Source: Halorhabdus utahensis DSM 12940
GTDB lineage: Archaea > Halobacteriota > Halobacteria > Halobacteriales > Haloarculaceae
Direction of reading: 5' to 3'
Length of the DNA stretch: 64,000 nt
Assembly: GCF_000023945.1 (NCBI RefSeq)
Contig: NC_013158.1
Location: 372,001 to 436,000 of the forward strand
A program made the translations under genes and the position numbers. Shown piece by piece: positions 1-64,000 of the stretch (the first letter of the stretch is position 1; each line of letters begins with the position of its first letter). The notes beneath the pieces are model-generated. The model did not search any database. It saw only the letters and a list, made by a program, of their open reading frames with translations, and was not told the origin of the DNA.

Positions 1-1
1 G

Positions 2-433
2 TTGCAGATCGGCGTGGTTCTCCAGGAGGTCGTCGAAGCACGAGCGCGGAAACATCTCGAATCGAGCGAGGCGATCGATGCGGAGCTTGCGACGCTCCTG
101 GAAGACGCCGTGACGCAAGCGAACCACCACCGGGCACGTCTGGAGACACTGATTGCGGATCTCGATGCCGATAGCGTCGACTACGAGGACATCGAGCCAC
201 TCGTCGAAGCCCAATACCAGGCCGACCAGGACTTCGACGACATCCTGTACGATCAACTCTGTAACGTCGAAACCGCCTACAAGTTCTTCGACGATCTGCT
301 CGACGCGCTCGAAACGAGCGACACCGACTTCGGGGTCGATCACGAGGAACTGGTCTCTGTCCTGGAGACACTGCGTGAAGCGGAGGCGCGTGGCGTCGAA
401 ACGGTCACCGATCTCATGGAGGCCCAAGAATGA
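2..433 (+). CDS. Hypothetical acidic helical protein, 5' end outside window
   Basis: About 143 residues are readable and no certain start is seen, so the gene probably begins before the window. The visible part is almost entirely predicted helix and very acidic, with a run of E, D, H and Y residues spaced as in helical-bundle proteins; a ferritin-like fold is possible but no complete metal-binding motif could be confirmed. Its stop codon overlaps the start of the DtxR-type regulator by 4 nt (ATGA), so the two are almost certainly co-transcribed and translationally coupled. That pairing suggests a role in metal homeostasis, which is inference from context only. Confidence 0.6.
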   Translation: MQIGVVLQEVVEARARKHLESSEAIDAELATLLEDAVTQANHHRARLETLIADLDADSVDYEDIEPLVEAQYQADQDFDDILYDQLCNVETAYKFFDDLLDALETSDTDFGVDHEELVSVLETLREAEARGVETVTDLMEAQE

Positions 434-861
434 ACACTGCCGAACAATATCTCAAGGCGATTTACCTGGTCCAAAAGCAGGAAGACGGTCCAGCACCGAC
501 CGGTCGGATCGCCGAGCGCCTCGGCGTGAGTCCGGCCAGCGCCAACGAGATGGTCGGCAAACTCGAAGACCGGGACCTGCTCGAGCACGAGAAATATACC
601 GGCGTGACGCTCACGGACGACGGGATCGCCCGGGCGCGGGATGCCCTCCAGACGTACTGTATCATCGAGCGTTTTCTCGTCCAAGTGCTCGACGTGAAAG
701 ACTTCCGCGGCGAGGCCAAGCAACTCGAAAGCGTCATCGACGAGACGGTCGCCGAGCGACTGGATACGATCATCGACCGGCCGGGAGAGTGTCCGGACTG
801 TTTCGACGCCGACGGGGACGTGTGTGGTCGACTCGATGTCGAGGCTGAAGCGTCCGATTGA
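430..861 (+). CDS. sirR: DtxR/SirR-family metal-dependent transcriptional regulator
   Basis: 143 residues. The N-terminal winged helix (about 1-62; AERLGVSPASANEMVGKLE reads as helix-turn-helix) is followed by the DtxR-type metal-binding and dimerisation region (ERFLVQVLDV at about 80-89, E95 and E100). Members normally repress metal uptake genes when loaded with Mn or Fe. Two positions that are usually His ligands appear to be Y76/C77 and S101, while the C-terminal tail carries C121, C124 and C132 as CPDC-7x-C. It lacks the SH3-like third domain of the long DtxR proteins, so it matches the short MntR/SirR length. Family assignment is secure; metal specificity is not. Confidence 0.88.
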   Translation: MNTAEQYLKAIYLVQKQEDGPAPTGRIAERLGVSPASANEMVGKLEDRDLLEHEKYTGVTLTDDGIARARDALQTYCIIERFLVQVLDVKDFRGEAKQLESVIDETVAERLDTIIDRPGECPDCFDADGDVCGRLDVEAEASD

Positions 862-943
862 GACTGGCAGCAATCGACGCGGGGCTGTCGCGACCGGTCG
901 CAAGGATAACGCTATTAAAGACTCATCGACAAGGTTCGATCGC

Positions 944-1016
944 AGTCCCGTGGTGTAGTGGCCAATCATAGAGGCCTTTGGAGCCTCTGACGGCGGTTCG
1001 AATCCGCCCGGGACTA
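944..1016 (+). tRNA. tRNA-Gln (anticodon TTG)
   Basis: A 73-nt cloverleaf. The acceptor stem pairs 944-950 (AGTCCCG) with 1009-1015 (CGGGACT), with discriminator A at 1016. The anticodon stem GAGGC/GCCTC closes the loop CTTTGGA, giving anticodon TTG (Gln, CAA). The T-arm contains GGTTCGAATCC. No intron is visible and CCA is not encoded. A T-run follows directly. Confidence 0.95.
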
Positions 1017-1215
1017 TTTTGCCGCGAGCAATGTCGCGAGCGGCAAATACGTCCAGCGGATTCGAAGCAGGGAGTGTAGCGAACGAAGTGAGCGAAACGA
1101 CCGCGGTTCGAATCCGCTGAGAGAAAACCACTCTCTCAAGTCGTGCTTCACGTTGTTCAGCACGACGCCGGAAGAGCGAAGCTCTTCCGAGCCCTCGTTC
1201 ACTTCGTTCACGAGG
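1017..1215 (+). repeat. Chain of hairpins behind tRNA-Gln, with a T-arm-like copy
   Basis: No gene is seen here. Successive inverted repeats follow the tRNA: TTTGCCGC/GCGGCAAA (1018-1047), AGCGGATTCGAA near 1056 paired with TTCGAATCCGCT near 1120, TCGTGC/GCACGA (1141-1165), GGAAGAGC/GCTCTTCC with a 3-nt loop (1170-1188), and CCTCGT/ACGAGG (1193-1215). The segment GCGGTTCGAATCCGC near 1107 copies the tRNA T-arm. The first hairpin after the T-run could end tRNA transcription; the rest looks like decayed tRNA-derived repeats. Confidence 0.6.
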
Positions 1216-1478
1216 ACGCCCGGGAATACTCAAAATTCTTATATAATCTCTGACGGCCAGATGTGGCGACACGGGCCGCCTGCAGGCTAGATAAACCGAC
1301 ATATACTCTATTTAACTAGATATCATCAGGGGCTGCAGGCACCCGCATACGGGGGGTGGGTGGCGTGACCCTGATCCAGCCGGTCACCCACGAGACCAAG
1401 GGCTTCTCTACTACGGAACCTTATCGACGCACTCGGAACCGGTACTCACTCAGCAAGTCTGTCCGGACAGATTGGGCT
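1216..1478. other. Intergenic, no gene recognised
   Basis: Short AT-rich patches (around 1240-1255 and 1295-1325) lie in otherwise GC-rich DNA. No convincing reading frame, tRNA or known element is seen. It separates the tRNA-linked hairpins from the tandem repeat. Confidence 0.5.
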
Positions 1479-1613
1479 AACGACCATTTTCGGCAGCGTC
1501 GACATCGAAGTCAAACAATCAGGTAACGGGAAGAAGAACAAAGGCAACGGGAAGCAAAAAGGACCGAAATAACGAACCAGTCCCATGAAAGACCGAATCA
1601 GGATCACTCACCC

Positions 1614-2489
1614 ATGACACGGTCAAGACCGACGCCGGAGACGGATCGCTCCGGGCGTCTGGCGTTGGGGCGGCCGATACTCGTGGCACTCGGCCTGGCA
1701 GTCGTGTTGTGCATGACGGCGCTCGCGGGGGGTGTCGCCGGGATGCCCAGCGGCGACGCGGATACGCAAACCACCATCCAAAATACGTCGAACGGGACGA
1801 ACCTGACCTATCCGCCGCCCAACCTGAGCAAGACGGTTGTGATCGGACCATCAGAAACGCATGTCAAGGTCAAGGCGTCGTATCCCGTTCGGACCATGGC
1901 CGAGCAACGGCGATATCGCAACAAGACTGGCAACTTCCCGTGGTTTAAAACCGACGACGCACTCAGACACGCCTTCCGGGAACGTGACGAACACCTCGTC
2001 AAAGAGGAGCAATATAGTGAGTGGTCGAACACTATAACTGATCCGAAACTCGGTCAGATTTATGTCGAAATGTCGTTTGCGTGGAAAGAAGGCGCGCGGA
2101 CGACCAACGCAAATTCCTCCGTCAGTCCGGCCTGGTCTGGAGGGGAATCCGCGTTCACCAGCAACCAATCGAAACTCCTCCTCGGACCAGCATTCTCGGA
2201 CCATCTCTCGAACGGCACACGCGTCAAAATCAAGGTCCCAACAGACAGCTGGGTCGCCGAAAACTCGACCGTGGAGTCGTATACGACTGGTCCCCATGGG
2301 CAGACCCGTGTGTACGCCTGGACGGTCAACCAAACTGGGAGAGATCACCGGGTCGTGTTCAACCGGAGTGTCCTCGGACCGGAGAACACGTCCGAGAGCG
2401 GCCCATTCGGACCTGCCGGTGGGATCGTTCTCTCGCTACTCGCCGTCTTTCTCGCCGTCGGCGTACGTAGCCGGATCTACCGGTTCTGA
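1614..2489 (+). CDS. Surface-anchored glycoprotein-like protein, copy A
   Basis: 291 residues, family not recognised. Residues about 22-44 form an uncleaved or signal-type hydrophobic segment, and the C-terminus has a single membrane span (about 267-284, GGIVLSLLAVFLAVGVRSR) followed by a basic stop-transfer end. The exterior part is rich in N-glycosylation sequons (for example NTS, NGT, NKT, NSS, NQS, NST, NQT, NRS) and carries the motif NLTYPPPNL near residue 65. This predicts a type I cell-surface protein. The ATG is chosen because copy B starts at the matching point. It is a clear paralogue of the next gene, with the same layout and the same upstream sequence. Confidence 0.75.
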   Translation: MTRSRPTPETDRSGRLALGRPILVALGLAVVLCMTALAGGVAGMPSGDADTQTTIQNTSNGTNLTYPPPNLSKTVVIGPSETHVKVKASYPVRTMAEQRRYRNKTGNFPWFKTDDALRHAFRERDEHLVKEEQYSEWSNTITDPKLGQIYVEMSFAWKEGARTTNANSSVSPAWSGGESAFTSNQSKLLLGPAFSDHLSNGTRVKIKVPTDSWVAENSTVESYTTGPHGQTRVYAWTVNQTGRDHRVVFNRSVLGPENTSESGPFGPAGGIVLSLLAVFLAVGVRSRIYRF

Positions 2490-2720
2490 GACGATGCCGG
2501 TATCGAATCAGTCTCAAAACGTGAGATCGTGCTTCTCTGACTGTCCTCGCGTCGGAGTTGATGATAGCAACGCGAGTCGAAGGCATAGAACAAAGATACC
2601 AACGACTATTTTCGGCAGCGTCGACATCGTAGTCAAACAATCAGGCAAAGGCAACGGGAAGATGAACGGTAACAAATAACGAACCAGGCCCATGAAAGAC
2701 CGAACGAGGATCACTCACCC

Positions 2721-3584
2721 ATGACACAGCCAAGACCGACGCTGGAGACGGATCGCTCCGGACGTCTGGCGTCGCGGCGGTCGTTACTCGTCGCCGTTGG
2801 CCTGGCGGTCGTGGTGTGCTCGACAGTGCTCGCGGGGGGTGTCGCCGGGATGTCAAGCGGTGATGCGGATACCCGAACAACCATCCAAAATACGTCGAAC
2901 GAGACGAATTTGACCTACCCGCCGCCCAACCTGAATACGACAGTCAAGGTCTATCCAGGAGCTTCGCGAGTCGAGATCCAATCGTGGTATTCCGCCCGAA
3001 CCATGACTGAGCGGCGGCAATACCGCAACAAGACCGGCAACGTCACGTGGTTCAAAACCCATGACGCTCTCAGGCACGCCTTCCGCGAACGTGGTGAACA
3101 TCTTTCTAGACAGCGACATTCTGTTGATGTGGCGACTTCGATTAACAATCCGAAACTCGGTGAGATATATGTCGACATGAGATTTGAGTGGAATAATGGG
3201 ACGCGGATGACAAGCGAATCTTCTCCCGGCAGTTCGGATTCGTCCGGATATTCCGCGTTCTCCAGTAACCAATCGAAACTCATCCTTGGACCGGCACTTT
3301 CGGATCATCTTTCGAACGGCACGGTCGTCAGGATCGAGGTCCCAGCAGATACCTGGATCGCTGAGAACTCGACCGTTCCCGCGGGGAAGACTGGCATCCA
3401 TTGGGAAACTCGCGTCTACGCCTGGACGGTCAACCAAACTGAGACGGAACCCCGGGTCGTGTTCAACCGGAGTGTCCTCGAAACGGAGAGCGCAGACGGA
3501 TACGGCTCGCTAGGCCCCGCCGGTGGGCTCGTTCTCTCGCTACTTGCCGTCTTTCTCGCCGTCGGCCTCCAGAGCCGGTTCTAA
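2721..3584 (+). CDS. Surface-anchored glycoprotein-like protein, copy B
   Basis: 287 residues, aligned end to end with copy A: the same N-terminus (MT.PRPT.ETDRSGRLA), hydrophobic segment, NLTYPPPNL motif, the RTM.E.R.YRNKTGN and ALRHAFRER stretches, and the C-terminal span GGLVLSLLAVFLAVGLQSR. The middle (about 130-185) is the most divergent part. Predicted to face the outside of the cell, anchored by the C-terminal helix and N-glycosylated. Function unknown. Preservation of both frames, membrane segment and sequons suggests that both copies are still under selection. Confidence 0.75.
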   Translation: MTQPRPTLETDRSGRLASRRSLLVAVGLAVVVCSTVLAGGVAGMSSGDADTRTTIQNTSNETNLTYPPPNLNTTVKVYPGASRVEIQSWYSARTMTERRQYRNKTGNVTWFKTHDALRHAFRERGEHLSRQRHSVDVATSINNPKLGEIYVDMRFEWNNGTRMTSESSPGSSDSSGYSAFSSNQSKLILGPALSDHLSNGTVVRIEVPADTWIAENSTVPAGKTGIHWETRVYAWTVNQTETEPRVVFNRSVLETESADGYGSLGPAGGLVLSLLAVFLAVGLQSRF

Positions 3585-3745
3585 CGGTACTTAGACGATG
3601 ATCTCATCGAATCAGTCTCAAAACGTAAATCGTGTTCCTGATTGTGTGCCGCATTTGGTGATGCAACGTGAGTCGAGGGTATCTAACAAGGGTACCAACG
3701 ACCATTTTCGGCAGCGTCGACATCGAAGTCAAACAACCAGGAAAC

Positions 3746-3973
3746 GGAACGGGAACGGGTGGTCACTGCCCAACTCTCAGATGAAGCCTCGTTGATAGTT
3801 ACAGCCCGATGTGGAGATTCCTGCCCAGATACCCATCGGCTGATGAAGTAGTTTGTATGTTGGTTGAACGCGTCGTCGTGCTGCAGCCAGGCACTCTATC
3901 TTGGATGTGGGACCTGACAAAATTAGATAGATTTGGCGTGCGAAGCGTTCTTTGACAGACTCATAGCAGGCAG
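3746..3973. other. Low-GC intergenic stretch after the tandem repeat
   Basis: Base composition is closer to 50% GC than the flanks. No terminal inverted repeats, target duplications or recognisable transposase were found. It may be the scar of a deleted third repeat unit or of another insertion. Confidence 0.4.
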
Positions 3974-4375
3974 TCACTCGGGAACGGCGTCGAGCAGGTG
4001 GTCGTCGTCTCCCAGACAGTTCCGGAGATGTGTTTCGGGATCTGCCTCGGTCGGGCCGGATTCGGGCCTTTCAGGCCGGTCACCCTTCACAGAGTCAGTG
4101 AGGGACATGATAACCCGATCGTCCCCATACTCGTCGAACAGATGCGTCAGCATGTGGGCCAGCTCCCACGCTGGACGTGGCTCGTCGTATTCGGCGAGAT
4201 CATCGATCTGTGCGTAGCCCGGCGGCCCGCGTCGGACCTGAACTTGCCACCGCGTGAAGTTCACCGAACGGTCGTCCCCCCAGTCCGAGCCCCGGATCTC
4301 TCTGACCGTTATCGCGACGTCGTCGTTTTCGTAGCCATGTTTGGTGTCTTCCCACCCGCCCGCAGGTGAAACCAT
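3974..4375 (-). CDS. Hypothetical acidic protein
   Basis: 133 residues from the second ATG (MVSPAGG); an ATG 21 nt upstream is also possible. No known domain is recognised. The N-terminal half alternates short beta-like segments (DVAITVREI, FTRWQVQVR) around a hydrophilic core, the middle is helical (PAWELAHMLTHLFDEYG), and the tail is disordered and acidic. The amino-acid composition is typical of haloarchaeal soluble proteins, which supports a real gene, but the setting between repeats and relics makes its status uncertain. Confidence 0.5.
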   Translation of the reverse strand: MVSPAGGWEDTKHGYENDDVAITVREIRGSDWGDDRSVNFTRWQVQVRRGPPGYAQIDDLAEYDEPRPAWELAHMLTHLFDEYGDDRVIMSLTDSVKGDRPERPESGPTEADPETHLRNCLGDDDHLLDAVPE

Positions 4376-4469
4376 AGCATAGCGTGGTCCGGACACTACT
4401 CAAATTCTTCGTTGGCGTCGCCGCTTGGTCGCACCGCCACCAGCACAATCCCAAACCGCTCGAGGGTGA

Positions 4470-4751
4470 ACAATCGAGCTGTACATCTCAGCGTCGGAGA
4501 AGGAACGGAACGGGGAGATCTTTGAGACACTGAAGCAAGACCGAGAGGAGATTGAATCGAACTTGGGTACTGAACTAGTCTGGCAGCGGTTACCGGAAAA
4601 GCAGGCGTGCCGGATCAAATGGCCGAAACCGATTGACGGAAGAATTACCGAATTAACGGGCGAGCAACAGACTGAGCTGATTGAATGGCGCGTAGATGCG
4701 ATGGATACATTTCAAGATGTCCTCGAACCCCGCGTCACAGAGCTTTCATAG
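4470..4751 (+). pseudogene. C-terminal fragment of a DUF4268-type protein
   Basis: The frame opens right after an in-frame TGA (4467-4469) and reads about 93 residues to the stop: LYISASEKERNGEIFETL, then a helical stretch, LVWQRLPEKQACRI and a helical end. This resembles the C-terminal part of DUF4268 proteins, which are small nuclease-like or defence-associated proteins in archaea and bacteria. There is no usable start at the expected place; the only internal ATG (4563) would give 62 residues. It is therefore a 5'-truncated relic in a decayed accessory stretch. The family call rests on memory of the motif pattern. Confidence 0.55.
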
Positions 4752-4992
4752 GCTCAACTCCTCGCCACACTCGTTGACTCGGATGGCGAAAGTTCCCGAG
4801 TTGTGGCTCTCGGGATGGACACCCGACTCACAGAGTCCTCTGGCTAGGAAGATTCAAAAGTCGAAAATTCATCTCCGCCACGAAGCAGAAAACCTCCACG
4901 GAGAGACACTGTTGGTTCCGGCGCTTGCGTCCACTGCCGTTCGATCATCTCATCGAAATGTTTTTGTGAGTGGTTAGCACGCTATCCCATAC

Positions 4993-6108
4993 ATGGATCT
5001 CTTGGTGTTCGCTGTCACGGGGGTGGGGTTGGGAATCGTCGCGGGAGGGCTCTGGTATGTGATCGGGCAATGGATCGTCCGCCGGGCGTCGGATTCGACG
5101 ACAGCGATGGAAGGGGTCCGTCGGTGGATTACGTACGGAGAATTTTGCGGCGGACTTTCGGCGATGGTGATGTTCTTCTGGGGGGTCTTCGGTGACGTGA
5201 GCGGTGGCCCGGGTTCGATAGAAGTGCTACCGGAATCTTTTGGGACGAGTCTCGATCTGGGATTGCTGTTTTTGTTCGGCTTGCTCCCGATCGCATCGAC
5301 GAAAATCGCGCTTCTCCCGGCGATCGATCAAGTCCGAAACAAAGACAAGTCCGTGTCAGCAGAATTCCGCGATCTGATACAGCACTATGCAATAGCAGGA
5401 ATGCCCATAGTGGGGAGCGTCATGATCGCTACGGTGAGTTTTCACTATTGGGGGCTCGCTGCCGCGGCCATGATCGGGATCTGGATTTACCAGTTTGTGA
5501 TGTGGATTGGCAAACCATGGATGTCCGGACGGTTACGGACCGTCAGACCCCCAACAAGGACGGAATCCGAACGACTCGCTGACCTGTGTGCCAGTGTCGA
5601 TCTGCGGGTCGATTCGTATCTGGTGGTCGAAAACAGCGATGGAACGATCGGGTTCGACGTTCAGGGATCGCCGCTGTATCGAGCACTGGTGATCGCGGCC
5701 CCAACACTTGAAATGGACAGCGAGGCGCTTCGAGCAGTGCTGGCTCAACAGGCGGGACTCGTTCGACAGCGCTATCGAGTGCTTCGGTTGATCGCGTTCT
5801 CCGTGTTTCTCGTCCCGATCGCAGGGATTATGATTGCCAGTAGCCAGGCCCACGATCCGCTGGGCTTGCTTTTCAGTGGGGCTCTCGTCGTCGGGTACTG
5901 GGTGGCTTCGAGAGGACTTCGAAAGCGGGTATATGCTGCCTTTGAGTATGCCGTCGAGATAACGTCATCCGAGGCAGTGATCGAAGCCTACGAACAGGTG
6001 TCTCATGTCAACGACATCGATGGCAGCCAATCACGTTGGAGGACGGTTTTGTACGCTGAACCGCCGCTCGAAGCGGTGCTCGACCGACTTCGCGAGCGCC
6101 AGGAATGA
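4993..6108 (+). CDS. M48-like integral membrane protein lacking the HExxH motif
   Basis: 371 residues. Hydrophobic segments lie at about 3-24, 50-66, 88-108, 134-172 and 265-300, with a cytosolic domain between. The stretch SEALRAVLAQQAGLVRQRYR (about 243-262) lines up with the M48 (HtpX/Ste24) motif ELRAVLAHELGHVKHRD, but the three zinc-motif residues H, E and H are Q252, Q253 and L256. The preceding ALVIAAPTLEMDSE also fits the M48 pattern. It is probably a membrane protein of this fold without peptidase activity, perhaps a scaffold or substrate-binding relative. No partner gene is evident. Confidence 0.7.
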   Translation: MDLLVFAVTGVGLGIVAGGLWYVIGQWIVRRASDSTTAMEGVRRWITYGEFCGGLSAMVMFFWGVFGDVSGGPGSIEVLPESFGTSLDLGLLFLFGLLPIASTKIALLPAIDQVRNKDKSVSAEFRDLIQHYAIAGMPIVGSVMIATVSFHYWGLAAAAMIGIWIYQFVMWIGKPWMSGRLRTVRPPTRTESERLADLCASVDLRVDSYLVVENSDGTIGFDVQGSPLYRALVIAAPTLEMDSEALRAVLAQQAGLVRQRYRVLRLIAFSVFLVPIAGIMIASSQAHDPLGLLFSGALVVGYWVASRGLRKRVYAAFEYAVEITSSEAVIEAYEQVSHVNDIDGSQSRWRTVLYAEPPLEAVLDRLRERQE

Positions 6109-6183
6109 AGCCGCGGCTCGAACAGATAGCTCTCAAAAATCGAAGTAGGTGGTTCGTCGCGGTGAGCGACGAATAGTGCAGAA

Positions 6184-6390
6184 TTACTGACGAACGAGAT
6201 TCGCCGCGCGGGGTCCTTTCGGGGAGGACTCGATATCGAACTCAACCTCAGTCCCTTCTGTCAGATCCTCACCGCCGACATCCTCCATGTGGAAGAAGAC
6301 ATCTTCGTCTTCGTCGAGGTCGCCGTCATCAGTCGAAATGAAACCGTAGCCGCCTGTGTCGTTGAAGAAATCAACCTTACCGTTTGCCAT
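6184..6390 (-). CDS. cspA: Cold-shock domain protein
   Basis: 68 residues beginning MANGKVDFFNDTGGYGFIST. It has the RNP1-like GYGFIST and RNP2-like DVFFHM motifs of the cold-shock OB fold, with the acidic insert DDGDLDEDED common in haloarchaea. It binds single-stranded nucleic acid, probably as an RNA chaperone. An in-frame ATG exists 10 codons upstream, but the internal start gives the standard family N-terminus, and a weak TATA-like GGGTTATGG lies about 25 nt before it. Single gene. Confidence 0.93.
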   Translation of the reverse strand: MANGKVDFFNDTGGYGFISTDDGDLDEDEDVFFHMEDVGGEDLTEGTEVEFDIESSPKGPRAANLVRQ

Positions 6391-6494
6391 TACAACCAAC
6401 TGTAGGACCGAGTGCGCCATAACCCTTCCGAGAGGGGCGTTACCACAACGCTTCTCACCTCAAATGGGATCGGAGTGGCTGATTGACGCGAGCG

Positions 6495-6980
6495 GAAAGC
6501 CGGGTTCGGTGACCCGGCGGGCGGCGATCGATGACAGCCGATGGCAGAGACATCCAGATTCACCAGCGACGGTGAAATCCGGTCGGCGAGAGACGATCGA
6601 GGGGGCAATCGTCAAGGTCGGCAACCGGGTCGAGTCGCCGACCCACGTGGCCCTTCGTGGTGTAGGTATGTAAATCTAATGTACAATCTCAATTGGGGAA
6701 GCTGGTCCCAGAATGGAGACATCAGCAGGCCGGACGCGGGGGCACGAACCAGTCGGCTTGACTTGCCAAAACATCTGCCAGGAGACGGCGCGATGACATC
6801 GACACGGGTGAGCAAAGCCGGGCGGGGGAAACCCGGCAAGCTGACAATTGATGGCATCGGACGGACAAAGTCGCCCGGATCACCGCGGTGGGGGGAGCCG
6901 CGATGAATGCCTCGCGTACAGCAACCACGGAGTGGTCGCTGGGGTCGATACGATGTGGACGCGCACCGACCCACATCAGC
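6495..6980. ncRNA. Candidate structured RNA (hairpin cluster), family unknown
   Basis: No convincing protein is encoded between the cold-shock gene and the next regulator (6391-7118). Perfect or near-perfect stems recur: 6499-6518 (7 bp), 6559-6576 (6 bp), 6592-6613 (6 bp), 6627-6644 (6 bp), 6817-6837 (6 bp), 6884-6902 (5 bp), 6919-6941 (4+5 bp with one mismatch) and 6952-6977 (7 bp). An AT-rich patch with TATGTAAATCTAATG lies at about 6667-6681. It lacks the GAGGAAAGTCC box of RNase P RNA and the helix-8 sequence of SRP RNA. Strand, ends and function are unknown. Confidence 0.35.
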
Positions 6981-7060
6981 GATTGGCTGAATGTCATGTG
7001 AATGTACCGAGCGTTTTCAGGATCAGAAGCCAGTGGATGGGTTCATTGCTCACTGATTTC

Positions 7061-7077
7061 GGCGACTGGCCGTCGCC
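7061..7077. terminator. Hairpin near the 3' end of the winged-helix gene
   Basis: Perfect 6-bp stem GGCGAC/GTCGCC around a 5-nt loop, about 40 nt beyond the minus-strand gene's stop. There is no strong T-run, so a terminator role is only plausible. Confidence 0.3.
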
Positions 7078-7118
7078 AGAATGCACGGAGACGAGTCGTC
7101 GTGGGGTCGCGAGTCAGT

Positions 7119-7469
7119 TCACTCCTCGTAGGCGAGATTCATGAGCCACTGGGTGAACTGTCCACTCTGCGCGTCGACCTCGTCGTCGCCGACGAACGGC
7201 GAGAGCATGTCGCCGGCCATCAAAAGCGAGAAGTTCAGATCCTTGGCTGTCGGCGTCAAGTGGTAGGTGTTGTGGCCATCGTAGACTGTTTCGTTGCGTT
7301 CGATGAGATCCTGTTCGGCCAGCGAATCGACGATCCGGGAGCCCTTGCGTGAACTCACGTCGAGTTCCTTCCAGAAGTCGCTCTGGTGGATGCCGCCAGT
7401 CTCGCGGATGAGTTCGAGGCCCCGTCGTTCATCCTCGGAAAGGTCGGACTCCGACGAATCAGTGCTCAT
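7119..7469 (-). CDS. Winged-helix DNA-binding protein
   Basis: 116 residues starting MSTDSSESDLSEDERR. The core GLELIRETGGIHQSDFWKELDVSSRKGSRIVDSLAEQDLIERN is a MarR/Lrp-like winged helix, and the wing (YDGHNTYHLTPTAK) is followed by a C-terminal helix with aromatic and hydrophobic residues, probably for dimerisation or ligand binding. It is small and has no separate sensor domain. It is divergent from the thiamine importer with about 240 nt between, so it may control thiB-thiP-thiQ; that link is inference. The frame stays open upstream, but the ATG at 7469 is the first start in an acidic haloarchaeal-type sequence. Confidence 0.75.
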   Translation of the reverse strand: MSTDSSESDLSEDERRGLELIRETGGIHQSDFWKELDVSSRKGSRIVDSLAEQDLIERNETVYDGHNTYHLTPTAKDLNFSLLMAGDMLSPFVGDDEVDAQSGQFTQWLMNLAYEE

Positions 7470-7677
7470 GTCAGTACCTGGGGCAGGTTGGCGCTTAAAC
7501 CTGACCTTCGATATCTTGGCGCTCCCCTCCAACCGGGATCCCCAATCATTCGCTTTGATTACTGATGAGAGCCGTCGATTGTCGCCTGCATTACTCGGAG
7601 TTGACACCCTATTCGTTGCATACACAAAATGGGCCGATACCGCTCCGCTGACACCTCTCTGTGGCGAACGCGAGAGG

Positions 7678-7684
7678 TTTAATA
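7678..7684 (+). promoter_or_regulatory. TATA-like box for thiB
   Basis: TTTAATA lies 24-30 nt before the GTG start of thiB, the distance expected of a leaderless haloarchaeal transcript. A short inverted repeat CCACTGAGT/CCAAGTGG sits between the box and the start, and could be an operator. Confidence 0.5.
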
Positions 7685-7707
7685 CCACTGAGTCAAACCA
7701 CCAAGTG

Positions 7708-8871
7708 GTGAAACGACGCACGTTTCTTCGAACGGCCGGGGTCAGTGTTCTGGGGACAACGGCATTGTCCGGCTGTGCTGGCGAGGACGGAACCGACACG
7801 GAACAGACAACGGAACCGTCGTCTGAAACGACCGATACGGTGACGGCTGACGGAACACCGCCCACCGATACGACGACCACTGAGACAACGACGACTAGTT
7901 CGTCTTCGACGGACACACTGACGGTGGCGACGTACTCCTCGTTCACCGGTGAGGATACCGCCGGAAACTGGCTCAAGTCCGCCTTCGAGGCAGAGTATCC
8001 GGACAAAACCGTCGAGTTCACGACACCGGAGAACGGCCTCAATCAGTATATTCTGCGCCAACAGGAGGGTGCCGGGATCGACGCCGATCTCTACGTTGGA
8101 CTCAATACGTCCGAACTCGTCAGAGCCGACCAGGAAATCGATGGATCGCTGTTTCAGACGGTCCAGGATGATCTTGCCCGGGCTGGCAACGTCAAATCGG
8201 GTCTCGAAATCGATCCGGACGGCCGGGCGATCACCTACGATACGGGATATATCTCGCTGGTCTACAACGGCAACGAGGTCCAGAACCCGGCGACCTTCGA
8301 CGCGCTAACGAGCGACCAATATCAGGGAGATCTTATCGTACAGAACGCCCAGCAGTCCGATCCCGGACGGGCGTTTCTCCTTTGGACCATCGCCCAGAAG
8401 GGAACTGACGGCTATCTGGAGTACTGGCAGGATCTCGTCGATAACGACGTGACGATCCTCTCGGACTGGGAACCTGCCTATCAGGCCTACATGAACGACG
8501 AAGCGCCGATGGTGGTTTCCTATTCGACCGATCAGGTGTATTATCACGGCGAAGGTGTCGACATCCAGAAACACCAGGTCGGTTTCCTGAACGACCAGGG
8601 GTACGCCAACCCTGAAGCGATGGCGCTGTTCGATGACGCAGATGCCCCGGAACTCGGCCGGGAGTTCATGGACTTCGTGCTCTCCCCGAAGGCACAGTCC
8701 GAGATCGCCGTCCGGAACGTTCAGTTCCCCGCTGTCGAGGGCGTCGACCCCGGCGAGGAGTTCTCACAGTACGCCTACGAGCCGCCAGAGCCCGTCACCT
8801 TCAGCTACGACGAACTGTCCGGCAACGTCGAGGGCTGGATCGAGGACTGGGCGCGCGAGATCGTCAACTGA
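7708..8871 (+). CDS. thiB: Thiamine ABC transporter, substrate-binding lipoprotein
   Basis: 387 residues from GTG. The N-terminus KRRTFLRTAGVSVLGTTALSGC is a twin-arginine signal ending in a lipobox Cys, followed by a Thr-rich linker (about 30-70) that spaces the domain from the membrane. The rest follows ThiB/TbpA: YSSFTGEDTAGNWLKSAFE, the counterpart of the E. coli YDSF start, then QQSDPGRAFLLW, SDWEPAYQAYMNDEAPMVVSYST and FMDFVLSPKAQSEIA. It captures thiamine or its phosphates outside the cell for ThiP. Iron-binding relatives share the fold, but the motif match favours thiamine. First gene of an operon; thiP starts 2 nt after its stop. Confidence 0.88.
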   Translation: MKRRTFLRTAGVSVLGTTALSGCAGEDGTDTEQTTEPSSETTDTVTADGTPPTDTTTTETTTTSSSSTDTLTVATYSSFTGEDTAGNWLKSAFEAEYPDKTVEFTTPENGLNQYILRQQEGAGIDADLYVGLNTSELVRADQEIDGSLFQTVQDDLARAGNVKSGLEIDPDGRAITYDTGYISLVYNGNEVQNPATFDALTSDQYQGDLIVQNAQQSDPGRAFLLWTIAQKGTDGYLEYWQDLVDNDVTILSDWEPAYQAYMNDEAPMVVSYSTDQVYYHGEGVDIQKHQVGFLNDQGYANPEAMALFDDADAPELGREFMDFVLSPKAQSEIAVRNVQFPAVEGVDPGEEFSQYAYEPPEPVTFSYDELSGNVEGWIEDWAREIVN

Positions 8872-8873
8872 CG

Positions 8874-10667
8874 ATGCGCTGGCCGTCGGCCGACCGACTC
8901 GCTGTGCCGGCCGGCCTGGTAGTGACGCTTTCGATCATCACGGTCGTGTTTTATTACCCGGTGGGACGAGTACTTCTCGACGCAATCGATCCGGGAGGTT
9001 CCTTGTTCGGACCGATCCGAACCATTCTCACCGATCCGTTTTACGTCGGGGTAGCCCATCACGCGTTCGCCGATCCGCTCGGCGTTCCGGCGGGTATTCT
9101 CGCGTGGCTCGATAACGGCGTACCGCTGTCCGCGATCGAGTTCGGCCTGTTCGGGTTCACGGCCTACCAGGCCGGCCTCTCGGCGCTTGCCAGTATCGCG
9201 CTCGGGCTACCCGGCGCGTACGTCCTTGCCCGCTATGAGTTCCCCGGCCGGGAGACGCTCAGGTCACTGACGATCGTCCCGTTCGTCCTCCCGTCGATCC
9301 TCGTCGCGGTCGGGTTCCAGGCGATGTTTGGCCACACAGGCCTGCTGAACGATTTCCTCGCCACTCTCGGGTTTGAACGGGTCAAATTCCTGTTTACACT
9401 ACCGATCGTCATTGTCGCCCATGCCTTCTACAATGCGCCGTTGGTCACGCGCCTGGTGTCGGCGACCTGGGAGGGCATCGACGCCCAACAGATCGAGTCG
9501 GCCCGGGCCATGGGCGCGTCGCCGCTCCGGGCGTTTCGGGATGTCGTGGCCCCGCAGTTGCTCCCGTCAGTCCTGACAGCCGGCCTGCTGGCATTCATCT
9601 TCTCGTTCATGTCCTTCCCCATCGTGCTGGCGCTGGGCGGCCTCGAACTCCAGACGGTCGAGGTCTGGTTGTACGCAAAAGTCCAATCGCTCGCACTCGG
9701 GGAGGCCGCGGCGCTGGCAGTCGTCGAGACGGTGATCTCACTGGGGCTGATGTATCTCTATCTCCGGTATGAAGCTGAGCAGATCGTTGCTCGGGGTGAT
9801 GGAACGTCCCAGTCTCGCAGACCGCTGTTGGCTGGGGCGAGGACGCTGGCCGATCCACGCCGTCTTTTCGTGTTTGGATACGGTCTCCTCGCCGCGGTCG
9901 TCTTTCTCGGCCCCGTAGTGAGTCTCATACTGGAAAGCATCACAGGGCCGAGCGGGGAGTTTACCCTCGCGTACTACGAGTTCCTGCTCGCCCAGCAGGC
10001 CTCGGCCGCTATCGGGACGGTCAAGCCGTTGCCGGCGATCCAGAACTCGCTGCTTTTTGGTGTCGGGACGCTACTGCTCGCCGTACCGATGGGTGTTGTC
10101 GTGTCGATCGTGGCCACGCGCGAGGGGCGCGGTGGTCGAGCGGCCGAAGCGCTGTTGAGCGCACCGATCGCCGTCAGCGGGATCGTGGTCGGTCTTGGAT
10201 TGTTACAGTCGCTCGTCTTCGGCGTCGCTGTGCTCGGTCATCGACTCACCGTCACGGGGCCGGTTGCCGTCGTCGCAGCGCACGCCGTGGCAGCCTACCC
10301 CTTCGTCTCGCGTACCGTCACCCCAGCACTCGCGAGTCTCGACGACCGGCTTGGCGAGGCTGCTCGATCCCTCGGTGCGTCGCGAGTTCGGGCGCTCCTG
10401 TCCGTCACGTTGCCGTTGATCGTCCCGGCACTGCTGGCCGGTGCAGCGTTCGCCTTTGCGATCAGTATCGGCGAGTTCGACTCGACCGTCCTGCTGTCGG
10501 AAGGCGGCGGCAGCTACACCATGCCCGTCGCGCTCGAACGGTACATCGGCAACCGGTCGCTGGGACCGAGTCTCGGCCCCGCGACGGCGATGGGAACCGT
10601 CCTCCTCACAGTGACAGCCATCAGTTTCGTCGTCATCGACCGCGTCGGGGGGCGATACGATGGCTGA
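8874..10667 (+). CDS. thiP: Thiamine ABC transporter permease
   Basis: 597 residues with two six-helix permease halves in one chain, as in ThiP and the FbpB family. Each half carries an EAA loop that contacts the ATPase: ESARAMGASPLRAFRDVVAP near 210 and EAARSLGASRVRALLSVTLP near 500. About 12 membrane segments are visible. It forms the channel for the substrate delivered by ThiB. The stop overlaps the start of thiQ by 8 nt, so the genes are translationally coupled. Confidence 0.88.
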   Translation: MRWPSADRLAVPAGLVVTLSIITVVFYYPVGRVLLDAIDPGGSLFGPIRTILTDPFYVGVAHHAFADPLGVPAGILAWLDNGVPLSAIEFGLFGFTAYQAGLSALASIALGLPGAYVLARYEFPGRETLRSLTIVPFVLPSILVAVGFQAMFGHTGLLNDFLATLGFERVKFLFTLPIVIVAHAFYNAPLVTRLVSATWEGIDAQQIESARAMGASPLRAFRDVVAPQLLPSVLTAGLLAFIFSFMSFPIVLALGGLELQTVEVWLYAKVQSLALGEAAALAVVETVISLGLMYLYLRYEAEQIVARGDGTSQSRRPLLAGARTLADPRRLFVFGYGLLAAVVFLGPVVSLILESITGPSGEFTLAYYEFLLAQQASAAIGTVKPLPAIQNSLLFGVGTLLLAVPMGVVVSIVATREGRGGRAAEALLSAPIAVSGIVVGLGLLQSLVFGVAVLGHRLTVTGPVAVVAAHAVAAYPFVSRTVTPALASLDDRLGEAARSLGASRVRALLSVTLPLIVPALLAGAAFAFAISIGEFDSTVLLSEGGGSYTMPVALERYIGNRSLGPSLGPATAMGTVLLTVTAISFVVIDRVGGRYDG

Positions 10668-11718
10668 AGAGGGGGCTGCTGAACCCGGTGTCGAACTCGA
10701 TGGGGTCGCCGTCAGGTTCGGCGACGTGACCGCCCTCTCGGACGTGGATCTCTCGATCGCCGACGGCGAGTTCTTCACGCTCGTCGGCCCCTCGGGGTGT
10801 GGCAAGACGACGACACTCCGGACGCTCGCGGGCTTCGAGATGCCGTCCACGGGCACAGTCCGGATCGACGGGGCCGACGTCACAGACCAGTCGCCGGAAG
10901 ATCGCGACTGTGGCATCGTCTTCCAGAACTACGCACTCTTTCCGCATATGACGGTCCGTGAGAACGTCGCCTACGGTCTCCGATACCGGTCGCCCCCGGG
11001 TGGGGCCGACCCCGACGAGCGAGTGACGGCGATGCTGGAGCTGGTCGACATGGGTGGGATGGGCGATCGAACGCCAGAGTCGCTGTCGGGGGGCCAAAAA
11101 CAGCGGATCGCACTCGCGCGTGCGCTCGCCCCCGGCCCGGACGTCCTCTTGCTCGACGAGCCACTGTCGGCACTGGACGCACGGTTGCGCGAGCGACTTC
11201 GGGTCAGCATTCGGGAGATCCAGCGGGAACTCGACATTACGACGGTATACGTCACCCACGATCAGGAGGAGGCCCTGGCAATCAGCGACCGGATCGCCGT
11301 TGTCAATCACGGACACGTCGAACAGGTCGGGACGCCACAGGCGGTCTACCACAACCCGGCGACCCGGTTCGTCGCCGAGTTCATGGGTGAGAACAACGTC
11401 TTCGACGCGACGATCGAACGCCGTGATCCGCCACGGGTGACAGTCGAAGGGACGACGATTCCGCTGGAGGAATCGCTTCCCAATCAACAAGGGGTGACAG
11501 TCTGTGTCCGTCCGGAGGACGTCACACTCGGCGATGGCGACGTCACGCTGTCAGCAAGCGTCGAACACGTCGAGTTCCTCGGAGACGCCTACCGGGTACA
11601 CTGTGAGTGGAACGGACACGCTGTGTTAGCAAAGACCGGAACGGCACCGACTGGCGACGCCGTCTCCCTCGGGATCGACGCCGCTGACGTGACCGTGGTC
11701 GGTGACGGGAAATCGTGA
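10660..11718 (+). CDS. thiQ: ABC transporter ATP-binding protein of the thiamine importer
   Basis: 352 residues. Walker A is GPSGCGKTT (about 43-51), the Q-loop FQNYALFPHMTV, the signature LSGGQKQRIALARAL, Walker B VLLLDEPLSALD and the H-loop THDQEEAL. Unlike the short bacterial ThiQ it carries a C-terminal TOBE-type regulatory domain (about 285-350), as in PotA/FbpC ATPases. It powers the ThiB-ThiP importer; the thiamine role comes from the neighbouring binding protein. Last gene of the three-gene operon. Confidence 0.85.
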   Translation: MAEEGAAEPGVELDGVAVRFGDVTALSDVDLSIADGEFFTLVGPSGCGKTTTLRTLAGFEMPSTGTVRIDGADVTDQSPEDRDCGIVFQNYALFPHMTVRENVAYGLRYRSPPGGADPDERVTAMLELVDMGGMGDRTPESLSGGQKQRIALARALAPGPDVLLLDEPLSALDARLRERLRVSIREIQRELDITTVYVTHDQEEALAISDRIAVVNHGHVEQVGTPQAVYHNPATRFVAEFMGENNVFDATIERRDPPRVTVEGTTIPLEESLPNQQGVTVCVRPEDVTLGDGDVTLSASVEHVEFLGDAYRVHCEWNGHAVLAKTGTAPTGDAVSLGIDAADVTVVGDGKS

Positions 11719-11777
11719 CGGTCCTCGCCACCGTGGCAAAGCAGGAGACACTTGTTCGGTGACCGCCGACCGCACGT

Positions 11778-12800
11778 ATGCCCGACCGCGGCAAGATCGA
11801 CACCGAGACGTTCGATTCCGTCATCGCCCCACATCTCGGGGCAGACCGCGAGGACGTGACGATCGGCCCACAGCACGGCGTCGATTTCGGCGTCCTCTCG
11901 GTCGAGGAGAGCGCAGTCGTGGTAGCGACCGATCCGATCTCGATTCTCCCCGAACTCGGCTTCGAACGGGCCGGGCGAGTGGCACTGGACATCGTCCTGA
12001 CGGACGTCGCCGTCTCCGGGATTGCACCCACTCATATAACTGTCTCGCTATCGCTCCCACCGGAAATGACCGACGAGGAACTCGGCCAAACCTGGCGAGG
12101 GATGGCCGACCATGCGGAGAATCTGGGCGTCAGCATCGTCTCGGGACACACGGCCCGATACGAAGGTATCGAGTACTCGTGGGTCGGTGGGGCCACGGCG
12201 CTCGGCGTCGGTGATCCGGCCGACATCGTCCGACCGGACGGCGCAAATCCCGGTGACGCAGTCGTTCTCGCGACCGGCCCCGGCGCGGAGACGGCCGGCC
12301 TGTTCGCGACGCTGTTTCCGGAGGCGCTCGAACTGCCAGCGAAGACGGTCGCGACCGCTCAGGAGTGCGTCGGGGACATTCTTGGGGTCGCCGACGCAAC
12401 GACAGCAGCGGCTGCCGGCGAGCTGACGGCGATACACGACACGACAGAGGGAGGAGTGATCGGCGGCCTCACGGAGATGGCAACCGGAGCAGGCGTCACG
12501 TTCGACGTCCGGCGTGATCCTGCCCCAGTCCAGCCCGGTGTGGCCGCAGTCTGTGACGCGATCGGCGTCGACCCGTGGACTGTGACCAGCGCGGGAAGCC
12601 TCCTCATCACAGCGCCGCCCGCAACTGCTGAGAGCGTCGTGGAGGCTCTCGAAGCGCATGGAACACCGGCAGCTGTCATCGGATCGGTCGAGGAGTGCAG
12701 TGACACATCTGCCGATGTCATCCTCGATGGCGAACGCGTCGAACCCCCGGAGAGTGATCCGGCGTGGGACGCGATGGCCAGACTGAGACAGTCCGATTGA
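11778..12800 (+). CDS. AIR-synthase-fold protein (HypE/ThiL-like)
   Basis: 340 residues with the two-domain PurM/AIR-synthase fold: an N-terminal ATP-binding half (FGVLSVEESAVVVATDPIS, GRVALDIVLTDVAVSGIAPTHITVSLSLPP) and a C-terminal half (HDTTEGGVIGGLTEMATGAGVTFDV). The overall pattern resembles HypE-type proteins, yet no hydrogenase maturation genes are nearby and the C-terminal HypE cysteine is absent. The position right after the thiamine importer allows a thiamine-phosphate kinase-like role, but the ThiL motif is not convincing. A small-molecule phosphotransfer or synthase function is as far as the sequence allows. Converges on menE with a 20-nt gap. Confidence 0.7.
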   Translation: MPDRGKIDTETFDSVIAPHLGADREDVTIGPQHGVDFGVLSVEESAVVVATDPISILPELGFERAGRVALDIVLTDVAVSGIAPTHITVSLSLPPEMTDEELGQTWRGMADHAENLGVSIVSGHTARYEGIEYSWVGGATALGVGDPADIVRPDGANPGDAVVLATGPGAETAGLFATLFPEALELPAKTVATAQECVGDILGVADATTAAAAGELTAIHDTTEGGVIGGLTEMATGAGVTFDVRRDPAPVQPGVAAVCDAIGVDPWTVTSAGSLLITAPPATAESVVEALEAHGTPAAVIGSVEECSDTSADVILDGERVEPPESDPAWDAMARLRQSD

Positions 12801-12820
12801 GAAGCGGGGTCCGATCCCGA

Positions 12821-14317
12821 TCAGCGGTGGCGAATCCGCTCGATGACAGCCTCGCGATCGACCGTCCCCGAAACCGTCCGGGGGATCGCCTCGCCGATGG
12901 CAATGGACTTTGGAACCTTGAAGGACGCGAGCTCCTCCCGGCAGAGGGATTCGATCTCATCGGAATCCGGTTCAGTGTCGTTCTGGGGGACGACGAGCGC
13001 GCCCACGCGTTCGCCCCACTCCTCGTCGGGGATGCCGACGACGACTGATTCGGCGACGCCGGGATGAGACTCGATGACTGACTGAATCCCCCCCGGATCA
13101 ACGTTCTCGCCGCCGGTGACGATTCGGTCGTCGATGCGACCGACGACGTACAGTCGCCCGTGCTCGTCCCGATAGCCCAGATCGCCCGTGTGAAGCCCGC
13201 GTTCGTCGAACACACGGCGGGTTGCCTCGTCGTCGAGATAGCCGGGTGTGACGGTCGGGCCGTCGATGACGATCTCGCCAGTCTCCCCCGGCGCACACGA
13301 GTCGCCGTCGTCGATGATCGCGACCTTCGTGAACATGAGCGGCTGGCCGACTGTCCCCGGATTCTCGAACGCCTGGGTCGGCGTCGCGGTGGCAACTTGC
13401 GAGGCCGTCTCGGTCATCCCGTAGGTAGGATATGCCGGCACTCCGGCCGCCTCGCTCCGTTCGATGAGGTCCCGGGGCGCAGCTGCCCCACCCAGCAACA
13501 CGAACCTGAGCAGATCGGGTGGAGACCACCTCTCCTCGAGCAACCGGGAGAGCATCGTCGGTACGAACGAGATCCCAGTCACGTCGAAGTCCCGAATCAC
13601 TGCTGCCGTCTCGGCCGGCTCGAATTCGCGCTGGAGGACGACGCTCGTCCCGTACAGCGTCGAACGTACCAGCGGAGCCAACCCGCCCATGTGAACCATC
13701 GGCACCGAAACGAGCCAGCGGTCCCGGCGGGTGAGACCCAACCGGAACGCGGACGCGATCGCGCTCGCAAAGAGATTCGTCAGCGTGAGTTTCACGCCCG
13801 TCGGCTCGCCGGTCGTCCCCGAAGTGAACATGATCAGATGGGTGTCCGACGGGTATCGTGCCCGCGGCGTCGTGCCACCGTCATGTGCTGGAAGTGCAGC
13901 GACCCCGGACACGTCGGTCTCATCCACACTGAACACAGGACACCCCTCGATGTCGGCGATCGCCTCAGCCGTTCGATCCGTCGCGACGATGGCGTCGACG
14001 GCAGCCTTCTCGGCGAGGAAATCGAGTTGTTCAGTGGGTTCACGGGTGTCCAACGGCACGATCGCCGTGCCGAGTCGCCAGGCCGCGTGGGTCGCGCGGA
14101 CGAAGTCGATGCCCGTCTCCATGGCGATCCCCAGCCGGTCGGGCCGGCCCTCACAGGCGGCGGCGATCCGACCGGCCAGCCAGTCTGCCTCGTCGAACAG
14201 TTCCTCGTACGTCCAGCGTTCCCCCGTCTCTGACTCGATGACTGCCGTCCGATCCGGGGTCGAACTTGCCCGCGCAGTCAGTGGGTCGACCTGCGGCCAG
14301 GCGTCGAGCGTTCTCAT
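12821..14317 (-). CDS. menE: o-Succinylbenzoate-CoA ligase
   Basis: 498 residues of the ANL adenylate-forming family. Visible motifs are the P-loop FTSGTTGEPTGVKLT, YGMTETASQ, and the A8 hinge region TGDLGYRDEHGRLYVVGRID. The C-terminal A10 motif reads IPRTVSGTVDRE, so the usual catalytic Lys is Thr (T485). It activates o-succinylbenzoate with ATP and CoA for menaquinone synthesis. The assignment is strengthened by menC, menA and menB on the same strand upstream. It starts 74 nt after the menC stop. Confidence 0.85.
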   Translation of the reverse strand: MRTLDAWPQVDPLTARASSTPDRTAVIESETGERWTYEELFDEADWLAGRIAAACEGRPDRLGIAMETGIDFVRATHAAWRLGTAIVPLDTREPTEQLDFLAEKAAVDAIVATDRTAEAIADIEGCPVFSVDETDVSGVAALPAHDGGTTPRARYPSDTHLIMFTSGTTGEPTGVKLTLTNLFASAIASAFRLGLTRRDRWLVSVPMVHMGGLAPLVRSTLYGTSVVLQREFEPAETAAVIRDFDVTGISFVPTMLSRLLEERWSPPDLLRFVLLGGAAAPRDLIERSEAAGVPAYPTYGMTETASQVATATPTQAFENPGTVGQPLMFTKVAIIDDGDSCAPGETGEIVIDGPTVTPGYLDDEATRRVFDERGLHTGDLGYRDEHGRLYVVGRIDDRIVTGGENVDPGGIQSVIESHPGVAESVVVGIPDEEWGERVGALVVPQNDTEPDSDEIESLCREELASFKVPKSIAIGEAIPRTVSGTVDREAVIERIRHR

Positions 14318-14391
14318 TGTCCATGGTTCCGGCCCCGTTACACTTGAACGGCGCTACGATTCTCAGAATCTCCGAAGGTCTTCCGTGCCGA

Positions 14392-15420
14392 TTACCGGCG
14401 CAAACTGGGATCGACGCCGATTCCGAGGGCGTCGGGCACCACCATTCGGCCTTCGCTGACCGGCGCAGGATCGGGTGCGAAATCGTCCGCGAGTCGGTCG
14501 GCCGTCGCGAGACCGCAAGCCCGCTCGATCCGCAGACTCGCCGCCAGATGGAGTGCGGCCGTCCGCCCAACAACCCCATCAACCGTCGTCGTGACGACCG
14601 GATCAAGATGTTGCTGTCTCGCTTCGAGTGCCAGCGTCCGCGCCCGTCGAATCCCGCCCACAGCCATCGGTTTCAAAACGAGAACATCCGCCGCCCCAGC
14701 GTCGAGAATCGCGTCGAGACCCACGTCCCGAAGCGACTCGTCGAGTGCGATCTCGACGCCGCGATCCCGCAACGCCGCGTGACCGTCGAGATCATCGGCG
14801 GCCAGCGGCTGTTCGATGTACGAGACGTCGAGGGGTACCAGACCGTCGATCGCCCGGCGCGCATCAGCGACCGTCCAGGCAGCGTTCGCGTCGACGCGAA
14901 CTTCCGGTTGCGGGCCGATCGCATCACGGACCGCCCGGACGCGGGAAACGTCCTCGCCGATCGAGCGAGCACCGACCTTGAGCTTGACCGTCTCGAACCC
15001 CGCATCGATGGCGGCTGATGCCCGTTCGGCCGTTTCTTCGGGGGACGCGTCCCCGACGGTTGCGTTGACAGGGACAGACTGACTTGGGGACGGATCCAGA
15101 GACGCCGCCAGCGACTGCCCAGCCTCGCGAGCATGGCGGTCGGCGATCGCGAGATCGAGTCCGTGTCGCGCCGCCGGCGTCTCCGATGGGTCGAGTTCGT
15201 CAAGCGCAGCGTCGAGCCCGCGCTTGCGGACCACCGACTTCGTCGTTTCAAGCACCTCCCGACAGCCCTCAAGTGACTCTGTCCAGCCAGGGAGTGGCAT
15301 CGCCTCGCCAATCCCCGGTGAGTCTTCGAGCCTGACGAGAAAGCCTTCCCGGCGTTCGATCGTGCCAGTAGCCGTCGAGAGCGGCGAGGCGAGAGGCAAC
15401 GAAACGGGGTCGACCTCCAT
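14392..15420 (-). CDS. menC: o-Succinylbenzoate synthase
   Basis: 342 residues, enolase superfamily. The barrel shows the catalytic set KLKVG (KxK), metal ligands in RVDANAAW, IEQPLA and ALDESLRD, and the second catalytic Lys in VLKPMAVGG. It dehydrates SHCHC to o-succinylbenzoate in menaquinone synthesis. N-acylamino-acid racemases look similar, but the setting between menA and menE decides the call. The start overlaps the menA stop by one nucleotide. Confidence 0.9.
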   Translation of the reverse strand: MEVDPVSLPLASPLSTATGTIERREGFLVRLEDSPGIGEAMPLPGWTESLEGCREVLETTKSVVRKRGLDAALDELDPSETPAARHGLDLAIADRHAREAGQSLAASLDPSPSQSVPVNATVGDASPEETAERASAAIDAGFETVKLKVGARSIGEDVSRVRAVRDAIGPQPEVRVDANAAWTVADARRAIDGLVPLDVSYIEQPLAADDLDGHAALRDRGVEIALDESLRDVGLDAILDAGAADVLVLKPMAVGGIRRARTLALEARQQHLDPVVTTTVDGVVGRTAALHLAASLRIERACGLATADRLADDFAPDPAPVSEGRMVVPDALGIGVDPSLRR

Positions 15421-16373
15421 CAGATCACCTGCGGCAGGGCGAGTCCGACCGCGAACAGCACGGCGTGGGCAACCATCACCTGGCCGGTCCGTTCGAGTGC
15501 TGGATCGAGGACGTCGCCCCCCGATTCAGTCAGCACAGTCAACGTCACCGATACCGCAAGTGGAAGCGTCAATAGCGGGAGCAACGCCGGCAATCCGAAG
15601 TCGGAATCGAATGCGAAGACGACCGGGACAACGTACGCCGTCCCGATCATGAAAACGTATTCGAGGCGACTCAGTCGGTCGCCCAGGATGACAGCGAGCG
15701 TGCGCTTGCCGGCCTTGCGATCCGTCTCGATGTCGCGGATGTTGTTCACGTTCAAAATGGCAGTCGAGAGCGTCGCGGCCGGGAGGCTCGCGACGACGAC
15801 CGCGAGGCTGACCGTCCCGCTCGGCACCCACAGCGGGAACAGGTCGGCCATCGTCGACGCTGCCTGGACGTAGTATGTCCCGACCACGGCAAAGACGCCG
15901 AAGTAGACGAACACGAACAGATCGCCAAGCCCGTAGTAGCCGTAGGGATACGGCCCCCCGGTGTAGAGGATGCCGGCGGCGATCCCGGAGAGCCCCACGA
16001 AGAGGATCGGCACGCCGCCGATCGCTACGAGATACAGCCCGACGCCGATCGCCAGCCCGTACGTGACGATTATTGCGCGCTTGACCTCGTCGGGTTCGAT
16101 CAACCCGCTTGCAGTGACGCGGGTGAAGCCCTCGCGTTCGTCCGTATCGGCCCCCTTCACGGCGTCGAAGTAGTCGTTGGCGAAGTTGGTCCCGATCTGG
16201 ATCAGGAGTGCGCCGACCAGCGCCGCGAGCGTCGGGAAAAGAGCGAAGACGCCGTCGTGGACGGCGACGCCAACACCAACGATGACCGGCGCGGTCCCGG
16301 CCGGGAGCGTGTGCGGTCTGGCGGCCATCACCCACGCTTTCCGCTTGGAGACGTCTGCCGCTGGCCTACTCAT
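15420..16373 (-). CDS. menA: 1,4-Dihydroxy-2-naphthoate polyprenyltransferase
   Basis: 317 residues, UbiA-type membrane prenyltransferase with 8-9 hydrophobic segments. The two Asp-rich motifs are clear: NFANDYFDAVKGADTDE for the prenyl diphosphate and Mg, and NNIRDIETDRKAGKRTLAV. It attaches the isoprenoid tail to dihydroxynaphthoate in the membrane. It is coupled to menC by a one-base overlap. The first residues (MSRPAADVSKRKAWVMAARPHTLPA) fit the usual MenA N-terminus. Confidence 0.93.
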   Translation of the reverse strand: MSRPAADVSKRKAWVMAARPHTLPAGTAPVIVGVGVAVHDGVFALFPTLAALVGALLIQIGTNFANDYFDAVKGADTDEREGFTRVTASGLIEPDEVKRAIIVTYGLAIGVGLYLVAIGGVPILFVGLSGIAAGILYTGGPYPYGYYGLGDLFVFVYFGVFAVVGTYYVQAASTMADLFPLWVPSGTVSLAVVVASLPAATLSTAILNVNNIRDIETDRKAGKRTLAVILGDRLSRLEYVFMIGTAYVVPVVFAFDSDFGLPALLPLLTLPLAVSVTLTVLTESGGDVLDPALERTGQVMVAHAVLFAVGLALPQVI

Positions 16374-16493
16374 TAGGTCGGTTTCGGGGCCGCGTCCGTG
16401 TTAAGGTACCGGAGAGACCTGGCTGAGAAAATGCATGACGATAGCAAAGAGCGTACGGCTCGCCTTGGCGAGCCGCTTCACTCGACCGAGCGA

Positions 16494-16567
16494 TGTCGAG
16501 GCTCGAACGAAGTGAGAGCCTCGGAATTGCGAACGGCGACCAGCGGGAGCCGTGAGCAGCGAGGTCG
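16494..16567 (-). repeat. Dispersed intergenic hairpin repeat, copy 1
   Basis: In reverse orientation this copy reads CCTCGCTGCTCACGGCTCCC, then GGTCGCCGTTCGC, then a hairpin GAGGCTC/GAGCCTC around the 11-nt core TCACTTCGTTC (as GAACGAAGTGA at 16505-16515). The same 72-nt arrangement is found at 24080-24151 and 54755-54826. Confidence 0.75.
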
Positions 16568-16594
16568 AGTTGTTTTTGGTCCAGCTTTTTGCAA

Positions 16595-16638
16595 GGTGCC
16601 TTCCCGCAGGCCGCCAACGGCGGCCGAGGAAAGGCACC
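16595..16638 (-). terminator. Long hairpin behind menB
   Basis: Nested perfect stems GGTGCCTT/AAGGCACC (outer, 8 bp) and GGCCGCC/GGCGGCC with a 3-nt loop (inner, 7 bp). On the minus strand a T-run precedes it and lies about 15 nt after the menB stop, so it probably ends menB transcripts and separates menB from menA. Confidence 0.55.
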
Positions 16639-16656
16639 GCAGTAAAAAGGTGGTCT

Positions 16657-17631
16657 TCAGTAGTGCCAGGGGTACTCGTTGAAGTCCGGTTCCCGCCCCT
16701 CGTTGAAGGCGTCCCGGCCTTCCTGCGCCTCGTCGGTCATGTACGCGAGGCGTGTCGCTTCCCCCGAGAACACCTGCTGGCCGACCATGCCGTCCTCGGG
16801 GAGGTTAAAGGCGTACTTGAGCATCCGCATCGCGGTCGGGGACTTGCCCTCGATGCGCTTGGCCCACTCCAGGGCGGTGTCCTCCAGTTCCTCGTGGGGG
16901 ACGACGTCGTTGACCATGCCCATATCGGCGGCTTCCTCGGCGTCGTAGCTCTTTCCGAGGAAGAAGATCTCGCGGGCCTTCTTCTGGCCGACCTGGCGGG
17001 CAAGATAGGCAGAGCCGAACCCGCCGTCGAAACTCCCCACATCGGGATCAGTCTGGAGGAACTTCGCGTGTTCCTCGCTGGCGAGCGTCATATCACAGAT
17101 CACGTGCAGCGAGTGGCCGCCGCCGACCGCCCACCCGGGGACGACCGCAACGACTGGCTTTGGCATGTGGCGGATCTGACGCTGGACTTCGAGAATGTGG
17201 AGGCGGGGGCCTTCCTGGGATCCCCCAGCATCGCCACTGCCATCGTCCGCGTACTCATAGCCGGCGTCGCCGCGGATCGACTGGTCGCCACCCGCCGAAA
17301 ACGCCCAACCGCCGTCCTTCGAAGAGGGGCCGTTGCCGGTCAGCAGGACAGTGCCGACATCGGTCTGGCGCTTGGCGTGATCGAGTGCCGTCGCGAGTTC
17401 GTCGACCGTCTCCGGCCGGAAGGCGTTGCGAACGTCGGGACGATCGAACGCGATTCGCACCGCGCCGACGTCGCGTGCCCGGTGATACGTGATGTCCGCA
17501 AAGTCAAACGACTCGATCGGGGCCCATCGATCCGGATCGAACAACTCCGAAACCATATCGGGAATCCGGGTTGCCGGCGCAAAAGCGTTCCCCGACGTCA
17601 CGGAGACGCCGGGTGTCTGACGCTCTGCCAA
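16657..17631 (-). CDS. menB: 1,4-Dihydroxy-2-naphthoyl-CoA synthase
   Basis: 324 residues, crotonase fold. Typical MenB stretches are AFSAGGDQSIRGDAGY, VVAVVPGWAVGGGHSLHVICDMTLAS (oxyanion hole), DPDVGSFDGGFGSAYLARQVG and the C-terminal REPDFNEYPWHY. It closes the second ring of the naphthoquinone by Dieckmann-type condensation of o-succinylbenzoyl-CoA. It lies upstream of menA but with a 283-nt gap holding a hairpin and a dispersed repeat, so it may be transcribed separately. Confidence 0.95.
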   Translation of the reverse strand: MAERQTPGVSVTSGNAFAPATRIPDMVSELFDPDRWAPIESFDFADITYHRARDVGAVRIAFDRPDVRNAFRPETVDELATALDHAKRQTDVGTVLLTGNGPSSKDGGWAFSAGGDQSIRGDAGYEYADDGSGDAGGSQEGPRLHILEVQRQIRHMPKPVVAVVPGWAVGGGHSLHVICDMTLASEEHAKFLQTDPDVGSFDGGFGSAYLARQVGQKKAREIFFLGKSYDAEEAADMGMVNDVVPHEELEDTALEWAKRIEGKSPTAMRMLKYAFNLPEDGMVGQQVFSGEATRLAYMTDEAQEGRDAFNEGREPDFNEYPWHY

Positions 17632-17663
17632 AAGTTAAGGGACCCCCTCCCTACGATCCGTGT

Positions 17664-17975
17664 ATGTCCATCGACCGAGACGCGACACCGCAGGAGATCA
17701 CGTCACTGGTGGGGCGAGAGGTGTATTCGAGCAACGGGGTCTACGTCGGCGAAATCGAAGATCTACGCCTCGATCTCGACGCCGAAGCGGTTACCGGTCT
17801 CGCCCTCCACCAGTTGAACACCGAACTGTTCGACGCCGAGACGGCCAGCGCCCGCGGCGCGATCGTCCCGTATCGCTGGGTGCAGGCTGTCGGCGATATC
17901 GTGATCATCAACGACATCGTCGAACGCGTCCACGGGGCCGACGCAGACGAATCCGAGGAAGACATCGTCGCCTGA
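17664..17975 (+). CDS. PRC-barrel domain protein
   Basis: 103 residues starting MSIDRDATPQEITSLVGREVYSSNGVYVGEIEDLRLDLD, a PRC-barrel signature. The second half (RGAIVPYRWVQAVGDIVIINDIVERVHG) completes the small beta-barrel. Family members act in RNA processing (RimM-like) or in cell-division complexes; haloarchaeal PRC-barrel proteins related to CdpB fit this length, but I cannot separate subfamilies here. Divergent from menB with 32 nt between the starts, so the promoters overlap. Confidence 0.85.
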   Translation: MSIDRDATPQEITSLVGREVYSSNGVYVGEIEDLRLDLDAEAVTGLALHQLNTELFDAETASARGAIVPYRWVQAVGDIVIINDIVERVHGADADESEEDIVA

Positions 17976-18008
17976 CCGCAGTTTCTGCACGCAACGTCCG
18001 TCCGAGCC

Positions 18009-19466
18009 TCAACTCCCGTTCGAACTGTCGCTTCCTTCGACGCCCATCGCCTCGAAGAGTTTCGTTCGGACCGCTTCTTCGGTGAGTTCGAGCAACGTGT
18101 CCCGGTTGTCGTCGCTGGTCTCGATCCCGGTGAAGATGCCCAGCGGAATCTCGACGGAGGCGTCCGTCGAATGCCCGGCGGTTTCGCCGATGTCGCTGAA
18201 GGCCTCAGCGAGGACGTTGCCGATGTTCATCCGGATGTCCTTCGAACGAGCGGCCAGGTAGATGGTGTCGTCGGCGATGGCGAAGACAGCCGTCGTCGTG
18301 ATCCCTTCGAGATTGAGGAGTTGTTGAGCGGCCTGCGTGAGCGCGTCGCGGTCGCGAATGAATCCCGCATTCGAAACCAGGTGACTCCCCCGGACCTGGC
18401 GATTCCGGATCGCTTCGGCGAGGACGTCGAGCGTTTCCGGACTCATACTCGGGGACTCGACCTGTTCGAGGGTGTCGTGGTCCGCAAAGGGATACAGGTA
18501 GGCGGCGGCGGTCAGATCTGCCGGCGTGGTGTCACGCTTGAAATCGAGCGTTTCGGCGCGGATGCCATATAAGAGCGCCGTGGCGACTTCCTGATCGAGA
18601 CTGAGATCGAACTCCTGGACGTATTTCGTGAGAATCGTCGACGTGGCCGAGACGTTCGGCCGGACGTCGGTGAATTCAGCCTCCATCTCGGCTTCGACCT
18701 CGTAGTGATCGATGACGATGTCGATCGGCCCATCGACGTTCGAGGACAGTTCGCCGCTTTTGGCGTAATCGACCAGGGCAGACGTATCGTAGTCGGCGAG
18801 ATCGACCGATTCACTCGACACCAGTTCGAGACCGAGCAGATTGACGAACGCTCGATTTTCGTGGTGGCCGATTTCACCCTCGTAAATCACGTCCGCCTCG
18901 ACGTCGTGGTGTTCGGCGATCGCCCGAAGCGCAACCGCACTGGCGATCGAGTCCGGGTCCGGTCCACGATGGATCAAGATCGCCATGCGCTTGTCGGTCG
19001 CTTCGATGACGGCGGCGAGCTGACGGGCCTTGTGCTCCAGTTCGCCGGTTTCTAAGGCTCGCAATGCCGAGTCAGCGATCACGGCCGACGGATTGATGAC
19101 CACGTTCGCACCGAGTTCCGAGAGGTCGTCCGCGGAAACCGGGTCGGACGCCCGGGCGACGATGAACTGGTCGTCGCTGTGGGCGCGAAGGTTCTCGACC
19201 GCGGTTTCGTTGGCCTCAACGTCCGAAGAGAGGATCAACACGACGTCTCGTGCCGCGAGATCGGCGACGATCGATTCGTCGCGGATGTCGGCCGTCTCGG
19301 CGTTGAGATCCTGATCTCTGAGTGCTTCAACCCGGCTCTCGTCCTGGTCGAGAATCAGGACGTCTTTCCCTTCCCGTTCGAGTTCCTCGGCCACCGCGTG
19401 GCCGACGCTCCCACACCCAAGGATCGCATACGAAGACATGGTGGCCATCGTAATCCCGCTACTCAT
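18009..19466 (-). CDS. TrkA-N / DHH phosphoesterase fusion
   Basis: 485 residues. The N-terminal Rossmann domain (AILGCGSVGHAVAEELEREGKDVLILDQD, about 13-130) is TrkA-N. The DHH region carries H166 and GPDPDSIAS, and at 251-256 reads VIDHYE, with Tyr where the family's second His sits. A C-terminal DHHA1-type domain (about 340-460) contains RNRQVRGSHLVSNAG and GHSTDASVEIPLG. Relatives cleave small nucleotides such as cyclic dinucleotides or pApA; the sensor-like TrkA-N half suggests control by a nucleotide. The 19466 start fits the TATA-like box about 30 nt upstream. Confidence 0.82.
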   Translation of the reverse strand: MSSGITMATMSSYAILGCGSVGHAVAEELEREGKDVLILDQDESRVEALRDQDLNAETADIRDESIVADLAARDVVLILSSDVEANETAVENLRAHSDDQFIVARASDPVSADDLSELGANVVINPSAVIADSALRALETGELEHKARQLAAVIEATDKRMAILIHRGPDPDSIASAVALRAIAEHHDVEADVIYEGEIGHHENRAFVNLLGLELVSSESVDLADYDTSALVDYAKSGELSSNVDGPIDIVIDHYEVEAEMEAEFTDVRPNVSATSTILTKYVQEFDLSLDQEVATALLYGIRAETLDFKRDTTPADLTAAAYLYPFADHDTLEQVESPSMSPETLDVLAEAIRNRQVRGSHLVSNAGFIRDRDALTQAAQQLLNLEGITTTAVFAIADDTIYLAARSKDIRMNIGNVLAEAFSDIGETAGHSTDASVEIPLGIFTGIETSDDNRDTLLELTEEAVRTKLFEAMGVEGSDSSNGS

Positions 19467-19493
19467 AGTGACGAAACCGAAGGATCCCAGACC

Positions 19494-19500
19494 CTTATAT
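19494..19500 (-). promoter_or_regulatory. TATA-like box for the TrkA-N/DHH gene
   Basis: On the minus strand ATATAAG lies 28-34 nt before the ATG at 19466. This supports the long start and a nearly leaderless transcript. Confidence 0.5.
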
Positions 19501-19609
19501 CATCGCGGTTGTTCTCGGTTCCGAAAACTACCCGGATAGCCGCCGGAGTGCGGTCGGGCGAGACGAAAGGAAACGTATTTGAATCGCCCGACGAAAATCA
19601 CGATTGCGT

Positions 19610-19683
19610 GGGCCGGTAGCTCAGTCCGGCAGAGCGTCTGACTCTTAATCAGACGGTCAGGGGTTCAAATCCCTTCCGGCCCG
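19610..19683 (+). tRNA. tRNA-Lys (anticodon CTT)
   Basis: A 74-nt cloverleaf. The acceptor stem is GGGCCGG (19610-19616) with CCGGCCC (19676-19682), discriminator G. The anticodon stem TCTGA/TCAGA closes the loop CTCTTAA, giving anticodon CTT. The T-arm is GGGGTTCAAATCCC. No intron is visible. Confidence 0.95.
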
Positions 19684-19691
19684 CTCACTCT

Positions 19692-19715
19692 GGCGCTCAC
19701 AAATCCGTGAGCGCC
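19692..19715 (+). terminator. Hairpin after tRNA-Lys
   Basis: Perfect 9-bp stem GGCGCTCAC/GTGAGCGCC with loop AAATCC, 8 nt after the tRNA. Likely a processing or termination structure. Confidence 0.5.
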
Positions 19716-19799
19716 TGTTGTGCGTCGCCGAAAGGGTTTGAACCACGCGAGTCACAGCATCCGAGCGAAGCGAAGCCGGAATATGAACGATGAGATAGT

Positions 19800-20981
19800 T
19801 CAAGCGTCCGCCCGGGCTACGGAGCGAGCGAACTCAAGGAGCGCCGACTTCGAAATGCCGCTCCCGGCAACTGAGTACCGCGCATCCGGCGTGGTCCAGG
19901 AGACACGCAACTCGGTACCAAGGTTGCGAAGCGTCGCGTTCCACTCTCCGACAGTCACCGCCTGTCCGTCCGTACTCGGCACGTATCGGGTCAGGTTGCT
20001 TTTCGAGACCGTGAGGACCGACGTCTCGTTGGCGTACTTGAGTCCGATGCTCCGGACGCGGTCGGTGACTGTCCGCGTCGCTTCTACCAGACGTAGCGTC
20101 TCAGGAACGGTCGGGTTCGGAACGGAGAACGACGCCACGGCGCGAAGGCTGGCAATGTCGACATACTCCTGCTGGCGCGCACTGTCAGCGTCGACGACGG
20201 TGACGTTCGGCGGCGGATCGAACCGGAACGTCTCCGCGGACAGCCCCGGATTGAACGTCACGTTCCGGTATGTGGTGGTGATCGATACGGGATCGCCGTC
20301 CCGGACGTATTCGGTGGTCCGCTTGATCGGTACGTACCACTCCGTATCGATCCACAGCGTCTGCTGGAAGTCGGCAACGACGCCAGCAGTACTGGTGTTT
20401 GACTCCAGATGCAGCACATATGCTGATCTCCCGTCGACAGTAGCAGTCCCGTCATAGCTGACAGTCATCGAACCGGCGATGCCTGCCGTTTGGTCACTGC
20501 TCTCCGGCACGAACGGCAACGGATCAATATCGTGCGCTTCCCCCCCATCCTCGGCGGCTCCTCGTTCGATGATAGCGAACAAGCGATCGAGCCGTGACGG
20601 AAGCGCCCTGGAAGTGTTCACACCGTCTATGCGCTTTGCCTCGGCAGAACCATGAGTATAGATCCACAGCGTAGTCCCGTTGGAAACCTGAATCTCCCGT
20701 CCAGTCGGCCCGTCTGTCACGTCTTCAAACCGATACTGACCAGTCCCTGGCCGTCGATAGACCCGGTCCAGGAAGCGAGAGGTGCGGTTATCACGATTGA
20801 CGACCGTTTCTTTATCGGCAGTGAACCCATCGAGGGAGTCGTATCGTTCAGTAACGGATACGGCAAAGTCGGGCCCCCCAGAGTCAGCACTCACCCAGAC
20901 GCCGACCGCGACGCTACTGCCGATCAGCAACACGGCAAACGCCACGATCCAGACAGATCGTCGCGAACGCGATCCCACCAT
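19800..20981 (-). CDS. LolA-like exported protein with DUF4367-like C-terminus
   Basis: 393 residues. Residues about 10-30 (VWIVAFAVLLIGSSVAVGVWVSA) form a signal or membrane anchor. The middle (RYDSLDGFTADKETVV, WIYTHG, LHLESNTSTAGVVADFQQTLWIDTEWYVPIKRTTEYV) follows the LolA/LppX beta-sheet family, and the end (about 275-390, repeated strands ending WTTPDARYSVAGSGISKSALLEFARSVA) resembles DUF4367. In bacteria such proteins carry lipids or lipoproteins; archaea lack an outer membrane, so the haloarchaeal role is open. Several N-glycosylation sequons suit an external location. Confidence 0.75.
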   Translation of the reverse strand: MVGSRSRRSVWIVAFAVLLIGSSVAVGVWVSADSGGPDFAVSVTERYDSLDGFTADKETVVNRDNRTSRFLDRVYRRPGTGQYRFEDVTDGPTGREIQVSNGTTLWIYTHGSAEAKRIDGVNTSRALPSRLDRLFAIIERGAAEDGGEAHDIDPLPFVPESSDQTAGIAGSMTVSYDGTATVDGRSAYVLHLESNTSTAGVVADFQQTLWIDTEWYVPIKRTTEYVRDGDPVSITTTYRNVTFNPGLSAETFRFDPPPNVTVVDADSARQQEYVDIASLRAVASFSVPNPTVPETLRLVEATRTVTDRVRSIGLKYANETSVLTVSKSNLTRYVPSTDGQAVTVGEWNATLRNLGTELRVSWTTPDARYSVAGSGISKSALLEFARSVARADA

Positions 20982-21088
20982 CTACATGTATGACGTCCGG
21001 GACCGGACCAATAGTCGTTACGATCAGTCCAGGAAATTGGACGGCGTTCGTGGACGAAATATACTCCTGCGGTCGATACCGACCCCGA

Positions 21089-21493
21089 TCAGTCTTCGAG
21101 CGCGTCGGCAATCCGTTCGAGTTCACGTCGCACGTCGTGAACTTCGTCACGGAGCTTGCGAACCTCGCGGGTGATCTCCTCGTTGCTGTCTTCTTCGCCC
21201 TCGCCTTCCGGTCCCATTTGCCCAGGTCCGCGACCACCTGGACCACCGGGGCCACCCGGACCACCACCCATCATGCCGCTCATCATCTGGGCGAACGGGT
21301 TGCCACCGCCCATCCCGCCGGGGCCGCCGCCCATGGACTCCTCCATCCGTTCGCGTCGGTCTTCCATGTCCATGTCTTCGCCACCTTCCTCGGCGCGCTC
21401 CTGGCGGATCTCCTCGACACGCTCACGGAAGGACTGCTCCTCATCGCCCGGTTCAGCGTCCGATTCTTCAGTGTCCTCAGGTTCGTCCGTCAT
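21089..21493 (-). CDS. Gly/Met-rich protein with a C-terminal coiled coil
   Basis: 134 residues from MTDEPEDTEES. The N-terminus is acidic and charged (RERVEEIRQERAEEGGEDMDMEDRRERMEESM), the centre (about 54-90) is a low-complexity Gly/Pro/Met stretch built on GGGPGG repeats, and the end (EEITREVRKLRDEVHDVRRELERIADALE) is a clear coiled coil. No family is recognised with certainty; short haloarchaeal proteins of this design are probably oligomeric. The frame is open upstream, but earlier starts give an Arg-rich sequence unlike a haloarchaeal protein. Confidence 0.65.
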   Translation of the reverse strand: MTDEPEDTEESDAEPGDEEQSFRERVEEIRQERAEEGGEDMDMEDRRERMEESMGGGPGGMGGGNPFAQMMSGMMGGGPGGPGGPGGRGPGQMGPEGEGEEDSNEEITREVRKLRDEVHDVRRELERIADALED

Positions 21494-21680
21494 GATTTTG
21501 GGTTTGCCATGCCGTCGGAAAAACGTTGCCGTCCGCCGACGAACCCTGGAGAAGGCAAAACCGATTCGAAACCCCGACCGGTGGCCGCTTCCCCACGTGA
21601 CTGGGGGGGCGAGCAATAACTGAGCCGGCGACGAAGCAGTATGGTCATGCCGTCGCCAGCGAGCGCGGACGTGAATCGAA

Positions 21681-22439
21681 TCACTCAAACGAACCGAGGC
21701 TGACCTGGAGATCACGAGCCGTTTCGCTTTGGGTAATCTCACACCCCACGAGATCACGCATATCGACCGCGTACGCCGTTCCGTTCCGCTCGATGACGAG
21801 GATGCGGCCCTTGGTTCCCCGAACCGATCCCGACAGAAGCGTCTCGGCGACCGGCCGATCGTTCAGCTCCAGGCCGTACGCGAAATCGAACCGCTCGAGC
21901 ACCTCGAACGCCCCGAGCAACTCCTCCCACTCGTCCAGCAGGACGGATCGATGGAGACCGGCCACTTTGCGATCGACCCTGACGCTATCGCCGACAGTGG
22001 TTGCGATGTCTGCCTCGATCTGTCGGGCGATCCGGCCGTTATCGACGGTTCGAATATGGGCCCCGCGATCGGCTCCCTGCTCGCGAAGGCGTCGTTCGAG
22101 TCGCCAGGACCGGGTAACACCGACCTTGAACGTCTCGGGTGCGAACGCCGCCAGATAGACCGCGTGCTCCTCACGACAGCTTTCCAGGGGGAGATTACAG
22201 TCGCCCTGACATCGTGCACACGGCCAGCGATCAGTATGTTGGGGGCAGTAGGGGGCCGCTGTGGCGTCACAGCGGACGTGTGTCCCGTCGTCGATCGTTC
22301 CGGCACAGTGGCGGTTTTCGAGCGTGTACGTCAGAGTCTCGCCAGGATCGAGGTTCACTTCTCGAACTGCACCACCATCATGACTCACCAGCAGCCTGGC
22401 TGGTTCCTCCACACGTGGCCGGTACCCCACGACTTGCAC
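21681..22439 (-). CDS. DUF2797 family protein with zinc-binding cysteines
   Basis: 252 residues from the GTG that gives QVVGYRPRVEEPARLLV, the usual beginning of the family; upstream in-frame sequence is Arg-rich and unlikely to be translated. Cysteines C..GTHVRC..APYCPQHTDRWPCARCQGDC form a zinc-ribbon-like cluster (about 45-85). The rest holds the conserved HAVYLAAFAPETFKVGVTRSWRLERRLREQGA, which resembles a GIY-YIG-like fold, and ARQIEADI. Function is unknown; binding to nucleic acid is plausible. Confidence 0.75.
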   Translation of the reverse strand: MQVVGYRPRVEEPARLLVSHDGGAVREVNLDPGETLTYTLENRHCAGTIDDGTHVRCDATAAPYCPQHTDRWPCARCQGDCNLPLESCREEHAVYLAAFAPETFKVGVTRSWRLERRLREQGADRGAHIRTVDNGRIARQIEADIATTVGDSVRVDRKVAGLHRSVLLDEWEELLGAFEVLERFDFAYGLELNDRPVAETLLSGSVRGTKGRILVIERNGTAYAVDMRDLVGCEITQSETARDLQVSLGSFE

Positions 22440-22613
22440 GGTCGGTGGTAATCTACACCAACTCTTGGCTGTTGGGATCTTGGAGCCTGAACGGGTGGGC
22501 CGGCACCACAACAACCGAGGGCGAATCCGCAGACAAAAAGGTCGAGAAACGTGCATGGAAAGAACGGCATTCCGTGATCCTTATGCGGGTGCCCGCCGCG
22601 TCAACGGATATCG

Positions 22614-24023
22614 ATGGAACCCGGAGAACGGCAGACCGAGAGACGAGGGGTGAGGGGAGCCCCGTCGAGACGGAGTCTGTTGCGTGCCGGCGGAGCGACC
22701 GTTGCGGCAGGGCTAGCCGGCTGTAGCCTGCTGGACGGAAACAACGATACAGCGGAGCTACAATCCTGTCCGATCGACGTCGAGGAGTCAGCCGCGGCCT
22801 ACCGGACGCACCCGAACGACGACGTGCGGATGTGGCGTGGTGGGCTCCGTCGGCTCGGCTACTATCCCGAGGAGACCGTCCCCGAGTCGGTATCGGTCAA
22901 CTGGACGTTCCCCATCAACTATATCGGTCACACGGCGGCGAAGTCCAGCCCGGTCCCGACACCGGATGGCGAACAGATCCTGTTCGCGGGCGACGAAGCG
23001 CGCATCGAGTCGTACCGTCCGTCCGGCCGGAACAACTGGACGACCTGGACGGCTGGGACCAGCCTGGGTTTTCACGGCTCGGCAGCGATCGTCGACGACG
23101 TCGCCTACATCGGATGCTACGACGGCGATATCTACGCGCTCGATATGGACTCGGGCGACGTAGTGTGGAACGTCTCGTCCGAGGATCTCGGGGATACGCT
23201 CGCGATCGGCTCCAGTCCAGCCTATTACAAGGGCATCCTCTACGTCGTCGCCGAGTACGAAAATCCATCGTCCGGGGCACTGTGGGCCATCGACGCCGAG
23301 ACCGGCGACATCATCCACGTCGACGATCGCATGTGGGGACAGGCCCACCCCTCGCCGACGATCGACCTCGAATACGGCCGGCTCATCTCCGGCTCTAACG
23401 ACGGGGCCGTCTACTGCTGGAAGTTCCCCTGTCTGGAGTTCGACTGGAAGTTCCAAACCGGCCCCGAAGGCGGCCCGAACGGCGAGCCAAAGGCCGACGG
23501 CGAGTTCAACCTCGGCGCGGAGGTCAAAGGGACGGCCCCGACCTTCGACGGCCGCGTCTACGTCGGGTCCTGGGACAACCACCTCTACTGTCTCGACGTC
23601 GAGACCGGCGAGGAGCTGTGGTCGTTCGAAGCAGGCAATATCGTGATGTCGAATCCGGCGGCCGACCCCAACGAAGGCGTGGTCTACGTCGGGAGTTCGG
23701 ATCACTACGTCTACGCACTCGACGCCGAGACGGGCGAGCAACTATGGTCGAGAGATGTCGGCGGTCGAGTCACCGGCTCGGTGACCGTCACCGAACAAAC
23801 GGTTCTGGTCGGGTCGACTGGCAGTTATCTGTATGCACTCGACAAGGAGACTGGCGAACCGCGTTGGTCCCGCAGCAATCGCGGCCACGTCACGAGCGCA
23901 GCGGTCCCGCTCGACGGCCGGATCTACTTCGCGGAACGCGCTGTCTTCAATAACTACTACGACGACACGAAAGAAACCGAACTCGTCGAACCCGGACACG
24001 CGTACTGCCTCGTCGAAGACTAG
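22614..24023 (+). CDS. PQQ-repeat beta-propeller lipoprotein
   Basis: 469 residues. RRSLLRAGGATVAAGLAGC (about 19-37) is a twin-arginine signal with a lipobox Cys, so the protein is exported folded and lipid-anchored. The body is a propeller of PQQ-like repeats: blades contain VAYIGCYDGDIYALDMDSGDVVW, VYVGSWDNHLYCLDVETGEELW, VYVGSSDHYVYALDAETGEQLW and VLVGSTGSYLYALDKETGEPRW. Such proteins act as assembly scaffolds or as quinoprotein-like enzymes; no PQQ ligand set or haem site is visible, so scaffold is favoured. It is alone on its strand, and the tRNA-Leu repeats lie behind it. Confidence 0.85.
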   Translation: MEPGERQTERRGVRGAPSRRSLLRAGGATVAAGLAGCSLLDGNNDTAELQSCPIDVEESAAAYRTHPNDDVRMWRGGLRRLGYYPEETVPESVSVNWTFPINYIGHTAAKSSPVPTPDGEQILFAGDEARIESYRPSGRNNWTTWTAGTSLGFHGSAAIVDDVAYIGCYDGDIYALDMDSGDVVWNVSSEDLGDTLAIGSSPAYYKGILYVVAEYENPSSGALWAIDAETGDIIHVDDRMWGQAHPSPTIDLEYGRLISGSNDGAVYCWKFPCLEFDWKFQTGPEGGPNGEPKADGEFNLGAEVKGTAPTFDGRVYVGSWDNHLYCLDVETGEELWSFEAGNIVMSNPAADPNEGVVYVGSSDHYVYALDAETGEQLWSRDVGGRVTGSVTVTEQTVLVGSTGSYLYALDKETGEPRWSRSNRGHVTSAAVPLDGRIYFAERAVFNNYYDDTKETELVEPGHAYCLVED

Positions 24024-24079
24024 GGCCTTGCTGTGACTGCCTCACACCCGCAGGTGGAGAATATTTGTCCCGCGTTGCC

Positions 24080-24151
24080 CCTCGCTGCTCACGGCTCCCT
24101 GTGGTCGCCGCTCGCCGTTCCGAGGCCCTCACTTCGTTCGGGCCTCGCTAT
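24080..24151 (+). repeat. Dispersed intergenic hairpin repeat, copy 2
   Basis: CCTCGCTGCTCACGGCTCCC, then GGTCGCCG, then GAGGCCC-TCACTTCGTTC-GGGCCTC (hairpin with an 11-nt loop, core 24129-24139). It ends exactly where the first tRNA-Leu 3'-end copy begins. Confidence 0.75.
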
Positions 24152-24296
24152 GCGCGGGACCGGATTTGAACCGGACCGAGAAATGCTCGCTCACTTCGTT
24201 CGCTGTGCGTTCCTCGTAGGGTTCAAATCCTAATGGCGACTGCAGTCGCTCGCGATTTTGCGAGCGACAGCAATGCGCGGGACCGGATTTGAACCG
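24151..24296 (-). repeat. Two extra copies of the tRNA-Leu 3' end
   Basis: The 23-nt sequence that in the minus strand is the T-arm and acceptor 3' half of tRNA-Leu (GGTTCAAATCCGGTCCCGCGCA) recurs at 24151-24173 and 24274-24296 beyond the real tRNA end at 24379. Between the copies lie hairpins, including a perfect 9-bp stem GTCGCTCGC/GCGAGCGAC (24245-24268). The whole 24024-24378 gap is made of these elements and contains no gene. Repeated attachment events at this tRNA or slippage duplications would both explain it. Confidence 0.75.
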
Positions 24297-24378
24297 CGAG
24301 GACTTCGCTTCGCTCGTCCTCTGGGCCGCAAATCCTCATCGCGATTGCTGCTGCTCGCGGAGTTGCTCGCAGCACCAA

Positions 24379-24462
24379 TGCGCGGGACCGGATTTGAACC
24401 GGCGGACCCCTACGGGATAGCGTCCTAAGCGCTACGCCGTTTCCTGGCTTGGCTACCCGCGC
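24379..24462 (-). tRNA. tRNA-Leu (anticodon TAG)
   Basis: 84 nt with the long variable arm of a class II tRNA. The acceptor stem GCGCGGG pairs with CCCGCGC, discriminator A at 24379. The anticodon stem TAGCG/CGCTA closes CTTAGGA, anticodon TAG (Leu, CTA). The T-arm is CCGGTTCAAATCCGG. No intron is visible. Confidence 0.94.
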
Positions 24463-24516
24463 GCATCCTCACCTTCGGCCCGAATCAAATGAAGCTTCCC
24501 TTTCCCTGCACGGTGA

Positions 24517-24524
24517 TTTTATAT
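24517..24524 (+). promoter_or_regulatory. TATA box for the TFB-like gene
   Basis: TTTTATAT lies 24-31 nt before the GTG at 24548 and divides that gene from the divergent tRNA-Leu. It fixes the GTG as the start and implies a leaderless transcript. Confidence 0.6.
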
Positions 24525-24547
24525 CGCTCCACCGAAAACCCCAACGC

Positions 24548-24856
24548 GTGTACCGCGCCCGTGATCAGGTGGACAACGAGAAATGGGTCGAGGCCATCGA
24601 AACCATCGGTGACCGCCTCGATCTGAGTGAGACTGCCCGCTCGCGCGCGACGGACGTCTTTCTCTCGAATGTCCCCGAGAAGGATCGCTCCAAACGGGCC
24701 GTCCTCGCCGCCAGCGTGTACGTCGGCGCGCTGGTCGCCGGCGAACGACACTCGCAGTCGGCCGTCGCCGAGGCCACCGACGTCTCGCGGCTGACGATCC
24801 AGCAACGCTGGAAAACACTTCTCGAAGAAACCGGCTTCGACGCGCCCGACTGGTGA
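24548..24856 (+). CDS. Small TFB cyclin-like domain protein
   Basis: 102 residues beginning (GTG)YRARDQVDNEKWVEAIETIG. It consists of one cyclin-like repeat: LSETARSRATDVFLSNV, RAVLAASVYVGALVAGERHSQSAVAEATDVSRLTIQQRWKTLLEE. The N-terminal zinc ribbon and B-finger of a full TFB are missing, so it cannot replace TFB at promoters; it may modulate TFB or bind DNA alone. The start is chosen by the TATA box; earlier in-frame starts would overlap tRNA-Leu. Converges on coaD with no gap. Confidence 0.8.
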   Translation: MYRARDQVDNEKWVEAIETIGDRLDLSETARSRATDVFLSNVPEKDRSKRAVLAASVYVGALVAGERHSQSAVAEATDVSRLTIQQRWKTLLEETGFDAPDW

Positions 24857-25345
24857 CTACGCCGTCGGCTCGCGGCCGTCGCGATCCGGAGTCAGATTGC
24901 CGTATTCATCGATCTCACCACGGACGATCCGCGTACTCGAGATCGGGTCGCCGTCCTCGGCCATGACGTGATCGACGACTTCGATCGAAAGCGGCTCGCG
25001 GTCGTGTTCCTCGCGGATCTCGTTGATTCGCTTGCCCCCGGTCTCGGTCTCCGGGGACACCACCAACACGTCGAATTGCTCTTCGGTCGCGATGCCGGTC
25101 GGCTCCTCGAGTTTCCGGATCGTATACGTCCGATCGTACTCGCGAGCGTACGCGGAGAGCTCCGCTTCGAGGTCGGCCAGTCGGTCGTCGTACGAGCGGA
25201 CGGGCCGCCCCTCCTGGCGGGTCGTCGGCGCAAGCTCGTCGCTCGTCAGTCCAACTGTCACGTCCCCGAGTTCGAAGGCACGGTCGAACAGTGCCCGATG
25301 GCCGTCGTGGATCGGATCAAACGTACCCCCCAGCGCGACCTTCAT
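24857..25345 (-). CDS. coaD: Phosphopantetheine adenylyltransferase (archaeal type)
   Basis: 162 residues starting MKVALGGTFDPIHDGHRALFDRAF, the nucleotidyltransferase motif GGTFDPxHxGH. ISSTRIVRGEIDEYGNL near the end is the ATP-binding ISSTR motif. It transfers AMP to 4'-phosphopantetheine, the penultimate step of coenzyme A synthesis. The ATG chosen gives the motif at residue 6, as in the family; a longer in-frame start exists but adds no conserved sequence. Confidence 0.92.
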   Translation of the reverse strand: MKVALGGTFDPIHDGHRALFDRAFELGDVTVGLTSDELAPTTRQEGRPVRSYDDRLADLEAELSAYAREYDRTYTIRKLEEPTGIATEEQFDVLVVSPETETGGKRINEIREEHDREPLSIEVVDHVMAEDGDPISSTRIVRGEIDEYGNLTPDRDGREPTA

Positions 25346-25496
25346 ACTGGAAGCCACGGCAGCGGGCGATTTATCTTCTACGATGCAAGAAGCCCGATCG
25401 GCCACCGTTTGGTCAGTAAAAACGGTCAATACGTCTATAAATACCGCTCATCGGTCGCCGAAAGTGAACGCCAAGAGTCCCGCTACTGTGGGACGT

Positions 25497-25994
25497 TCAT
25501 TCGGAGTCAGCACTGTCGTCGGTTTCCTCGGTCGCGTCCGAGACCGTGATCGAAACTGGTTCGCTCGTCTCCTCGTCGTCCCCACTCAAATACGCGTCGA
25601 GATTCACGATGGTGTTCAACTCGTCTTGAATCTCTCCGATTGCGTCCCCGACAAGTTCACTCGGGGCGATCGCACTGTACTCGTAGGGGTTGTTCCCGGT
25701 TCCCTCGTGCTCACGTTTCTCGCGAACGACGATTCCATCCGTGTGAAGCTCAGCGAGCGTCTCCCGGACGGTACTCGGGTACAGACCAGTCCCGTCTGCG
25801 ACCTCTTCGCTCGTCTGTTCGGTATTGGCCCGGAGATAGACGTAAATCCTGGCTCGCGTTTCGGTGTCGAGCACCCACGAGAGAACGTCGATCACACGCT
25901 CGTCGAACTCTTCGACCGCGCGCCCGGCCCCTTCCTCCAATCGCGACCGGACGTCCTCACTCTCACCACCGTCGTTCGGGTTGTCGTCGGTCAT
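25497..25994 (-). CDS. Winged-helix transcriptional regulator
   Basis: 165 residues from MTDDNPNDGG. After an acidic lead the sequence DVLSWVLDTETRARIYVYLRANTEQTSEEVADGTGLYPSTVRETLAELHTDGIVVREK is a TrmB/ArsR-like winged helix; NNPYEYSAIAPSELV is the wing and linker, and the tail is acidic and disordered. It follows gshA by about 50 nt on the same strand, so it may be co-transcribed. Target genes unknown. Confidence 0.8.
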   Translation of the reverse strand: MTDDNPNDGGESEDVRSRLEEGAGRAVEEFDERVIDVLSWVLDTETRARIYVYLRANTEQTSEEVADGTGLYPSTVRETLAELHTDGIVVREKREHEGTGNNPYEYSAIAPSELVGDAIGEIQDELNTIVNLDAYLSGDDEETSEPVSITVSDATEETDDSADSE

Positions 25995-26044
25995 ACTGTT
26001 GGGTCTAGAGGGACGAAAGAGTCCGACCGTCAAAAGCCCTCCCC

Positions 26045-27142
26045 TCACCGCGGTGACGGCCGACGTGGATCCTCGACCAGCAACGACGAGTACAGTCGGT
26101 CGACGCTGTCTTCGGCGAGTCGCCGCTGACGGGTAGCCCCGCTCTCGGCGGCCACCAAGGACGCGAGGCGATCCAGGTCGAGTCGGGAGCGATCACGTTC
26201 AATTGCCGTCATGAGGTCGATGGTCTCCGCCCCGTCGCGAGTGATAAACGACGCTTCCCGTCCATGCCGGATCGCCCGCCACTTGTTCTCATCGAGTAGT
26301 TCCCGTCGAACGGCGGTAATGGTTTCGCCATCTTCGTACCGGGCAGCGAGATCAAGGACGAGTTCGTGCACGTACTCGACCAGCGCCAACACGCGGTCGA
26401 TGTCGGCCTGTGCGTCAGCCGTCCGGACTTCGACCGTGCCGTACTCAGTGTGTGGCCGGACGTCGAACCAGAGTTCGCCACGGTCACTGATCGAGTCAGT
26501 CTCGATCATACGCTGTTCGAAGCGGTGAAAGGACTCGAAGGAGTCAAATGTCGTGGGCATGCCCGTGTTTGGCAAGCCCTCGAACAGCTTGGCCCGAGCG
26601 GAGGAAAGCCCCGTGTCGAACCCGTTCCAGTACGGGGAGTTAGCCGCAAGCGCGAGGACGATCGGGAGATGCCACCGGATCTTGTTGGCGATCCAGACCG
26701 CTTTCTCGGCATCGTCGACACCGACGTGAACGTGCAGGCCAGCAGTCGTATTCCGATGCTGGGGATACTGGATCCGGTCGAGTTGTGACCGATATCGCGG
26801 CTTTTCGGCGTGTTCGAGTTCCCGCCACCTCGCGCCGGGGTGTAATCCTGCCGCGGCGATTTCGAACCCGTGATCGCGAGCGTGCTCGACAAGCGCCCCG
26901 CGAACGGCAGAAAGCGTCGCTGCCGCGTCCCCCGGATCCTCGATGACCGGCGTCTGGGACTCGATCACGAACTTGAACAGTTCGTGGTCGAGGCGGTTCT
27001 CCAAGATCGCCGGCGGTTCGGAGTTATAGACGAGCGTGTCAGTGCCGGAGACCGGTCGACCGTACTCGTCGACGACGAAGAACTCCTCTTCGATACCCAG
27101 CGTTCCCAGCTCCGTAAACGGACTCTCCGAAGCCGTCTCCAT
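26045..27142 (-). CDS. gshA: Glutamate-cysteine ligase (haloarchaeal gamma-glutamylcysteine synthase)
   Basis: 365 residues, GCS2/YbdK-type ATP-grasp-like family. [16 protein letters not shown] (about 14-29) carries the Glu pair for Mg, [14 protein letters not shown] holds the substrate and metal His residues, and [20 protein letters not shown] is the conserved core. It makes gamma-glutamylcysteine, the main thiol of haloarchaea, which replaces glutathione. YbdK-type relatives share the fold, but this is the only such gene in view and fits the GshA length. Confidence 0.87.
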
Positions 27143-27223
27143 CGCTTCGAGCGTTAGATTGGGGCCGGCTAAAGGGTTCTGTTCCCCGACGGTAACGGCG
27201 TATCGAATCGGTACGGCAGCAAC

Positions 27224-27850
27224 TCAGCGGGGACGAGCGATCACGGCCAGGTGATCGTCGTGATACGGCTCCAGAGACTGGCGGTCGAGGATCTCGTAGC
27301 CGGTCTTTAGCCGGTCGATCACGTCCGCGAAGACGGCATCCGGCTCCCGAGTGACGTCCTCGCTGCGAGCTTTGATCGCCATCACGAGCCGCCCGTCGTC
27401 CCTGAGGAATCGGCGGTTCGACAGCGCCACGTCCGCCTGCCCCCGCGTCGCCACGTCCTGGATGATCGCATCGACCGGCTCGACGACGTGAGCGTACGTC
27501 TCGGGAGCACGTGCATCCTTCAGGAGGGGAAAGAGTCGATCGCGGTCGGCAGCCACCTCGAGCAGATCCCGCATCGGGCGGGGGGCAAACTCGACCGCAT
27601 AGGTCGGCCCGGCGAAGTCAGCGACGTGGCTGACAGTCGTCCCGCTCGCCGCACCGAGATAGAGCACAGTCTCGCCGCCCGCCAGCCCAGTGTCGACACC
27701 GAGCTCGAACATCGCCCCGAGTTTTGATCGATCCGGCACCCACTGTCGCCACCCCTCGCTGGTCGACTCGCCGTAGACCGGTTCACCCGTTGTAGCCAGC
27801 GATTGCGTTCCGTCGAAGGCCCGACGAGTGACGCCGTCAGGTAGGCTCAT
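27224..27850 (-). CDS. flpA: Fibrillarin-like rRNA/tRNA 2'-O-methyltransferase
   Basis: 208 residues. The SAM-binding motif VLYLGAASGTTVSHVADFAG is at about 78-97, with YAVEFAPRPMRDLLEVAADR next, and IIQDVATRGQADVALSNRRFLRDDGRLVMAIKARSEDVT in the catalytic half. It is the methyltransferase of C/D-box guide RNPs, working with Nop5 and L7Ae. Its start overlaps the nop5 stop by 4 nt. Confidence 0.96.
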   Translation of the reverse strand: MSLPDGVTRRAFDGTQSLATTGEPVYGESTSEGWRQWVPDRSKLGAMFELGVDTGLAGGETVLYLGAASGTTVSHVADFAGPTYAVEFAPRPMRDLLEVAADRDRLFPLLKDARAPETYAHVVEPVDAIIQDVATRGQADVALSNRRFLRDDGRLVMAIKARSEDVTREPDAVFADVIDRLKTGYEILDRQSLEPYHDDHLAVIARPR

Positions 27851-28686
27851 GCCCCTTCACCTCGCGAGCGGATCGTCTCGATCCGGTCATCGAGTTCAGC
27901 GTCGAGCTCGGGTCGTCGGTCGCCGCTGTAATGATCGATCCGTGCGGCGATGGTGAGTTTGCCAGCCAGTGCACGGGCGGCCGACCCACGCTGGGCTGGT
28001 ACCGTTCCACTGACGTACTCGTGGGTGTAGATGATGCCGTGTTTCGGCGAGGGGGCCGAGCCCTGGAGATGGGCAAACAGCGCGTCCTCCGCGCCGAGCA
28101 CCTGGACAGTCCCGCTCGGCTTTTTTGCCAGCGGTTCGAGGCCGCCGGCGAGCGAGATGAGCCTGGCGGCGAGCACTGGTCCCGCGAGCGCCGAGAGGTT
28201 GGGCGCGACATCCGGCGCAGTGGTTTCGATCGTCCGGCGGAGTTCAGCGGCCTCGTCGTCGAGGGCAACGACGCGCTGGGCCAGCGAAACGAGGTCGGCA
28301 TCTGCCCGGTCGCTGGTCTCGCCGGTTACTAACTCACGAGCGTACCCGACCCCGGAACCGGCATCCGCGAGTCTGGTTCCGGCCCACTCGGCGACGCGCT
28401 CGGCGAGTTCGTTGGCGGTTCGTTCACAGTCGTCCATCGCCCGAACCGCGTGTTTGAGTTGCTGATCGTCGGCCCGCTCGCGCTCCCGGACCGCTGTCTC
28501 GGCCGCCGCTGTCGTGATCGAATGCAATGCATCGTAATACGCGTCGACGTCGTCGGCATAGCCCGTCTCGACGGCGAGTCCCGGCCAGTCGGCGGGGTCG
28601 TCGGCCTCACCGTCCCTGATTCGGGCCTGGGCGGTCGAATCGTCCCCGGCAGAAACATCGTGAAACCAGGCGCCTTCAGTGTTCAT
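27847..28686 (-). CDS. nop5: Nop5/Nop56/Nop58-family C/D RNP protein
   Basis: 279 residues from MNTEGAWFHDVS. The helical coiled-coil part (about 50-140) is followed by the NOP domain: APNLSALAGPVLAARLISLAGGLEPLAKKPSGTVQVLGAEDALFAHLQG and SPKHGIIYTHEYV, ending RGSAARALAGKLTIAARIDHYSG. It scaffolds C/D guide RNAs and positions fibrillarin. The N-terminal fibrillarin-binding domain is shorter than in other archaea, as is usual in halophiles. Confidence 0.94.
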   Translation of the reverse strand: MNTEGAWFHDVSAGDDSTAQARIRDGEADDPADWPGLAVETGYADDVDAYYDALHSITTAAAETAVRERERADDQQLKHAVRAMDDCERTANELAERVAEWAGTRLADAGSGVGYARELVTGETSDRADADLVSLAQRVVALDDEAAELRRTIETTAPDVAPNLSALAGPVLAARLISLAGGLEPLAKKPSGTVQVLGAEDALFAHLQGSAPSPKHGIIYTHEYVSGTVPAQRGSAARALAGKLTIAARIDHYSGDRRPELDAELDDRIETIRSRGEGA

Positions 28687-28754
28687 GGTCGTCCGTTGGC
28701 CCCCACGGCGAAAAAGCACGCGACTGCCGAAACACCCCGAGTCCATCCTCTCGC

Positions 28755-29141
28755 TCAACTGGTCGTGACAGTGAGCGACCGGGTTCGCGGTCCGTCACAC
28801 TCGACGAAGAGGATCGACTGCCAGGTCCCGAGTTCCAGGGTGCCGTCGCTGACGGGGACCGTCACACTCGGCCCGATCAGCGACGCGCGGATGTGAGAGT
28901 CCGCGTTGTTGTCGATCTGATCGTGTGCCCAGCCATCGTCCTCCACCAACCCGTCGAGTGCCGTTTCGAGGTCACCGATGAGCCGCGGTTCGCCTTCGTT
29001 GATTGTCACTGCCGCCGTCGTATGGGGGACAAACACGGTTGCCGTTCCGTCCGCATTCGCCGGCACCGCGGTTGCGACCTGGTCGGTCACGTCGACGACC
29101 GAGAGCCGTTCGTCAGTACTGACAGACAGCGTTGTCGCCAT
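28755..29141 (-). CDS. YjbQ/UPF0047 family protein
   Basis: 128 residues covering the whole family: HTTAAVTINEGEPRLIGDLETAL, DNNADSHIRASLIGPSVTVPVSDGTLELGTWQSILFVECDGPR. The conserved His residues form a metal-like pocket. Relatives show weak thiamine-phosphate synthase activity when overproduced in E. coli, but the true role is unsettled. It starts 40 nt before the SpoVR stop on the same strand, but probably has its own promoter. Confidence 0.9.
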   Translation of the reverse strand: MATTLSVSTDERLSVVDVTDQVATAVPANADGTATVFVPHTTAAVTINEGEPRLIGDLETALDGLVEDDGWAHDQIDNNADSHIRASLIGPSVTVPVSDGTLELGTWQSILFVECDGPRTRSLTVTTS

Positions 29142-29181
29142 ACCTCACTGTGGGCGATTGCCGACAAAAACGCTTGCCCCA

Positions 29182-31200
29182 TCAGAGCCACTCCTCGGGC
29201 TTGGTGTCGTAGTCCACGTCGTCGGCCGCAAGGTGTTCGACAGTCTCCCATTCGACAGTTTCCTTCGTCACCTGCGTGCCGTCGTACCGGAGTCGCTTGC
29301 CGACCTCGACGGGATCCGGCTCCCGATCGCCATGTCGGGCCCGGTCAACCTCGCGATCGTCGAATTCCTTCGCGATCGTGAGCAGATTGACTGGCCGACC
29401 CCATAGCTCGAAAACCCGCTTCAATACGTCGGTTGCCTCCTCGATATCGAGCATGACACCGTTGTACCGATGAGCGAGCAGGAGTTCACCGCTGTTGTCC
29501 TCGTTTGCGTCCTCGACGACGATCGTCGGCTTCCCGAAGTTGGTGAACTCCAGCATGAGCTTGCGTTTGACGTCCTCGGCGTCGACGCTTGAAACCCTGA
29601 AGTCGCCCGTCTTCTGACTGTGCTCGTACGCGAAGTAGTCATTGGCCGACACGAACTCGCCGGTCAGGAACGCGTCGATGAACGTCACGTCGTTGTGACT
29701 CTCACGGATCTCCCGCATGCGATCCCAGCCGCGGGTGTAATCGACGTCTCCTAAGGCCGCCTCGACGGTGTCGTAGCGCTGGTCGTCGAAGAGATACCGG
29801 GCGATCGACTCCAGGTCCGACTTGCTCGCCCGTTCGAGAAAGCCCCGTTGCTGGGGCTTCACCAGCGAGTAGTGGCGTTGGGCCAGTCCCTCGTACGTCA
29901 GGACTTTCCAAGGGTAGCGGTCGACATCGATGTCACCGTCCCGAGCACCGGAGAGTGTGTCATCATCGACACGCGGATCGTCGGGATCGATCGATTCCAG
30001 CCACCCGGGGACGTTCTGCACCCAGGCCGGCGGTTCGAGTCGCTCACGGACGGCCGCGAAGTCGACCTCGTTCTCGAGATTGCGCCAGGTGATCCCCTCG
30101 ACCCGGAGCAGGCGTTCGAGGACTTCCCGGCGGTTGGTCCGGTTCTCGACGTACTCCCAGAGCTCCTTGCCCAGCTTGTAGGGGTTCAGCCCCCCGGACC
30201 CCAGCACGCGGGCCTGGTGATCGGCGTAGGTCAGGAACTCGTCAGTGCCGGCGAAGGCCTCCTCGCCCATCATCATCGACTCCCAGTAGGCCGCCCATCC
30301 CTCATTCATAACTTTTGTCATTTTCTGGGGTGCAAAGTAATGGGCCTCCCGGCGCAGTAGTTCGAGGATCTCCCGCTGCCAGTCGGTCATCTCGAGGGCC
30401 CTGTCGGTCTCCTCGTCGTACTGTTTGCCGTGGACAGCCAGGAAGCCGATGAGATCCTCGACGGGTTCGGGCGGGAAGCCCGCGTCCTCGTCCGCCCGCT
30501 CGTCGAAGAACGCCTCGTCGAACACCTGGCCCGTGACCTCCGCCGAGAGATCGAGTTCCTCGATGGCCGCCTCGGGATCGGGGCCGTCGATCTCTCCGTC
30601 CTCCTCTGTCGGTTCGACGGGCGCATAGGCGGCGTGCTGGTCGATCGTGTCCTCGAGACACAGCACGTGGTCGATCCAGCGTTCGACGGCCCCCCGGTCG
30701 ATCTCGGGGTCCTGCATGAACTCCCGGATCCGGTCGGCGTGGCGGGCGAGCATCGCCGTGGCGTCCGGTCCGCGACGGTCGGGGTCGGCCCGCTGGTCGA
30801 CCCCGTGGCTGAACAGCCCGAACCACTCGTTGTTCGCGAAGAAGTCGGCGTGGGCTTCGACGTGGGTGATGACGGCCTTCTGGTCGGCCATGCTGTTTGA
30901 TTCCTGGAGGAACGCGTGGGCCGGGTTGTCGTTGTTGACGATCTCGAAGGCCTTCCCGCCGAGGAACTGGCCCTGCTTTTGCTGGCGGTCGTAGGCCATC
31001 CCCCACCGCCAGTGGGGGTAGCGCTGCTGGAAGCCGCCGTAGGCGATGAGCTGGTTCATCTCGTCGTGGTCGACGATCCAGTAGTTGACGGGGTAGGGAT
31101 CCAGACCCAGGGCCCTGGCCAGTTCGCCCGCTTTCTCGACCGGGTCCCGGAGCCGGCGTGCGGTCTCCTTGGCGTCAGTGCGGTTCTCGATGGGACTCAT
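29182..31200 (-). CDS. SpoVR family protein
   Basis: 672 residues. Typical blocks are [64 protein letters not shown] and [12 protein letters not shown]. SpoVR (YcgB in E. coli) is cytosolic and its biochemistry is unknown, but it is repeatedly found with PrkA and YeaH, as here. Last gene of the four-gene operon; its start overlaps the YeaH-like stop by 4 nt. Likely a stress or stationary-phase function. Confidence 0.95.
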
Positions 31201-32507
31201 GATTCCTCCGTGCTGAGAATCTCGTAGATGGCGTCGGTGACGTCACCCGGCTCGTTGACGAACGCCACGGCCACGTCCTCATTCGCGGTGAAGTGGCGCT
31301 GTACCTCCTCGGCGTGGGTCGCGTTGATCGCCTCACCGCCCGGCTGGGTTTCGACGTATGCGTGGCGGTTGGCATCGATCTCCTCCATCAGCGGGATCAC
31401 GCGATCCTCGGTATCGTTGCTGGAGTTCTCGCTGTCGCCGGCGGCCAGCACGTAGCGGTTCCACTCACTGAAAGGATACTCGGCGTCGAGGATCTCCCTG
31501 GTTCGCTCGTAGGCACTTGAGATCTTGGTGCCGCCACCCGAGCGGATACCGAAGAACTCCGAACGGTTGACTTCCCAGGCCTCGGCATCGTGGGCAATGT
31601 AGACGAACTCGGCATTGTCGTACTTCCCCTGGAGATACCAATCAAGCGGCGTGAACGTTCGCTCGACGAGTTCGCGCTTGCGTTCACGCATGCTCCCCGA
31701 GACGTCACGGATGTTGACGACGACGACATTTCGCTCCGTACGCTCGATCGTCTCCGGGTAGCGATAGCGCTCGTCCTGCCGGCGGAAGGGGACGTCGTCG
31801 ATCCCCTCCCGTCGAAGCCGATCGACGGCGCGTTCACGCTCGACGGACGACTCCATCGCCTCGATCGACGGCCACTTGGTGCGCTCACCCGCCGGCAGGT
31901 CGTCGTCCTCGCCTTCGACCCAACCAAGCGAAACGGGTATCCCCTGCTCGCGTGCCCAGGCAAAGACATCCTCGGGGCCCCACCCCTCGACTTTCAGCGC
32001 CTCGCGGACGTACGACTCGTCGAAGTCCATCGCCAGCTTGCGAGTGATCCCGCGCTTGAACAGCGTCTCGAAATCGAGCGTACTGGAGGGACCAGTCCGG
32101 GCGACATCGGTAAACTCGCCGTCGACTTCCTCGATGACCTGCTTGCCCTTCGGTTCGAGGTCGAGGCCGAGTTCCTCGTCGAGTTCCTGGGCGAACTCCT
32201 CGGGATCCATCTCGTAGTAGTCGTGTTCGCCTCCCTCCTCACCTGGATCCCCGTCCTCGTCGCCGTCACCTGGCTCGGGCTGACCGACGGGATCGCCGAC
32301 GTCCGGCTGTTCGCCCTGGCCCTGTCCGACGCCGCCGCGGTCACGACGGTCGTAGACGAACTCCGGAAGGTCGACGATCTTGATGGGGATCCGCACCGCG
32401 TCGGCGCGGCTCTCCCCGAGGTCGCCGTACTGAATGAACTCCGCGAGGTCCTGGCGGCGCTGTTCGCCGACCTCGCGGTAGCGCTCGAGGTCCTCCCTCA
32501 GTCCCAT
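31197..32507 (-). CDS. YeaH/YhbH (DUF444) family von Willebrand-like protein
   Basis: 436 residues from [16 protein letters not shown]. The acidic linker (about 80-110: [21 protein letters not shown]) precedes the conserved part, and [21 protein letters not shown] carries a MIDAS-like DxSxS motif. [18 protein letters not shown] and [23 protein letters not shown] follow. In E. coli YeaH is the partner of the YeaG kinase. Coupled to PrkA copy 2 by a 10-nt overlap and to SpoVR by 4 nt. Confidence 0.93.
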
Positions 32508-34822
32508 CTGTGGGCCACCTCCTCCAAGACGTACCGGCTGGTCAACTCCGCCGAGGCGGGGCTGTAGCCGTAATCTCCGACCAGCACGTCGATCGTCCGC
32601 TCCTTGACGCGCTCGGTCTCGGTGCCCGCCGGCGGGTCGGCCCACTGGTGGGGATCGAAGTCCTCGAAGGTGCGCCGGACGGCCTCCCAGTCGTGACTGC
32701 CGAGGATCGACTCGATGACCGGGATCGACTCGGGGTCGAACTCCTCGACGGCGAAGCCCTCGTCGCGGGACTCCCAGGCGTGGCGGTTGATCGCCGTCAC
32801 GATCTTGTCGTTCCTGAATGCGCGGACGGCCTCGCCGGGTTCGTCGCCGTCGTAGTGACTCTCGTCGAAGCGCCCGAGGTGTTCGACCTCGAAGACCCGC
32901 ATCGTCAGGGGATCCGGGGGCACCTCCTCGCCGCGGTCGTTCTCGACGCGGCCGTCGGTCGCCCACGCGTAGACGGCTTCGACGTACTCGGCGACGGTCT
33001 CGCGTTCGACACGCTTCTCCTTGAGCATCGCCCCGAGGACATCCGCCTCCTGACGAGTGGAGATGTGCGTCCGGACCTGGTTGACCCGCTCCTCGAACGT
33101 CTCGACCTCGCTCTCGCCGAAGACGGGGGCTTCGGATAGCCCTTCAGCCATCGCCGCCAGCACGTCCCGGGGCATGAGTACCGACTCCACATCCAGATCA
33201 GGGTGATGACGCTCGCGGTCGGCGTACAGCAGGTCGGCGATCACGTCCCGGGTGAAGGTGACGGGGATACCGCGTTCGCCGTCGCCAGCGTGATCTTCGA
33301 AGTCGAACTCGTCGGCGTCGACCCGTTCGTTTCCCTCCTCCAGATAGCCCTGGTCGAAGAGTAGCGCCTTGTCGACCAGGTCGAGTGCGTCGGGGAGATC
33401 CGTCTTCGAGAGTCGCGAGACGACGTCGTACAGTGCCGCCCCCTCGATCGTGTGGGGCGCAAGCTCGACTGCAGTCGTGCCTTCGGCCTCACGGACCTCG
33501 ACATGTACCGGTTCACGAATGCGCTCGGCGAGTTCATCGTAGGTGCCAGCGGTCCAGACGGCCGTCTCGCCGGTCAGCTCCCGATGGAGGAGTTCGGCCT
33601 CCAGCGAGAGCGTCGTGAGGTAGGCGAAGCGGTGTTTGTCCAGGCGGCGCTTCAAGGCCTTCAGCGGGTCCGAACCGCCGCGTTCGGCGTGCTGGTCGAG
33701 CTGGGCCTCGAGGTCGGGATTCGAGATAATCAACAGCTGGGTGTCGACGTCCATCTCGATGCCGCGGTCGAGTTTCACCGAGCGCTCGTCGGGGACGTTC
33801 AGCAGTTTCCGCAGGAGGTCGGCGTGCTGGGCGGCGTCCTCGACGACCGTGAGCACGCCGTTGCCCTGGCTGAGGACGCCGTCGTAGGAAAAGGCCTGGG
33901 GGTTCTTCCGCCCCCGGGAGTTCAGCTCCCGGAGCATGCCGCCCATCCAGGAGCCGACCAGCCGTTCCTTGGGCGTGCCCTCGTCCTCGGCGTGCAGGAC
34001 GCCGATGCCCTGCCCGACGTCGACGACGTAGTTCTTCACGCGGAGATGGCGCGGGTCGGTCACGGCCGAGAATAGCCCGTCCACGCCGTCCCGGCGGTAC
34101 TGCTCTTCCAAGTACTCGTAGGCCTCCCGCGAGAACGGATCGAGGTCGGTCTCAACGGTCACGTCCGGGTGGTCGCCGAGCCGGTCGTTGAGGTCGGCGA
34201 CGAGGTCGGCGCGGACCTCCCGCGGGAAGGCGGCGAGGGGGTGGGTCTGGACCGGGCTCTCCAGCCAGTCCTCCTCGTCGCTCTCGGGCACGTCGCCGTA
34301 GGTGAGTCCGCTCCCGGTACTGTCGGCACCAGAGGCGTTCCACTCGACGGTGTAGCGTCGGCCTTCTTCCGTCCGGGAGTAGGCTCGTAGGCCATTGATC
34401 AGACACCGTTTGAGTTCGGACTTGCCGGTCGCGGTCGGGCCGGCCAGCCAGATTATCTTCTCGGCCTTCCCGCGGCGGGCGGCGATCGTCCGCAGGTCCT
34501 CGACTAATCCGTTGAGTACGTCCGTGTTGCCCAGAATGGCGTGTTCGCCGTCGTTGTGCGGGTCGTCGAAGAAGCGGTATCGCTCGCGCTCCTCGCCCTC
34601 CTCGACGACGGTCCGGGTCCCGGCGGCCTCGATCGCGTCGAGGAGATACGTGCTCGCGCCCGCGGCCAAGTGGGGCTCTTCGAGGATCGTCTCGACGTAG
34701 GATTCGAGACTCATCGGGGGCTCGTAGGTCTCGGCCAGCTGGCGGTCGGCGGCGGCGACGTAGCTGTCGGCGTCCCGGCCAGCCCGGTCGGTTCCCCCTC
34801 GATCGGTGCGTTCGGGACTCAT
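32498..34822 (-). CDS. PrkA-type serine protein kinase, second copy
   Basis: 774 residues. AAA+ region with Walker [16 protein letters not shown] (about 143-157), then [38 protein letters not shown] and [29 protein letters not shown], and a C-terminal helical PrkA domain. It is longer than the first copy and differs strongly from it, so the pair is an old duplication. The start overlaps the first prkA stop by 4 nt. Kinase or AAA+ protease-like activity of this variant is unproven. Confidence 0.9.
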
Positions 34823-36891
34823 TCTTCGAGTTCGGTCTTGGCGACCTCCGCGCCCGCGAACTCCAGGACTTCGACGGCACCGTCCCGGGAGTAGCCCTGT
34901 TCGAGCAGGGCCTCGATCCAGGCGTTTCGGTCGTCGTCGTCCATCTCCGAACTGGCGACCAGCGCGGAGAAGTTGATGTTGTGTTTCTTGTCTTCCCAGA
35001 GCTTTCGTTCGAGGGCCCGACGAAGCCGTTCGTTGTCCTGCGGGCTGAAGGTGTCGCCCTCGCGCGCCCGTCGGGAAACCCAGTTCGAGACTTCCTGGCG
35101 GAAGTCGTCCTTGCGGTCCTCGGGGATGTCGAGATGCTCCTCGACGCTGCGGAGGAACTGCTCGTCGGGTTCGGCCTCCCGGCCGGTGAGTTCGTCCTCG
35201 ACGGTGTCGTCGTCGATGTAGGCCATGACGTGGTCCATGTACTTCTCGCCCTGGCGCTGGATCTCCTCGACATCGTAGGCGAGCGCGTGGCGCACGTCGT
35301 CGATCGCCCGGTCGCGGTACTCCTCGCGGGTGAGTTCGAGGTAGCGGTAGTAGGTCTCGAAGCGCTCGGCGGGGATCGACCCGTGATGTTCGAGGTTGGC
35401 CTCGAAGTGGTTGAACGCCGTCAACGGCGAGAGGAAGTCCCGATCGCGGTGCATCGAGTCCATGATCGCCTCGGCGATCTCGTCGCCGATGAACCGTGGC
35501 GAGACGCCGTCCATGCCCTCGCCGATGTCCGCCGACTCGGCGGCCTCCTCCCGGAGTTTCTTGAGGTCGACATCCTCGGCCTCCTCATTCTCGCCGTTGT
35601 AGGCTTTGGCCTTCTGGAGGATCGAGACGGACGACTCGTCGGGTTCCTCGATACGGGTGAGCACGCCGAACAGGCCGGCCATCTCCAGGGTGTGGGGTTC
35701 GACGTGGATGTCCGGCAGGTCGGCGTTCCGGAGCATCTTCCGGTAGATCATCGCCTCGTCCCCGTAGGAGAGCACGTACGGGAAGTCGATGCGCTTGGTC
35801 CGGTCGTTGAACGCCTCCATCTTCTCGTCGCCCTTCTTCTCGCGGTACTCGGGCATGTTCGTCCGGCCGACGATCACCTGATCGATGTCGATCCGCGGGT
35901 TGTTGCGGGGTTTGATCGTCTGCTCCTGGGTCGCATGGAGGAAGTCATAGAGGAACTCCCGTTGAAGCTTGAGGAGCTCCTCCCCGGAGAAGATGCCGCG
36001 ATTGGCGTTACAGAACGCCCCGGAGTAGTCGAACGCGCGCGGATCGCTCTCGCCATAGACGGCGATCTTGCTGTAGTTGACGTCGCCAGTGAGTTCCGTC
36101 TCGTCCTGGTTTTTCTTGTCCTTGGGCTCGAACGTCTCGATCGCCTGGCGCATGTTCTCGTCTGCGACCAGCCGGATGATCTCGACGTGGTTTTCAAGGA
36201 CAGACTGGAGGTCATCGTCGTAGTGGGCGAGCAGTCGATCCATGTAGAACTCACTGGCGGGATCGGGAGACTGCTCGTTACGGATCGTATACGGTGCCTC
36301 CAGGGCTTCGTTGAGATCCTCGAGAACCCGGTCGCGCTGTTCCTGGGGCAACAGGACCAGTGGGTCCTGATTCATCGGCGATCGCACGGTATCGTCGTCA
36401 GGATCCTGGTCGGGGATGACGTCCCGGAGGTTCGTCCACCGGAAGGTGTACATCCGGCCGGCGTCCCGTATGGTATAATCCTCGAAGTACCGCCGAACCT
36501 GTCGGTCGAAGTCGGATTTGCCGGACCCAACAGGACCCAACAGGAGTTTGATCCGTTTCTCGGGGCCGAGTCCCCGCGAGCCACTCTTGACCTTGTTGAC
36601 GAACTCGTGGATCGCTTCGTGGATCACCCGGCCGTAGAAGGTGTTTTCGCCCTCGTCGAGCGGGTCTGTCGCGGCGAGTGCATACTCGACGACGCCCTCG
36701 TCCTCGTCGTACTCCGTCCCGTAATGGTCGAACATGTCCGCGACCCGCTGGTGTGCGTTGCGGGCGATCTTGGGTGATGCCTGGAGTTCGTCCAGATACC
36801 ACTGGAACGAACGGGTTTCCCGCAGGTCGGCCGGGATCGAATCCCGATAGTGTTCGTTGAGCGTTTCGAGGGTGTTTCTGGTGCCATTCAT
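34819..36891 (-). CDS. prkA: PrkA-type serine protein kinase, first copy
   Basis: 690 residues. The AAA+ domain has Walker A LLGPVGSGKSDFDRQVRRY (about 116-134), TFRWTNLRDVIPDQDP, and IDIDQVIVGRTNMPEYREKKGDEKMEAFNDRTKRIDFPY, a hallmark of PrkA/YeaG. The C-terminal part resembles the eukaryote-like kinase module only weakly. It probably phosphorylates targets under stress. First gene of the operon prkA-prkA-like-YeaH-SpoVR. Confidence 0.94.
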   Translation of the reverse strand: MNGTRNTLETLNEHYRDSIPADLRETRSFQWYLDELQASPKIARNAHQRVADMFDHYGTEYDEDEGVVEYALAATDPLDEGENTFYGRVIHEAIHEFVNKVKSGSRGLGPEKRIKLLLGPVGSGKSDFDRQVRRYFEDYTIRDAGRMYTFRWTNLRDVIPDQDPDDDTVRSPMNQDPLVLLPQEQRDRVLEDLNEALEAPYTIRNEQSPDPASEFYMDRLLAHYDDDLQSVLENHVEIIRLVADENMRQAIETFEPKDKKNQDETELTGDVNYSKIAVYGESDPRAFDYSGAFCNANRGIFSGEELLKLQREFLYDFLHATQEQTIKPRNNPRIDIDQVIVGRTNMPEYREKKGDEKMEAFNDRTKRIDFPYVLSYGDEAMIYRKMLRNADLPDIHVEPHTLEMAGLFGVLTRIEEPDESSVSILQKAKAYNGENEEAEDVDLKKLREEAAESADIGEGMDGVSPRFIGDEIAEAIMDSMHRDRDFLSPLTAFNHFEANLEHHGSIPAERFETYYRYLELTREEYRDRAIDDVRHALAYDVEEIQRQGEKYMDHVMAYIDDDTVEDELTGREAEPDEQFLRSVEEHLDIPEDRKDDFRQEVSNWVSRRAREGDTFSPQDNERLRRALERKLWEDKKHNINFSALVASSEMDDDDRNAWIEALLEQGYSRDGAVEVLEFAGAEVAKTELEE

Positions 36892-37348
36892 GCTATCACG
36901 ATCGGTTCATCCCACCTCGCCTGTTTCCGGGACACGTCAACGACCTGTCCGGGGCCGGGTATTGATGCGGGCGCATATATTGTCATGCGAATTCATACCA
37001 AGGCCGGCCCGAGAGAGACGCATCCCGGCAGAGCGGCGATAGCAGGAAACCACCGACGTTTTATGCTAGAAGTTTTTCAATTACTTAAACGTTGTCCTGG
37101 CTCGGGAGAGGTGGCTTACACGAGAACCCCAGAACAGACCGAGCACACCGATACTGCGTTGAGATGGGCCGGAAAGTTGCATCGGCTTCGATGGAAACCT
37201 GAACGGGGCCACAACCGACGACGATATCACCGGCGGGTCGGTGGCGGGGGGACAGAGACCGGGGACAGTGTCTTGGACCATGCCGCGGTACACTCGGGGA
37301 GACGACTCCAAACGAGACGTTCTTGCATCGAGGGACCGAACGGAATCT
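36892..37348. other. Intergenic between divergent genes
   Basis: Holds the promoter region of the prkA operon (CATATATT at about 36975, 80-90 nt before its start, suggesting a 5' leader) and that of the gene at 37349. An AT-rich stretch TTTTTCAATTACTTAAAC is at about 37073-37090. No further gene is seen. Confidence 0.45.
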
Positions 37349-37735
37349 GTGACCATTGCAGAGCTACCGACCGGGTGGGAGGTCTGGAGCGAAGAAGCAA
37401 CCAGACTCGTCCTCGTCTATCGACCCGACATCTTCGACACCGAAACGTTTCCTGCCCCGTGTCTGCCGACGCTGTACGTGACAAAAGGGACTCGCGACCG
37501 TCGCCCTGGTCGTCCGGATCCCGACGTGGACGATCCATGGCACGTGACGCTCTATCTCGAACCCGAGGTCGAGGGTGAGAATGACGCCTTCGATGATCGG
37601 GACGAAGCGCTCTCCGGAGCACTCGAACTCGCGAGGGCGTTCGATGCGGGCGAGCTCGACTATCGCTCCTGGTATCAGGTGCCGCGGGCGGCGTATCTCG
37701 ATCGTCTCGATGAACTTACCGGTCGAGGGACTTAA
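37349..37735 (+). CDS. DUF5820-like haloarchaeal protein
   Basis: 128 residues from GTG (TIAELPTGWEVWSEE). Conserved stretch VLVYRPDIFDTETFPAPCLPTLYVTKG, then WHVTLYLEPEVEG and ELDYRSWYQVPRAAYLDRLDELTG. This pattern is common in haloarchaea and I recall it as DUF5820; no function is known. An ATG 69 nt upstream (37280) would add an Arg-rich sequence not typical of the family, so the GTG is preferred. Confidence 0.75.
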   Translation: MTIAELPTGWEVWSEEATRLVLVYRPDIFDTETFPAPCLPTLYVTKGTRDRRPGRPDPDVDDPWHVTLYLEPEVEGENDAFDDRDEALSGALELARAFDAGELDYRSWYQVPRAAYLDRLDELTGRGT

Positions 37736-37761
37736 TCGGCGTGGCGGCGTAGGCCGCTGTA

Positions 37762-38214
37762 ATGACCCAGATAACGCTTCTCGGAACGCGACTCGCCGAA
37801 CCCGGTACGGAGTTCGTCTATCAAGGTGAGTCTCCCGCCTGCGACGGGTGTCCCTACCGTGACCAGTGTCTCAATCTCGACGTCGGTCGGCGATATCACG
37901 TGACGTCCATCCGTGACGGGGCGAGTACCTTGGACTGTGCTGTCCACGACGAGGGCGTCACCGCCATCGAGGTCGAGCCCGCACCGATCCAGGCCAACGT
38001 GACGAGTCAGAGTGCATACGCCGGCAGCAAAGTCGAACTCGAGGGGACCTGTCCCCACGAGGAGTGTCCGAGCCACGGTCTCTGTGAGCCGGCCGGGGCC
38101 GACTTCGAGACGCCCTACCGGATCGACAGCGTGATCGGCGATCCCCCACACGAGTACTGCATGCTCGACCGCGACCTCACGAAAGTGGAACTCGCACCCC
38201 CCGAGTCGGAGTGA
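37762..38214 (+). CDS. UPF0179 family protein
   Basis: 150 residues. Cysteine pairs SPACDGCPYRDQCLNLDVG and TCPHEECPSHGLCEPAG, plus HEYCMLDRDL at the end, make a multi-Cys site that is likely to hold an Fe-S cluster or zinc. UPF0179 is almost restricted to archaea and has no assigned role. The stop overlaps the next start by 4 nt (GTGA), so it is in an operon with the asparaginase-like gene. Confidence 0.9.
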   Translation: MTQITLLGTRLAEPGTEFVYQGESPACDGCPYRDQCLNLDVGRRYHVTSIRDGASTLDCAVHDEGVTAIEVEPAPIQANVTSQSAYAGSKVELEGTCPHEECPSHGLCEPAGADFETPYRIDSVIGDPPHEYCMLDRDLTKVELAPPESE

Positions 38215-39071
38215 CAGCCGTGCAAGTGATCGCTCACGGAGGGGCCGGGTCCTCACCCGATGATCCGTCTTCCCGCCAGGCTGTCCTCGACGACGCTGCT
38301 GCGAGCGGCCTCGAAGCGGAGACGCCCCTCGACACTGTCGTCGCGACCATCGCTCCGCTCGAATCCGACCCCGCGTTCAACGCTGGCGTCGGAAGTGCCG
38401 TACAGAGCGACGGGACAATTCGGACCGACGCGGGCGTGATGACCGACGACGGAGAGGTCGGTGCCGCCTGTGCGATGACCGGCGTCGAACACGCAATCGA
38501 CGCCGCGTGTGCCGTTCTCGAAAACACACCACACGTGCTCCTGGCCGGGGAGCGAGCCGTCGAGTTCGCTGGGGCTCACGGGATCGAGACCGACGCCGAT
38601 CTCTGGACGGACCGCACCCGGGATCGGTGGGGAGCGACCTCCCAACCGGGCGAGTCGGTCGCCGACCAACTCGCGTGGCTCGCCGAGCACTTCGACGGCC
38701 ACGACACCGTTGGCGCGGTGGCGACCGACGGCGAACGGATCGCGGCGGGTACCTCGACCGGCGGGCGCTGGGGTGCACTCGCGGGGCGCGTCGGTGACGT
38801 CCCACAGGTCGGGGCCGGCTTCTACGCCTCGCCGGCGGGTGGCGCAAGCGCGACCGGAGCCGGCGAAGACATCGCCCGCGACGCACTCGCACGGGCAGCC
38901 GTCGACCGACTGGAAGATGGACAACAACCCCAGACCGCAGCTGAAGCAGCGATAGCTTCGTTCGAAGGATCCGCGGAGGGAACTGCCGGCGTCATCGTCC
39001 TGGATACTGACGGCAACGCCGGAGCGGCCTACAACAGTGACGCGATGCAGACAGCAACCGCCGGGTTGTGA
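38211..39071 (+). CDS. Isoaspartyl peptidase / L-asparaginase (Ntn hydrolase)
   Basis: 286 residues from GTG, a plant-type asparaginase of the N-terminal nucleophile family: VIAHGGAGSS at the start, FNAGVGSAVQSDGTIRTDAGVM, and HDTVGAVATDGERIAAGTSTGGRWGALAGRVGDVPQVGAGFYA around the autocleavage site. The Thr of DTVGAV is the expected nucleophile after self-processing; Asp stands where Gly usually precedes it. It hydrolyses beta-aspartyl dipeptides or asparagine. Confidence 0.9.
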   Translation: MTAVQVIAHGGAGSSPDDPSSRQAVLDDAAASGLEAETPLDTVVATIAPLESDPAFNAGVGSAVQSDGTIRTDAGVMTDDGEVGAACAMTGVEHAIDAACAVLENTPHVLLAGERAVEFAGAHGIETDADLWTDRTRDRWGATSQPGESVADQLAWLAEHFDGHDTVGAVATDGERIAAGTSTGGRWGALAGRVGDVPQVGAGFYASPAGGASATGAGEDIARDALARAAVDRLEDGQQPQTAAEAAIASFEGSAEGTAGVIVLDTDGNAGAAYNSDAMQTATAGL

Positions 39072-39094
39072 CCGAGAGTCAGGGGTAGTTGCCT

Positions 39095-39180
39095 AATTCC
39101 GATATTTGCCATTTTGGCCGAGATTCTTTTAGCAATTTTAATTTATTGTCGCTTAGATCCAGCATAATTAATCTTCACAG
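39095..39180. other. AT-rich intergenic patch
   Basis: Within 39121-39180 about 43 of 60 bases are A or T, against about 40% in the surrounding DNA. It includes TTTAATTTATTG and AATTAATC. It may hold a terminator for the gene to its left and a promoter for the gene at 39281. Confidence 0.4.
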
Positions 39181-39280
39181 CGGCTAATACCGACACAGCC
39201 GTAACGCTGAAATCGGTCAGGGAGGATCACTCTGCCATGCAACGATCGAGCGGGTCCCGAGGGGATGGGTGGAGGCGACA

Positions 39281-39907
39281 ATGATCGACCAGCGGATCGT
39301 CGACAGAGCCGAGACCCTCGCCGAAATGGCACCGGACGATTCGGTGACAGCGGAGGTACTAGCCGGTCGGGAAGGACGCTTTACGACGGCCACACCGCTT
39401 GCAGCACCACCGGTGACGTACCTCGAAGACACGGAGGCACCAGCGTACGTCCTGACGAACAAGAAGCGAGGTATCGGGCTCGGATCGAAACGAAATACGA
39501 CAGCCCCAGCGGGGGAGCGACGGACAGTCATCCTGGTCACCGGGCGGCGGACGCTCTGTCTGGTCGGTGGGGAATCGTCCGACGATGTGATCGAAGTTCC
39601 CCACGAGTCAGTTGCAAAGGCCGTTTACAGCACTGGCTTCCGTGGCCACCGAATCGGACTGCGAACCCCTCGCCAGCAGTATCACTGCTGGATTCACCGA
39701 AATACGAAAGAATCGCTGCTTGAGGCATCGACCGAATTCATCGAAGCGCGACAGCCGGAGGACCCGGAGCCGCTCGATGGCGACGACGCGAGTCGACTCA
39801 CGTATCGAGGGCGTCCGGTCACGCGCGAGCAGCTGGCGGATCAATCCGAACAATCAGCCGACGACCGTTCTCTCACGTATCGTGGACAGCCACTCGAGGA
39901 TTCCTGA
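39281..39907 (+). CDS. Haloarchaeal protein with PH-like domain and two LTYRG motifs
   Basis: 208 residues from MIDQRIVDRAETLAEM; a GTG 12 nt earlier is possible. After a short helical lead the centre (YVLTNKKRGIGLG, TVILVTGRRTLCLVGG, DVIEVPHESVAKAVYSTGFRGHRIGLRTPRQQYHCWI) has the strand pattern of a bacterial PH-like domain. The tail repeats SRLTYRGRPV and SLTYRGQPL, a short motif of unknown role. Cytosolic, no membrane segment. Function unknown. Confidence 0.72.
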   Translation: MIDQRIVDRAETLAEMAPDDSVTAEVLAGREGRFTTATPLAAPPVTYLEDTEAPAYVLTNKKRGIGLGSKRNTTAPAGERRTVILVTGRRTLCLVGGESSDDVIEVPHESVAKAVYSTGFRGHRIGLRTPRQQYHCWIHRNTKESLLEASTEFIEARQPEDPEPLDGDDASRLTYRGRPVTREQLADQSEQSADDRSLTYRGQPLEDS

Positions 39908-39916
39908 GTGGGGCTA

Positions 39917-40960
39917 CTACTCGACCAGTGCGAGCACGTCGTCGAAAAACGCAAGCGAGTCGTTGGGGCCCGGATTCGCCTCGGGGTGGTACTGGCGGGT
40001 GATGATGTTCAGGTCGTCGTTTTCTAAGCCTTCCGGCGTGTCGTCATTGACGTTGATCTGGGTCACCTCGAGCGTCTCGCCGGGATCGGCCACCGTGTAG
40101 CCGTGGTTCTGGGTCGTCATCACGACCTGGTCGGTCCGGAGATCGCGGACCGGTTGATTGACGCCGCGGTGGCCGAACTCCATCTTCTCGGTGTCGCCAC
40201 CGAGGGCGTTCGCGACGACCTGCTGGCCGAGACAGATACCAGCCAGCGGGAGATCCCCGACGTATTCGTCGACGAGTTCGGCCGCGGCCTCGAAGTTCTC
40301 GGGATCGCCGGGCCCGTTCGAAATGAAGAGGAGATCGGGGTCCAGATCCTGGACCGCTTCGGGCGTCGTGTCGTACGGCAGGACGTGGACGACCGCATCG
40401 CGTTCGACCAGTGACTCCTGGATCGAGCCCTTCGCGCCACAGTCGATCAGCGCGACATCGGGGCCGTCGCCGCCTTCGTTGTAGACGACGGGTTCACTCA
40501 CGCTGACCTGGTTCCCGATGTCCGCGTGGTCGCTCATGTGCTTGCACTGCCGGAGTTCGGCCAGGGCATCTTCCTCGGTGGCATCCTCACCGGCCGCGAT
40601 CCCGCACTTCATCGCGCCCTCGTCGCGGATCTCGGTCACGAGTTCGCGCGTGTCGATGTGATCGACGGCGGGCCGCCCCTCAGTCTGGAGCCACTCGGCG
40701 ACGTCGTCGGTCAACTCGCGGGCGACGACCGCGCGCGGGTGGACGCGATCGGACTCGAATCGCTCCTCGCGGACTCCGTAGTTCCCGATCAGTGGGTACG
40801 AGAAGGTGAGGATCTGTTCCTCGTAGGAGGGGTCCGTCAGGCTCTCCTCGTAGCCGGTGTAGGCAGTCGTAAAGACCAGTTCGCCACGGGCCGTTCCCGG
40901 CGAGCGAGCGCGGGCTTCGACGACGCGCTCACCCTCCAGGGCCACATAGGCATCCGTCAT
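39917..40960 (-). CDS. carA: Carbamoyl-phosphate synthase small subunit
   Basis: 347 residues. The N-terminal CPSase domain (FTTAYTGYEESLTDPSYEEQILTFSYPLIGNYG) precedes a class I glutamine amidotransferase with the nucleophile Cys in LAGICLGQQ and His/Glu in QYHPEANPGP. It supplies ammonia to CarB for arginine and pyrimidines. carB is not in view. It is divergent from an Lrp-type regulator gene, an arrangement that suggests control by that protein. Confidence 0.96.
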   Translation of the reverse strand: MTDAYVALEGERVVEARARSPGTARGELVFTTAYTGYEESLTDPSYEEQILTFSYPLIGNYGVREERFESDRVHPRAVVARELTDDVAEWLQTEGRPAVDHIDTRELVTEIRDEGAMKCGIAAGEDATEEDALAELRQCKHMSDHADIGNQVSVSEPVVYNEGGDGPDVALIDCGAKGSIQESLVERDAVVHVLPYDTTPEAVQDLDPDLLFISNGPGDPENFEAAAELVDEYVGDLPLAGICLGQQVVANALGGDTEKMEFGHRGVNQPVRDLRTDQVVMTTQNHGYTVADPGETLEVTQINVNDDTPEGLENDDLNIITRQYHPEANPGPNDSLAFFDDVLALVE

Positions 40961-41011
40961 TACGAGATCCGTATGAAAGGTCGGCAGATAAGCGTTGCTT
41001 TCGAAGAATCG

Positions 41012-41026
41012 TTACGAAATTCGTAA
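41012..41026. promoter_or_regulatory. Near-perfect 15-nt palindrome between carA and lrp
   Basis: TTACGAAATTCGTAA: two 7-nt arms around one central base, 52 nt from the carA start and 37 nt from the lrp start. The size and symmetry suit an operator of the neighbouring Lrp/AsnC protein. The function is inferred. Confidence 0.5.
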
Positions 41027-41062
41027 TCCTCAAGTGATGACCCGCAGTAGCTACCAATCTCG

Positions 41063-41476
41063 ATGGACGATCTGGACAGGGAAATTCTGAGTATCCTCCG
41101 GCGCGACGCTCGCACCCCCTATACGGAGATCGCAGACGACGTCGGCACCTCCGAGGGGACCGTCCGGAATCGGGTCGAGCAGCTCGTCGAGGACGGAACC
41201 ATCGAACGGTTCACCGTCGCGACCCAGACGGGTAACGTCAAGGCGATGATCGAGATCGCCGTCGACGTCAATGTCGACCACAACGCCCTCGCGGACACCT
41301 TCGTCGAGTGGGCCGAGGTCGACTTCGTCTGGGAAGTCAGCGGCGAGGAGGACGTCGTGTTGATCGTCGATTGCACCGACACCAGCGAGGTCAACGAGCT
41401 CATCACGCGGGCACGTGAACGCGACGAAGTTATGGGGACGAAGACGAGGCTGATCCTCGAGGAGCGCGTTGGATAG
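41063..41476 (+). CDS. Lrp/AsnC-family transcriptional regulator
   Basis: 137 residues. The helix-turn-helix MDDLDREILSILRRDARTPYTEIADDVGTSEGTVRNRVEQLVEDGTIERFTV is classic AsnC. The RAM ligand-binding domain (VKAMIEIAVDVNVD, VDFVWEVSGEEDVVLIVDCTD, INELITRARERDEVMGTKTRLIL) follows. Its divergence from carA points to control of carbamoyl-phosphate or amino-acid metabolism. The last 27 nt of coding sequence belong to the 68-nt tandem repeat. Confidence 0.93.
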   Translation: MDDLDREILSILRRDARTPYTEIADDVGTSEGTVRNRVEQLVEDGTIERFTVATQTGNVKAMIEIAVDVNVDHNALADTFVEWAEVDFVWEVSGEEDVVLIVDCTDTSEVNELITRARERDEVMGTKTRLILEERVG

Positions 41477-41696
41477 TGAGCGGTTGTCGGGTTGTGTCGA
41501 GGATCCGCCGAGTGTGGCTGATCCTCGAGGAGCGCGTTGGATAGTGAGCGGTTGTCGGGTTGTGTCGAGGATCCGCCGAGTGTGGCTGATCCTCGAGGAG
41601 CGCGTTGGATAGTGAGCGGTTGTCGGGTTGTGTCGAGGATCCGCCGAGTGTGGCTGATCCTCGAGGAGCGCGTTGGATAGTGAGCGGTTGTCGGGT
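41448..41696. repeat. 68-nt perfect tandem repeat, 3.7 copies
   Basis: GGCTGATCCTCGAGGAGCGC starts at 41448, 41516, 41584 and 41652, exactly 68 nt apart; the last copy breaks off at 41696. The first begins inside the last codons of lrp. Each full unit contains an inverted repeat TCGAGGATC/GATCCTCGA. No difference between copies was seen, so the expansion is recent or under homogenising repair. Confidence 0.9.
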
Positions 41697-41743
41697 GTCG
41701 GAAGCGAAGACTGTTTGAACCAGCCTTCCTACGTGATAGCTAT

Positions 41744-42307
41744 ATGAGTACGGAGGCAGATTCGACGGTCACTCACGAGAATGCGGGCGAAGACGTCATC
41801 GCGGTCGACGCAGAGGACAACCCTGAAGATCTCGTCAATCGGTTGGACGCCCATACCGGTGAAGGGATTCGTCACCGGGCGTTTACCGCGCTGTTGTTCG
41901 ATCAGGATGACAACATTCTGCTCGCCCAGCGCTCGCCCGAGAAACGACTCTGGGACACGTACTGGGACGGGACTGTCGCCTCCCATCCCGTCGAAGGGCA
42001 GACGCAGGTCGAAGCGACTCGCCAGCGTCTCGAAGAGGAACTCGGTGTCACACCCGACCAGTATGACAACCTGGACGTGACCGACCGGTTCGAGTACAAG
42101 CGCTACTACATGGACGAGGGCGTCGAGTACGAGGTCTGTTCCGTGCTACAGGCCACGCTGACCGACACGTCCCTCGACCCTGATCCGGCCGAAGTGGCTG
42201 GCCTGATGTGGGTGCCCTACGATCGTCTCTACGAGAACCCGCGCTGGTATCGGCAACTCCGGCTATGCCCCTGGTTCGAGATTGCGATGCGACGCGATCT
42301 GGAGTGA
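41744..42307 (+). CDS. idi: Isopentenyl-diphosphate delta-isomerase, type 1
   Basis: 187 residues of the Nudix-fold IDI family: HRAFTALLFDQDDNILLAQRSPEKRLWDTYWDGTVASHPVEG, and EYEVCSVLQATL. It interconverts IPP and DMAPP, the start of archaeal lipid synthesis. The catalytic Cys of E. coli IDI (in NSVCGHP) corresponds here to A79 in GTVASHP; the partner Glu is kept (E130). I recall the same variant in other haloarchaea. Annotation as IDI is secure by fold, but not its mechanism. Confidence 0.9.
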   Translation: MSTEADSTVTHENAGEDVIAVDAEDNPEDLVNRLDAHTGEGIRHRAFTALLFDQDDNILLAQRSPEKRLWDTYWDGTVASHPVEGQTQVEATRQRLEEELGVTPDQYDNLDVTDRFEYKRYYMDEGVEYEVCSVLQATLTDTSLDPDPAEVAGLMWVPYDRLYENPRWYRQLRLCPWFEIAMRRDLE

Positions 42308-42403
42308 GCGGCGTCAATATATTTTCCGTCGAAAGTTCAGGAGGTGTCTCACTTTGACGTCTGAGCCGAAATCCCGAAAAAGCGGAGTCCCCTACCCACG
42401 GAC

Positions 42404-42601
42404 ATGGCATTGACGATCACTGTCACCGGCATGAGCTGTGAACACTGCGAACAGACCGTTCGAGAGGCACTACAAGCCGTCGACGGGGTGACGAACGCGA
42501 CAGTCGATCGCGAGGCCGAACAGGCCACCGTCGAGGGGGCGGACGACCCCGGCGTACTCGTCGCGGCTGTCGAAGACGCCGGCTACGAGGCCGAAGCCTG
42601 A
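42404..42601 (+). CDS. Heavy-metal-associated (HMA) domain protein, CopZ-like
   Basis: 65 residues, a single HMA domain: ITVTGMSCEHCEQTVREALQAVDGVTNATVD, with the MxCxxC copper motif as MSCEHC at about 9-14. Probably a copper chaperone. No copper ATPase gene is adjacent, so its partner lies elsewhere. Confidence 0.92.
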   Translation: MALTITVTGMSCEHCEQTVREALQAVDGVTNATVDREAEQATVEGADDPGVLVAAVEDAGYEAEA

Positions 42602-42631
42602 CTGCCGAGACCGAAGCAGCGGGGTCGTCGA

Positions 42632-44323
42632 CTACTTGGAACTATCGTCACCGCGGGGGAGCCGAACGACGACAGTCGTCCCTTCGTCAGTGATTTCGAA
42701 GGTGATCGTCCCTCCAACGGTCCGGACGATCCAGGCGACGAGCCAGAGGCCGATCCCGCTGCTGTGTTCGAGGGGCGTCTCACTGCCACGTTCGATGACG
42801 GTACGCTCTTGCTCGCCGATCCCAGGGCCGTCGTCAGCGATCCGAACCGTCACCCCGGAGTCATGAGCGTCAGCCTCGACATTGACCCGGACCGTTGGAT
42901 CGGCATCGTTGTGCTCGATGGCGTTGTGCAGCAGTTCCTCGAACGCGAGACCGATCGAGGCCCCACTGTTGACCCGGATCCCACTCGCAGCTGCGGGGTC
43001 GAACTGAATGTGTGCCGACGGGTGTGCTCCCTGGATCGTCCCGATCGCGTCGCGAAGTGTGAGTTCGAGGTCGACCGATTGTGCACCCTCAGCGTCGAAG
43101 GCCCGGGTCAGCGTCCCGACCTTGTCGCTACGGTCGGTGACTGTGTCGACGGTGCCCATGATCGTCTCGACGTGGCGCTGGACCGCCGGTCCATCGACCA
43201 CTTCGGCAAGTAACTCGGCGTGACCCCGTATCACGTTCATCTCGTTGCGCAGATTGTGACGTAACAACCGGTTGAGTACGTCGAGTTGCTGTTCTCGACG
43301 GGTCTGATCAGTGACGTCCCGGAGACTAAGGATTCGCGTCTCCACATCGCCGAACGGGCGTTCGATGAGCGACTGCTGAACGTCGTACTTTCGAACAGTC
43401 CCGTCAAGTTCGAGGGGCACGACGCGATGATACTCGATCGCTCCGTCGGGGAGTGTGTCGGCGAGCGTCGGCGCGACAGTCTCGAGGGGCCGACCGATCA
43501 CATCGTCAGCCGTCGTGTCCAGCGTCTCGAGGGCTGCCTGATTACAATCGGCGACAAACCCTGCTTCGTCAACCATGAACACGAGATCCTCGAGTTCGGA
43601 CAGGATTTCGTCGCGGCCGTGTTCCCGTGTCCCGGCGGCGACAGCGAGTAACTGTCGGCGTAAGATCGCCACGGTGAGAATCGCGCCGGTCGCGACGAAG
43701 GCAACCCCCGTTGGGTCGATGCCGCGGGGCACGAACCGAAAGAGAAACGCGGCCTGAGCGACCACCGGGACGGTGATCGATGCGAGGAGAGCCGTACTCT
43801 GGGCCCGAAAGAGTGAATCCGTACGGAGCGACAATCTGACGAGCAGAAATGCCCCCAATGCAATCAGGAGGTGCGAATAGCTCACGTGTGCCCAGTATGC
43901 GAGGCCCCGTGTCGCGAACACCCCTGTCCCACCGCCGGCAAAGACGATATCAACAGAGCGCAACACCACCTGATGGGGGTTCGTCCAGACGAGCAAAACG
44001 AACGCGATCGGTTCGATCAGGAGCGCACCCAGTTGACGCACACTCAAATACCGGTCGCGCCCGGTGTATTCGACTGTCAATAACAGCCAGGAGATCGGGA
44101 TGATCGTCGTGATGGACAGCCGTAGCTTGGCCCAGAATAGCGTACTCGCCGCGCTGCCGGCGGCAATACTGAGTCCTTCGGTAAACGACCACATCGCTGC
44201 GCCGAGCAACAGGAGAGCGAGGGGTCCGGCACCTGGCGTTTCGCGGTGCACCAGCGCGTACATCGCGACACCAGTGCCGATGATGCCGGCGAAGAGGACA
44301 ACTGCCAGATAGATAGCCGCCAT
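42632..44323 (-). CDS. 7TM sensor histidine kinase with PAS domain
   Basis: 563 residues. Seven hydrophobic segments in about 5-215 match the histidine kinase N-terminal 7TM domain. A PAS domain follows (about 240-340: LEDLVFMVDEAGFVADCNQAALE), then the H-box LNRLLRHNLRNEMNVIRGHAE, N-box EELLHNAIEHND, and G-boxes DDGPGI and GIGLWL. Input signal unknown. No response regulator lies next to it. The overall design is a common haloarchaeal type. Confidence 0.9.
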   Translation of the reverse strand: MAAIYLAVVLFAGIIGTGVAMYALVHRETPGAGPLALLLLGAAMWSFTEGLSIAAGSAASTLFWAKLRLSITTIIPISWLLLTVEYTGRDRYLSVRQLGALLIEPIAFVLLVWTNPHQVVLRSVDIVFAGGGTGVFATRGLAYWAHVSYSHLLIALGAFLLVRLSLRTDSLFRAQSTALLASITVPVVAQAAFLFRFVPRGIDPTGVAFVATGAILTVAILRRQLLAVAAGTREHGRDEILSELEDLVFMVDEAGFVADCNQAALETLDTTADDVIGRPLETVAPTLADTLPDGAIEYHRVVPLELDGTVRKYDVQQSLIERPFGDVETRILSLRDVTDQTRREQQLDVLNRLLRHNLRNEMNVIRGHAELLAEVVDGPAVQRHVETIMGTVDTVTDRSDKVGTLTRAFDAEGAQSVDLELTLRDAIGTIQGAHPSAHIQFDPAAASGIRVNSGASIGLAFEELLHNAIEHNDADPTVRVNVEADAHDSGVTVRIADDGPGIGEQERTVIERGSETPLEHSSGIGLWLVAWIVRTVGGTITFEITDEGTTVVVRLPRGDDSSK

Positions 44324-44371
44324 TACGCTAGATCGACGGCCGGCAAGAGCAAAAGGATTGATGCTGTGGGT

Positions 44372-44623
44372 TCATTGTGATCGCCGTGAGCGGAGTGCCG
44401 TCCAGACGCCGAGCAACCCCAGTCCGACCGCCGGCACTAGCGGCACAACCAGATAGGCGTCCCGCAGACTGAACCCGACCAGGCCGATGAGTCCCCGGGC
44501 CGACGGCAGGACGATCAGCGACCACGGGATCACGACCAGTGCAATCGCCAGTGCCCCGAGCACCAGCCAGCTCCCGAAGGATGAATCGGTCTCGGGCGGC
44601 GTCCGTTCCGGCGAATCAACCAT
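44372..44623 (-). CDS. Small two-helix membrane protein
   Basis: 83 residues from MVDSPERTPPETDSS. Membrane segments are at about 19-38 (SWLVLGALAIALVVIPWSLIVL) and 55-75 (AYLVVPLVPAVGLGLLGVWTAL), with a charged end LRSRRSQ. No family is recognised. It follows the histidine kinase start region on the same strand, and could be a transporter-associated or membrane-stability protein. Confidence 0.6.
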   Translation of the reverse strand: MVDSPERTPPETDSSFGSWLVLGALAIALVVIPWSLIVLPSARGLIGLVGFSLRDAYLVVPLVPAVGLGLLGVWTALRSRRSQ

Positions 44624-44821
44624 GGCGCGCCATCGGGGTGGGGCGGACAAAAACCTCGGGATCGGGGATGGCGTCCCGGACACTCGAGGGATCCCGGCAG
44701 GATGGCCCCTGACGCGTTCCGACAGTCACGTTCGATGTGCAGATCAGGACACTCGGTTGTGACGATATCGATTTCAGTGACGGATCGCTACAAAACGACG
44801 GCACCCACTAACGACGGTGCC

Positions 44822-45118
44822 TCAGAACGATTCCGTCTCGGCGCTGAACATGTCCGAATCCATGCCCGTCCCGCCGCGGTCGTCGTAATACTTCCGGCCG
44901 ATGAAGCCGTCCTCCAGGCCGCCCAGAAGCGTGGTGTAGAGGCCGTCAGCCGAGTGATACGCGGTTTCGTTCGTCCGCTCGAGGACACTCCGGATCGTGA
45001 CAACGTCACCGACCGGTGACGTCAGTTCGACATCGCCCAATTGTTCGACGACTGTGTCGTGATCGGCCGGATACTCGAAGGTCTGCTCGAATAGCTGTCT
45101 CGTTTCTGAGTGGCGCAT
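44822..45118 (-). CDS. DUF5789-like haloarchaeal protein
   Basis: 98 residues from MRHSETRQLFEQTFEYPADHDTVVEQLGDVELTSPVGDVVTI. It is acidic and globular, with the pattern LYTTLLGGLEDGFIGRKYYDDRGG near the end, recalled as DUF5789. Many haloarchaea carry several copies. Function unknown. It is divergent from the MBL gene. Confidence 0.75.
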   Translation of the reverse strand: MRHSETRQLFEQTFEYPADHDTVVEQLGDVELTSPVGDVVTIRSVLERTNETAYHSADGLYTTLLGGLEDGFIGRKYYDDRGGTGMDSDMFSAETESF

Positions 45119-45291
45119 CTGTGTTGACTCCACGATACCATCATGAAAAAAGGTTATGGATAGGGCAATGTCCGCCACGGGCGGCCAAACCAAGATCCAA
45201 GCGGTGGCTTCGGAAACGTAGAGCAACACCGGGAGAGACGACTGGACAACTCACAGCGGTCTTTTTGCCAGTTCGGCACGTATTGTCGGCT

Positions 45292-45963
45292 ATGGCCACG
45301 GAACTCGCGGATGGAATCTGGTGGTTCGACCTCCGAGGTGTCAACGCGTATCTCCTCGAAGACAAGACGGGGGCGACGCTTATCGACGCTGGCGGACCGT
45401 GGACCCGGCGGGCACTGGTCAAGGAGTTGGCAGCGGTGGATACCGATCCTCGGAAGGCGACCCAAATCGCCCTCACACACTACGATATCGATCACGTCGG
45501 TGGGTTGGGTGCTTGTCGAAAGGATGGGACAGTATACGCCGGGCAACCGGATGCCGACGTCCTCAGTGGAGATCGCCGGCCAGACTGGGCCAACCGGAAG
45601 ACCGCGTTCCAGCGAGCGGCCGCGCTCGTCCTATCCTCGCCCGAGCAGTCGATCGAGACGGTTGCCGATGGCGATCGGGTCGGTGGCCTCACCGTCTACG
45701 AGACGCCGGGTCATACCCCCGGGCATCTGGCGTTCGTCAGCGAGGAGCGATCCGTGGCGTTCGTCGGCGACCTGGTCCGGGAGCGCGAGGGCCGACTCGA
45801 AGCGTCGCCGTGGGCGTTGAGCCACGACACCGACGCCGTCGAATCGAGCATCCGCCGGCTGGCGGAGTTGGAACTCGACGTCGACATCCTGGCGATGGGA
45901 CACGGGACGCCCTTCGTCGAACGCGGGGCGGCTCACCTTGCCGATCTCGCCGCCCGACTCTAA
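45292..45963 (+). CDS. Metallo-beta-lactamase-fold hydrolase
   Basis: 223 residues. The core LTHYDIDHVGG (61-71) is the metal motif with Asp (D65) at the second position of the usual HxHxDH. YETPGHTPGHLAFVSE, FVGDLVRE and DILAMGHGTPF supply the other ligands. A TATA-like CTTTTTG lies about 26 nt before the ATG. Substrate unknown; glyoxalase II-like or lactonase activity is possible. Confidence 0.88.
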   Translation: MATELADGIWWFDLRGVNAYLLEDKTGATLIDAGGPWTRRALVKELAAVDTDPRKATQIALTHYDIDHVGGLGACRKDGTVYAGQPDADVLSGDRRPDWANRKTAFQRAAALVLSSPEQSIETVADGDRVGGLTVYETPGHTPGHLAFVSEERSVAFVGDLVREREGRLEASPWALSHDTDAVESSIRRLAELELDVDILAMGHGTPFVERGAAHLADLAARL

Positions 45964-45987
45964 GGCAGACGGTGTCTCCACCGGTTG

Positions 45988-46302
45988 TCAGGCCAGTTCC
46001 TCGGCGACCGCTTCGGGATCCAGCAGCGCGGGATCGATCACCAGATCGGCCTGCCGGGTGGCGAACTCCGGCAGCGACCCCTCGGCGTAGACGACCACGC
46101 GGACGTCCGGGTTGTGATCCTTGGCGACGGCGATCGAAGTCGCCTGGGCCATCTCCGTCAGGAGGTAGACGTCGGTGTTCTCGATGCCGGCGTCTGCAAG
46201 TGAGGTGCCGTCAGCCACGTCGATCGCGGTGACGTCGTGACCCTCGGCGTCGATGGGATCGGCGATCTCGCTCTCGTCGGCGCCGGCGACAATGACCTGC
46301 AT
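45988..46302 (-). CDS. Small TrkA-N-like protein behind guaA
   Basis: 104 residues. [75 protein letters not shown] reads as a small Rossmann-like fold related to TrkA-N, but the glycine loop is shortened (AGADES). Its ATG overlaps the guaA stop (TGATG). Co-transcription with pyrG and guaA suggests a link to nucleotide metabolism, but no activity is known. Confidence 0.75.
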   Translation of the reverse strand: MQVIVAGADESEIADPIDAEGHDVTAIDVADGTSLADAGIENTDVYLLTEMAQATSIAVAKDHNPDVRVVVYAEGSLPEFATRQADLVIDPALLDPEAVAEELA

Positions 46303-47219
46303 CACTCGTACTCGATGGTCGCGGGCGGTTTGTGGGTCACGTCGTAGACGACCCGCGAGACGTTCTCGTTCTCGCCGGTGATGCGACTCTGGATGCGCTG
46401 GAGGGTCTCCCAGTCGATCTCCTGGGCGCGAGCGGTCATGCCGTCACGAGATTCGACCGATCGGACGGCGACGACCCAGCCGTGGACGCGGTTGTCGCCC
46501 TTCACGCCGGTGGCCTTGCCGATGACAGCGGCCAGGGCCTGCCAGGGCTCGTATTCCTCGAGTTCCTCCTCGACGACGTGGTTGGCCTCCCGGGCCACGT
46601 CGAGTTTCTCCGCGGTCACCTCGCCGATGATCCGCACGGCGAGACCGGGCCCGGGGAAGGGCATCCGCTCGCTGATGATCTCCTCCAGGTCGAGTTCGCG
46701 GGCGACCTCCCGGACCTCGTCCTTGTAGAGGTCACGCATGGGTTCGACGATCCCGTCGAAGTCGACGACGTCGGGCAGCCCGCCGACGTTGTGATGGGAT
46801 TTGATCGTCCCCTCGCTCTCGATGCGGTCGGGATAGATCGTCCCCTGGACGAGATAGTCAGCGTCGACCTCGCGGGCGACCGTCTCGAACTCCCGGATGA
46901 ACTGTTCGCCGATGGCGTGGCGTTTCTCCTCGGGATCGGTCACGCCTTCGAGTTCGTCGAGAAAGCGGTCCGTGGCGTCGACGATCCGGAGACTGTCCAT
47001 GTAGTCGAACGTCTCGCGGATCTGCTCAGTCTCGCCCTTGCGCATCAGGCCAGTGTCGACGTACACTGGCGTCAGCTGGTCGCCGATCGCGTCGTAGGCA
47101 AGCGCAGCAGCCGTCGAGGAGTCGACGCCACCGGAGAGGGCGATCACGGCCTTGCTGTCCCCGATCTGTGCGTCGATCTCGGCTTTCGCCTCCGGGATGA
47201 ACGTCTCGACGTCGACCAT
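46302..47219 (-). CDS. guaA: GMP synthase, ATP-pyrophosphatase subunit
   Basis: 305 residues. The PP-loop [20 protein letters not shown] (28-47) and the C-terminal GMP synthase dimerisation domain ([19 protein letters not shown]-like end [16 protein letters not shown]) are clear. It is the archaeal split form without the amidotransferase domain, which must be encoded elsewhere. It turns XMP and ATP into the adenylyl intermediate. It abuts the pyrG stop by one base. Confidence 0.95.
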
Positions 47220-48877
47220 CAGTGCTCAACCTCCTGGGGCTCGTCCGATTCAGAACTGTTCAGCACGGCCTCGACGAGGCCGACGAACGGTGGCGAGGCG
47301 CGCGTGGGTCGCGATCGGAACTCGGGATGGAACTGCGTGCCCACGAAGTACGGATGGCTGTCCGGATCGAGTTCCAGAATCTCCATCCGACGATTCGAGA
47401 CGCCCGAGAACGTCATCCCGGCGGCCTCGATGTCGTCGATGTACTCGGGGTTGACCTCGTAGCGGTGGCGGTGCCGTTCCCGACACGTCGTGTCGTCGTA
47501 GAGGTCATGGGCCAGCGTTCCGGGCTCGATGTCTGTGTCCTGAGCCCCGAGTCGCATCGTCCCGCCCATGTCCTCGACGCCCTCCTGTTCGGGCAGGATG
47601 TCGATGACGGGATGGGGTGTATCCGGTTCCATCTCTGCGGAGTGTGCCCCTTCGAGATCCAGCACGTTCCGGGCGTATTCGACGACGGCCATCTGGAAGC
47701 CGAGACAGAGGCCGAGGAAGGGGACGTCGTTCTCGCGGGCATACCGCGTCGCCTCGATCTTGCCCTCGGTTCCCCGGGAGCCGAATCCGCCCGGCACGAC
47801 GACGGCGTCGACATCGTCGAGTTGACCGTCGTGTCCGTCAGCGAGGTCCTCTGAGTGGACCCAGGTCGTCTCGACCTCAACGTTCGTCTCGAGGCCGGCG
47901 TGTTTCAGTGCCTCGTGGATCGAAAGGTAGGCGTCTTCCAATCCGTACTTGCCGACCAGTGCAACGTTGATCGAGCCTGTGGTGTCCTGGGTGACGAGTT
48001 CACGCCACTCGTTCTCGCGCTCGTCCGCAGAGAGCGCCTCGTCCGTCAGATCAAGCGCGTCCATGACGTACTGATCGAGGCCCTCGTCCTCGACGACCAG
48101 CGGGACCTTGTAAATGTCCGCGACGTCGGGGTTCGAGAAGACCGCGTCCGTGGGAACGTCACAGAACAGGGCGATCTTCTCTTTGACGTCGGCTTCGAGT
48201 TTGTCGTCACACCGACCCACCAGAATGTCCGGCTGCAGTCCGATCGACCGGAGTTCCTTGACGCTGTGCTGGGTCGGCTTGGTCTTCTGTTCGCCGTTCT
48301 TCGAGTACGGGACGAGCGTGACGTGGGTAAAGAGAATGTCGTCCTCGTCTTCCTCGTGGGCGAACTGCCGGAGCGCCTCGAGGTAGGGCATCCCCTCGAT
48401 GTCGCCGACGGTGCCGCCGACCTCGATGATACAGACATCGCTTCCCTCGGCGACCTCGCGAATGCGCCGCTTGATGTCGTCGGTGATGTGCGGGATGATC
48501 TGGACGGTCCGGCCCAGGTAGTCGCCGGCGCGTTCCTTCTCGATGACCTCGCGGTAGACCTTTCCGGTGGTGACGTTGTGGTCCGAGGTCATGTCGATGT
48601 CGAGGAAGCGTTCGTAGTTCCCGAGGTCGAGGTCGACCTCGCCGCCGTCCTTGAGAACGTACACTTCGCCGTGCTGGTAGGGGTTCATCGTCCCGGCGTC
48701 GACGTTGAGATACGGGTCGATCTTGACCGCGGTCACGTCGAAGCCGGCGTTGGCGAGCAGGCGGCCGGTGCTCGCGGCGGTGATCCCCTTCCCCAGTCCG
48801 GACATCACGCCGCCAGTGACGAAAATGAACTTCCGACCCAGTTCCGGGTCGTAGTCGGTTTCGGGCTCGTTCGGCAT
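47219..48877 (-). CDS. pyrG: CTP synthase
   Basis: 552 residues. The synthetase domain [26 protein letters not shown] starts at about 14, followed by [40 protein letters not shown]. The glutaminase domain contains [20 protein letters not shown] with the nucleophile Cys, and the C-terminal His in [11 protein letters not shown]. It makes CTP from UTP. First gene of the pyrG-guaA operon. Confidence 0.97.
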
Positions 48878-48940
48878 ACCGACGGTGGGCGGGCGCGAAC
48901 CTAAACCGTTTCGGGACTGATTCGAAATCGCTCGTTTGTG

Positions 48941-49783
48941 TCACTCGATGATCTCGTACCCGTAACCGAGGCGGACGTTGAGATCCTCAAGCGCGTCCAG
49001 AACCGTTGCAACCTCCGCTGTCGCGATCGTGAGTCGCATCGGTGAGATGTCCACTTCGCGACCGAACGCGCGCCGAAGCCCACGGACCACGCGGGACCCG
49101 CCTGTGGGGGGTTCCCACTGGAAGACGATCTCCGATCGCTCGGGTTCGGGCTTGACCCTGCGTAGTCGTTCGAGGCTGATCGTGCGCCACTGATCCTCGT
49201 CTCGGCGTTCCCGAAGCGCGTCCCAGGTCAGTTCGTAGCGGCAGCCGTCGGTATTCCAGGATGCGAGTGGGCCATGGGGGACGATCGCTGTTCCCGGGAT
49301 GTCACTGAGTTCCCGATGAAGTGTCCTGAGATACGCCTCGACCGCCTCGGCGTTGATCTCCCGGATATGCGTCTCGTGTGGGACGGATCGATAGAGCCAC
49401 GAATCGTCGGTCACGACGGCGAGTTCCGCGAGTCCGAACAGCCGATCCAGCCAGACAGCCGTGTCCGATTCCGGGAGTGAAAGTGCGGTGGTGACGATAT
49501 CTGCGTCGGCAGGGAGTTCGGCACGGTATTCGGGAGTGGCGTTTTCGAGAACGCGGGCGTCTTCGACCCCAGAGAGCGTCTCTCGAAGATGTGCGAGCCG
49601 ATCCGCGTTCAGCGTGTCGTCGATACAGAGGTGGATGGCGGTGCCATGCCGCATGGCCACGTTGATGACGCGATTCTCGACGGCGAGACAGCCTGCAGGG
49701 TCAGCATCGTCGATGGCATCACGCTCGCGGACGACAAGTTGATGAGTTGGTTCCTGCGTGCCGAACGGTTCAGCGAGGCCCAT
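48941..49783 (-). CDS. Hypothetical protein, possible TrmB-related sensor fold
   Basis: 280 residues, no clear family. Strand-helix pattern suggests a mixed fold: VENRVINVAMRHGTAIHLCIDD, IVTTALSLPESDTAVWLDRLFGLAELAVVTDDSWLYRSV, TAIVPHGPLASW, and a C-terminal part rich in Arg/Glu (GGSRVVRGLRRAFGREVDISPMRLTIATAEVATVL). No membrane segments or zinc motif. The sensor-fold idea is weak. It lies between pyrG and pspA. Confidence 0.65.
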   Translation of the reverse strand: MGLAEPFGTQEPTHQLVVRERDAIDDADPAGCLAVENRVINVAMRHGTAIHLCIDDTLNADRLAHLRETLSGVEDARVLENATPEYRAELPADADIVTTALSLPESDTAVWLDRLFGLAELAVVTDDSWLYRSVPHETHIREINAEAVEAYLRTLHRELSDIPGTAIVPHGPLASWNTDGCRYELTWDALRERRDEDQWRTISLERLRRVKPEPERSEIVFQWEPPTGGSRVVRGLRRAFGREVDISPMRLTIATAEVATVLDALEDLNVRLGYGYEIIE

Positions 49784-49883
49784 CGTTTGGAATGCCGGCG
49801 GACACCAAATTTAATTTTCGCCCGTGTTCGTGGGTCACCACCCCCATAAAAGAAATTAAGGCAGGAGCCACCAACCAAGAAGC

Positions 49884-50702
49884 ATGGGAATCCTTTCACG
49901 CGCCTCATACGTCATCCGCTCGAAGGTCAACTCGCTGCTGAACCGGGCGGAGAACCCCTCCGAGTCGCTGGATTACTCCTACGAGCAACTCAGAGACGAG
50001 CTACAGGACGTCAAGCAGGGGATCGCCGACCTGACGACACAGAAAAAGCGCCTGGAAATCCAGAAGCGTCGCCTCGAGGAGAACGTCGAGAAACACAACG
50101 ACCAGGCCCGTGAGGCGGTCGAGCAGGGACGGGACGACCTCGCCCGCCGCGCCCTCGAGAAGAAAAAGCAGAAGATGAACCAGATCGAGGACTTGGAGAC
50201 CCAGGTCGCCGACCTCCAGGGGCAGCAGGATCGATTGATCGAGCAGAAGAACGAACTCCAGAGCCAGGTCGAGCAGTTCCGTACCAAAAAGGAGACGATG
50301 AAAGCACGGTATCAGGCAGCCGAAGCCTCCTCGCGCGTCTCAGAGGCGATGACAGGTGCCGGCGACCAGTTCGAGGACGTCGGGAGGGCGATCGAGCGAG
50401 CCCAGGAACAAACCGAAGAGATGGAAGCCCGCTCGGCCGCGATGGACGAGCTTCGGGATAGCGGAGCGATCGATGACGCCATCAGCGACCAGGATCAACT
50501 CGACCGCGAACTCGAAGAAGTCCGGACCTCGGGGGCAGTCGACGCCGAGCTAGAGACGCTGAAATCCGAGGTCGGAGACGAGTCCGGCGACGAGGATGCC
50601 GAGGCAGACACGGAAGCTGACACAGCCGACGTCGACCTCGGCGACGTCGAGGATGCGGCCGTCGAAGAAGAGTTGGAGACACTCAAAGACGAGGAGAGCT
50701 GA
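49884..50702 (+). CDS. PspA/IM30 family protein
   Basis: 272 residues. GILSRASYVIRSKVNSLLNRAENP (2-25) is the amphipathic PspA start that binds membranes. A long coiled coil covers about 30-190 (LQDVKQGIADLTTQKKRLEIQKRRLEENVEKHNDQAREAVEQGRDDLARRALEKKKQ), and the tail is highly acidic. It forms membrane-repair assemblies related to ESCRT-III. An AT-rich stretch before the start (AAAAGAAATTAAGG) is a likely promoter. Confidence 0.9.
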   Translation: MGILSRASYVIRSKVNSLLNRAENPSESLDYSYEQLRDELQDVKQGIADLTTQKKRLEIQKRRLEENVEKHNDQAREAVEQGRDDLARRALEKKKQKMNQIEDLETQVADLQGQQDRLIEQKNELQSQVEQFRTKKETMKARYQAAEASSRVSEAMTGAGDQFEDVGRAIERAQEQTEEMEARSAAMDELRDSGAIDDAISDQDQLDRELEEVRTSGAVDAELETLKSEVGDESGDEDAEADTEADTADVDLGDVEDAAVEEELETLKDEES

Positions 50703-50760
50703 TTCGCCAAGGGCGTTGTCCGCCGACAGAAATCGTTCAGGGGGGTGGTTCCCCGGTCGA

Positions 50761-50994
50761 TCAGGGCTGATAGGTGTCGATCCCCAGCAGGTCGTTGAGG
50801 ACACATTGCTGGAGTCCACCGGTTACCACGAGAATCAGGCCAACGACGGCGAGAACTGCTGACCCGATCATCGTGGTAATCGGTCCGATCTCGTAGGTGA
50901 ACTGTTCGGCGAACCCTGCAAGTGCGACAGCGAGCAACACGATCCCGACCGCGAGCCGGACGATACGGTCCATGCCACCGACGTTCTTTTCCAT
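50761..50994 (-). CDS. DUF2892-family inner membrane protein
   Basis: 77 residues from MEKNVGGMDRIVRLAVGIVLLAVALAGFAEQF. Two membrane segments are visible (about 12-30 and 42-62), with NVGGxDRIxR at the start, the pattern of DUF2892 (YgaP-like tail). A short C-terminal LNDLLGIDTYQP follows. In other species it is sometimes fused to rhodanese, which is not seen here. TATA-like AATATATAAG lies about 30 nt upstream on the minus strand. Confidence 0.8.
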   Translation of the reverse strand: MEKNVGGMDRIVRLAVGIVLLAVALAGFAEQFTYEIGPITTMIGSAVLAVVGLILVVTGGLQQCVLNDLLGIDTYQP

Positions 50995-51176
50995 ATGGAC
51001 CACTCCGAAGGATGGATTCTCAGCCCGTCTACTTATATATTGCTCCTGATTGACGTGTCATGTGGGAGTGGGTCTGCACGTGATTCGAATCGGGTACCCC
51101 GGCCTGACGGCCGACAGGGGGCGATCGCGTGACCGCATTCGGCACCCTTTTTACCGGCGGCGGGAACGCTTTTGCT

Positions 51177-53039
51177 ATGAGACTACTGTTCGTCCACTCG
51201 GACCATCTGGAGTTCGAGACGACTGACAAAGCGGGACCCGAGGGGCTTGCCGAGACGGAAGGCGTCCCGATGGAAGGGCGCATGGAGGACTGCGTGACGG
51301 TGTTCATCACTGTCGAAAGCGACGACGAGGCGGACCTCGACGGCGTCGTCGAGAACGCGCTGACGGAACTCGAAGACGTCGCCGGGCAACTCAACACGAA
51401 CGACGTTGTGCTCTATCCGTACGCACACCTCAGCGAGGACCTCGCGGGCCCCGACGCCGCGAAGGAAGTCATGCAACGACTCGAAGCGAAGATGGAGGCG
51501 GCTGGCTACGAGATCCTCCGGGCACCCTTTGGCTGGTACAAGGCCTTCGAGGTCTCGTGTAAGGGCCACCCGCTCTCGGAACTGTCCCGCCACGTTGCGG
51601 CTCACCGAGACGAAGACGATGACGAAGCCGAATCCGAAGGAGAGCCCGACCGCGAACCCAGCGAGTGGAAGGTCATGACACCCGACGGGGACATGCAGGA
51701 CGCGGTAGCGGCCAAAGAGTCGGTCGGGGAGGACCTCGTCTCGTTCATCGAGGACGAGGTCGAGGGGATCACCAGCAACGAAGGCGAGGAGCCCCCGCAC
51801 GTCGACCTCATGCAGGAGAAGGGACTGGTCGGCTACGACGAACTCTCCGACGTCGGAAACCTCCGATGGTACCCCCGCGGGAAACTCGTCCGGGACGCCC
51901 TCATGGAGTACGTCAACGATCTCGTCGTCGACTACGGCGGGATGCCGGTCGAGACGCCGATCATGTACGACCTCGGCGCGCGGTCGATCGACGAACACGC
52001 CGGGAAGTTCGGCGAGCGTCAGTACCGCTTCGAGTCGGGCGATCGCCGGATGATGCTGCGCTTTGCGGCCTGTTTCGGGCAGTTCTCGATCATGCGGGAC
52101 ATGCACATCTCGGTCAACGACCTCCCGCTGCGTGTCTATGAGATGTCGACCTATTCGTTCCGCCGGGAGCAGCGCGGCGAAGTGACCGGCCTCAAGCGCC
52201 TGCGCGCGTTCACGATGCCGGACATGCACACCGCCACGGAGAGCATGGAGCAAGCCCGCGAGGAACTCCGCAAGCAGGCCGAACTCGCGCTCCAGACCTC
52301 CGAAGACCTCGATCTGAACTACGAGCCGGCGATCCGGATGACCCGCGAGTTCTACGAGGACAACGAGGCGTGGGTCGAGGACGTGGTCGCGGAACTCGGC
52401 AAGCCCTCGCTCATCGAGATCATTCCCGAACGCCACCACTACTGGTCGGCCAAGATCGACTTCGCAGCGATCGACGGGCTGGGCCGCCCGATCGAGAACC
52501 CCACGGTTCAGATCGACGTCGAGAGTGCCGAGCGCTTCGACATCGAGTACACCGACGGTACCGACAGCCACCATCCGCCGATCCTCCATTACTCGCCCTC
52601 CGGGGGTATCGAGCGTGTCCTGGCCGCTCTCCTGGAGGACACGGCCTCGATGGACACCCCCCAGTTGCCGACGTGGCTCTCGCCGACCCAGGTCCGGTTC
52701 ATTCCGGTCAATCCCGATTCGCATTTGGACTACTGCGAAGGACTGGTCGACGAACTCGAAGACGCTGACGTACGGGCGGACATCGACGACCGCGACGAGT
52801 CCGTCGGCAAGCGTATCGCCAAAGCCGAGACTGACTGGGTGCCCTACTACGTCGTCGTCGGCGATCGAGAGATCGAGGGCGAGACGATCGGCGTCAACGT
52901 GCGCGCAGACGACGACGAGATCGACCTGACGCCCGCGGAACTCCGCGAGGCGGTCCTCGACGACGTCGACGGCCTCCCCCAGAAAAGCCGGTATCTGCCC
53001 CGGCACGTCAGCAACCACCCGAACTTCACCGGACGGTAA
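51177..53039 (+). CDS. thrS: Threonyl-tRNA synthetase, archaeal type
   Basis: 620 residues from MRLLFVHSDHLEFET. The N-terminal domain (about 1-140) is the archaeal D-aminoacyl-tRNA deacylase-like editing domain. The class II core has motif 1 (MEYVNDLVVDYGGMPVETPIMYD), motif 2 (YEMSTYSFRREQRGEVTGLKRLRAFTMPDMHT) and motif 3 (GGIERVLAALLED), with C in FAACFGQF and His in SHHPP for zinc. The anticodon-binding domain ends the protein. A TATA-like CTTTTTA lies about 26 nt upstream. Confidence 0.97.
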   Translation: MRLLFVHSDHLEFETTDKAGPEGLAETEGVPMEGRMEDCVTVFITVESDDEADLDGVVENALTELEDVAGQLNTNDVVLYPYAHLSEDLAGPDAAKEVMQRLEAKMEAAGYEILRAPFGWYKAFEVSCKGHPLSELSRHVAAHRDEDDDEAESEGEPDREPSEWKVMTPDGDMQDAVAAKESVGEDLVSFIEDEVEGITSNEGEEPPHVDLMQEKGLVGYDELSDVGNLRWYPRGKLVRDALMEYVNDLVVDYGGMPVETPIMYDLGARSIDEHAGKFGERQYRFESGDRRMMLRFAACFGQFSIMRDMHISVNDLPLRVYEMSTYSFRREQRGEVTGLKRLRAFTMPDMHTATESMEQAREELRKQAELALQTSEDLDLNYEPAIRMTREFYEDNEAWVEDVVAELGKPSLIEIIPERHHYWSAKIDFAAIDGLGRPIENPTVQIDVESAERFDIEYTDGTDSHHPPILHYSPSGGIERVLAALLEDTASMDTPQLPTWLSPTQVRFIPVNPDSHLDYCEGLVDELEDADVRADIDDRDESVGKRIAKAETDWVPYYVVVGDREIEGETIGVNVRADDDEIDLTPAELREAVLDDVDGLPQKSRYLPRHVSNHPNFTGR

Positions 53040-53121
53040 CACAGAAACGGGGGGTTGCCCGGCACCGTGTGCCACCTTGGCACATACAACTATTTGCCTG
53101 GCGGTTCAATTTTCGGACGGT

Positions 53122-53556
53122 ATGTACGAGACCATCCTCACGCCGACGGACGGCAGCAGCGGGACGTCCAAGACCCTGCAACACGCCACCGCCATCGCCG
53201 AAGACAACGACGCCACGATCCACGGCCTGTACGTCCTTGATCGCCGGATGTACCTCGCTGCCGACGACGACGCCCAGGACGAAGTCATGGAGTCACTGCA
53301 ATCCGACGGCGAGCAGGCACTGGCTCGCCTGAGAGAGCAGGTTCAACAGGCAGGGGTCGCCGTCGAAACGGCACTGCAGGAAGGGATTCCACATCGTGGG
53401 ATCCTCACCTACGCCGAGGAGATCGATGCCGACCTGATCGTCATGGGAACCCACGGTCGGACGGGGCGTGACCGACTCGCCAATCTGGGAAGCGTCACGC
53501 AGCGAGTCATCGAAAACGCCGACATTCCGGTGTTCGTCGTCGACATCGAGAACTGA
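53122..53556 (+). CDS. Universal stress protein, UspA family
   Basis: 144 residues. Beginning MYETILTPTDGSSGTSKTLQHATAIAEDNDATIHGLYVLD. The ATP-binding motif GTHGRTGRDRLANLGSVTQRVIENADIPVFVV is complete (GxxGxxG-9x-GS/T). It is a single-domain, ATP-binding member. It starts 82 nt after thrS, probably with its own promoter (AACTATTTG). Confidence 0.92.
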   Translation: MYETILTPTDGSSGTSKTLQHATAIAEDNDATIHGLYVLDRRMYLAADDDAQDEVMESLQSDGEQALARLREQVQQAGVAVETALQEGIPHRGILTYAEEIDADLIVMGTHGRTGRDRLANLGSVTQRVIENADIPVFVVDIEN

Positions 53557-53585
53557 ACGCGATCGTTCGCCGGCGCTGAGCCCCC

Positions 53586-54617
53586 CTACTGGAGGTCCAG
53601 TCCGCGGATCGAGACGCCTTCGTCGCTATCGACCACGCGTCCGATGATCCGCCCGTCAGCAGTCTCCTCGACAACGTTCATCGCGTCGGCCGGATCGAAG
53701 GTTGCGACGAAGCCCGTCCCCATGTTGAAGGTCCGGTGCATCTCCGCGTCACTGACGTCCCCGACCGTCTGGACGAACTCGAAGATCGGCTGGGCGTCGA
53801 AGGGTTCCTCGATCTCGTACCGGTAGGGACCCATCCGAGTGAGGTTGCGCCAGCCACCGCCCGTGACGTGGGCGGCAGCGTGTGTCCCGTGCTCGCGAAG
53901 TGGATCGAGCAGGTCAGTGTAGATCCGCGTCGGCGCGAGGAGTTCCTCGCCGATGGTCGTGGACGGCTCGGGCGGGAACGGATCGTCGTAGTCGTGATCG
54001 CGCGTGACCGCCTCCCGCGCGAGCGTCAGACCGTTGGAGTGGATCCCACTCGACGGCCACCCGACGATCGCGTCTCCCGGTTCGGCCTCCCCAGCGAAGA
54101 GGCCGTCTTTGGGAGCCAGCCCGGCCGCGGTGCCGGCGATGTCGAGGCCGTCGATGACATCCGGCATGACCGCCGTCTCGCCGCCGATCAGCGCGATATC
54201 TGCGAGTTCAGCGCCGATCTGAAGGCCCTCACCGAGCTGGCCCGTCGTCGTGCTATCCGGCGCTTCGATCGCGAGATAGTCGACGAACGCCACGGGCTCG
54301 ATGCCCGCCGCGACCAGGTCGTTGACGTTCATCGCGATGCAGTCGATGCCGACCGTCGAGTAATCGTCGAGTGCCTCGGCGACGAGCAGTTTGGTGCCGA
54401 CGCCGTCAGTCGCCAGCGCGAGGTATCGATCGCCGATGTCGACGAGTCCGGCGAAGTCACCGGCGAACTCGCCCGCCGCGTCGAGCAGTGCCTCGGTCGC
54501 CGCTTCGCTCTCGTCGATATCGACGCCGGAGGCCGCGTACGTGAGTTCCTCGTCAGGTTCGTCAGTCGCATCCGACGACGACGCTCCATCGCCGTCGTCC
54601 GCCTCGTGTTCGGCCAT
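53586..54617 (-). CDS. purM: Phosphoribosylformylglycinamidine cyclo-ligase (AIR synthetase)
   Basis: 343 residues from MAEHEADDGDGASSSDATDEPDEE, an acidic haloarchaeal lead. YAASGVDIDESEAATEALLDA, LALATDGVGTKLLVAEALDDYSTVGIDCIAMNVNDLVAAGIEPVAFVDYLA and IGGETAVMPDVI are the PurM core, and HVTGGGWRNLTRMGPYRYEIEEP is in the C-terminal half. It closes the imidazole ring in purine synthesis. The gene stands alone here. Confidence 0.96.
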   Translation of the reverse strand: MAEHEADDGDGASSSDATDEPDEELTYAASGVDIDESEAATEALLDAAGEFAGDFAGLVDIGDRYLALATDGVGTKLLVAEALDDYSTVGIDCIAMNVNDLVAAGIEPVAFVDYLAIEAPDSTTTGQLGEGLQIGAELADIALIGGETAVMPDVIDGLDIAGTAAGLAPKDGLFAGEAEPGDAIVGWPSSGIHSNGLTLAREAVTRDHDYDDPFPPEPSTTIGEELLAPTRIYTDLLDPLREHGTHAAAHVTGGGWRNLTRMGPYRYEIEEPFDAQPIFEFVQTVGDVSDAEMHRTFNMGTGFVATFDPADAMNVVEETADGRIIGRVVDSDEGVSIRGLDLQ

Positions 54618-54678
54618 ACCCGAGTGGCCGTCCGGTGAGGCCAAAAGCCCACCGCTCCGCGTGTCGATTCTCTCACTG

Positions 54679-54717
54679 TTCGCCTTTCCGAGGCCCTCAC
54701 TTCGTTCGGGCCTCGCT
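54679..54717 (+). repeat. Dispersed hairpin repeat, partial copy
   Basis: 39 nt identical to 54786-54824: TTCGCCTTTCC followed by GAGGCCC-TCACTTCGTTC-GGGCCTC (core 54697-54707). The two lie 107 nt apart, between the purM start and the acetyltransferase stop. Confidence 0.75.
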
Positions 54718-54754
54718 CGTTATATTTGAAGTCCCGTTCGCTTCACTTATCCCG

Positions 54755-54826
54755 CCTCGCTGCTCACGGCTCCCCTCGGTCGCCGTTCGCCTTTCCGAGG
54801 CCCTCACTTCGTTCGGGCCTCGCTAT
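54755..54826 (+). repeat. Dispersed intergenic hairpin repeat, copy 3
   Basis: Matches 24080-24151 over 72 nt apart from a short insert: CCTCGCTGCTCACGGCTCCC, GGTCGCCGTTCGC, and the GAGGCCC/GGGCCTC hairpin (core 54804-54814). It reaches the stop of the minus-strand acetyltransferase gene. Confidence 0.75.
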
Positions 54827-56013
54827 CAAAAGAACTCTCGCAGAAAGACCCGCTCGCTCGGGAACAACTCGGCAAGTGTCTCACGTGTCGCCGGATCGGC
54901 CGTGAGATCGCCGACGGTCGCCAGCGTGTCGGCCGATCGAGCTCCAATAACGAGACGTGACAGCGGGCCGACGCCGACGGTTACGTCAGGAGCGTCCGCT
55001 GTCACCGATCGACAGGACCCATCCCCGCCCTCGACGAGGAGTTCGTAGGTGCCGTCGTTTTCCGGTAACAGCGGATCGTCCACGGAGAGTGTGACGCGCT
55101 CGTCAAGACCGTCGGGATACGGGATCGCTTCGAGCGCCGCCGGAACGTCTGTGAGGCGAACCATCGGCCCCGGAAGCAGTTCGACATCGGCGGCCTGGGG
55201 GTCCCCGAGGGTGTCGAAAAGAACCGAATCGCCCGGTCGAGCGAACGAGACGGAATCGACCTGGGAATCGTGGTCGCCGAGGAATCCGAGTACTGCGCGG
55301 TAGGCCGCGTGATCGCGTGCGCCGTGGTACTTCACGTCGAGTTCAGCGGCGTCGTCACGTTCCACCGAGTAGACGACGTATCCGGCCGGGGTATCGTCAC
55401 GATAGTACGCGTAGGCGTGGCGTCTGTCTTCACCCCACTCGTGGAAGATCCGGCGTCGCCACCACTGCTCCGAACGACGCATCGACAGCGTCTCCCCCCG
55501 TCCAGCTGCCAGGTGGCTCTTCCGAAGATCCCGCCAGTCATCCGGTTCGACGGGCCGGAACTCGCCAGGTTCCTCTGAAACGCCAGCGAGCGTTTCGGGC
55601 GGGACCGTGTAACGGGTGATCTCGTTGGCCGTCGCCCAGCCGAACTGTCGGTAGAACGCCGTCGAGAACGGCCACAGCGTCACCAGCGGGACGACCTCGA
55701 ACGTCCGAAGTGATTCCCGAAGCATTCGCCGAACGTTACCCTCCCGGCGTCGTTCCGGTGGCGTTGCGACGGCACCGTGACCCCCGACAGTGGTCCATTC
55801 ACCCCGCACCCGCATCTCGAAGGTGTAGTGAATGCAGATGCTCGCCGGTTTCTCCTCGTCGAAATAGCCGTATCGGGTCCCGATCGGCGGATGATCGTCG
55901 CCGTCCTCACCGGCATCCGTGACGTGGGGGCCGTCTTCGGCATGAAACGCGTACTGCCGAATGCGGTCGAACGCCGTGCGTTCAGCCGCCGATATCGGGC
56001 GAAACTCGCGCAT
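54826..56013 (-). CDS. Eis-like GNAT N-acetyltransferase
   Basis: 395 residues from MREFRPISAAERTAFDRIRQYAF. The first GNAT domain holds VGGHGAVATPPERRREGNVRRMLRESL (V-x-P-x-R-R-G-type acetyl-CoA loop) and TLWPFSTAFYRQFGWATANE. A second GNAT-like half (about 175-290) and a C-terminal SCP2-like domain (VTLSVDDPLLPENDGTYELLV) complete the Eis layout. Eis proteins acetylate amines such as aminoglycosides or proteins; the natural substrate here is unknown. Confidence 0.87.
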   Translation of the reverse strand: MREFRPISAAERTAFDRIRQYAFHAEDGPHVTDAGEDGDDHPPIGTRYGYFDEEKPASICIHYTFEMRVRGEWTTVGGHGAVATPPERRREGNVRRMLRESLRTFEVVPLVTLWPFSTAFYRQFGWATANEITRYTVPPETLAGVSEEPGEFRPVEPDDWRDLRKSHLAAGRGETLSMRRSEQWWRRRIFHEWGEDRRHAYAYYRDDTPAGYVVYSVERDDAAELDVKYHGARDHAAYRAVLGFLGDHDSQVDSVSFARPGDSVLFDTLGDPQAADVELLPGPMVRLTDVPAALEAIPYPDGLDERVTLSVDDPLLPENDGTYELLVEGGDGSCRSVTADAPDVTVGVGPLSRLVIGARSADTLATVGDLTADPATRETLAELFPSERVFLREFF

Positions 56014-56050
56014 GAACGTGGGTCTCACCGGGGGGAAAAGAGCGTATCGT

Positions 56051-56689
56051 TCAGAATCCGAAACCGAACAAGCCGGCGATCGCGAGCACGATCGACGGGA
56101 CCGCGACAGCGAGGTAGACACCGCGGTTCCACTCGAGAACGGTACGCCCATCGAGAGGTCCATACGGAATCATGTTGAAGCCGGCCAACAGGAGGTTGAT
56201 CGTGACGCCAAAGGAGGCCACCGAGCTGATCGTCGGGCCGGCCAGGAGCGCAAACGGCGCGAAGGCAGCCGCCAATGCCAGATTCGTCACTGGGCCCGCC
56301 AGCGCGATGAGTCCGGACTCCCGGGGCGTGATCCGGCCCCGATGGACGACCGCACCCGGCGCGGCGAAGAGAAACCCCGCCATCGCCGAGACGAGTGCGA
56401 GAAACAACATGCCGTAGTCGGCCTGGAAGGCGGCGATCTGTCCGAACCGGATCGCGACCACCTTGTGGGCGAGTTCGTGGAGCATGAATCCGACGCCGAC
56501 CGTCAGGAGACTCGTGAGGAGGGACTCCCCGAAGGCCGCGATCACGGCAGTCGGATCGGGCGCGTAGGACCACCGTTCGAGCAACCGTGGGTTCAAAAAG
56601 AGGGTGAAGGCGACGCTCAGAATGAGCCACGCCGCAAAGAGGTCCAACAGTTCTTTCCGGGAAAACCGGATCGAGCGGAGTTCGATCAT
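56051..56689 (-). CDS. Site-2 protease family metallopeptidase (M50)
   Basis: 212 residues. Helices at about 14-32, 52-90, 92-110, 125-150 and 155-185, with the zinc motif HELAH (71-75) inside a membrane helix and the second ligand in GPLDGR near 185, where NPDG is typical. It cleaves membrane proteins or regulators within the membrane. No PDZ domain. The start overlaps the TraB-family stop by 4 nt, so the two genes are expressed together. Confidence 0.88.
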   Translation of the reverse strand: MIELRSIRFSRKELLDLFAAWLILSVAFTLFLNPRLLERWSYAPDPTAVIAAFGESLLTSLLTVGVGFMLHELAHKVVAIRFGQIAAFQADYGMLFLALVSAMAGFLFAAPGAVVHRGRITPRESGLIALAGPVTNLALAAAFAPFALLAGPTISSVASFGVTINLLLAGFNMIPYGPLDGRTVLEWNRGVYLAVAVPSIVLAIAGLFGFGF

Positions 56690-58185
56690 CCGACGAGATT
56701 CCAGAGCATTTCAGCCCCGTTCCGCGCACCCATTATCAGCAGTTCAGCGACCTCGCCGACGCCACCGACCTCGTTGGACATGAGTGGCAGGATCGTGCTC
56801 GCAAACAGCATACTCGCGATGAAGCTCCCGATATTCGTGAGTGCGACGATCAGGATGAGCCTGAATAGCGGCACTTCCCGCATCCTGGCGACCAGTTCGG
56901 GGATCGGTAGCTCCTGATCGTCGAGCAACTCGTTGAGCCGGCTGATGTCCGAGACGTTGACATCGAGATAGCGCAACTCGACGTAGCCGGCGAACCAGCC
57001 CGGGGCGAGCAGTGGGTTGACGCTCGTCAGCCAGGCGACCGCACCGCCGACGCCCGCACTGCTCCAGTGTGCGCCGGCTACCTTTGCCAGCGCAGCCGCG
57101 ATGATGCCGTTGACGAGGAACCACGCTGCGAACAGCCTGAGCAACCAACCCTGATTAGCGCCGCCAAGCAGCAGCAAAACGAAGAACGCCCCGAACCCGA
57201 GCGTGAACAGATACCCAAGGATCTTGTAGAGTGAAAACCGCCGGCCGGAAATCGTCCCTGTCAGTGAATCCATCGGCGGTAGCGTTTCGGGGTTGTCCAG
57301 ATAGCCCTGGATCCCCGCACGGTGGCCGGCCCCGACCACGGCGACGACATCGGCCCCCGCCTCCCGGAGCCCCACGAGCTGGTGGGCGATATAGGCGTCC
57401 CGCTCGTCGATCAGTGCCTCGGCACCGCCCGGCGAAAACCGCCGAAACTCCTCCATCATCGCGGAGACGACGTCAGTGTCGGTCAACTGTTCGATGTCGA
57501 ACTCCTCGACGTCCTCGTCTTCGAATCCCGAGAATGCGGCCAACAGCGGGAGGGCGATCACCGTCCCGACACCGCCAGCCAGGAGGAGAACGTCGATTGC
57601 ACTGGCAAACGGAACCGAGAGACCGACGGCCCCGAGGACTGAAACGCCAAGCGCGGAGCCGAGGATGCCGACGAACAGCCCGACCATGAGGCCGACCGTC
57701 CAGGCTGCGGCCCATGGGCCACCGATGCCGGCGAGCATCCCGCCGAAGAGCTTGAGTTTCTCCAGGCCAGTCAGTCGCTTCCAGAACCGCTGGACCGTCG
57801 TCTGGATATCCCGGTCGACCAGCGCGACGTCGATACCCGCCGCTTCGGCCGTCTCGACGCCGGCCATCATGTCCGCGCCGGGCGTCACGTCGAAGCGGTC
57901 GCCGAGCCGGGCCTGGACGTACGACAGCATCCAGTACGCCAGGAATTGAAAGACAGTGTTCCCTTCGAGAAGGTCGCTCGCCTCGATATCGTCGGGTGAT
58001 TCGCCTTTGAGCTGTCGATAGCGTCCCTCGTCAAGTTCGACGGCGACGACATCGGGTTGCTCGTCCTCGATCGTCCGCTCGACGCGCTCGGCGCTCTCCG
58101 CCGAGACGTGTGCCGTCCCGAGAAGATGGACCGAGCCCTCGCCACCGGCCCCGGACGGTTCCGGTGGATCGACCGTGTCGCTCAT
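56686..58185 (-). CDS. TraB family protein (TraB/PrgY/GumN)
   Basis: 499 residues from MSDTVDPPEPSGAGGEG. The Tiki/TraB domain at the N-terminus has VHLLGTAHVSAESAERVERTIEDEQPDVVAVELDEGRY (GTAH and ELD/E-R motifs) and VVGAGHRAGIQGYL. The C-terminal half has several membrane segments (about 175-245, 350-480). Relatives are membrane metalloproteases or pheromone-inactivating proteins. Together with the overlapping M50 gene it suggests a membrane-proteolysis unit. Confidence 0.9.
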   Translation of the reverse strand: MSDTVDPPEPSGAGGEGSVHLLGTAHVSAESAERVERTIEDEQPDVVAVELDEGRYRQLKGESPDDIEASDLLEGNTVFQFLAYWMLSYVQARLGDRFDVTPGADMMAGVETAEAAGIDVALVDRDIQTTVQRFWKRLTGLEKLKLFGGMLAGIGGPWAAAWTVGLMVGLFVGILGSALGVSVLGAVGLSVPFASAIDVLLLAGGVGTVIALPLLAAFSGFEDEDVEEFDIEQLTDTDVVSAMMEEFRRFSPGGAEALIDERDAYIAHQLVGLREAGADVVAVVGAGHRAGIQGYLDNPETLPPMDSLTGTISGRRFSLYKILGYLFTLGFGAFFVLLLLGGANQGWLLRLFAAWFLVNGIIAAALAKVAGAHWSSAGVGGAVAWLTSVNPLLAPGWFAGYVELRYLDVNVSDISRLNELLDDQELPIPELVARMREVPLFRLILIVALTNIGSFIASMLFASTILPLMSNEVGGVGEVAELLIMGARNGAEMLWNLVG

Positions 58186-58251
58186 TGTATAGGTTAGGAC
58201 ACCCCGCCTCCTTACGATTGTCGGGACACGCCGACGATCCCCACCCACCGA

Positions 58252-58821
58252 TCACGCTGAGGACGGCTCGTAGCGTGCCGAAACGACAAGTGTCTCCCGG
58301 CGTTCCCTCGTTCGATCGATCGCGAACCCGTGTTCGGCGAGGTGCTCGGCGACTGTCGCCGCGTCGTACCGCTCAGCAAGCGGCGGGCCGCGCTCACCCA
58401 CACCCTCGGCCGACCAGTCGGCGACCGCAACGCGGCCACCCGGCTCGATCACCCGAGCGAGTTCAGCGAGCGCGCGGTCGCTGACAAATTCGTGGTAGGT
58501 CATCGTCGAGTACGCCGCGGGAAGTGCGTCCGTCCCGACCGGCAGTCTGTCGACACTGGCAGTGAGCCGGTGGACGTTTGCCGGACGACCGAACTCCTCG
58601 AAGACGGCGTGCATCGCCGGCTGGATGTCGATCGCCAGCACCGAATCGACGTGGGTTGCGACCGATCGGGTATAAAAGCCGGTCCCGCTACCGAGGTCAG
58701 CCACGCAGTCCGTCGCCTCGAAGTCGAACAGCCCCAGCAATTCATCGACCGAGAGATACGCGTACCGAGAGTCGTCCTCCAGCGAATCCGCGCGGTCGAT
58801 GTCGAACGTGTGATGGCCCAT
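58252..58821 (-). CDS. Class I SAM-dependent methyltransferase
   Basis: 189 residues. Motif I is VADLGSGTGFYTRSVATHVDSVLAIDIQPAM, followed by VDRLPVGTDALPAAYSTMTYHEF and ALAELARVIEPGGRVAVADWSAEG. The Methyltransf_11 type fits. Substrate unknown. Single gene on the minus strand. Confidence 0.88.
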   Translation of the reverse strand: MGHHTFDIDRADSLEDDSRYAYLSVDELLGLFDFEATDCVADLGSGTGFYTRSVATHVDSVLAIDIQPAMHAVFEEFGRPANVHRLTASVDRLPVGTDALPAAYSTMTYHEFVSDRALAELARVIEPGGRVAVADWSAEGVGERGPPLAERYDAATVAEHLAEHGFAIDRTRERRETLVVSARYEPSSA

Positions 58822-58858
58822 ACTCGTGATTCGGTGTTCGAGGCCAAAAGCTACCGGC

Positions 58859-58936
58859 TACCGGCCATACGTCGCCCGCTATCGTGCCGAGGCCAGCGAG
58901 ACCAACTGTCCGCAGGTACTGACGGCGTGAAGGCAC
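58859..58936 (-). pseudogene. Orphan twin-arginine signal peptide (decayed gene start)
   Basis: From a GTG at 58936 the minus strand reads PSRRQYLRTVGLAGLGTIAG, a textbook haloarchaeal Tat signal, but the frame continues only into sequence antisense or out of frame to nothing recognisable and overlaps the methyltransferase start. It looks like the remaining N-terminus of a lost exported protein. Chance resemblance is possible. Confidence 0.35.
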
Positions 58937-59050
58937 CGTACTGGTTCGAACGCGATCTGGAAGTACGTGCGCCCCAGCGTGGACGCGTCACCCCAGGCGA
59001 GAAAGCGGAAGGTACTGCCGGTAGTATGTGAAATGGTACCAGAAAGCGGG

Positions 59051-59057
59051 ATTTAAG
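59051..59057 (+). promoter_or_regulatory. TATA-like box for sucCD
   Basis: ATTTAAG lies 27-33 nt before the sucC ATG, with no Shine-Dalgarno sequence between, as expected of a leaderless transcript. Confidence 0.5.
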
Positions 59058-59083
59058 CGTCCGCCGCTCGCCGGTCGTAATAC

Positions 59084-60229
59084 ATGCGACTCCACGAGTA
59101 CCAGGCAAAGCGCGTATTCGCCGAGGCCGGGATTCCGGTCCCAGATGCAACTCTCGCGACGACCGTCGAGGAAGCGGTCGACGCGGCAGGAGAGATCGGC
59201 TTCCCGGTGGCGATCAAAGCACAGGTACACGTCGGCGGGCGGGGCAAGGCCGGCGGGATCAAACTTGCCGAGGACGCCGACGAGGCTCGGGAAGCGGCCA
59301 CGGACATCCTCGGGATGGATCTGAAGGGCTACACCGTCGATCGCGTCTTGGTCGAGCAAGCGGTCGACTTCGTGAACGAACTCTACGTCGGCGTGACGAT
59401 GGACCGCGGGGCCGGCAAGCCGGTCGCGATGGTCTCGACGAAGGGCGGGGTCAACATCGAGGAGGTCGCCGCCGAGAACCCCGACGCCATCGCGCGCGAA
59501 CACGTCGATCCGGCCTACGGCCTCCACCCCTACCAGGCTCGCAAGGCTGTCTACGACGCGGGCGTCGACCGCGAGGTGGCCGGTGATGTCGCCTCGATCC
59601 TCTCGACGCTGTACGACCTTTGGGACGAGAAGGACGGCAGCGACGCCGAGATCAACCCCGTGATGATCACGGACGACGACGAGGTCATCGCCGCCGACGC
59701 CGTGTTCAACGTCGACGACGACGCGCTCTTCCGGCAGTCCGAGATCGCCCAACTGGAAGGCGAAACGACCGACGACGACCTCGAGGCGATGGCCAACGAG
59801 TACGGCTTCGATTACGTCCGGCTTTCGGGCAACGTCGGCATCATCGGCAACGGCGCGGGCCTGGTGATGACGACGCTCGATCTCGTCGATCATTACGGCG
59901 GATCGCCCGCGAACTTCCTCGACATCGGCGGCGGGGCCAAAGCTGGCCGCGTCCGCAACGCCCTGGAGGTCGTCTTCGCCGACGACAACGTCGACAGCGT
60001 CGTGTTCAACATCTTCGGCGGGATCACCCGCGGCGACGAGGTCGCCCGCGGTATCAACGAGGCCCTCGAAGAGTTCGACACGATTCCCAACCCGGTCACC
60101 GTTCGACTCGCCGGCACCAACAGCGTTCAAGGCATGGAGATACTCAACACCGATCTCGTGACCGTCGAGGAAACGCTCGAAGAAGCCGTCCAGCGTGCTG
60201 TCGCCGACGCCGAGGAGGTGGCACAATGA
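59084..60229 (+). CDS. sucC: Succinyl-CoA ligase, beta subunit
   Basis: 381 residues. ATP-grasp domain with [83 protein letters not shown], and the C-terminal flavodoxin-like part [16 protein letters not shown]. It forms succinate and ATP from succinyl-CoA in the TCA cycle. The stop overlaps the sucD start. Confidence 0.97.
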
Positions 60230-61095
60230 GCATCCTGGTTGACGAAGACACTCGCGTCATCGTCCAGGGGATCACCGGCGGCGAGGGCGAGTTCCACGCC
60301 GAGCAGATGATCGAATACGGGACGAACGTCGTCGCCGGCGCGGTCCCGGGTAAAGGCGGCCAGGAAGTCCACGGTGTCCCCGTCTACGACACCGTCGATC
60401 GGGCAGCACGCGAGGAGGACGCCGACGCCTCGGTCGTGTTCGTCCCGCCCGCCTTCGCTGCGGACGCACTCTTCGAAGCGCTCGATGCACCACTTGATGT
60501 TGTGGTCGCGATCACGGAAGGCATCCCGACCCAGGACGTCAGCGAGGTGTACGCCGAACTCGAAGACACTGACACGCATCTGGTCGGACCGAACTGCCCC
60601 GGCGTGATCACTCCCGGCGAGTCGAAACTCGGCATCCTGCCGGGCAACATCTTCAGCGAGGGCTCGGTCGGACTTGTCTCGCGATCCGGCACCCTGACCT
60701 ACCAGATCGTCGATAGCCTGACCGAACGCGGGATCGGCCAGACGACCGCCGTCGGCATCGGCGGCGACCCGATCGTCGGGACGGGCTTCATCGACGCGCT
60801 TGAACTGTTCGAAGCAGATCCGGAAACGGAGGCCGTCGTAATGTGCGGCGAGATCGGCGGCGAGGACGAGGAAGCGGCGGCCGAGTACATCGCCGAGGAA
60901 ATGGACACCCCCGTCGTCGGGTTCATTGCGGGCCGGACCGCCCCGCCGGGCAAGCGCATGGGGCACGCGGGCGCGATCGTCTCCGGCGGTGGCACGGGGA
61001 CAGCACAGAGCAAGATCGACGCCCTGGAGGCCGCGGGCGTCGAAGTCGGCGAGACGCCGAGCGACGTCGCCGACCTGGTCGAAGACATCGCCTAG
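60226..61095 (+). CDS. sucD: Succinyl-CoA ligase, alpha subunit
   Basis: 289 residues. The CoA-binding part [31 protein letters not shown], then [18 protein letters not shown], and the phosphorylated His in [30 protein letters not shown]. It works with SucC; a 4-nt overlap (ATGA) couples the two. Confidence 0.97.
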
Positions 61096-61113
61096 CCCGA
61101 CGGCGGAAAGCGT

Positions 61114-61911
61114 CTAGTAGTGACGGAACAGCAACTGGCGCACGTCGTCCTTTGTCCGGGCCGATTTCGTCGTCCCGTCGGGTAGATCGACCTCGTAGGG
61201 GGCATCGCCTTCCCCCTTGCGCCACTTTTCACTGTGGTCGTCCAGGAGTTTGTTGACCGATGCGAGCGGTGACGTCGGGGTTGATTCAGCCTGGGATTCC
61301 GATGCCGATTCGTCGCCATCATTCGACCCGTCGCTATCCACCGATCCGGCGGTCGTCTCGTCGGCCCCGTCCATTTTGTCCGTCTCGTCGGCGTCCGTTT
61401 TGTCCGTCTCGTCGGCCCCGTCCGTGTCTGTCCCGGCGTCCCCTTGCGAGGGGTCCCCGGTTGTAGCTGGCGAGTCCTCGTCGATTCGCGGTCCGCCGGG
61501 AGTCTCGGGAGGACTGTCGGCATCGAACTCCCCAGCCGACGCAGAATCGTCGGCCGCCGACACCTCGTCTTCCTCGGTCTCTGTGTCCGCCGCCCGGAGT
61601 CGCTCGGCAAGCGTCTCCGGACCCAGCGCCGCCAGCAAGCGCCCGCGCATCTCCGCGGCCTCGATGCCGCTACCTGGAACCGCATCGACCTCGCTCGCGA
61701 CGTGCTGGAGCGTCGGGTACGTCGCGGTGGCGACTTCCTCGTAGGCGGCGACGACCGCCCGTTCCTCGGGTGGCGTATAGGTATCGAGTAGGTACTCGAT
61801 CGCGTCCTGTGGTCGGGTCTCACCGTACGTCTCGACGTACGCGGCTTCGACCTCGCGGCGCACCGCGTCGAGTCGATCCTGCTGGCGTTCGGTAATGGAT
61901 AGCTCGGGCAT
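61114..61911 (-). CDS. Haloarchaeal protein with an acidic low-complexity centre
   Basis: 265 residues from MPELSITERQQDRLDAVRREVEAAYVETYGETRPQDAIEYLLDTY, a helical N-terminal domain. The middle (about 110-205) is low complexity with repeats such as DADETDK and DGADETDK. The C-terminus LASVNKLLDDHSEKWRKGEGDAPYEVDLPDGTTKSARTKDDVRQLLFRHY is compact and looks conserved. No family name is certain. Convergent with sucD. Confidence 0.7.
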   Translation of the reverse strand: MPELSITERQQDRLDAVRREVEAAYVETYGETRPQDAIEYLLDTYTPPEERAVVAAYEEVATATYPTLQHVASEVDAVPGSGIEAAEMRGRLLAALGPETLAERLRAADTETEEDEVSAADDSASAGEFDADSPPETPGGPRIDEDSPATTGDPSQGDAGTDTDGADETDKTDADETDKMDGADETTAGSVDSDGSNDGDESASESQAESTPTSPLASVNKLLDDHSEKWRKGEGDAPYEVDLPDGTTKSARTKDDVRQLLFRHY

Positions 61912-61992
61912 TGTCGAGGGCAACGACGGCCTGTGCCATAATTCCGTCCCCGGCCGCATCACATTCATTAGCATACGGTTCTAATCTCCACT

Positions 61993-62328
61993 ATGGAGTG
62001 TCCGCGTTGTGGGGGGGACCTGACGACGTTCGCGCTCGGGGGTGAAAAAGCCACGGCGGTGGTGTGTGAATCCTGTGGGTTCAGTGGGGTTCCGGCATCT
62101 CACCGATACGAGGGCGGCGAGCCCGAGAGTTGGGACCGGGCGATGGAACGGTTCGAGAGCGAAAACCTATCGGCGGAGCGCACCTGTCTGATCGGCCGGG
62201 AAGCTGGTGTTCGGATCCCGTTCGACGAGCCGGATGCCGAGACGAAGCCCGGGATCGATATCGACGACTTCGAAGCGACGGTGACCGTTGCAGCGTCGCT
62301 CGATGCAGGAGCAGAAGACGAGTCCTGA
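61993..62328 (+). CDS. Zinc-ribbon protein
   Basis: 111 residues. MECPRCGGDLTTFALGGEKATAVVCESCGFSGVPASH holds two CxxC pairs, a transcription-factor-like zinc ribbon. The rest is acidic and helical, ending with a beta-like ATVTVAASLDAG. It may bind nucleic acid or a partner protein. Convergent with the actin-like gene, 7 nt away. Confidence 0.8.
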   Translation: MECPRCGGDLTTFALGGEKATAVVCESCGFSGVPASHRYEGGEPESWDRAMERFESENLSAERTCLIGREAGVRIPFDEPDAETKPGIDIDDFEATVTVAASLDAGAEDES

Positions 62329-62335
62329 GACGGTT

Positions 62336-63400
62336 TCAGTCGTCGTTCTCGGCTTCCGCCTCGGCCTCGGCCTCGTCCGCATCCTCGGCAGACGCAGCGG
62401 CGGCCGTCGCCGTGCCGTCGCGCTCTTCCTCCGAGCGGGCTGCCACCAGCGCGCCCTGGGCGACGCTGTAAAGCGGATTCTCGGCGCGGTCGACCCCCTG
62501 AATCGAGAACGGCAGGTCCGCCTCTGCGAGCCGTTCGGCGAACAGTTCCTCGAAGCCATCCGGCGTCGAGGTCCCGCCGGTGACGACGACTGGGACGTCA
62601 AGCCCCTCCTCGATGTCCTCCTCGTCGACCTCGTTGATGATGTTCTCGATGACGTAATCGAGTAAGTTGTCGTAGTAGATGCTCAACGCGCCCTCGATCC
62701 CGCCGACGTCGGTCTCGAAGTCCAGCGCGAAGTCCTCCTCCTTGACCGAGGTGACCTTGTCGACGGGCGTCCCGGTCGCCTGGGCGGCCTTTTCGTCGAT
62801 CCAGTCGCCACCCCGAGCGATCGAGAACTTCATGACCGGCACGGCGTAGTACGACAGGCAGACGTTGGTCATGCCGGCCCCGAAGCTGATGCCCAGCCCG
62901 GTGAACTCCTTGTCGGCCAGTTCCGAGTAGATGACCGCCATCCCCTCGTTGATCGGTTCGGGATCGTAGCCCATGTCACTGAGCAGCGACTCGACGGTCT
63001 TCTGGTGGTACAGCGTCGACGTATCGTCGTCGATCGGATCGGCCGGCACCGAGAAGAACAGTCGCTCGCTCGGATACTGGGGATCACCGACCACCTGTTC
63101 GGTGATGAGTTTGATCATCGGGATCGCCGACTTCTCGTCGCTCGAGAGGATCCCAGCCTGCATCGGCCGGCGCGTCTCCTCGTTGAAGATGTTCGCGAAG
63201 TTGAGCGCGTCGTCCCCGACGATGTACACCTGATCGTCCTTGCGGATGTGCAATACGTCGCTCCGAGACAGCATCTGATCGGCCATGTCGCTATAGTCGA
63301 TCTCGACGAACGAGTTGCGCTGTTGTACGAAGACGGTCTCGTCACCTTCCTGTCGGGCGGACAGAAGGTTCATCGTCCCCACGTCAAGTCCCTTTGCCAT
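62336..63400 (-). CDS. Actin-like ATPase, haloarchaeal cell-shape type
   Basis: 354 residues from [31 protein letters not shown]. Phosphate-1 motif [11 protein letters not shown], phosphate-2 [16 protein letters not shown], adenosine motif [17 protein letters not shown]. This is an MreB/ParM-like fold. It resembles the haloarchaeal actin homologue described in Haloferax volcanii as volactin, which shapes rod cells; that identity is from memory and is not proven here. The tail is Ala/Glu/Asp-rich and disordered. Confidence 0.85.
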
Positions 63401-63573
63401 GAAGGGACATAGCACCAGGGGTTAGAAATAATTTGTTGTCGGCTTGTCGTTCACGAACCGACAGTTAAACCCAATTTGTCAAACTGGAATTGTATCCTCA
63501 CAGGAGGCCTGTTGATGGCTGCATCGACGATCGCGCCGGTTTCGAACAGAGCGAGAACGTGGCTCGCTCGTTG

Positions 63574-64000
63574 TCAGTCGAACAGTCGCCGCCGGAGTGC
63601 CGCGAGTCGTCCCTCGCCGTCGAGGCCAACCACCCGCTCTCGCAAGCGAGCGAGCAGGCCCGGGCGGTCGACCCCAGTCTCGACATCGTCGTCTGCCTGT
63701 TGTTGCTCGCGCATTGCGGCAAGCGCCGAGACCTGATCGTCCGGACTCTCAGTCCGTGCCGTCGCGTCCTCGCCACCCTGGAGTTTTCGCAACCCGTCGA
63801 CCGCGTCATCAACGGAGCCACCGGCGGATCTGGTCTCCGTGACAGCATCGACGTTGTCCCCAACGTTGCCCACCTCCGCGGCATCAGGCATGTCGAATTC
63901 GAGCCGTTTCGTGGTCGGTTCGGCCTCGACGCCCCCCCACGTCAACGAGGAGTCAGCCATCGCGTCGTCGATGTCCGCACGAACGTCCTCGTCGCTGACG
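63574..64000 (-). CDS. Hypothetical acidic protein, 5' end outside window
   Basis: The frame stays open to the window edge (VSDEDVRADIDDAMADSS...), so the gene very probably begins beyond it; the ATG at 63960 is internal. About 142 residues are visible: an acidic lead, a helical stretch (SVDDAVDGLRKLQGGEDATAR, VSALAAMREQQQADDD) and a basic end (LLARLRERVVGLDGEGRLAALRRRLFD). It may accompany the actin-like gene, which is 174 nt further on. No family recognised. Confidence 0.6.
   Translation of the reverse strand, partial: VSDEDVRADIDDAMADSSLTWGGVEAEPTTKRLEFDMPDAAEVGNVGDNVDAVTETRSAGGSVDDAVDGLRKLQGGEDATARTESPDDQVSALAAMREQQQADDDVETGVDRPGLLARLRERVVGLDGEGRLAALRRRLFD

Follow-up and report, generated by a model that had tools for sequence, protein, structure and literature searches.

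Two predicted tandem RNA genes beside cspA

We propose that the noncoding DNA beside cspA in Halorhabdus utahensis holds two tandem minus-strand genes of a new family of structured small RNAs (sRNAs), siblings that most likely act in trans; we put the probability of this reading at about 0.55. That the region of the two copies, A and B, specifies a structured RNA is in itself very probable. The window, meaning the whole stretch of 64,000 nt that was analyzed, runs from base 372001 to base 436000 of a genome assembled as one contig (3,116,795 bp; G000). Within it, the minus-strand gene cspA, with its cold-shock domain, occupies 6184-6390, and the gene of an HTH/MarR-like regulator (7125-7469, also minus strand) lies on the far side of the RNA stretch. 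No plausible protein gene was found between the two, in line with the preliminary description, which had called this stretch geneless.

In a DNA search of related genomes, 6499-6691 and 6814-7029 were matched separately, at different places of the genome G006, and alignment of these matches identified two copies of one minus-strand element, about 50% identical to each other (Table 1). The eight stems previously listed within 6495-7000 all fold where they had been placed. They form one four-stem pattern that occurs twice: those at 6499-6518, 6559-6576, 6592-6613, and 6627-6644 are helices P5, P3, P2, and P1 of copy A, and those at 6817-6837, 6884-6902, 6919-6941, and 6952-6977 are the same helices of copy B. 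Neither this repetition nor the strand was part of the earlier reading. The AT-rich, promoter-like patch noted near 6667 corresponds to the TATA-like box of copy A.

Compared with dinucleotide shuffles, the 516-nt region folds well on the minus strand (z -4.81, with none of 100 shuffles as good) but only weakly better than its controls on the plus strand (z -1.77). A plus-strand RNA at the two copies was rejected on this weaker folding. Among 1596 GC-adjusted tiles of 160 nt in the window, 33 were at least as stable as copy B and 152 at least as stable as copy A; at this GC content the rank of the folding energy is unexceptional and not decisive by itself. What decides for a structured RNA, as judged from the sequences, is conservation and covariation.

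Table 1 Predicted features of copies A and B (window coordinates)
Feature	Position	Strand	Basis or remark
Copy B upstream element (TGAAAA)	7014-7019	-	TGARAN position
Copy B TATA-like box (TTCACATG)	6995-7002	-	30 nt from start of box to P1
Copy B predicted RNA, P1 to tail	6807-6972	-	R1 match 133.6 bits (sequence used to build R1); G006 ortholog
Copy B helix P1	6942-6972	-	Folding and covariation
Copy B helix P2	6919-6941	-	Folding and covariation
Copy B helix P3, C-rich loop	6880-6906	-	Folding
Copy B helix P4	6858-6878	-	Folding
Copy B conserved stretch, mostly unpaired, containing CATCAATTG	6838-6857	-	
Copy B 3′ hairpin P5, C-rich loop, pyrimidine-rich tail, possible terminator	6817-6837	-	
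Copy A upstream element (TGAGAT)	6686-6691	-	
Copy A TATA-like box (TTTACATA)	6667-6674	-	30 nt before P1
Copy A predicted RNA, P1 to tail	6489-6644	-	R1 match 115.6 bits (sequence used to build R1)
Copy A helix P1	6615-6644	-	Folding
Copy A helix P2	6592-6613	-	Folding
Copy A helix P3	6559-6576	-	Folding
Copy A helix P4 (weak)	6538-6556	-	Folding
Copy A conserved stretch, CATCGATCG variant	6520-6537	-	
Copy A 3′ hairpin P5	6499-6518	-	Folding

A family of related copies in three genomes

Searches with two covariance models, R1 (built from six copies) and R2 (built from fifteen), identified 15 strong copies, of which eight belong to this genome, four to G004, and three to G006. They scored E-values of 6e-28 to 9e-12 with R2, although any copy that went into a model is bound to match that model; those nine that R1 found outside its own build scored 2e-24 to 1e-4. 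A ninth, divergent copy of this genome (L045, E 0.017) was accepted as a member because P1, the TATA-like box, and their spacing are kept. This brings the family to 15 strong copies and one weak copy, nine of them in G000, four in G004, and three in G006. Conservation across relatives, which the preliminary description had asked for, extends to these two genomes but not to the other four of the genus, none of which has a copy.

Under strict filters, which may miss divergent relatives, no convincing match came from 148 genomes of the taxonomic family or from 394 genomes of the order. No match was found in phage and plasmid collections, and viral contigs gave only two short-pattern matches. A pattern scan of a broad genome-contig collection, from which near relatives are possibly absent, returned eight matches in unrelated bacteria, taken as chance. 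Seven weak matches (L028, L029, L034, L044, and L079-L081) were discarded; they have neither the TATA box nor CATCAATTG and appear to be chance matches in DNA that is GC-rich and for the most part coding. Apart from tRNAs, nothing in the window or at 11 other loci reached the gathering score of Rfam 15, and nothing in 6350-7150 matched even at E<=5. Archaeal RNase P and SRP RNA, which the preliminary description had already set aside, are alike in being structured noncoding RNAs. Among the papers we searched, none dealt with Halorhabdus small RNAs or with a haloarchaeal family of this kind. On this evidence, the family is previously uncatalogued, multicopy, and genus-restricted, with about 16 predicted genes in three related halophilic archaea.

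Conserved structure and promoter signal

The elements follow one another in a fixed order, namely TGARAN, a TATA-like TTTACATA, P1 (GGGTCGG...CCGACCC), P2, P3, P4, the mostly unpaired CATCAATTG, P5 (GCCGGG...CCCGGC), and a pyrimidine-rich tail. The predicted RNA genes are about 110-190 nt long and comprise four to five helices, then CATCAATTG, then the 3′ hairpin. All 16 units fold below their shuffles (mean z -4.0). In a model-fitted alignment, which leans to structure and misaligns some rows in P1 (e.g., L020), 90.5% of the cells were paired, 33 of the 42 pairs showed two-sided change, and covariation was 0.422, against 0.187 in shuffled and less than 0.1 in slid controls. An alignment of six copies made from sequence only (MAFFT) gave 0.259 versus 0.198 shuffled. 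When closely related copies were compared two by two (six comparisons), the substitution rate was 0.05-0.14 at paired and 0.27-0.33 at unpaired positions, making change at paired positions roughly threefold slower, and no more than one base pair was broken; the pairing was predicted from the same sequences, which favors few broken pairs. The copies have a conserved secondary structure with compensatory changes, as is expected of independent small RNA genes. The candidate new structured RNA of the preliminary description stands on the missing Rfam 15 match, the homologs with the same helices, and the compensatory change, except that there are two minus-strand RNAs, not one.

In a GC-rich genome, where short open reading frames can be read in such DNA, small-protein genes or chance hairpins have to be considered. 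No common reading frame runs across the copies, however; ORF starts and frames differ and three copies have no ORF, and the homologs and the covariation speak against chance. We regard this explanation as extremely improbable.

In each of the 16 copies, P1 lies 30-31 nt downstream of the start of the TATA-like box; for copy A the distance was counted by hand, the scripted match having fallen on an earlier GGG. TGARAN lies 17-18 nt upstream of the box, again in 16 of 16 copies, one or two of which have a base changed. The combined pattern of box and upstream element occurs at eight places in the seven genomes, seven of which are family members, and its reversed control nowhere. One promoter-pattern match, L071 in G005, was rejected as no RNA follows it. 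With such TATA spacing, transcription from an archaeal promoter would begin at or close to the first base of P1. Each copy has, as a sequence feature with a predicted start site, a putative promoter of its own at a fixed distance, which fits an independent small RNA gene. TATA and BRE motifs of haloarchaea have been described (PMC4983044).

RNAalifold also pairs a conserved GGUG with the CAUC of CATCAATTG (alignment columns 96-99 with 128-131), in competition with P3 (6838-6906 in copy B).

Orthology and genomic neighborhood

Copy B is orthologous to G6_1185, and the order of HTH regulator, element, and cspA is shared with G006. Hu_2323, G6_2288, and Ht_1997 are mutually orthologous and lie upstream of a Gfo/Idh-type oxidoreductase gene (named by eye). 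In the four genomes of the genus that have no family member, both the cspA-side and the Gfo/Idh-side loci have other neighboring sequence and no element. The homologs had been expected beside cspA genes; instead, the family is dispersed, and only copy B, on the cspA side, has an ortholog there in G006.

At the cspA and Gfo/Idh loci, the copies are oriented toward the respective gene, some 100 nt away, as cis-acting leaders or attenuators of such downstream genes would be. We consider this unlikely. Downstream genes are apparently convergent at L017, L021, L022, and L024 (ORF-based gene calls, some with Pfam support), and the downstream genes are unrelated to each other. Each copy ends in a 3′ hairpin, and copy A, with its own TATA box, sits between B and cspA. 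Because several copies face convergent genes, match nothing in Rfam, and share no ORF, they look like free-standing genes rather than leaders.

A MITE-like repeat or other non-autonomous mobile element, in which the hairpins are incidental, would also be dispersed, in places tandem, and patchy in the genus; one copy (L022) lies on a plasmid-sized contig, and the nearest relative of copy A is at another locus in G006. This too seems improbable, given that copies within the genome are 45-77% identical (45-79% overall) and not near-identical. Orthologous copies, kept at the same loci, are 72-79% identical, and copies from different loci mostly 45-68%, with a few paralogs of this genome at 69-77%. 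Stems conserved with compensatory change, the fixed promoter spacing, and the absence of convincing matches in phages, plasmids, and viral contigs also speak against it.

At three of seven independent loci of this genome, one of its ten Pilin_N genes lies 0.4-0.7 kb from the RNA gene, and one of the four loci in G004 is about 0.25 kb from a Pilin_N gene. DNA within 0.7 kb of pilin genes makes up about 0.5% of the genome (an estimate that ignores intergenic clustering), so that the adjacency looks more than chance.

Proposed function

The copies probably act as small regulators. Each would be transcribed from its own archaeal promoter, with TGARAN and the TATA-like box directing a start at P1, and the RNA would fold into four to five hairpins and end after the 3′ hairpin with its pyrimidine-rich tail, which together could terminate transcription. 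In Haloferax, hairpins and T stretches are terminators (PMC7237163). Base pairing with mRNAs, at sites that are G-rich or complementary, would involve the C-rich loops of the hairpins as well as the conserved and mostly single-stranded CATCAATTG; the first candidate targets are pilin and neighboring transcripts. Alternatively, these parts of the RNA might be held by an RNA-binding protein. The complement of CATCAATTG was not found by eye at four pilin starts. The nine paralogous copies of G000 fit what is expected of sibling trans-acting sRNAs, and the absence of the family from four of the seven genomes of the genus counts against this reading. The hairpin loops contain CCC in 32 of 68 cases and GGG in none; since C runs (39, against 37 in dinucleotide shuffles) do not exceed what dinucleotide composition gives, the C-rich bias of the loops is compositional.

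A rather doubtful alternative is a protein-titrating sponge with the logic of CsrB/RsmZ, in which each RNA, through its repeated hairpins with C-rich loops, would capture an RNA-binding protein in several molecules at once and draw it off mRNAs. CsrB and RsmZ have GGA loops and act with the CsrA protein; to our knowledge, no CsrA is known in archaea. The Halorhabdus RNAs resemble them in having many hairpins with the same kind of loop, never GGG, and many sibling copies, but their loops are C-rich. Moreover, C runs are not above composition, and the copies differ in loop sequence, which a sponge would be expected to keep. The csrB copies are known sibling sRNAs (PMC6262261).

For sRNAs that act in trans, the nearest working analog, judged by likeness, is the LhrC family of Listeria, which also has several siblings and, much as predicted here, a CU-rich hairpin loop, a single-stranded stretch, and a terminator loop, and whose CU-rich loops pair with mRNAs (PMC5880928). 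LhrC, however, is bacterial, has no known sequence relation to this family, and finds its targets at Shine-Dalgarno regions, a feature missing from most haloarchaeal mRNAs. As 72% of Haloferax mRNAs are leaderless (PMC4983044), Shine-Dalgarno pairing is unlikely to be the rule, which counts against such targeting; G-rich sites elsewhere in mRNAs or a protein partner may be bound instead. That genus-restricted regulatory sRNAs exist in haloarchaea is known from sRNA132 of Haloferax volcanii, likewise intergenic, with stems and a pyrimidine-rich single-stranded part (PMC6560208). By its description, sRNA132 has two stems, belongs to another genus, and is one gene.

More tentatively, one can imagine that at least nine sibling sRNAs form a regulon, all having the promoter signal TGARAN-N11/12-TTTACATA, loops rich in C, and CAUCAAUUG as a conserved core. 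Acting in trans, they would coordinate genes for surface pili and stress; they might also contain a switch, the conserved GGUG pairing with either the CACC of P3 or the CAYC next to CAAUUG. Few archaeal small RNAs have known functions. A family that combines many copies, one promoter signal, strongly conserved structure, and a pilin link would allow RNA-based regulation in haloarchaea to be tested in a compact system, besides adding a family missing from Rfam 15.

Other features of the loci

Type IV pilin genes (Pilin_N) with similar N-termini lie beside L024, L025, L020, and L045. Those at L024 and L025 are identical in a stretch that immediately precedes and spans the start (ATCATTCGTGATAGTGTATGGATCC), which suggests recent duplication or a shared control site, and at L024 the pilin and RNA genes are separated by a gene for an HTH protein whose domain resembles sigma-70 region 4. 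On the 330 kb contig G004:C1, a gene for a beta-CASP nuclease is the neighbor of L022. Where a PspAB-like gene (identified by eye) and a DUF7115 gene flank the locus, this genome has two copies (L026) and G006 has one, of another subgroup (L008); the nearby DNA seems to contain internal repeats. Finally, tRNA-Arg and tRNA-His genes are found within about 0.5 kb of L021 and L025.
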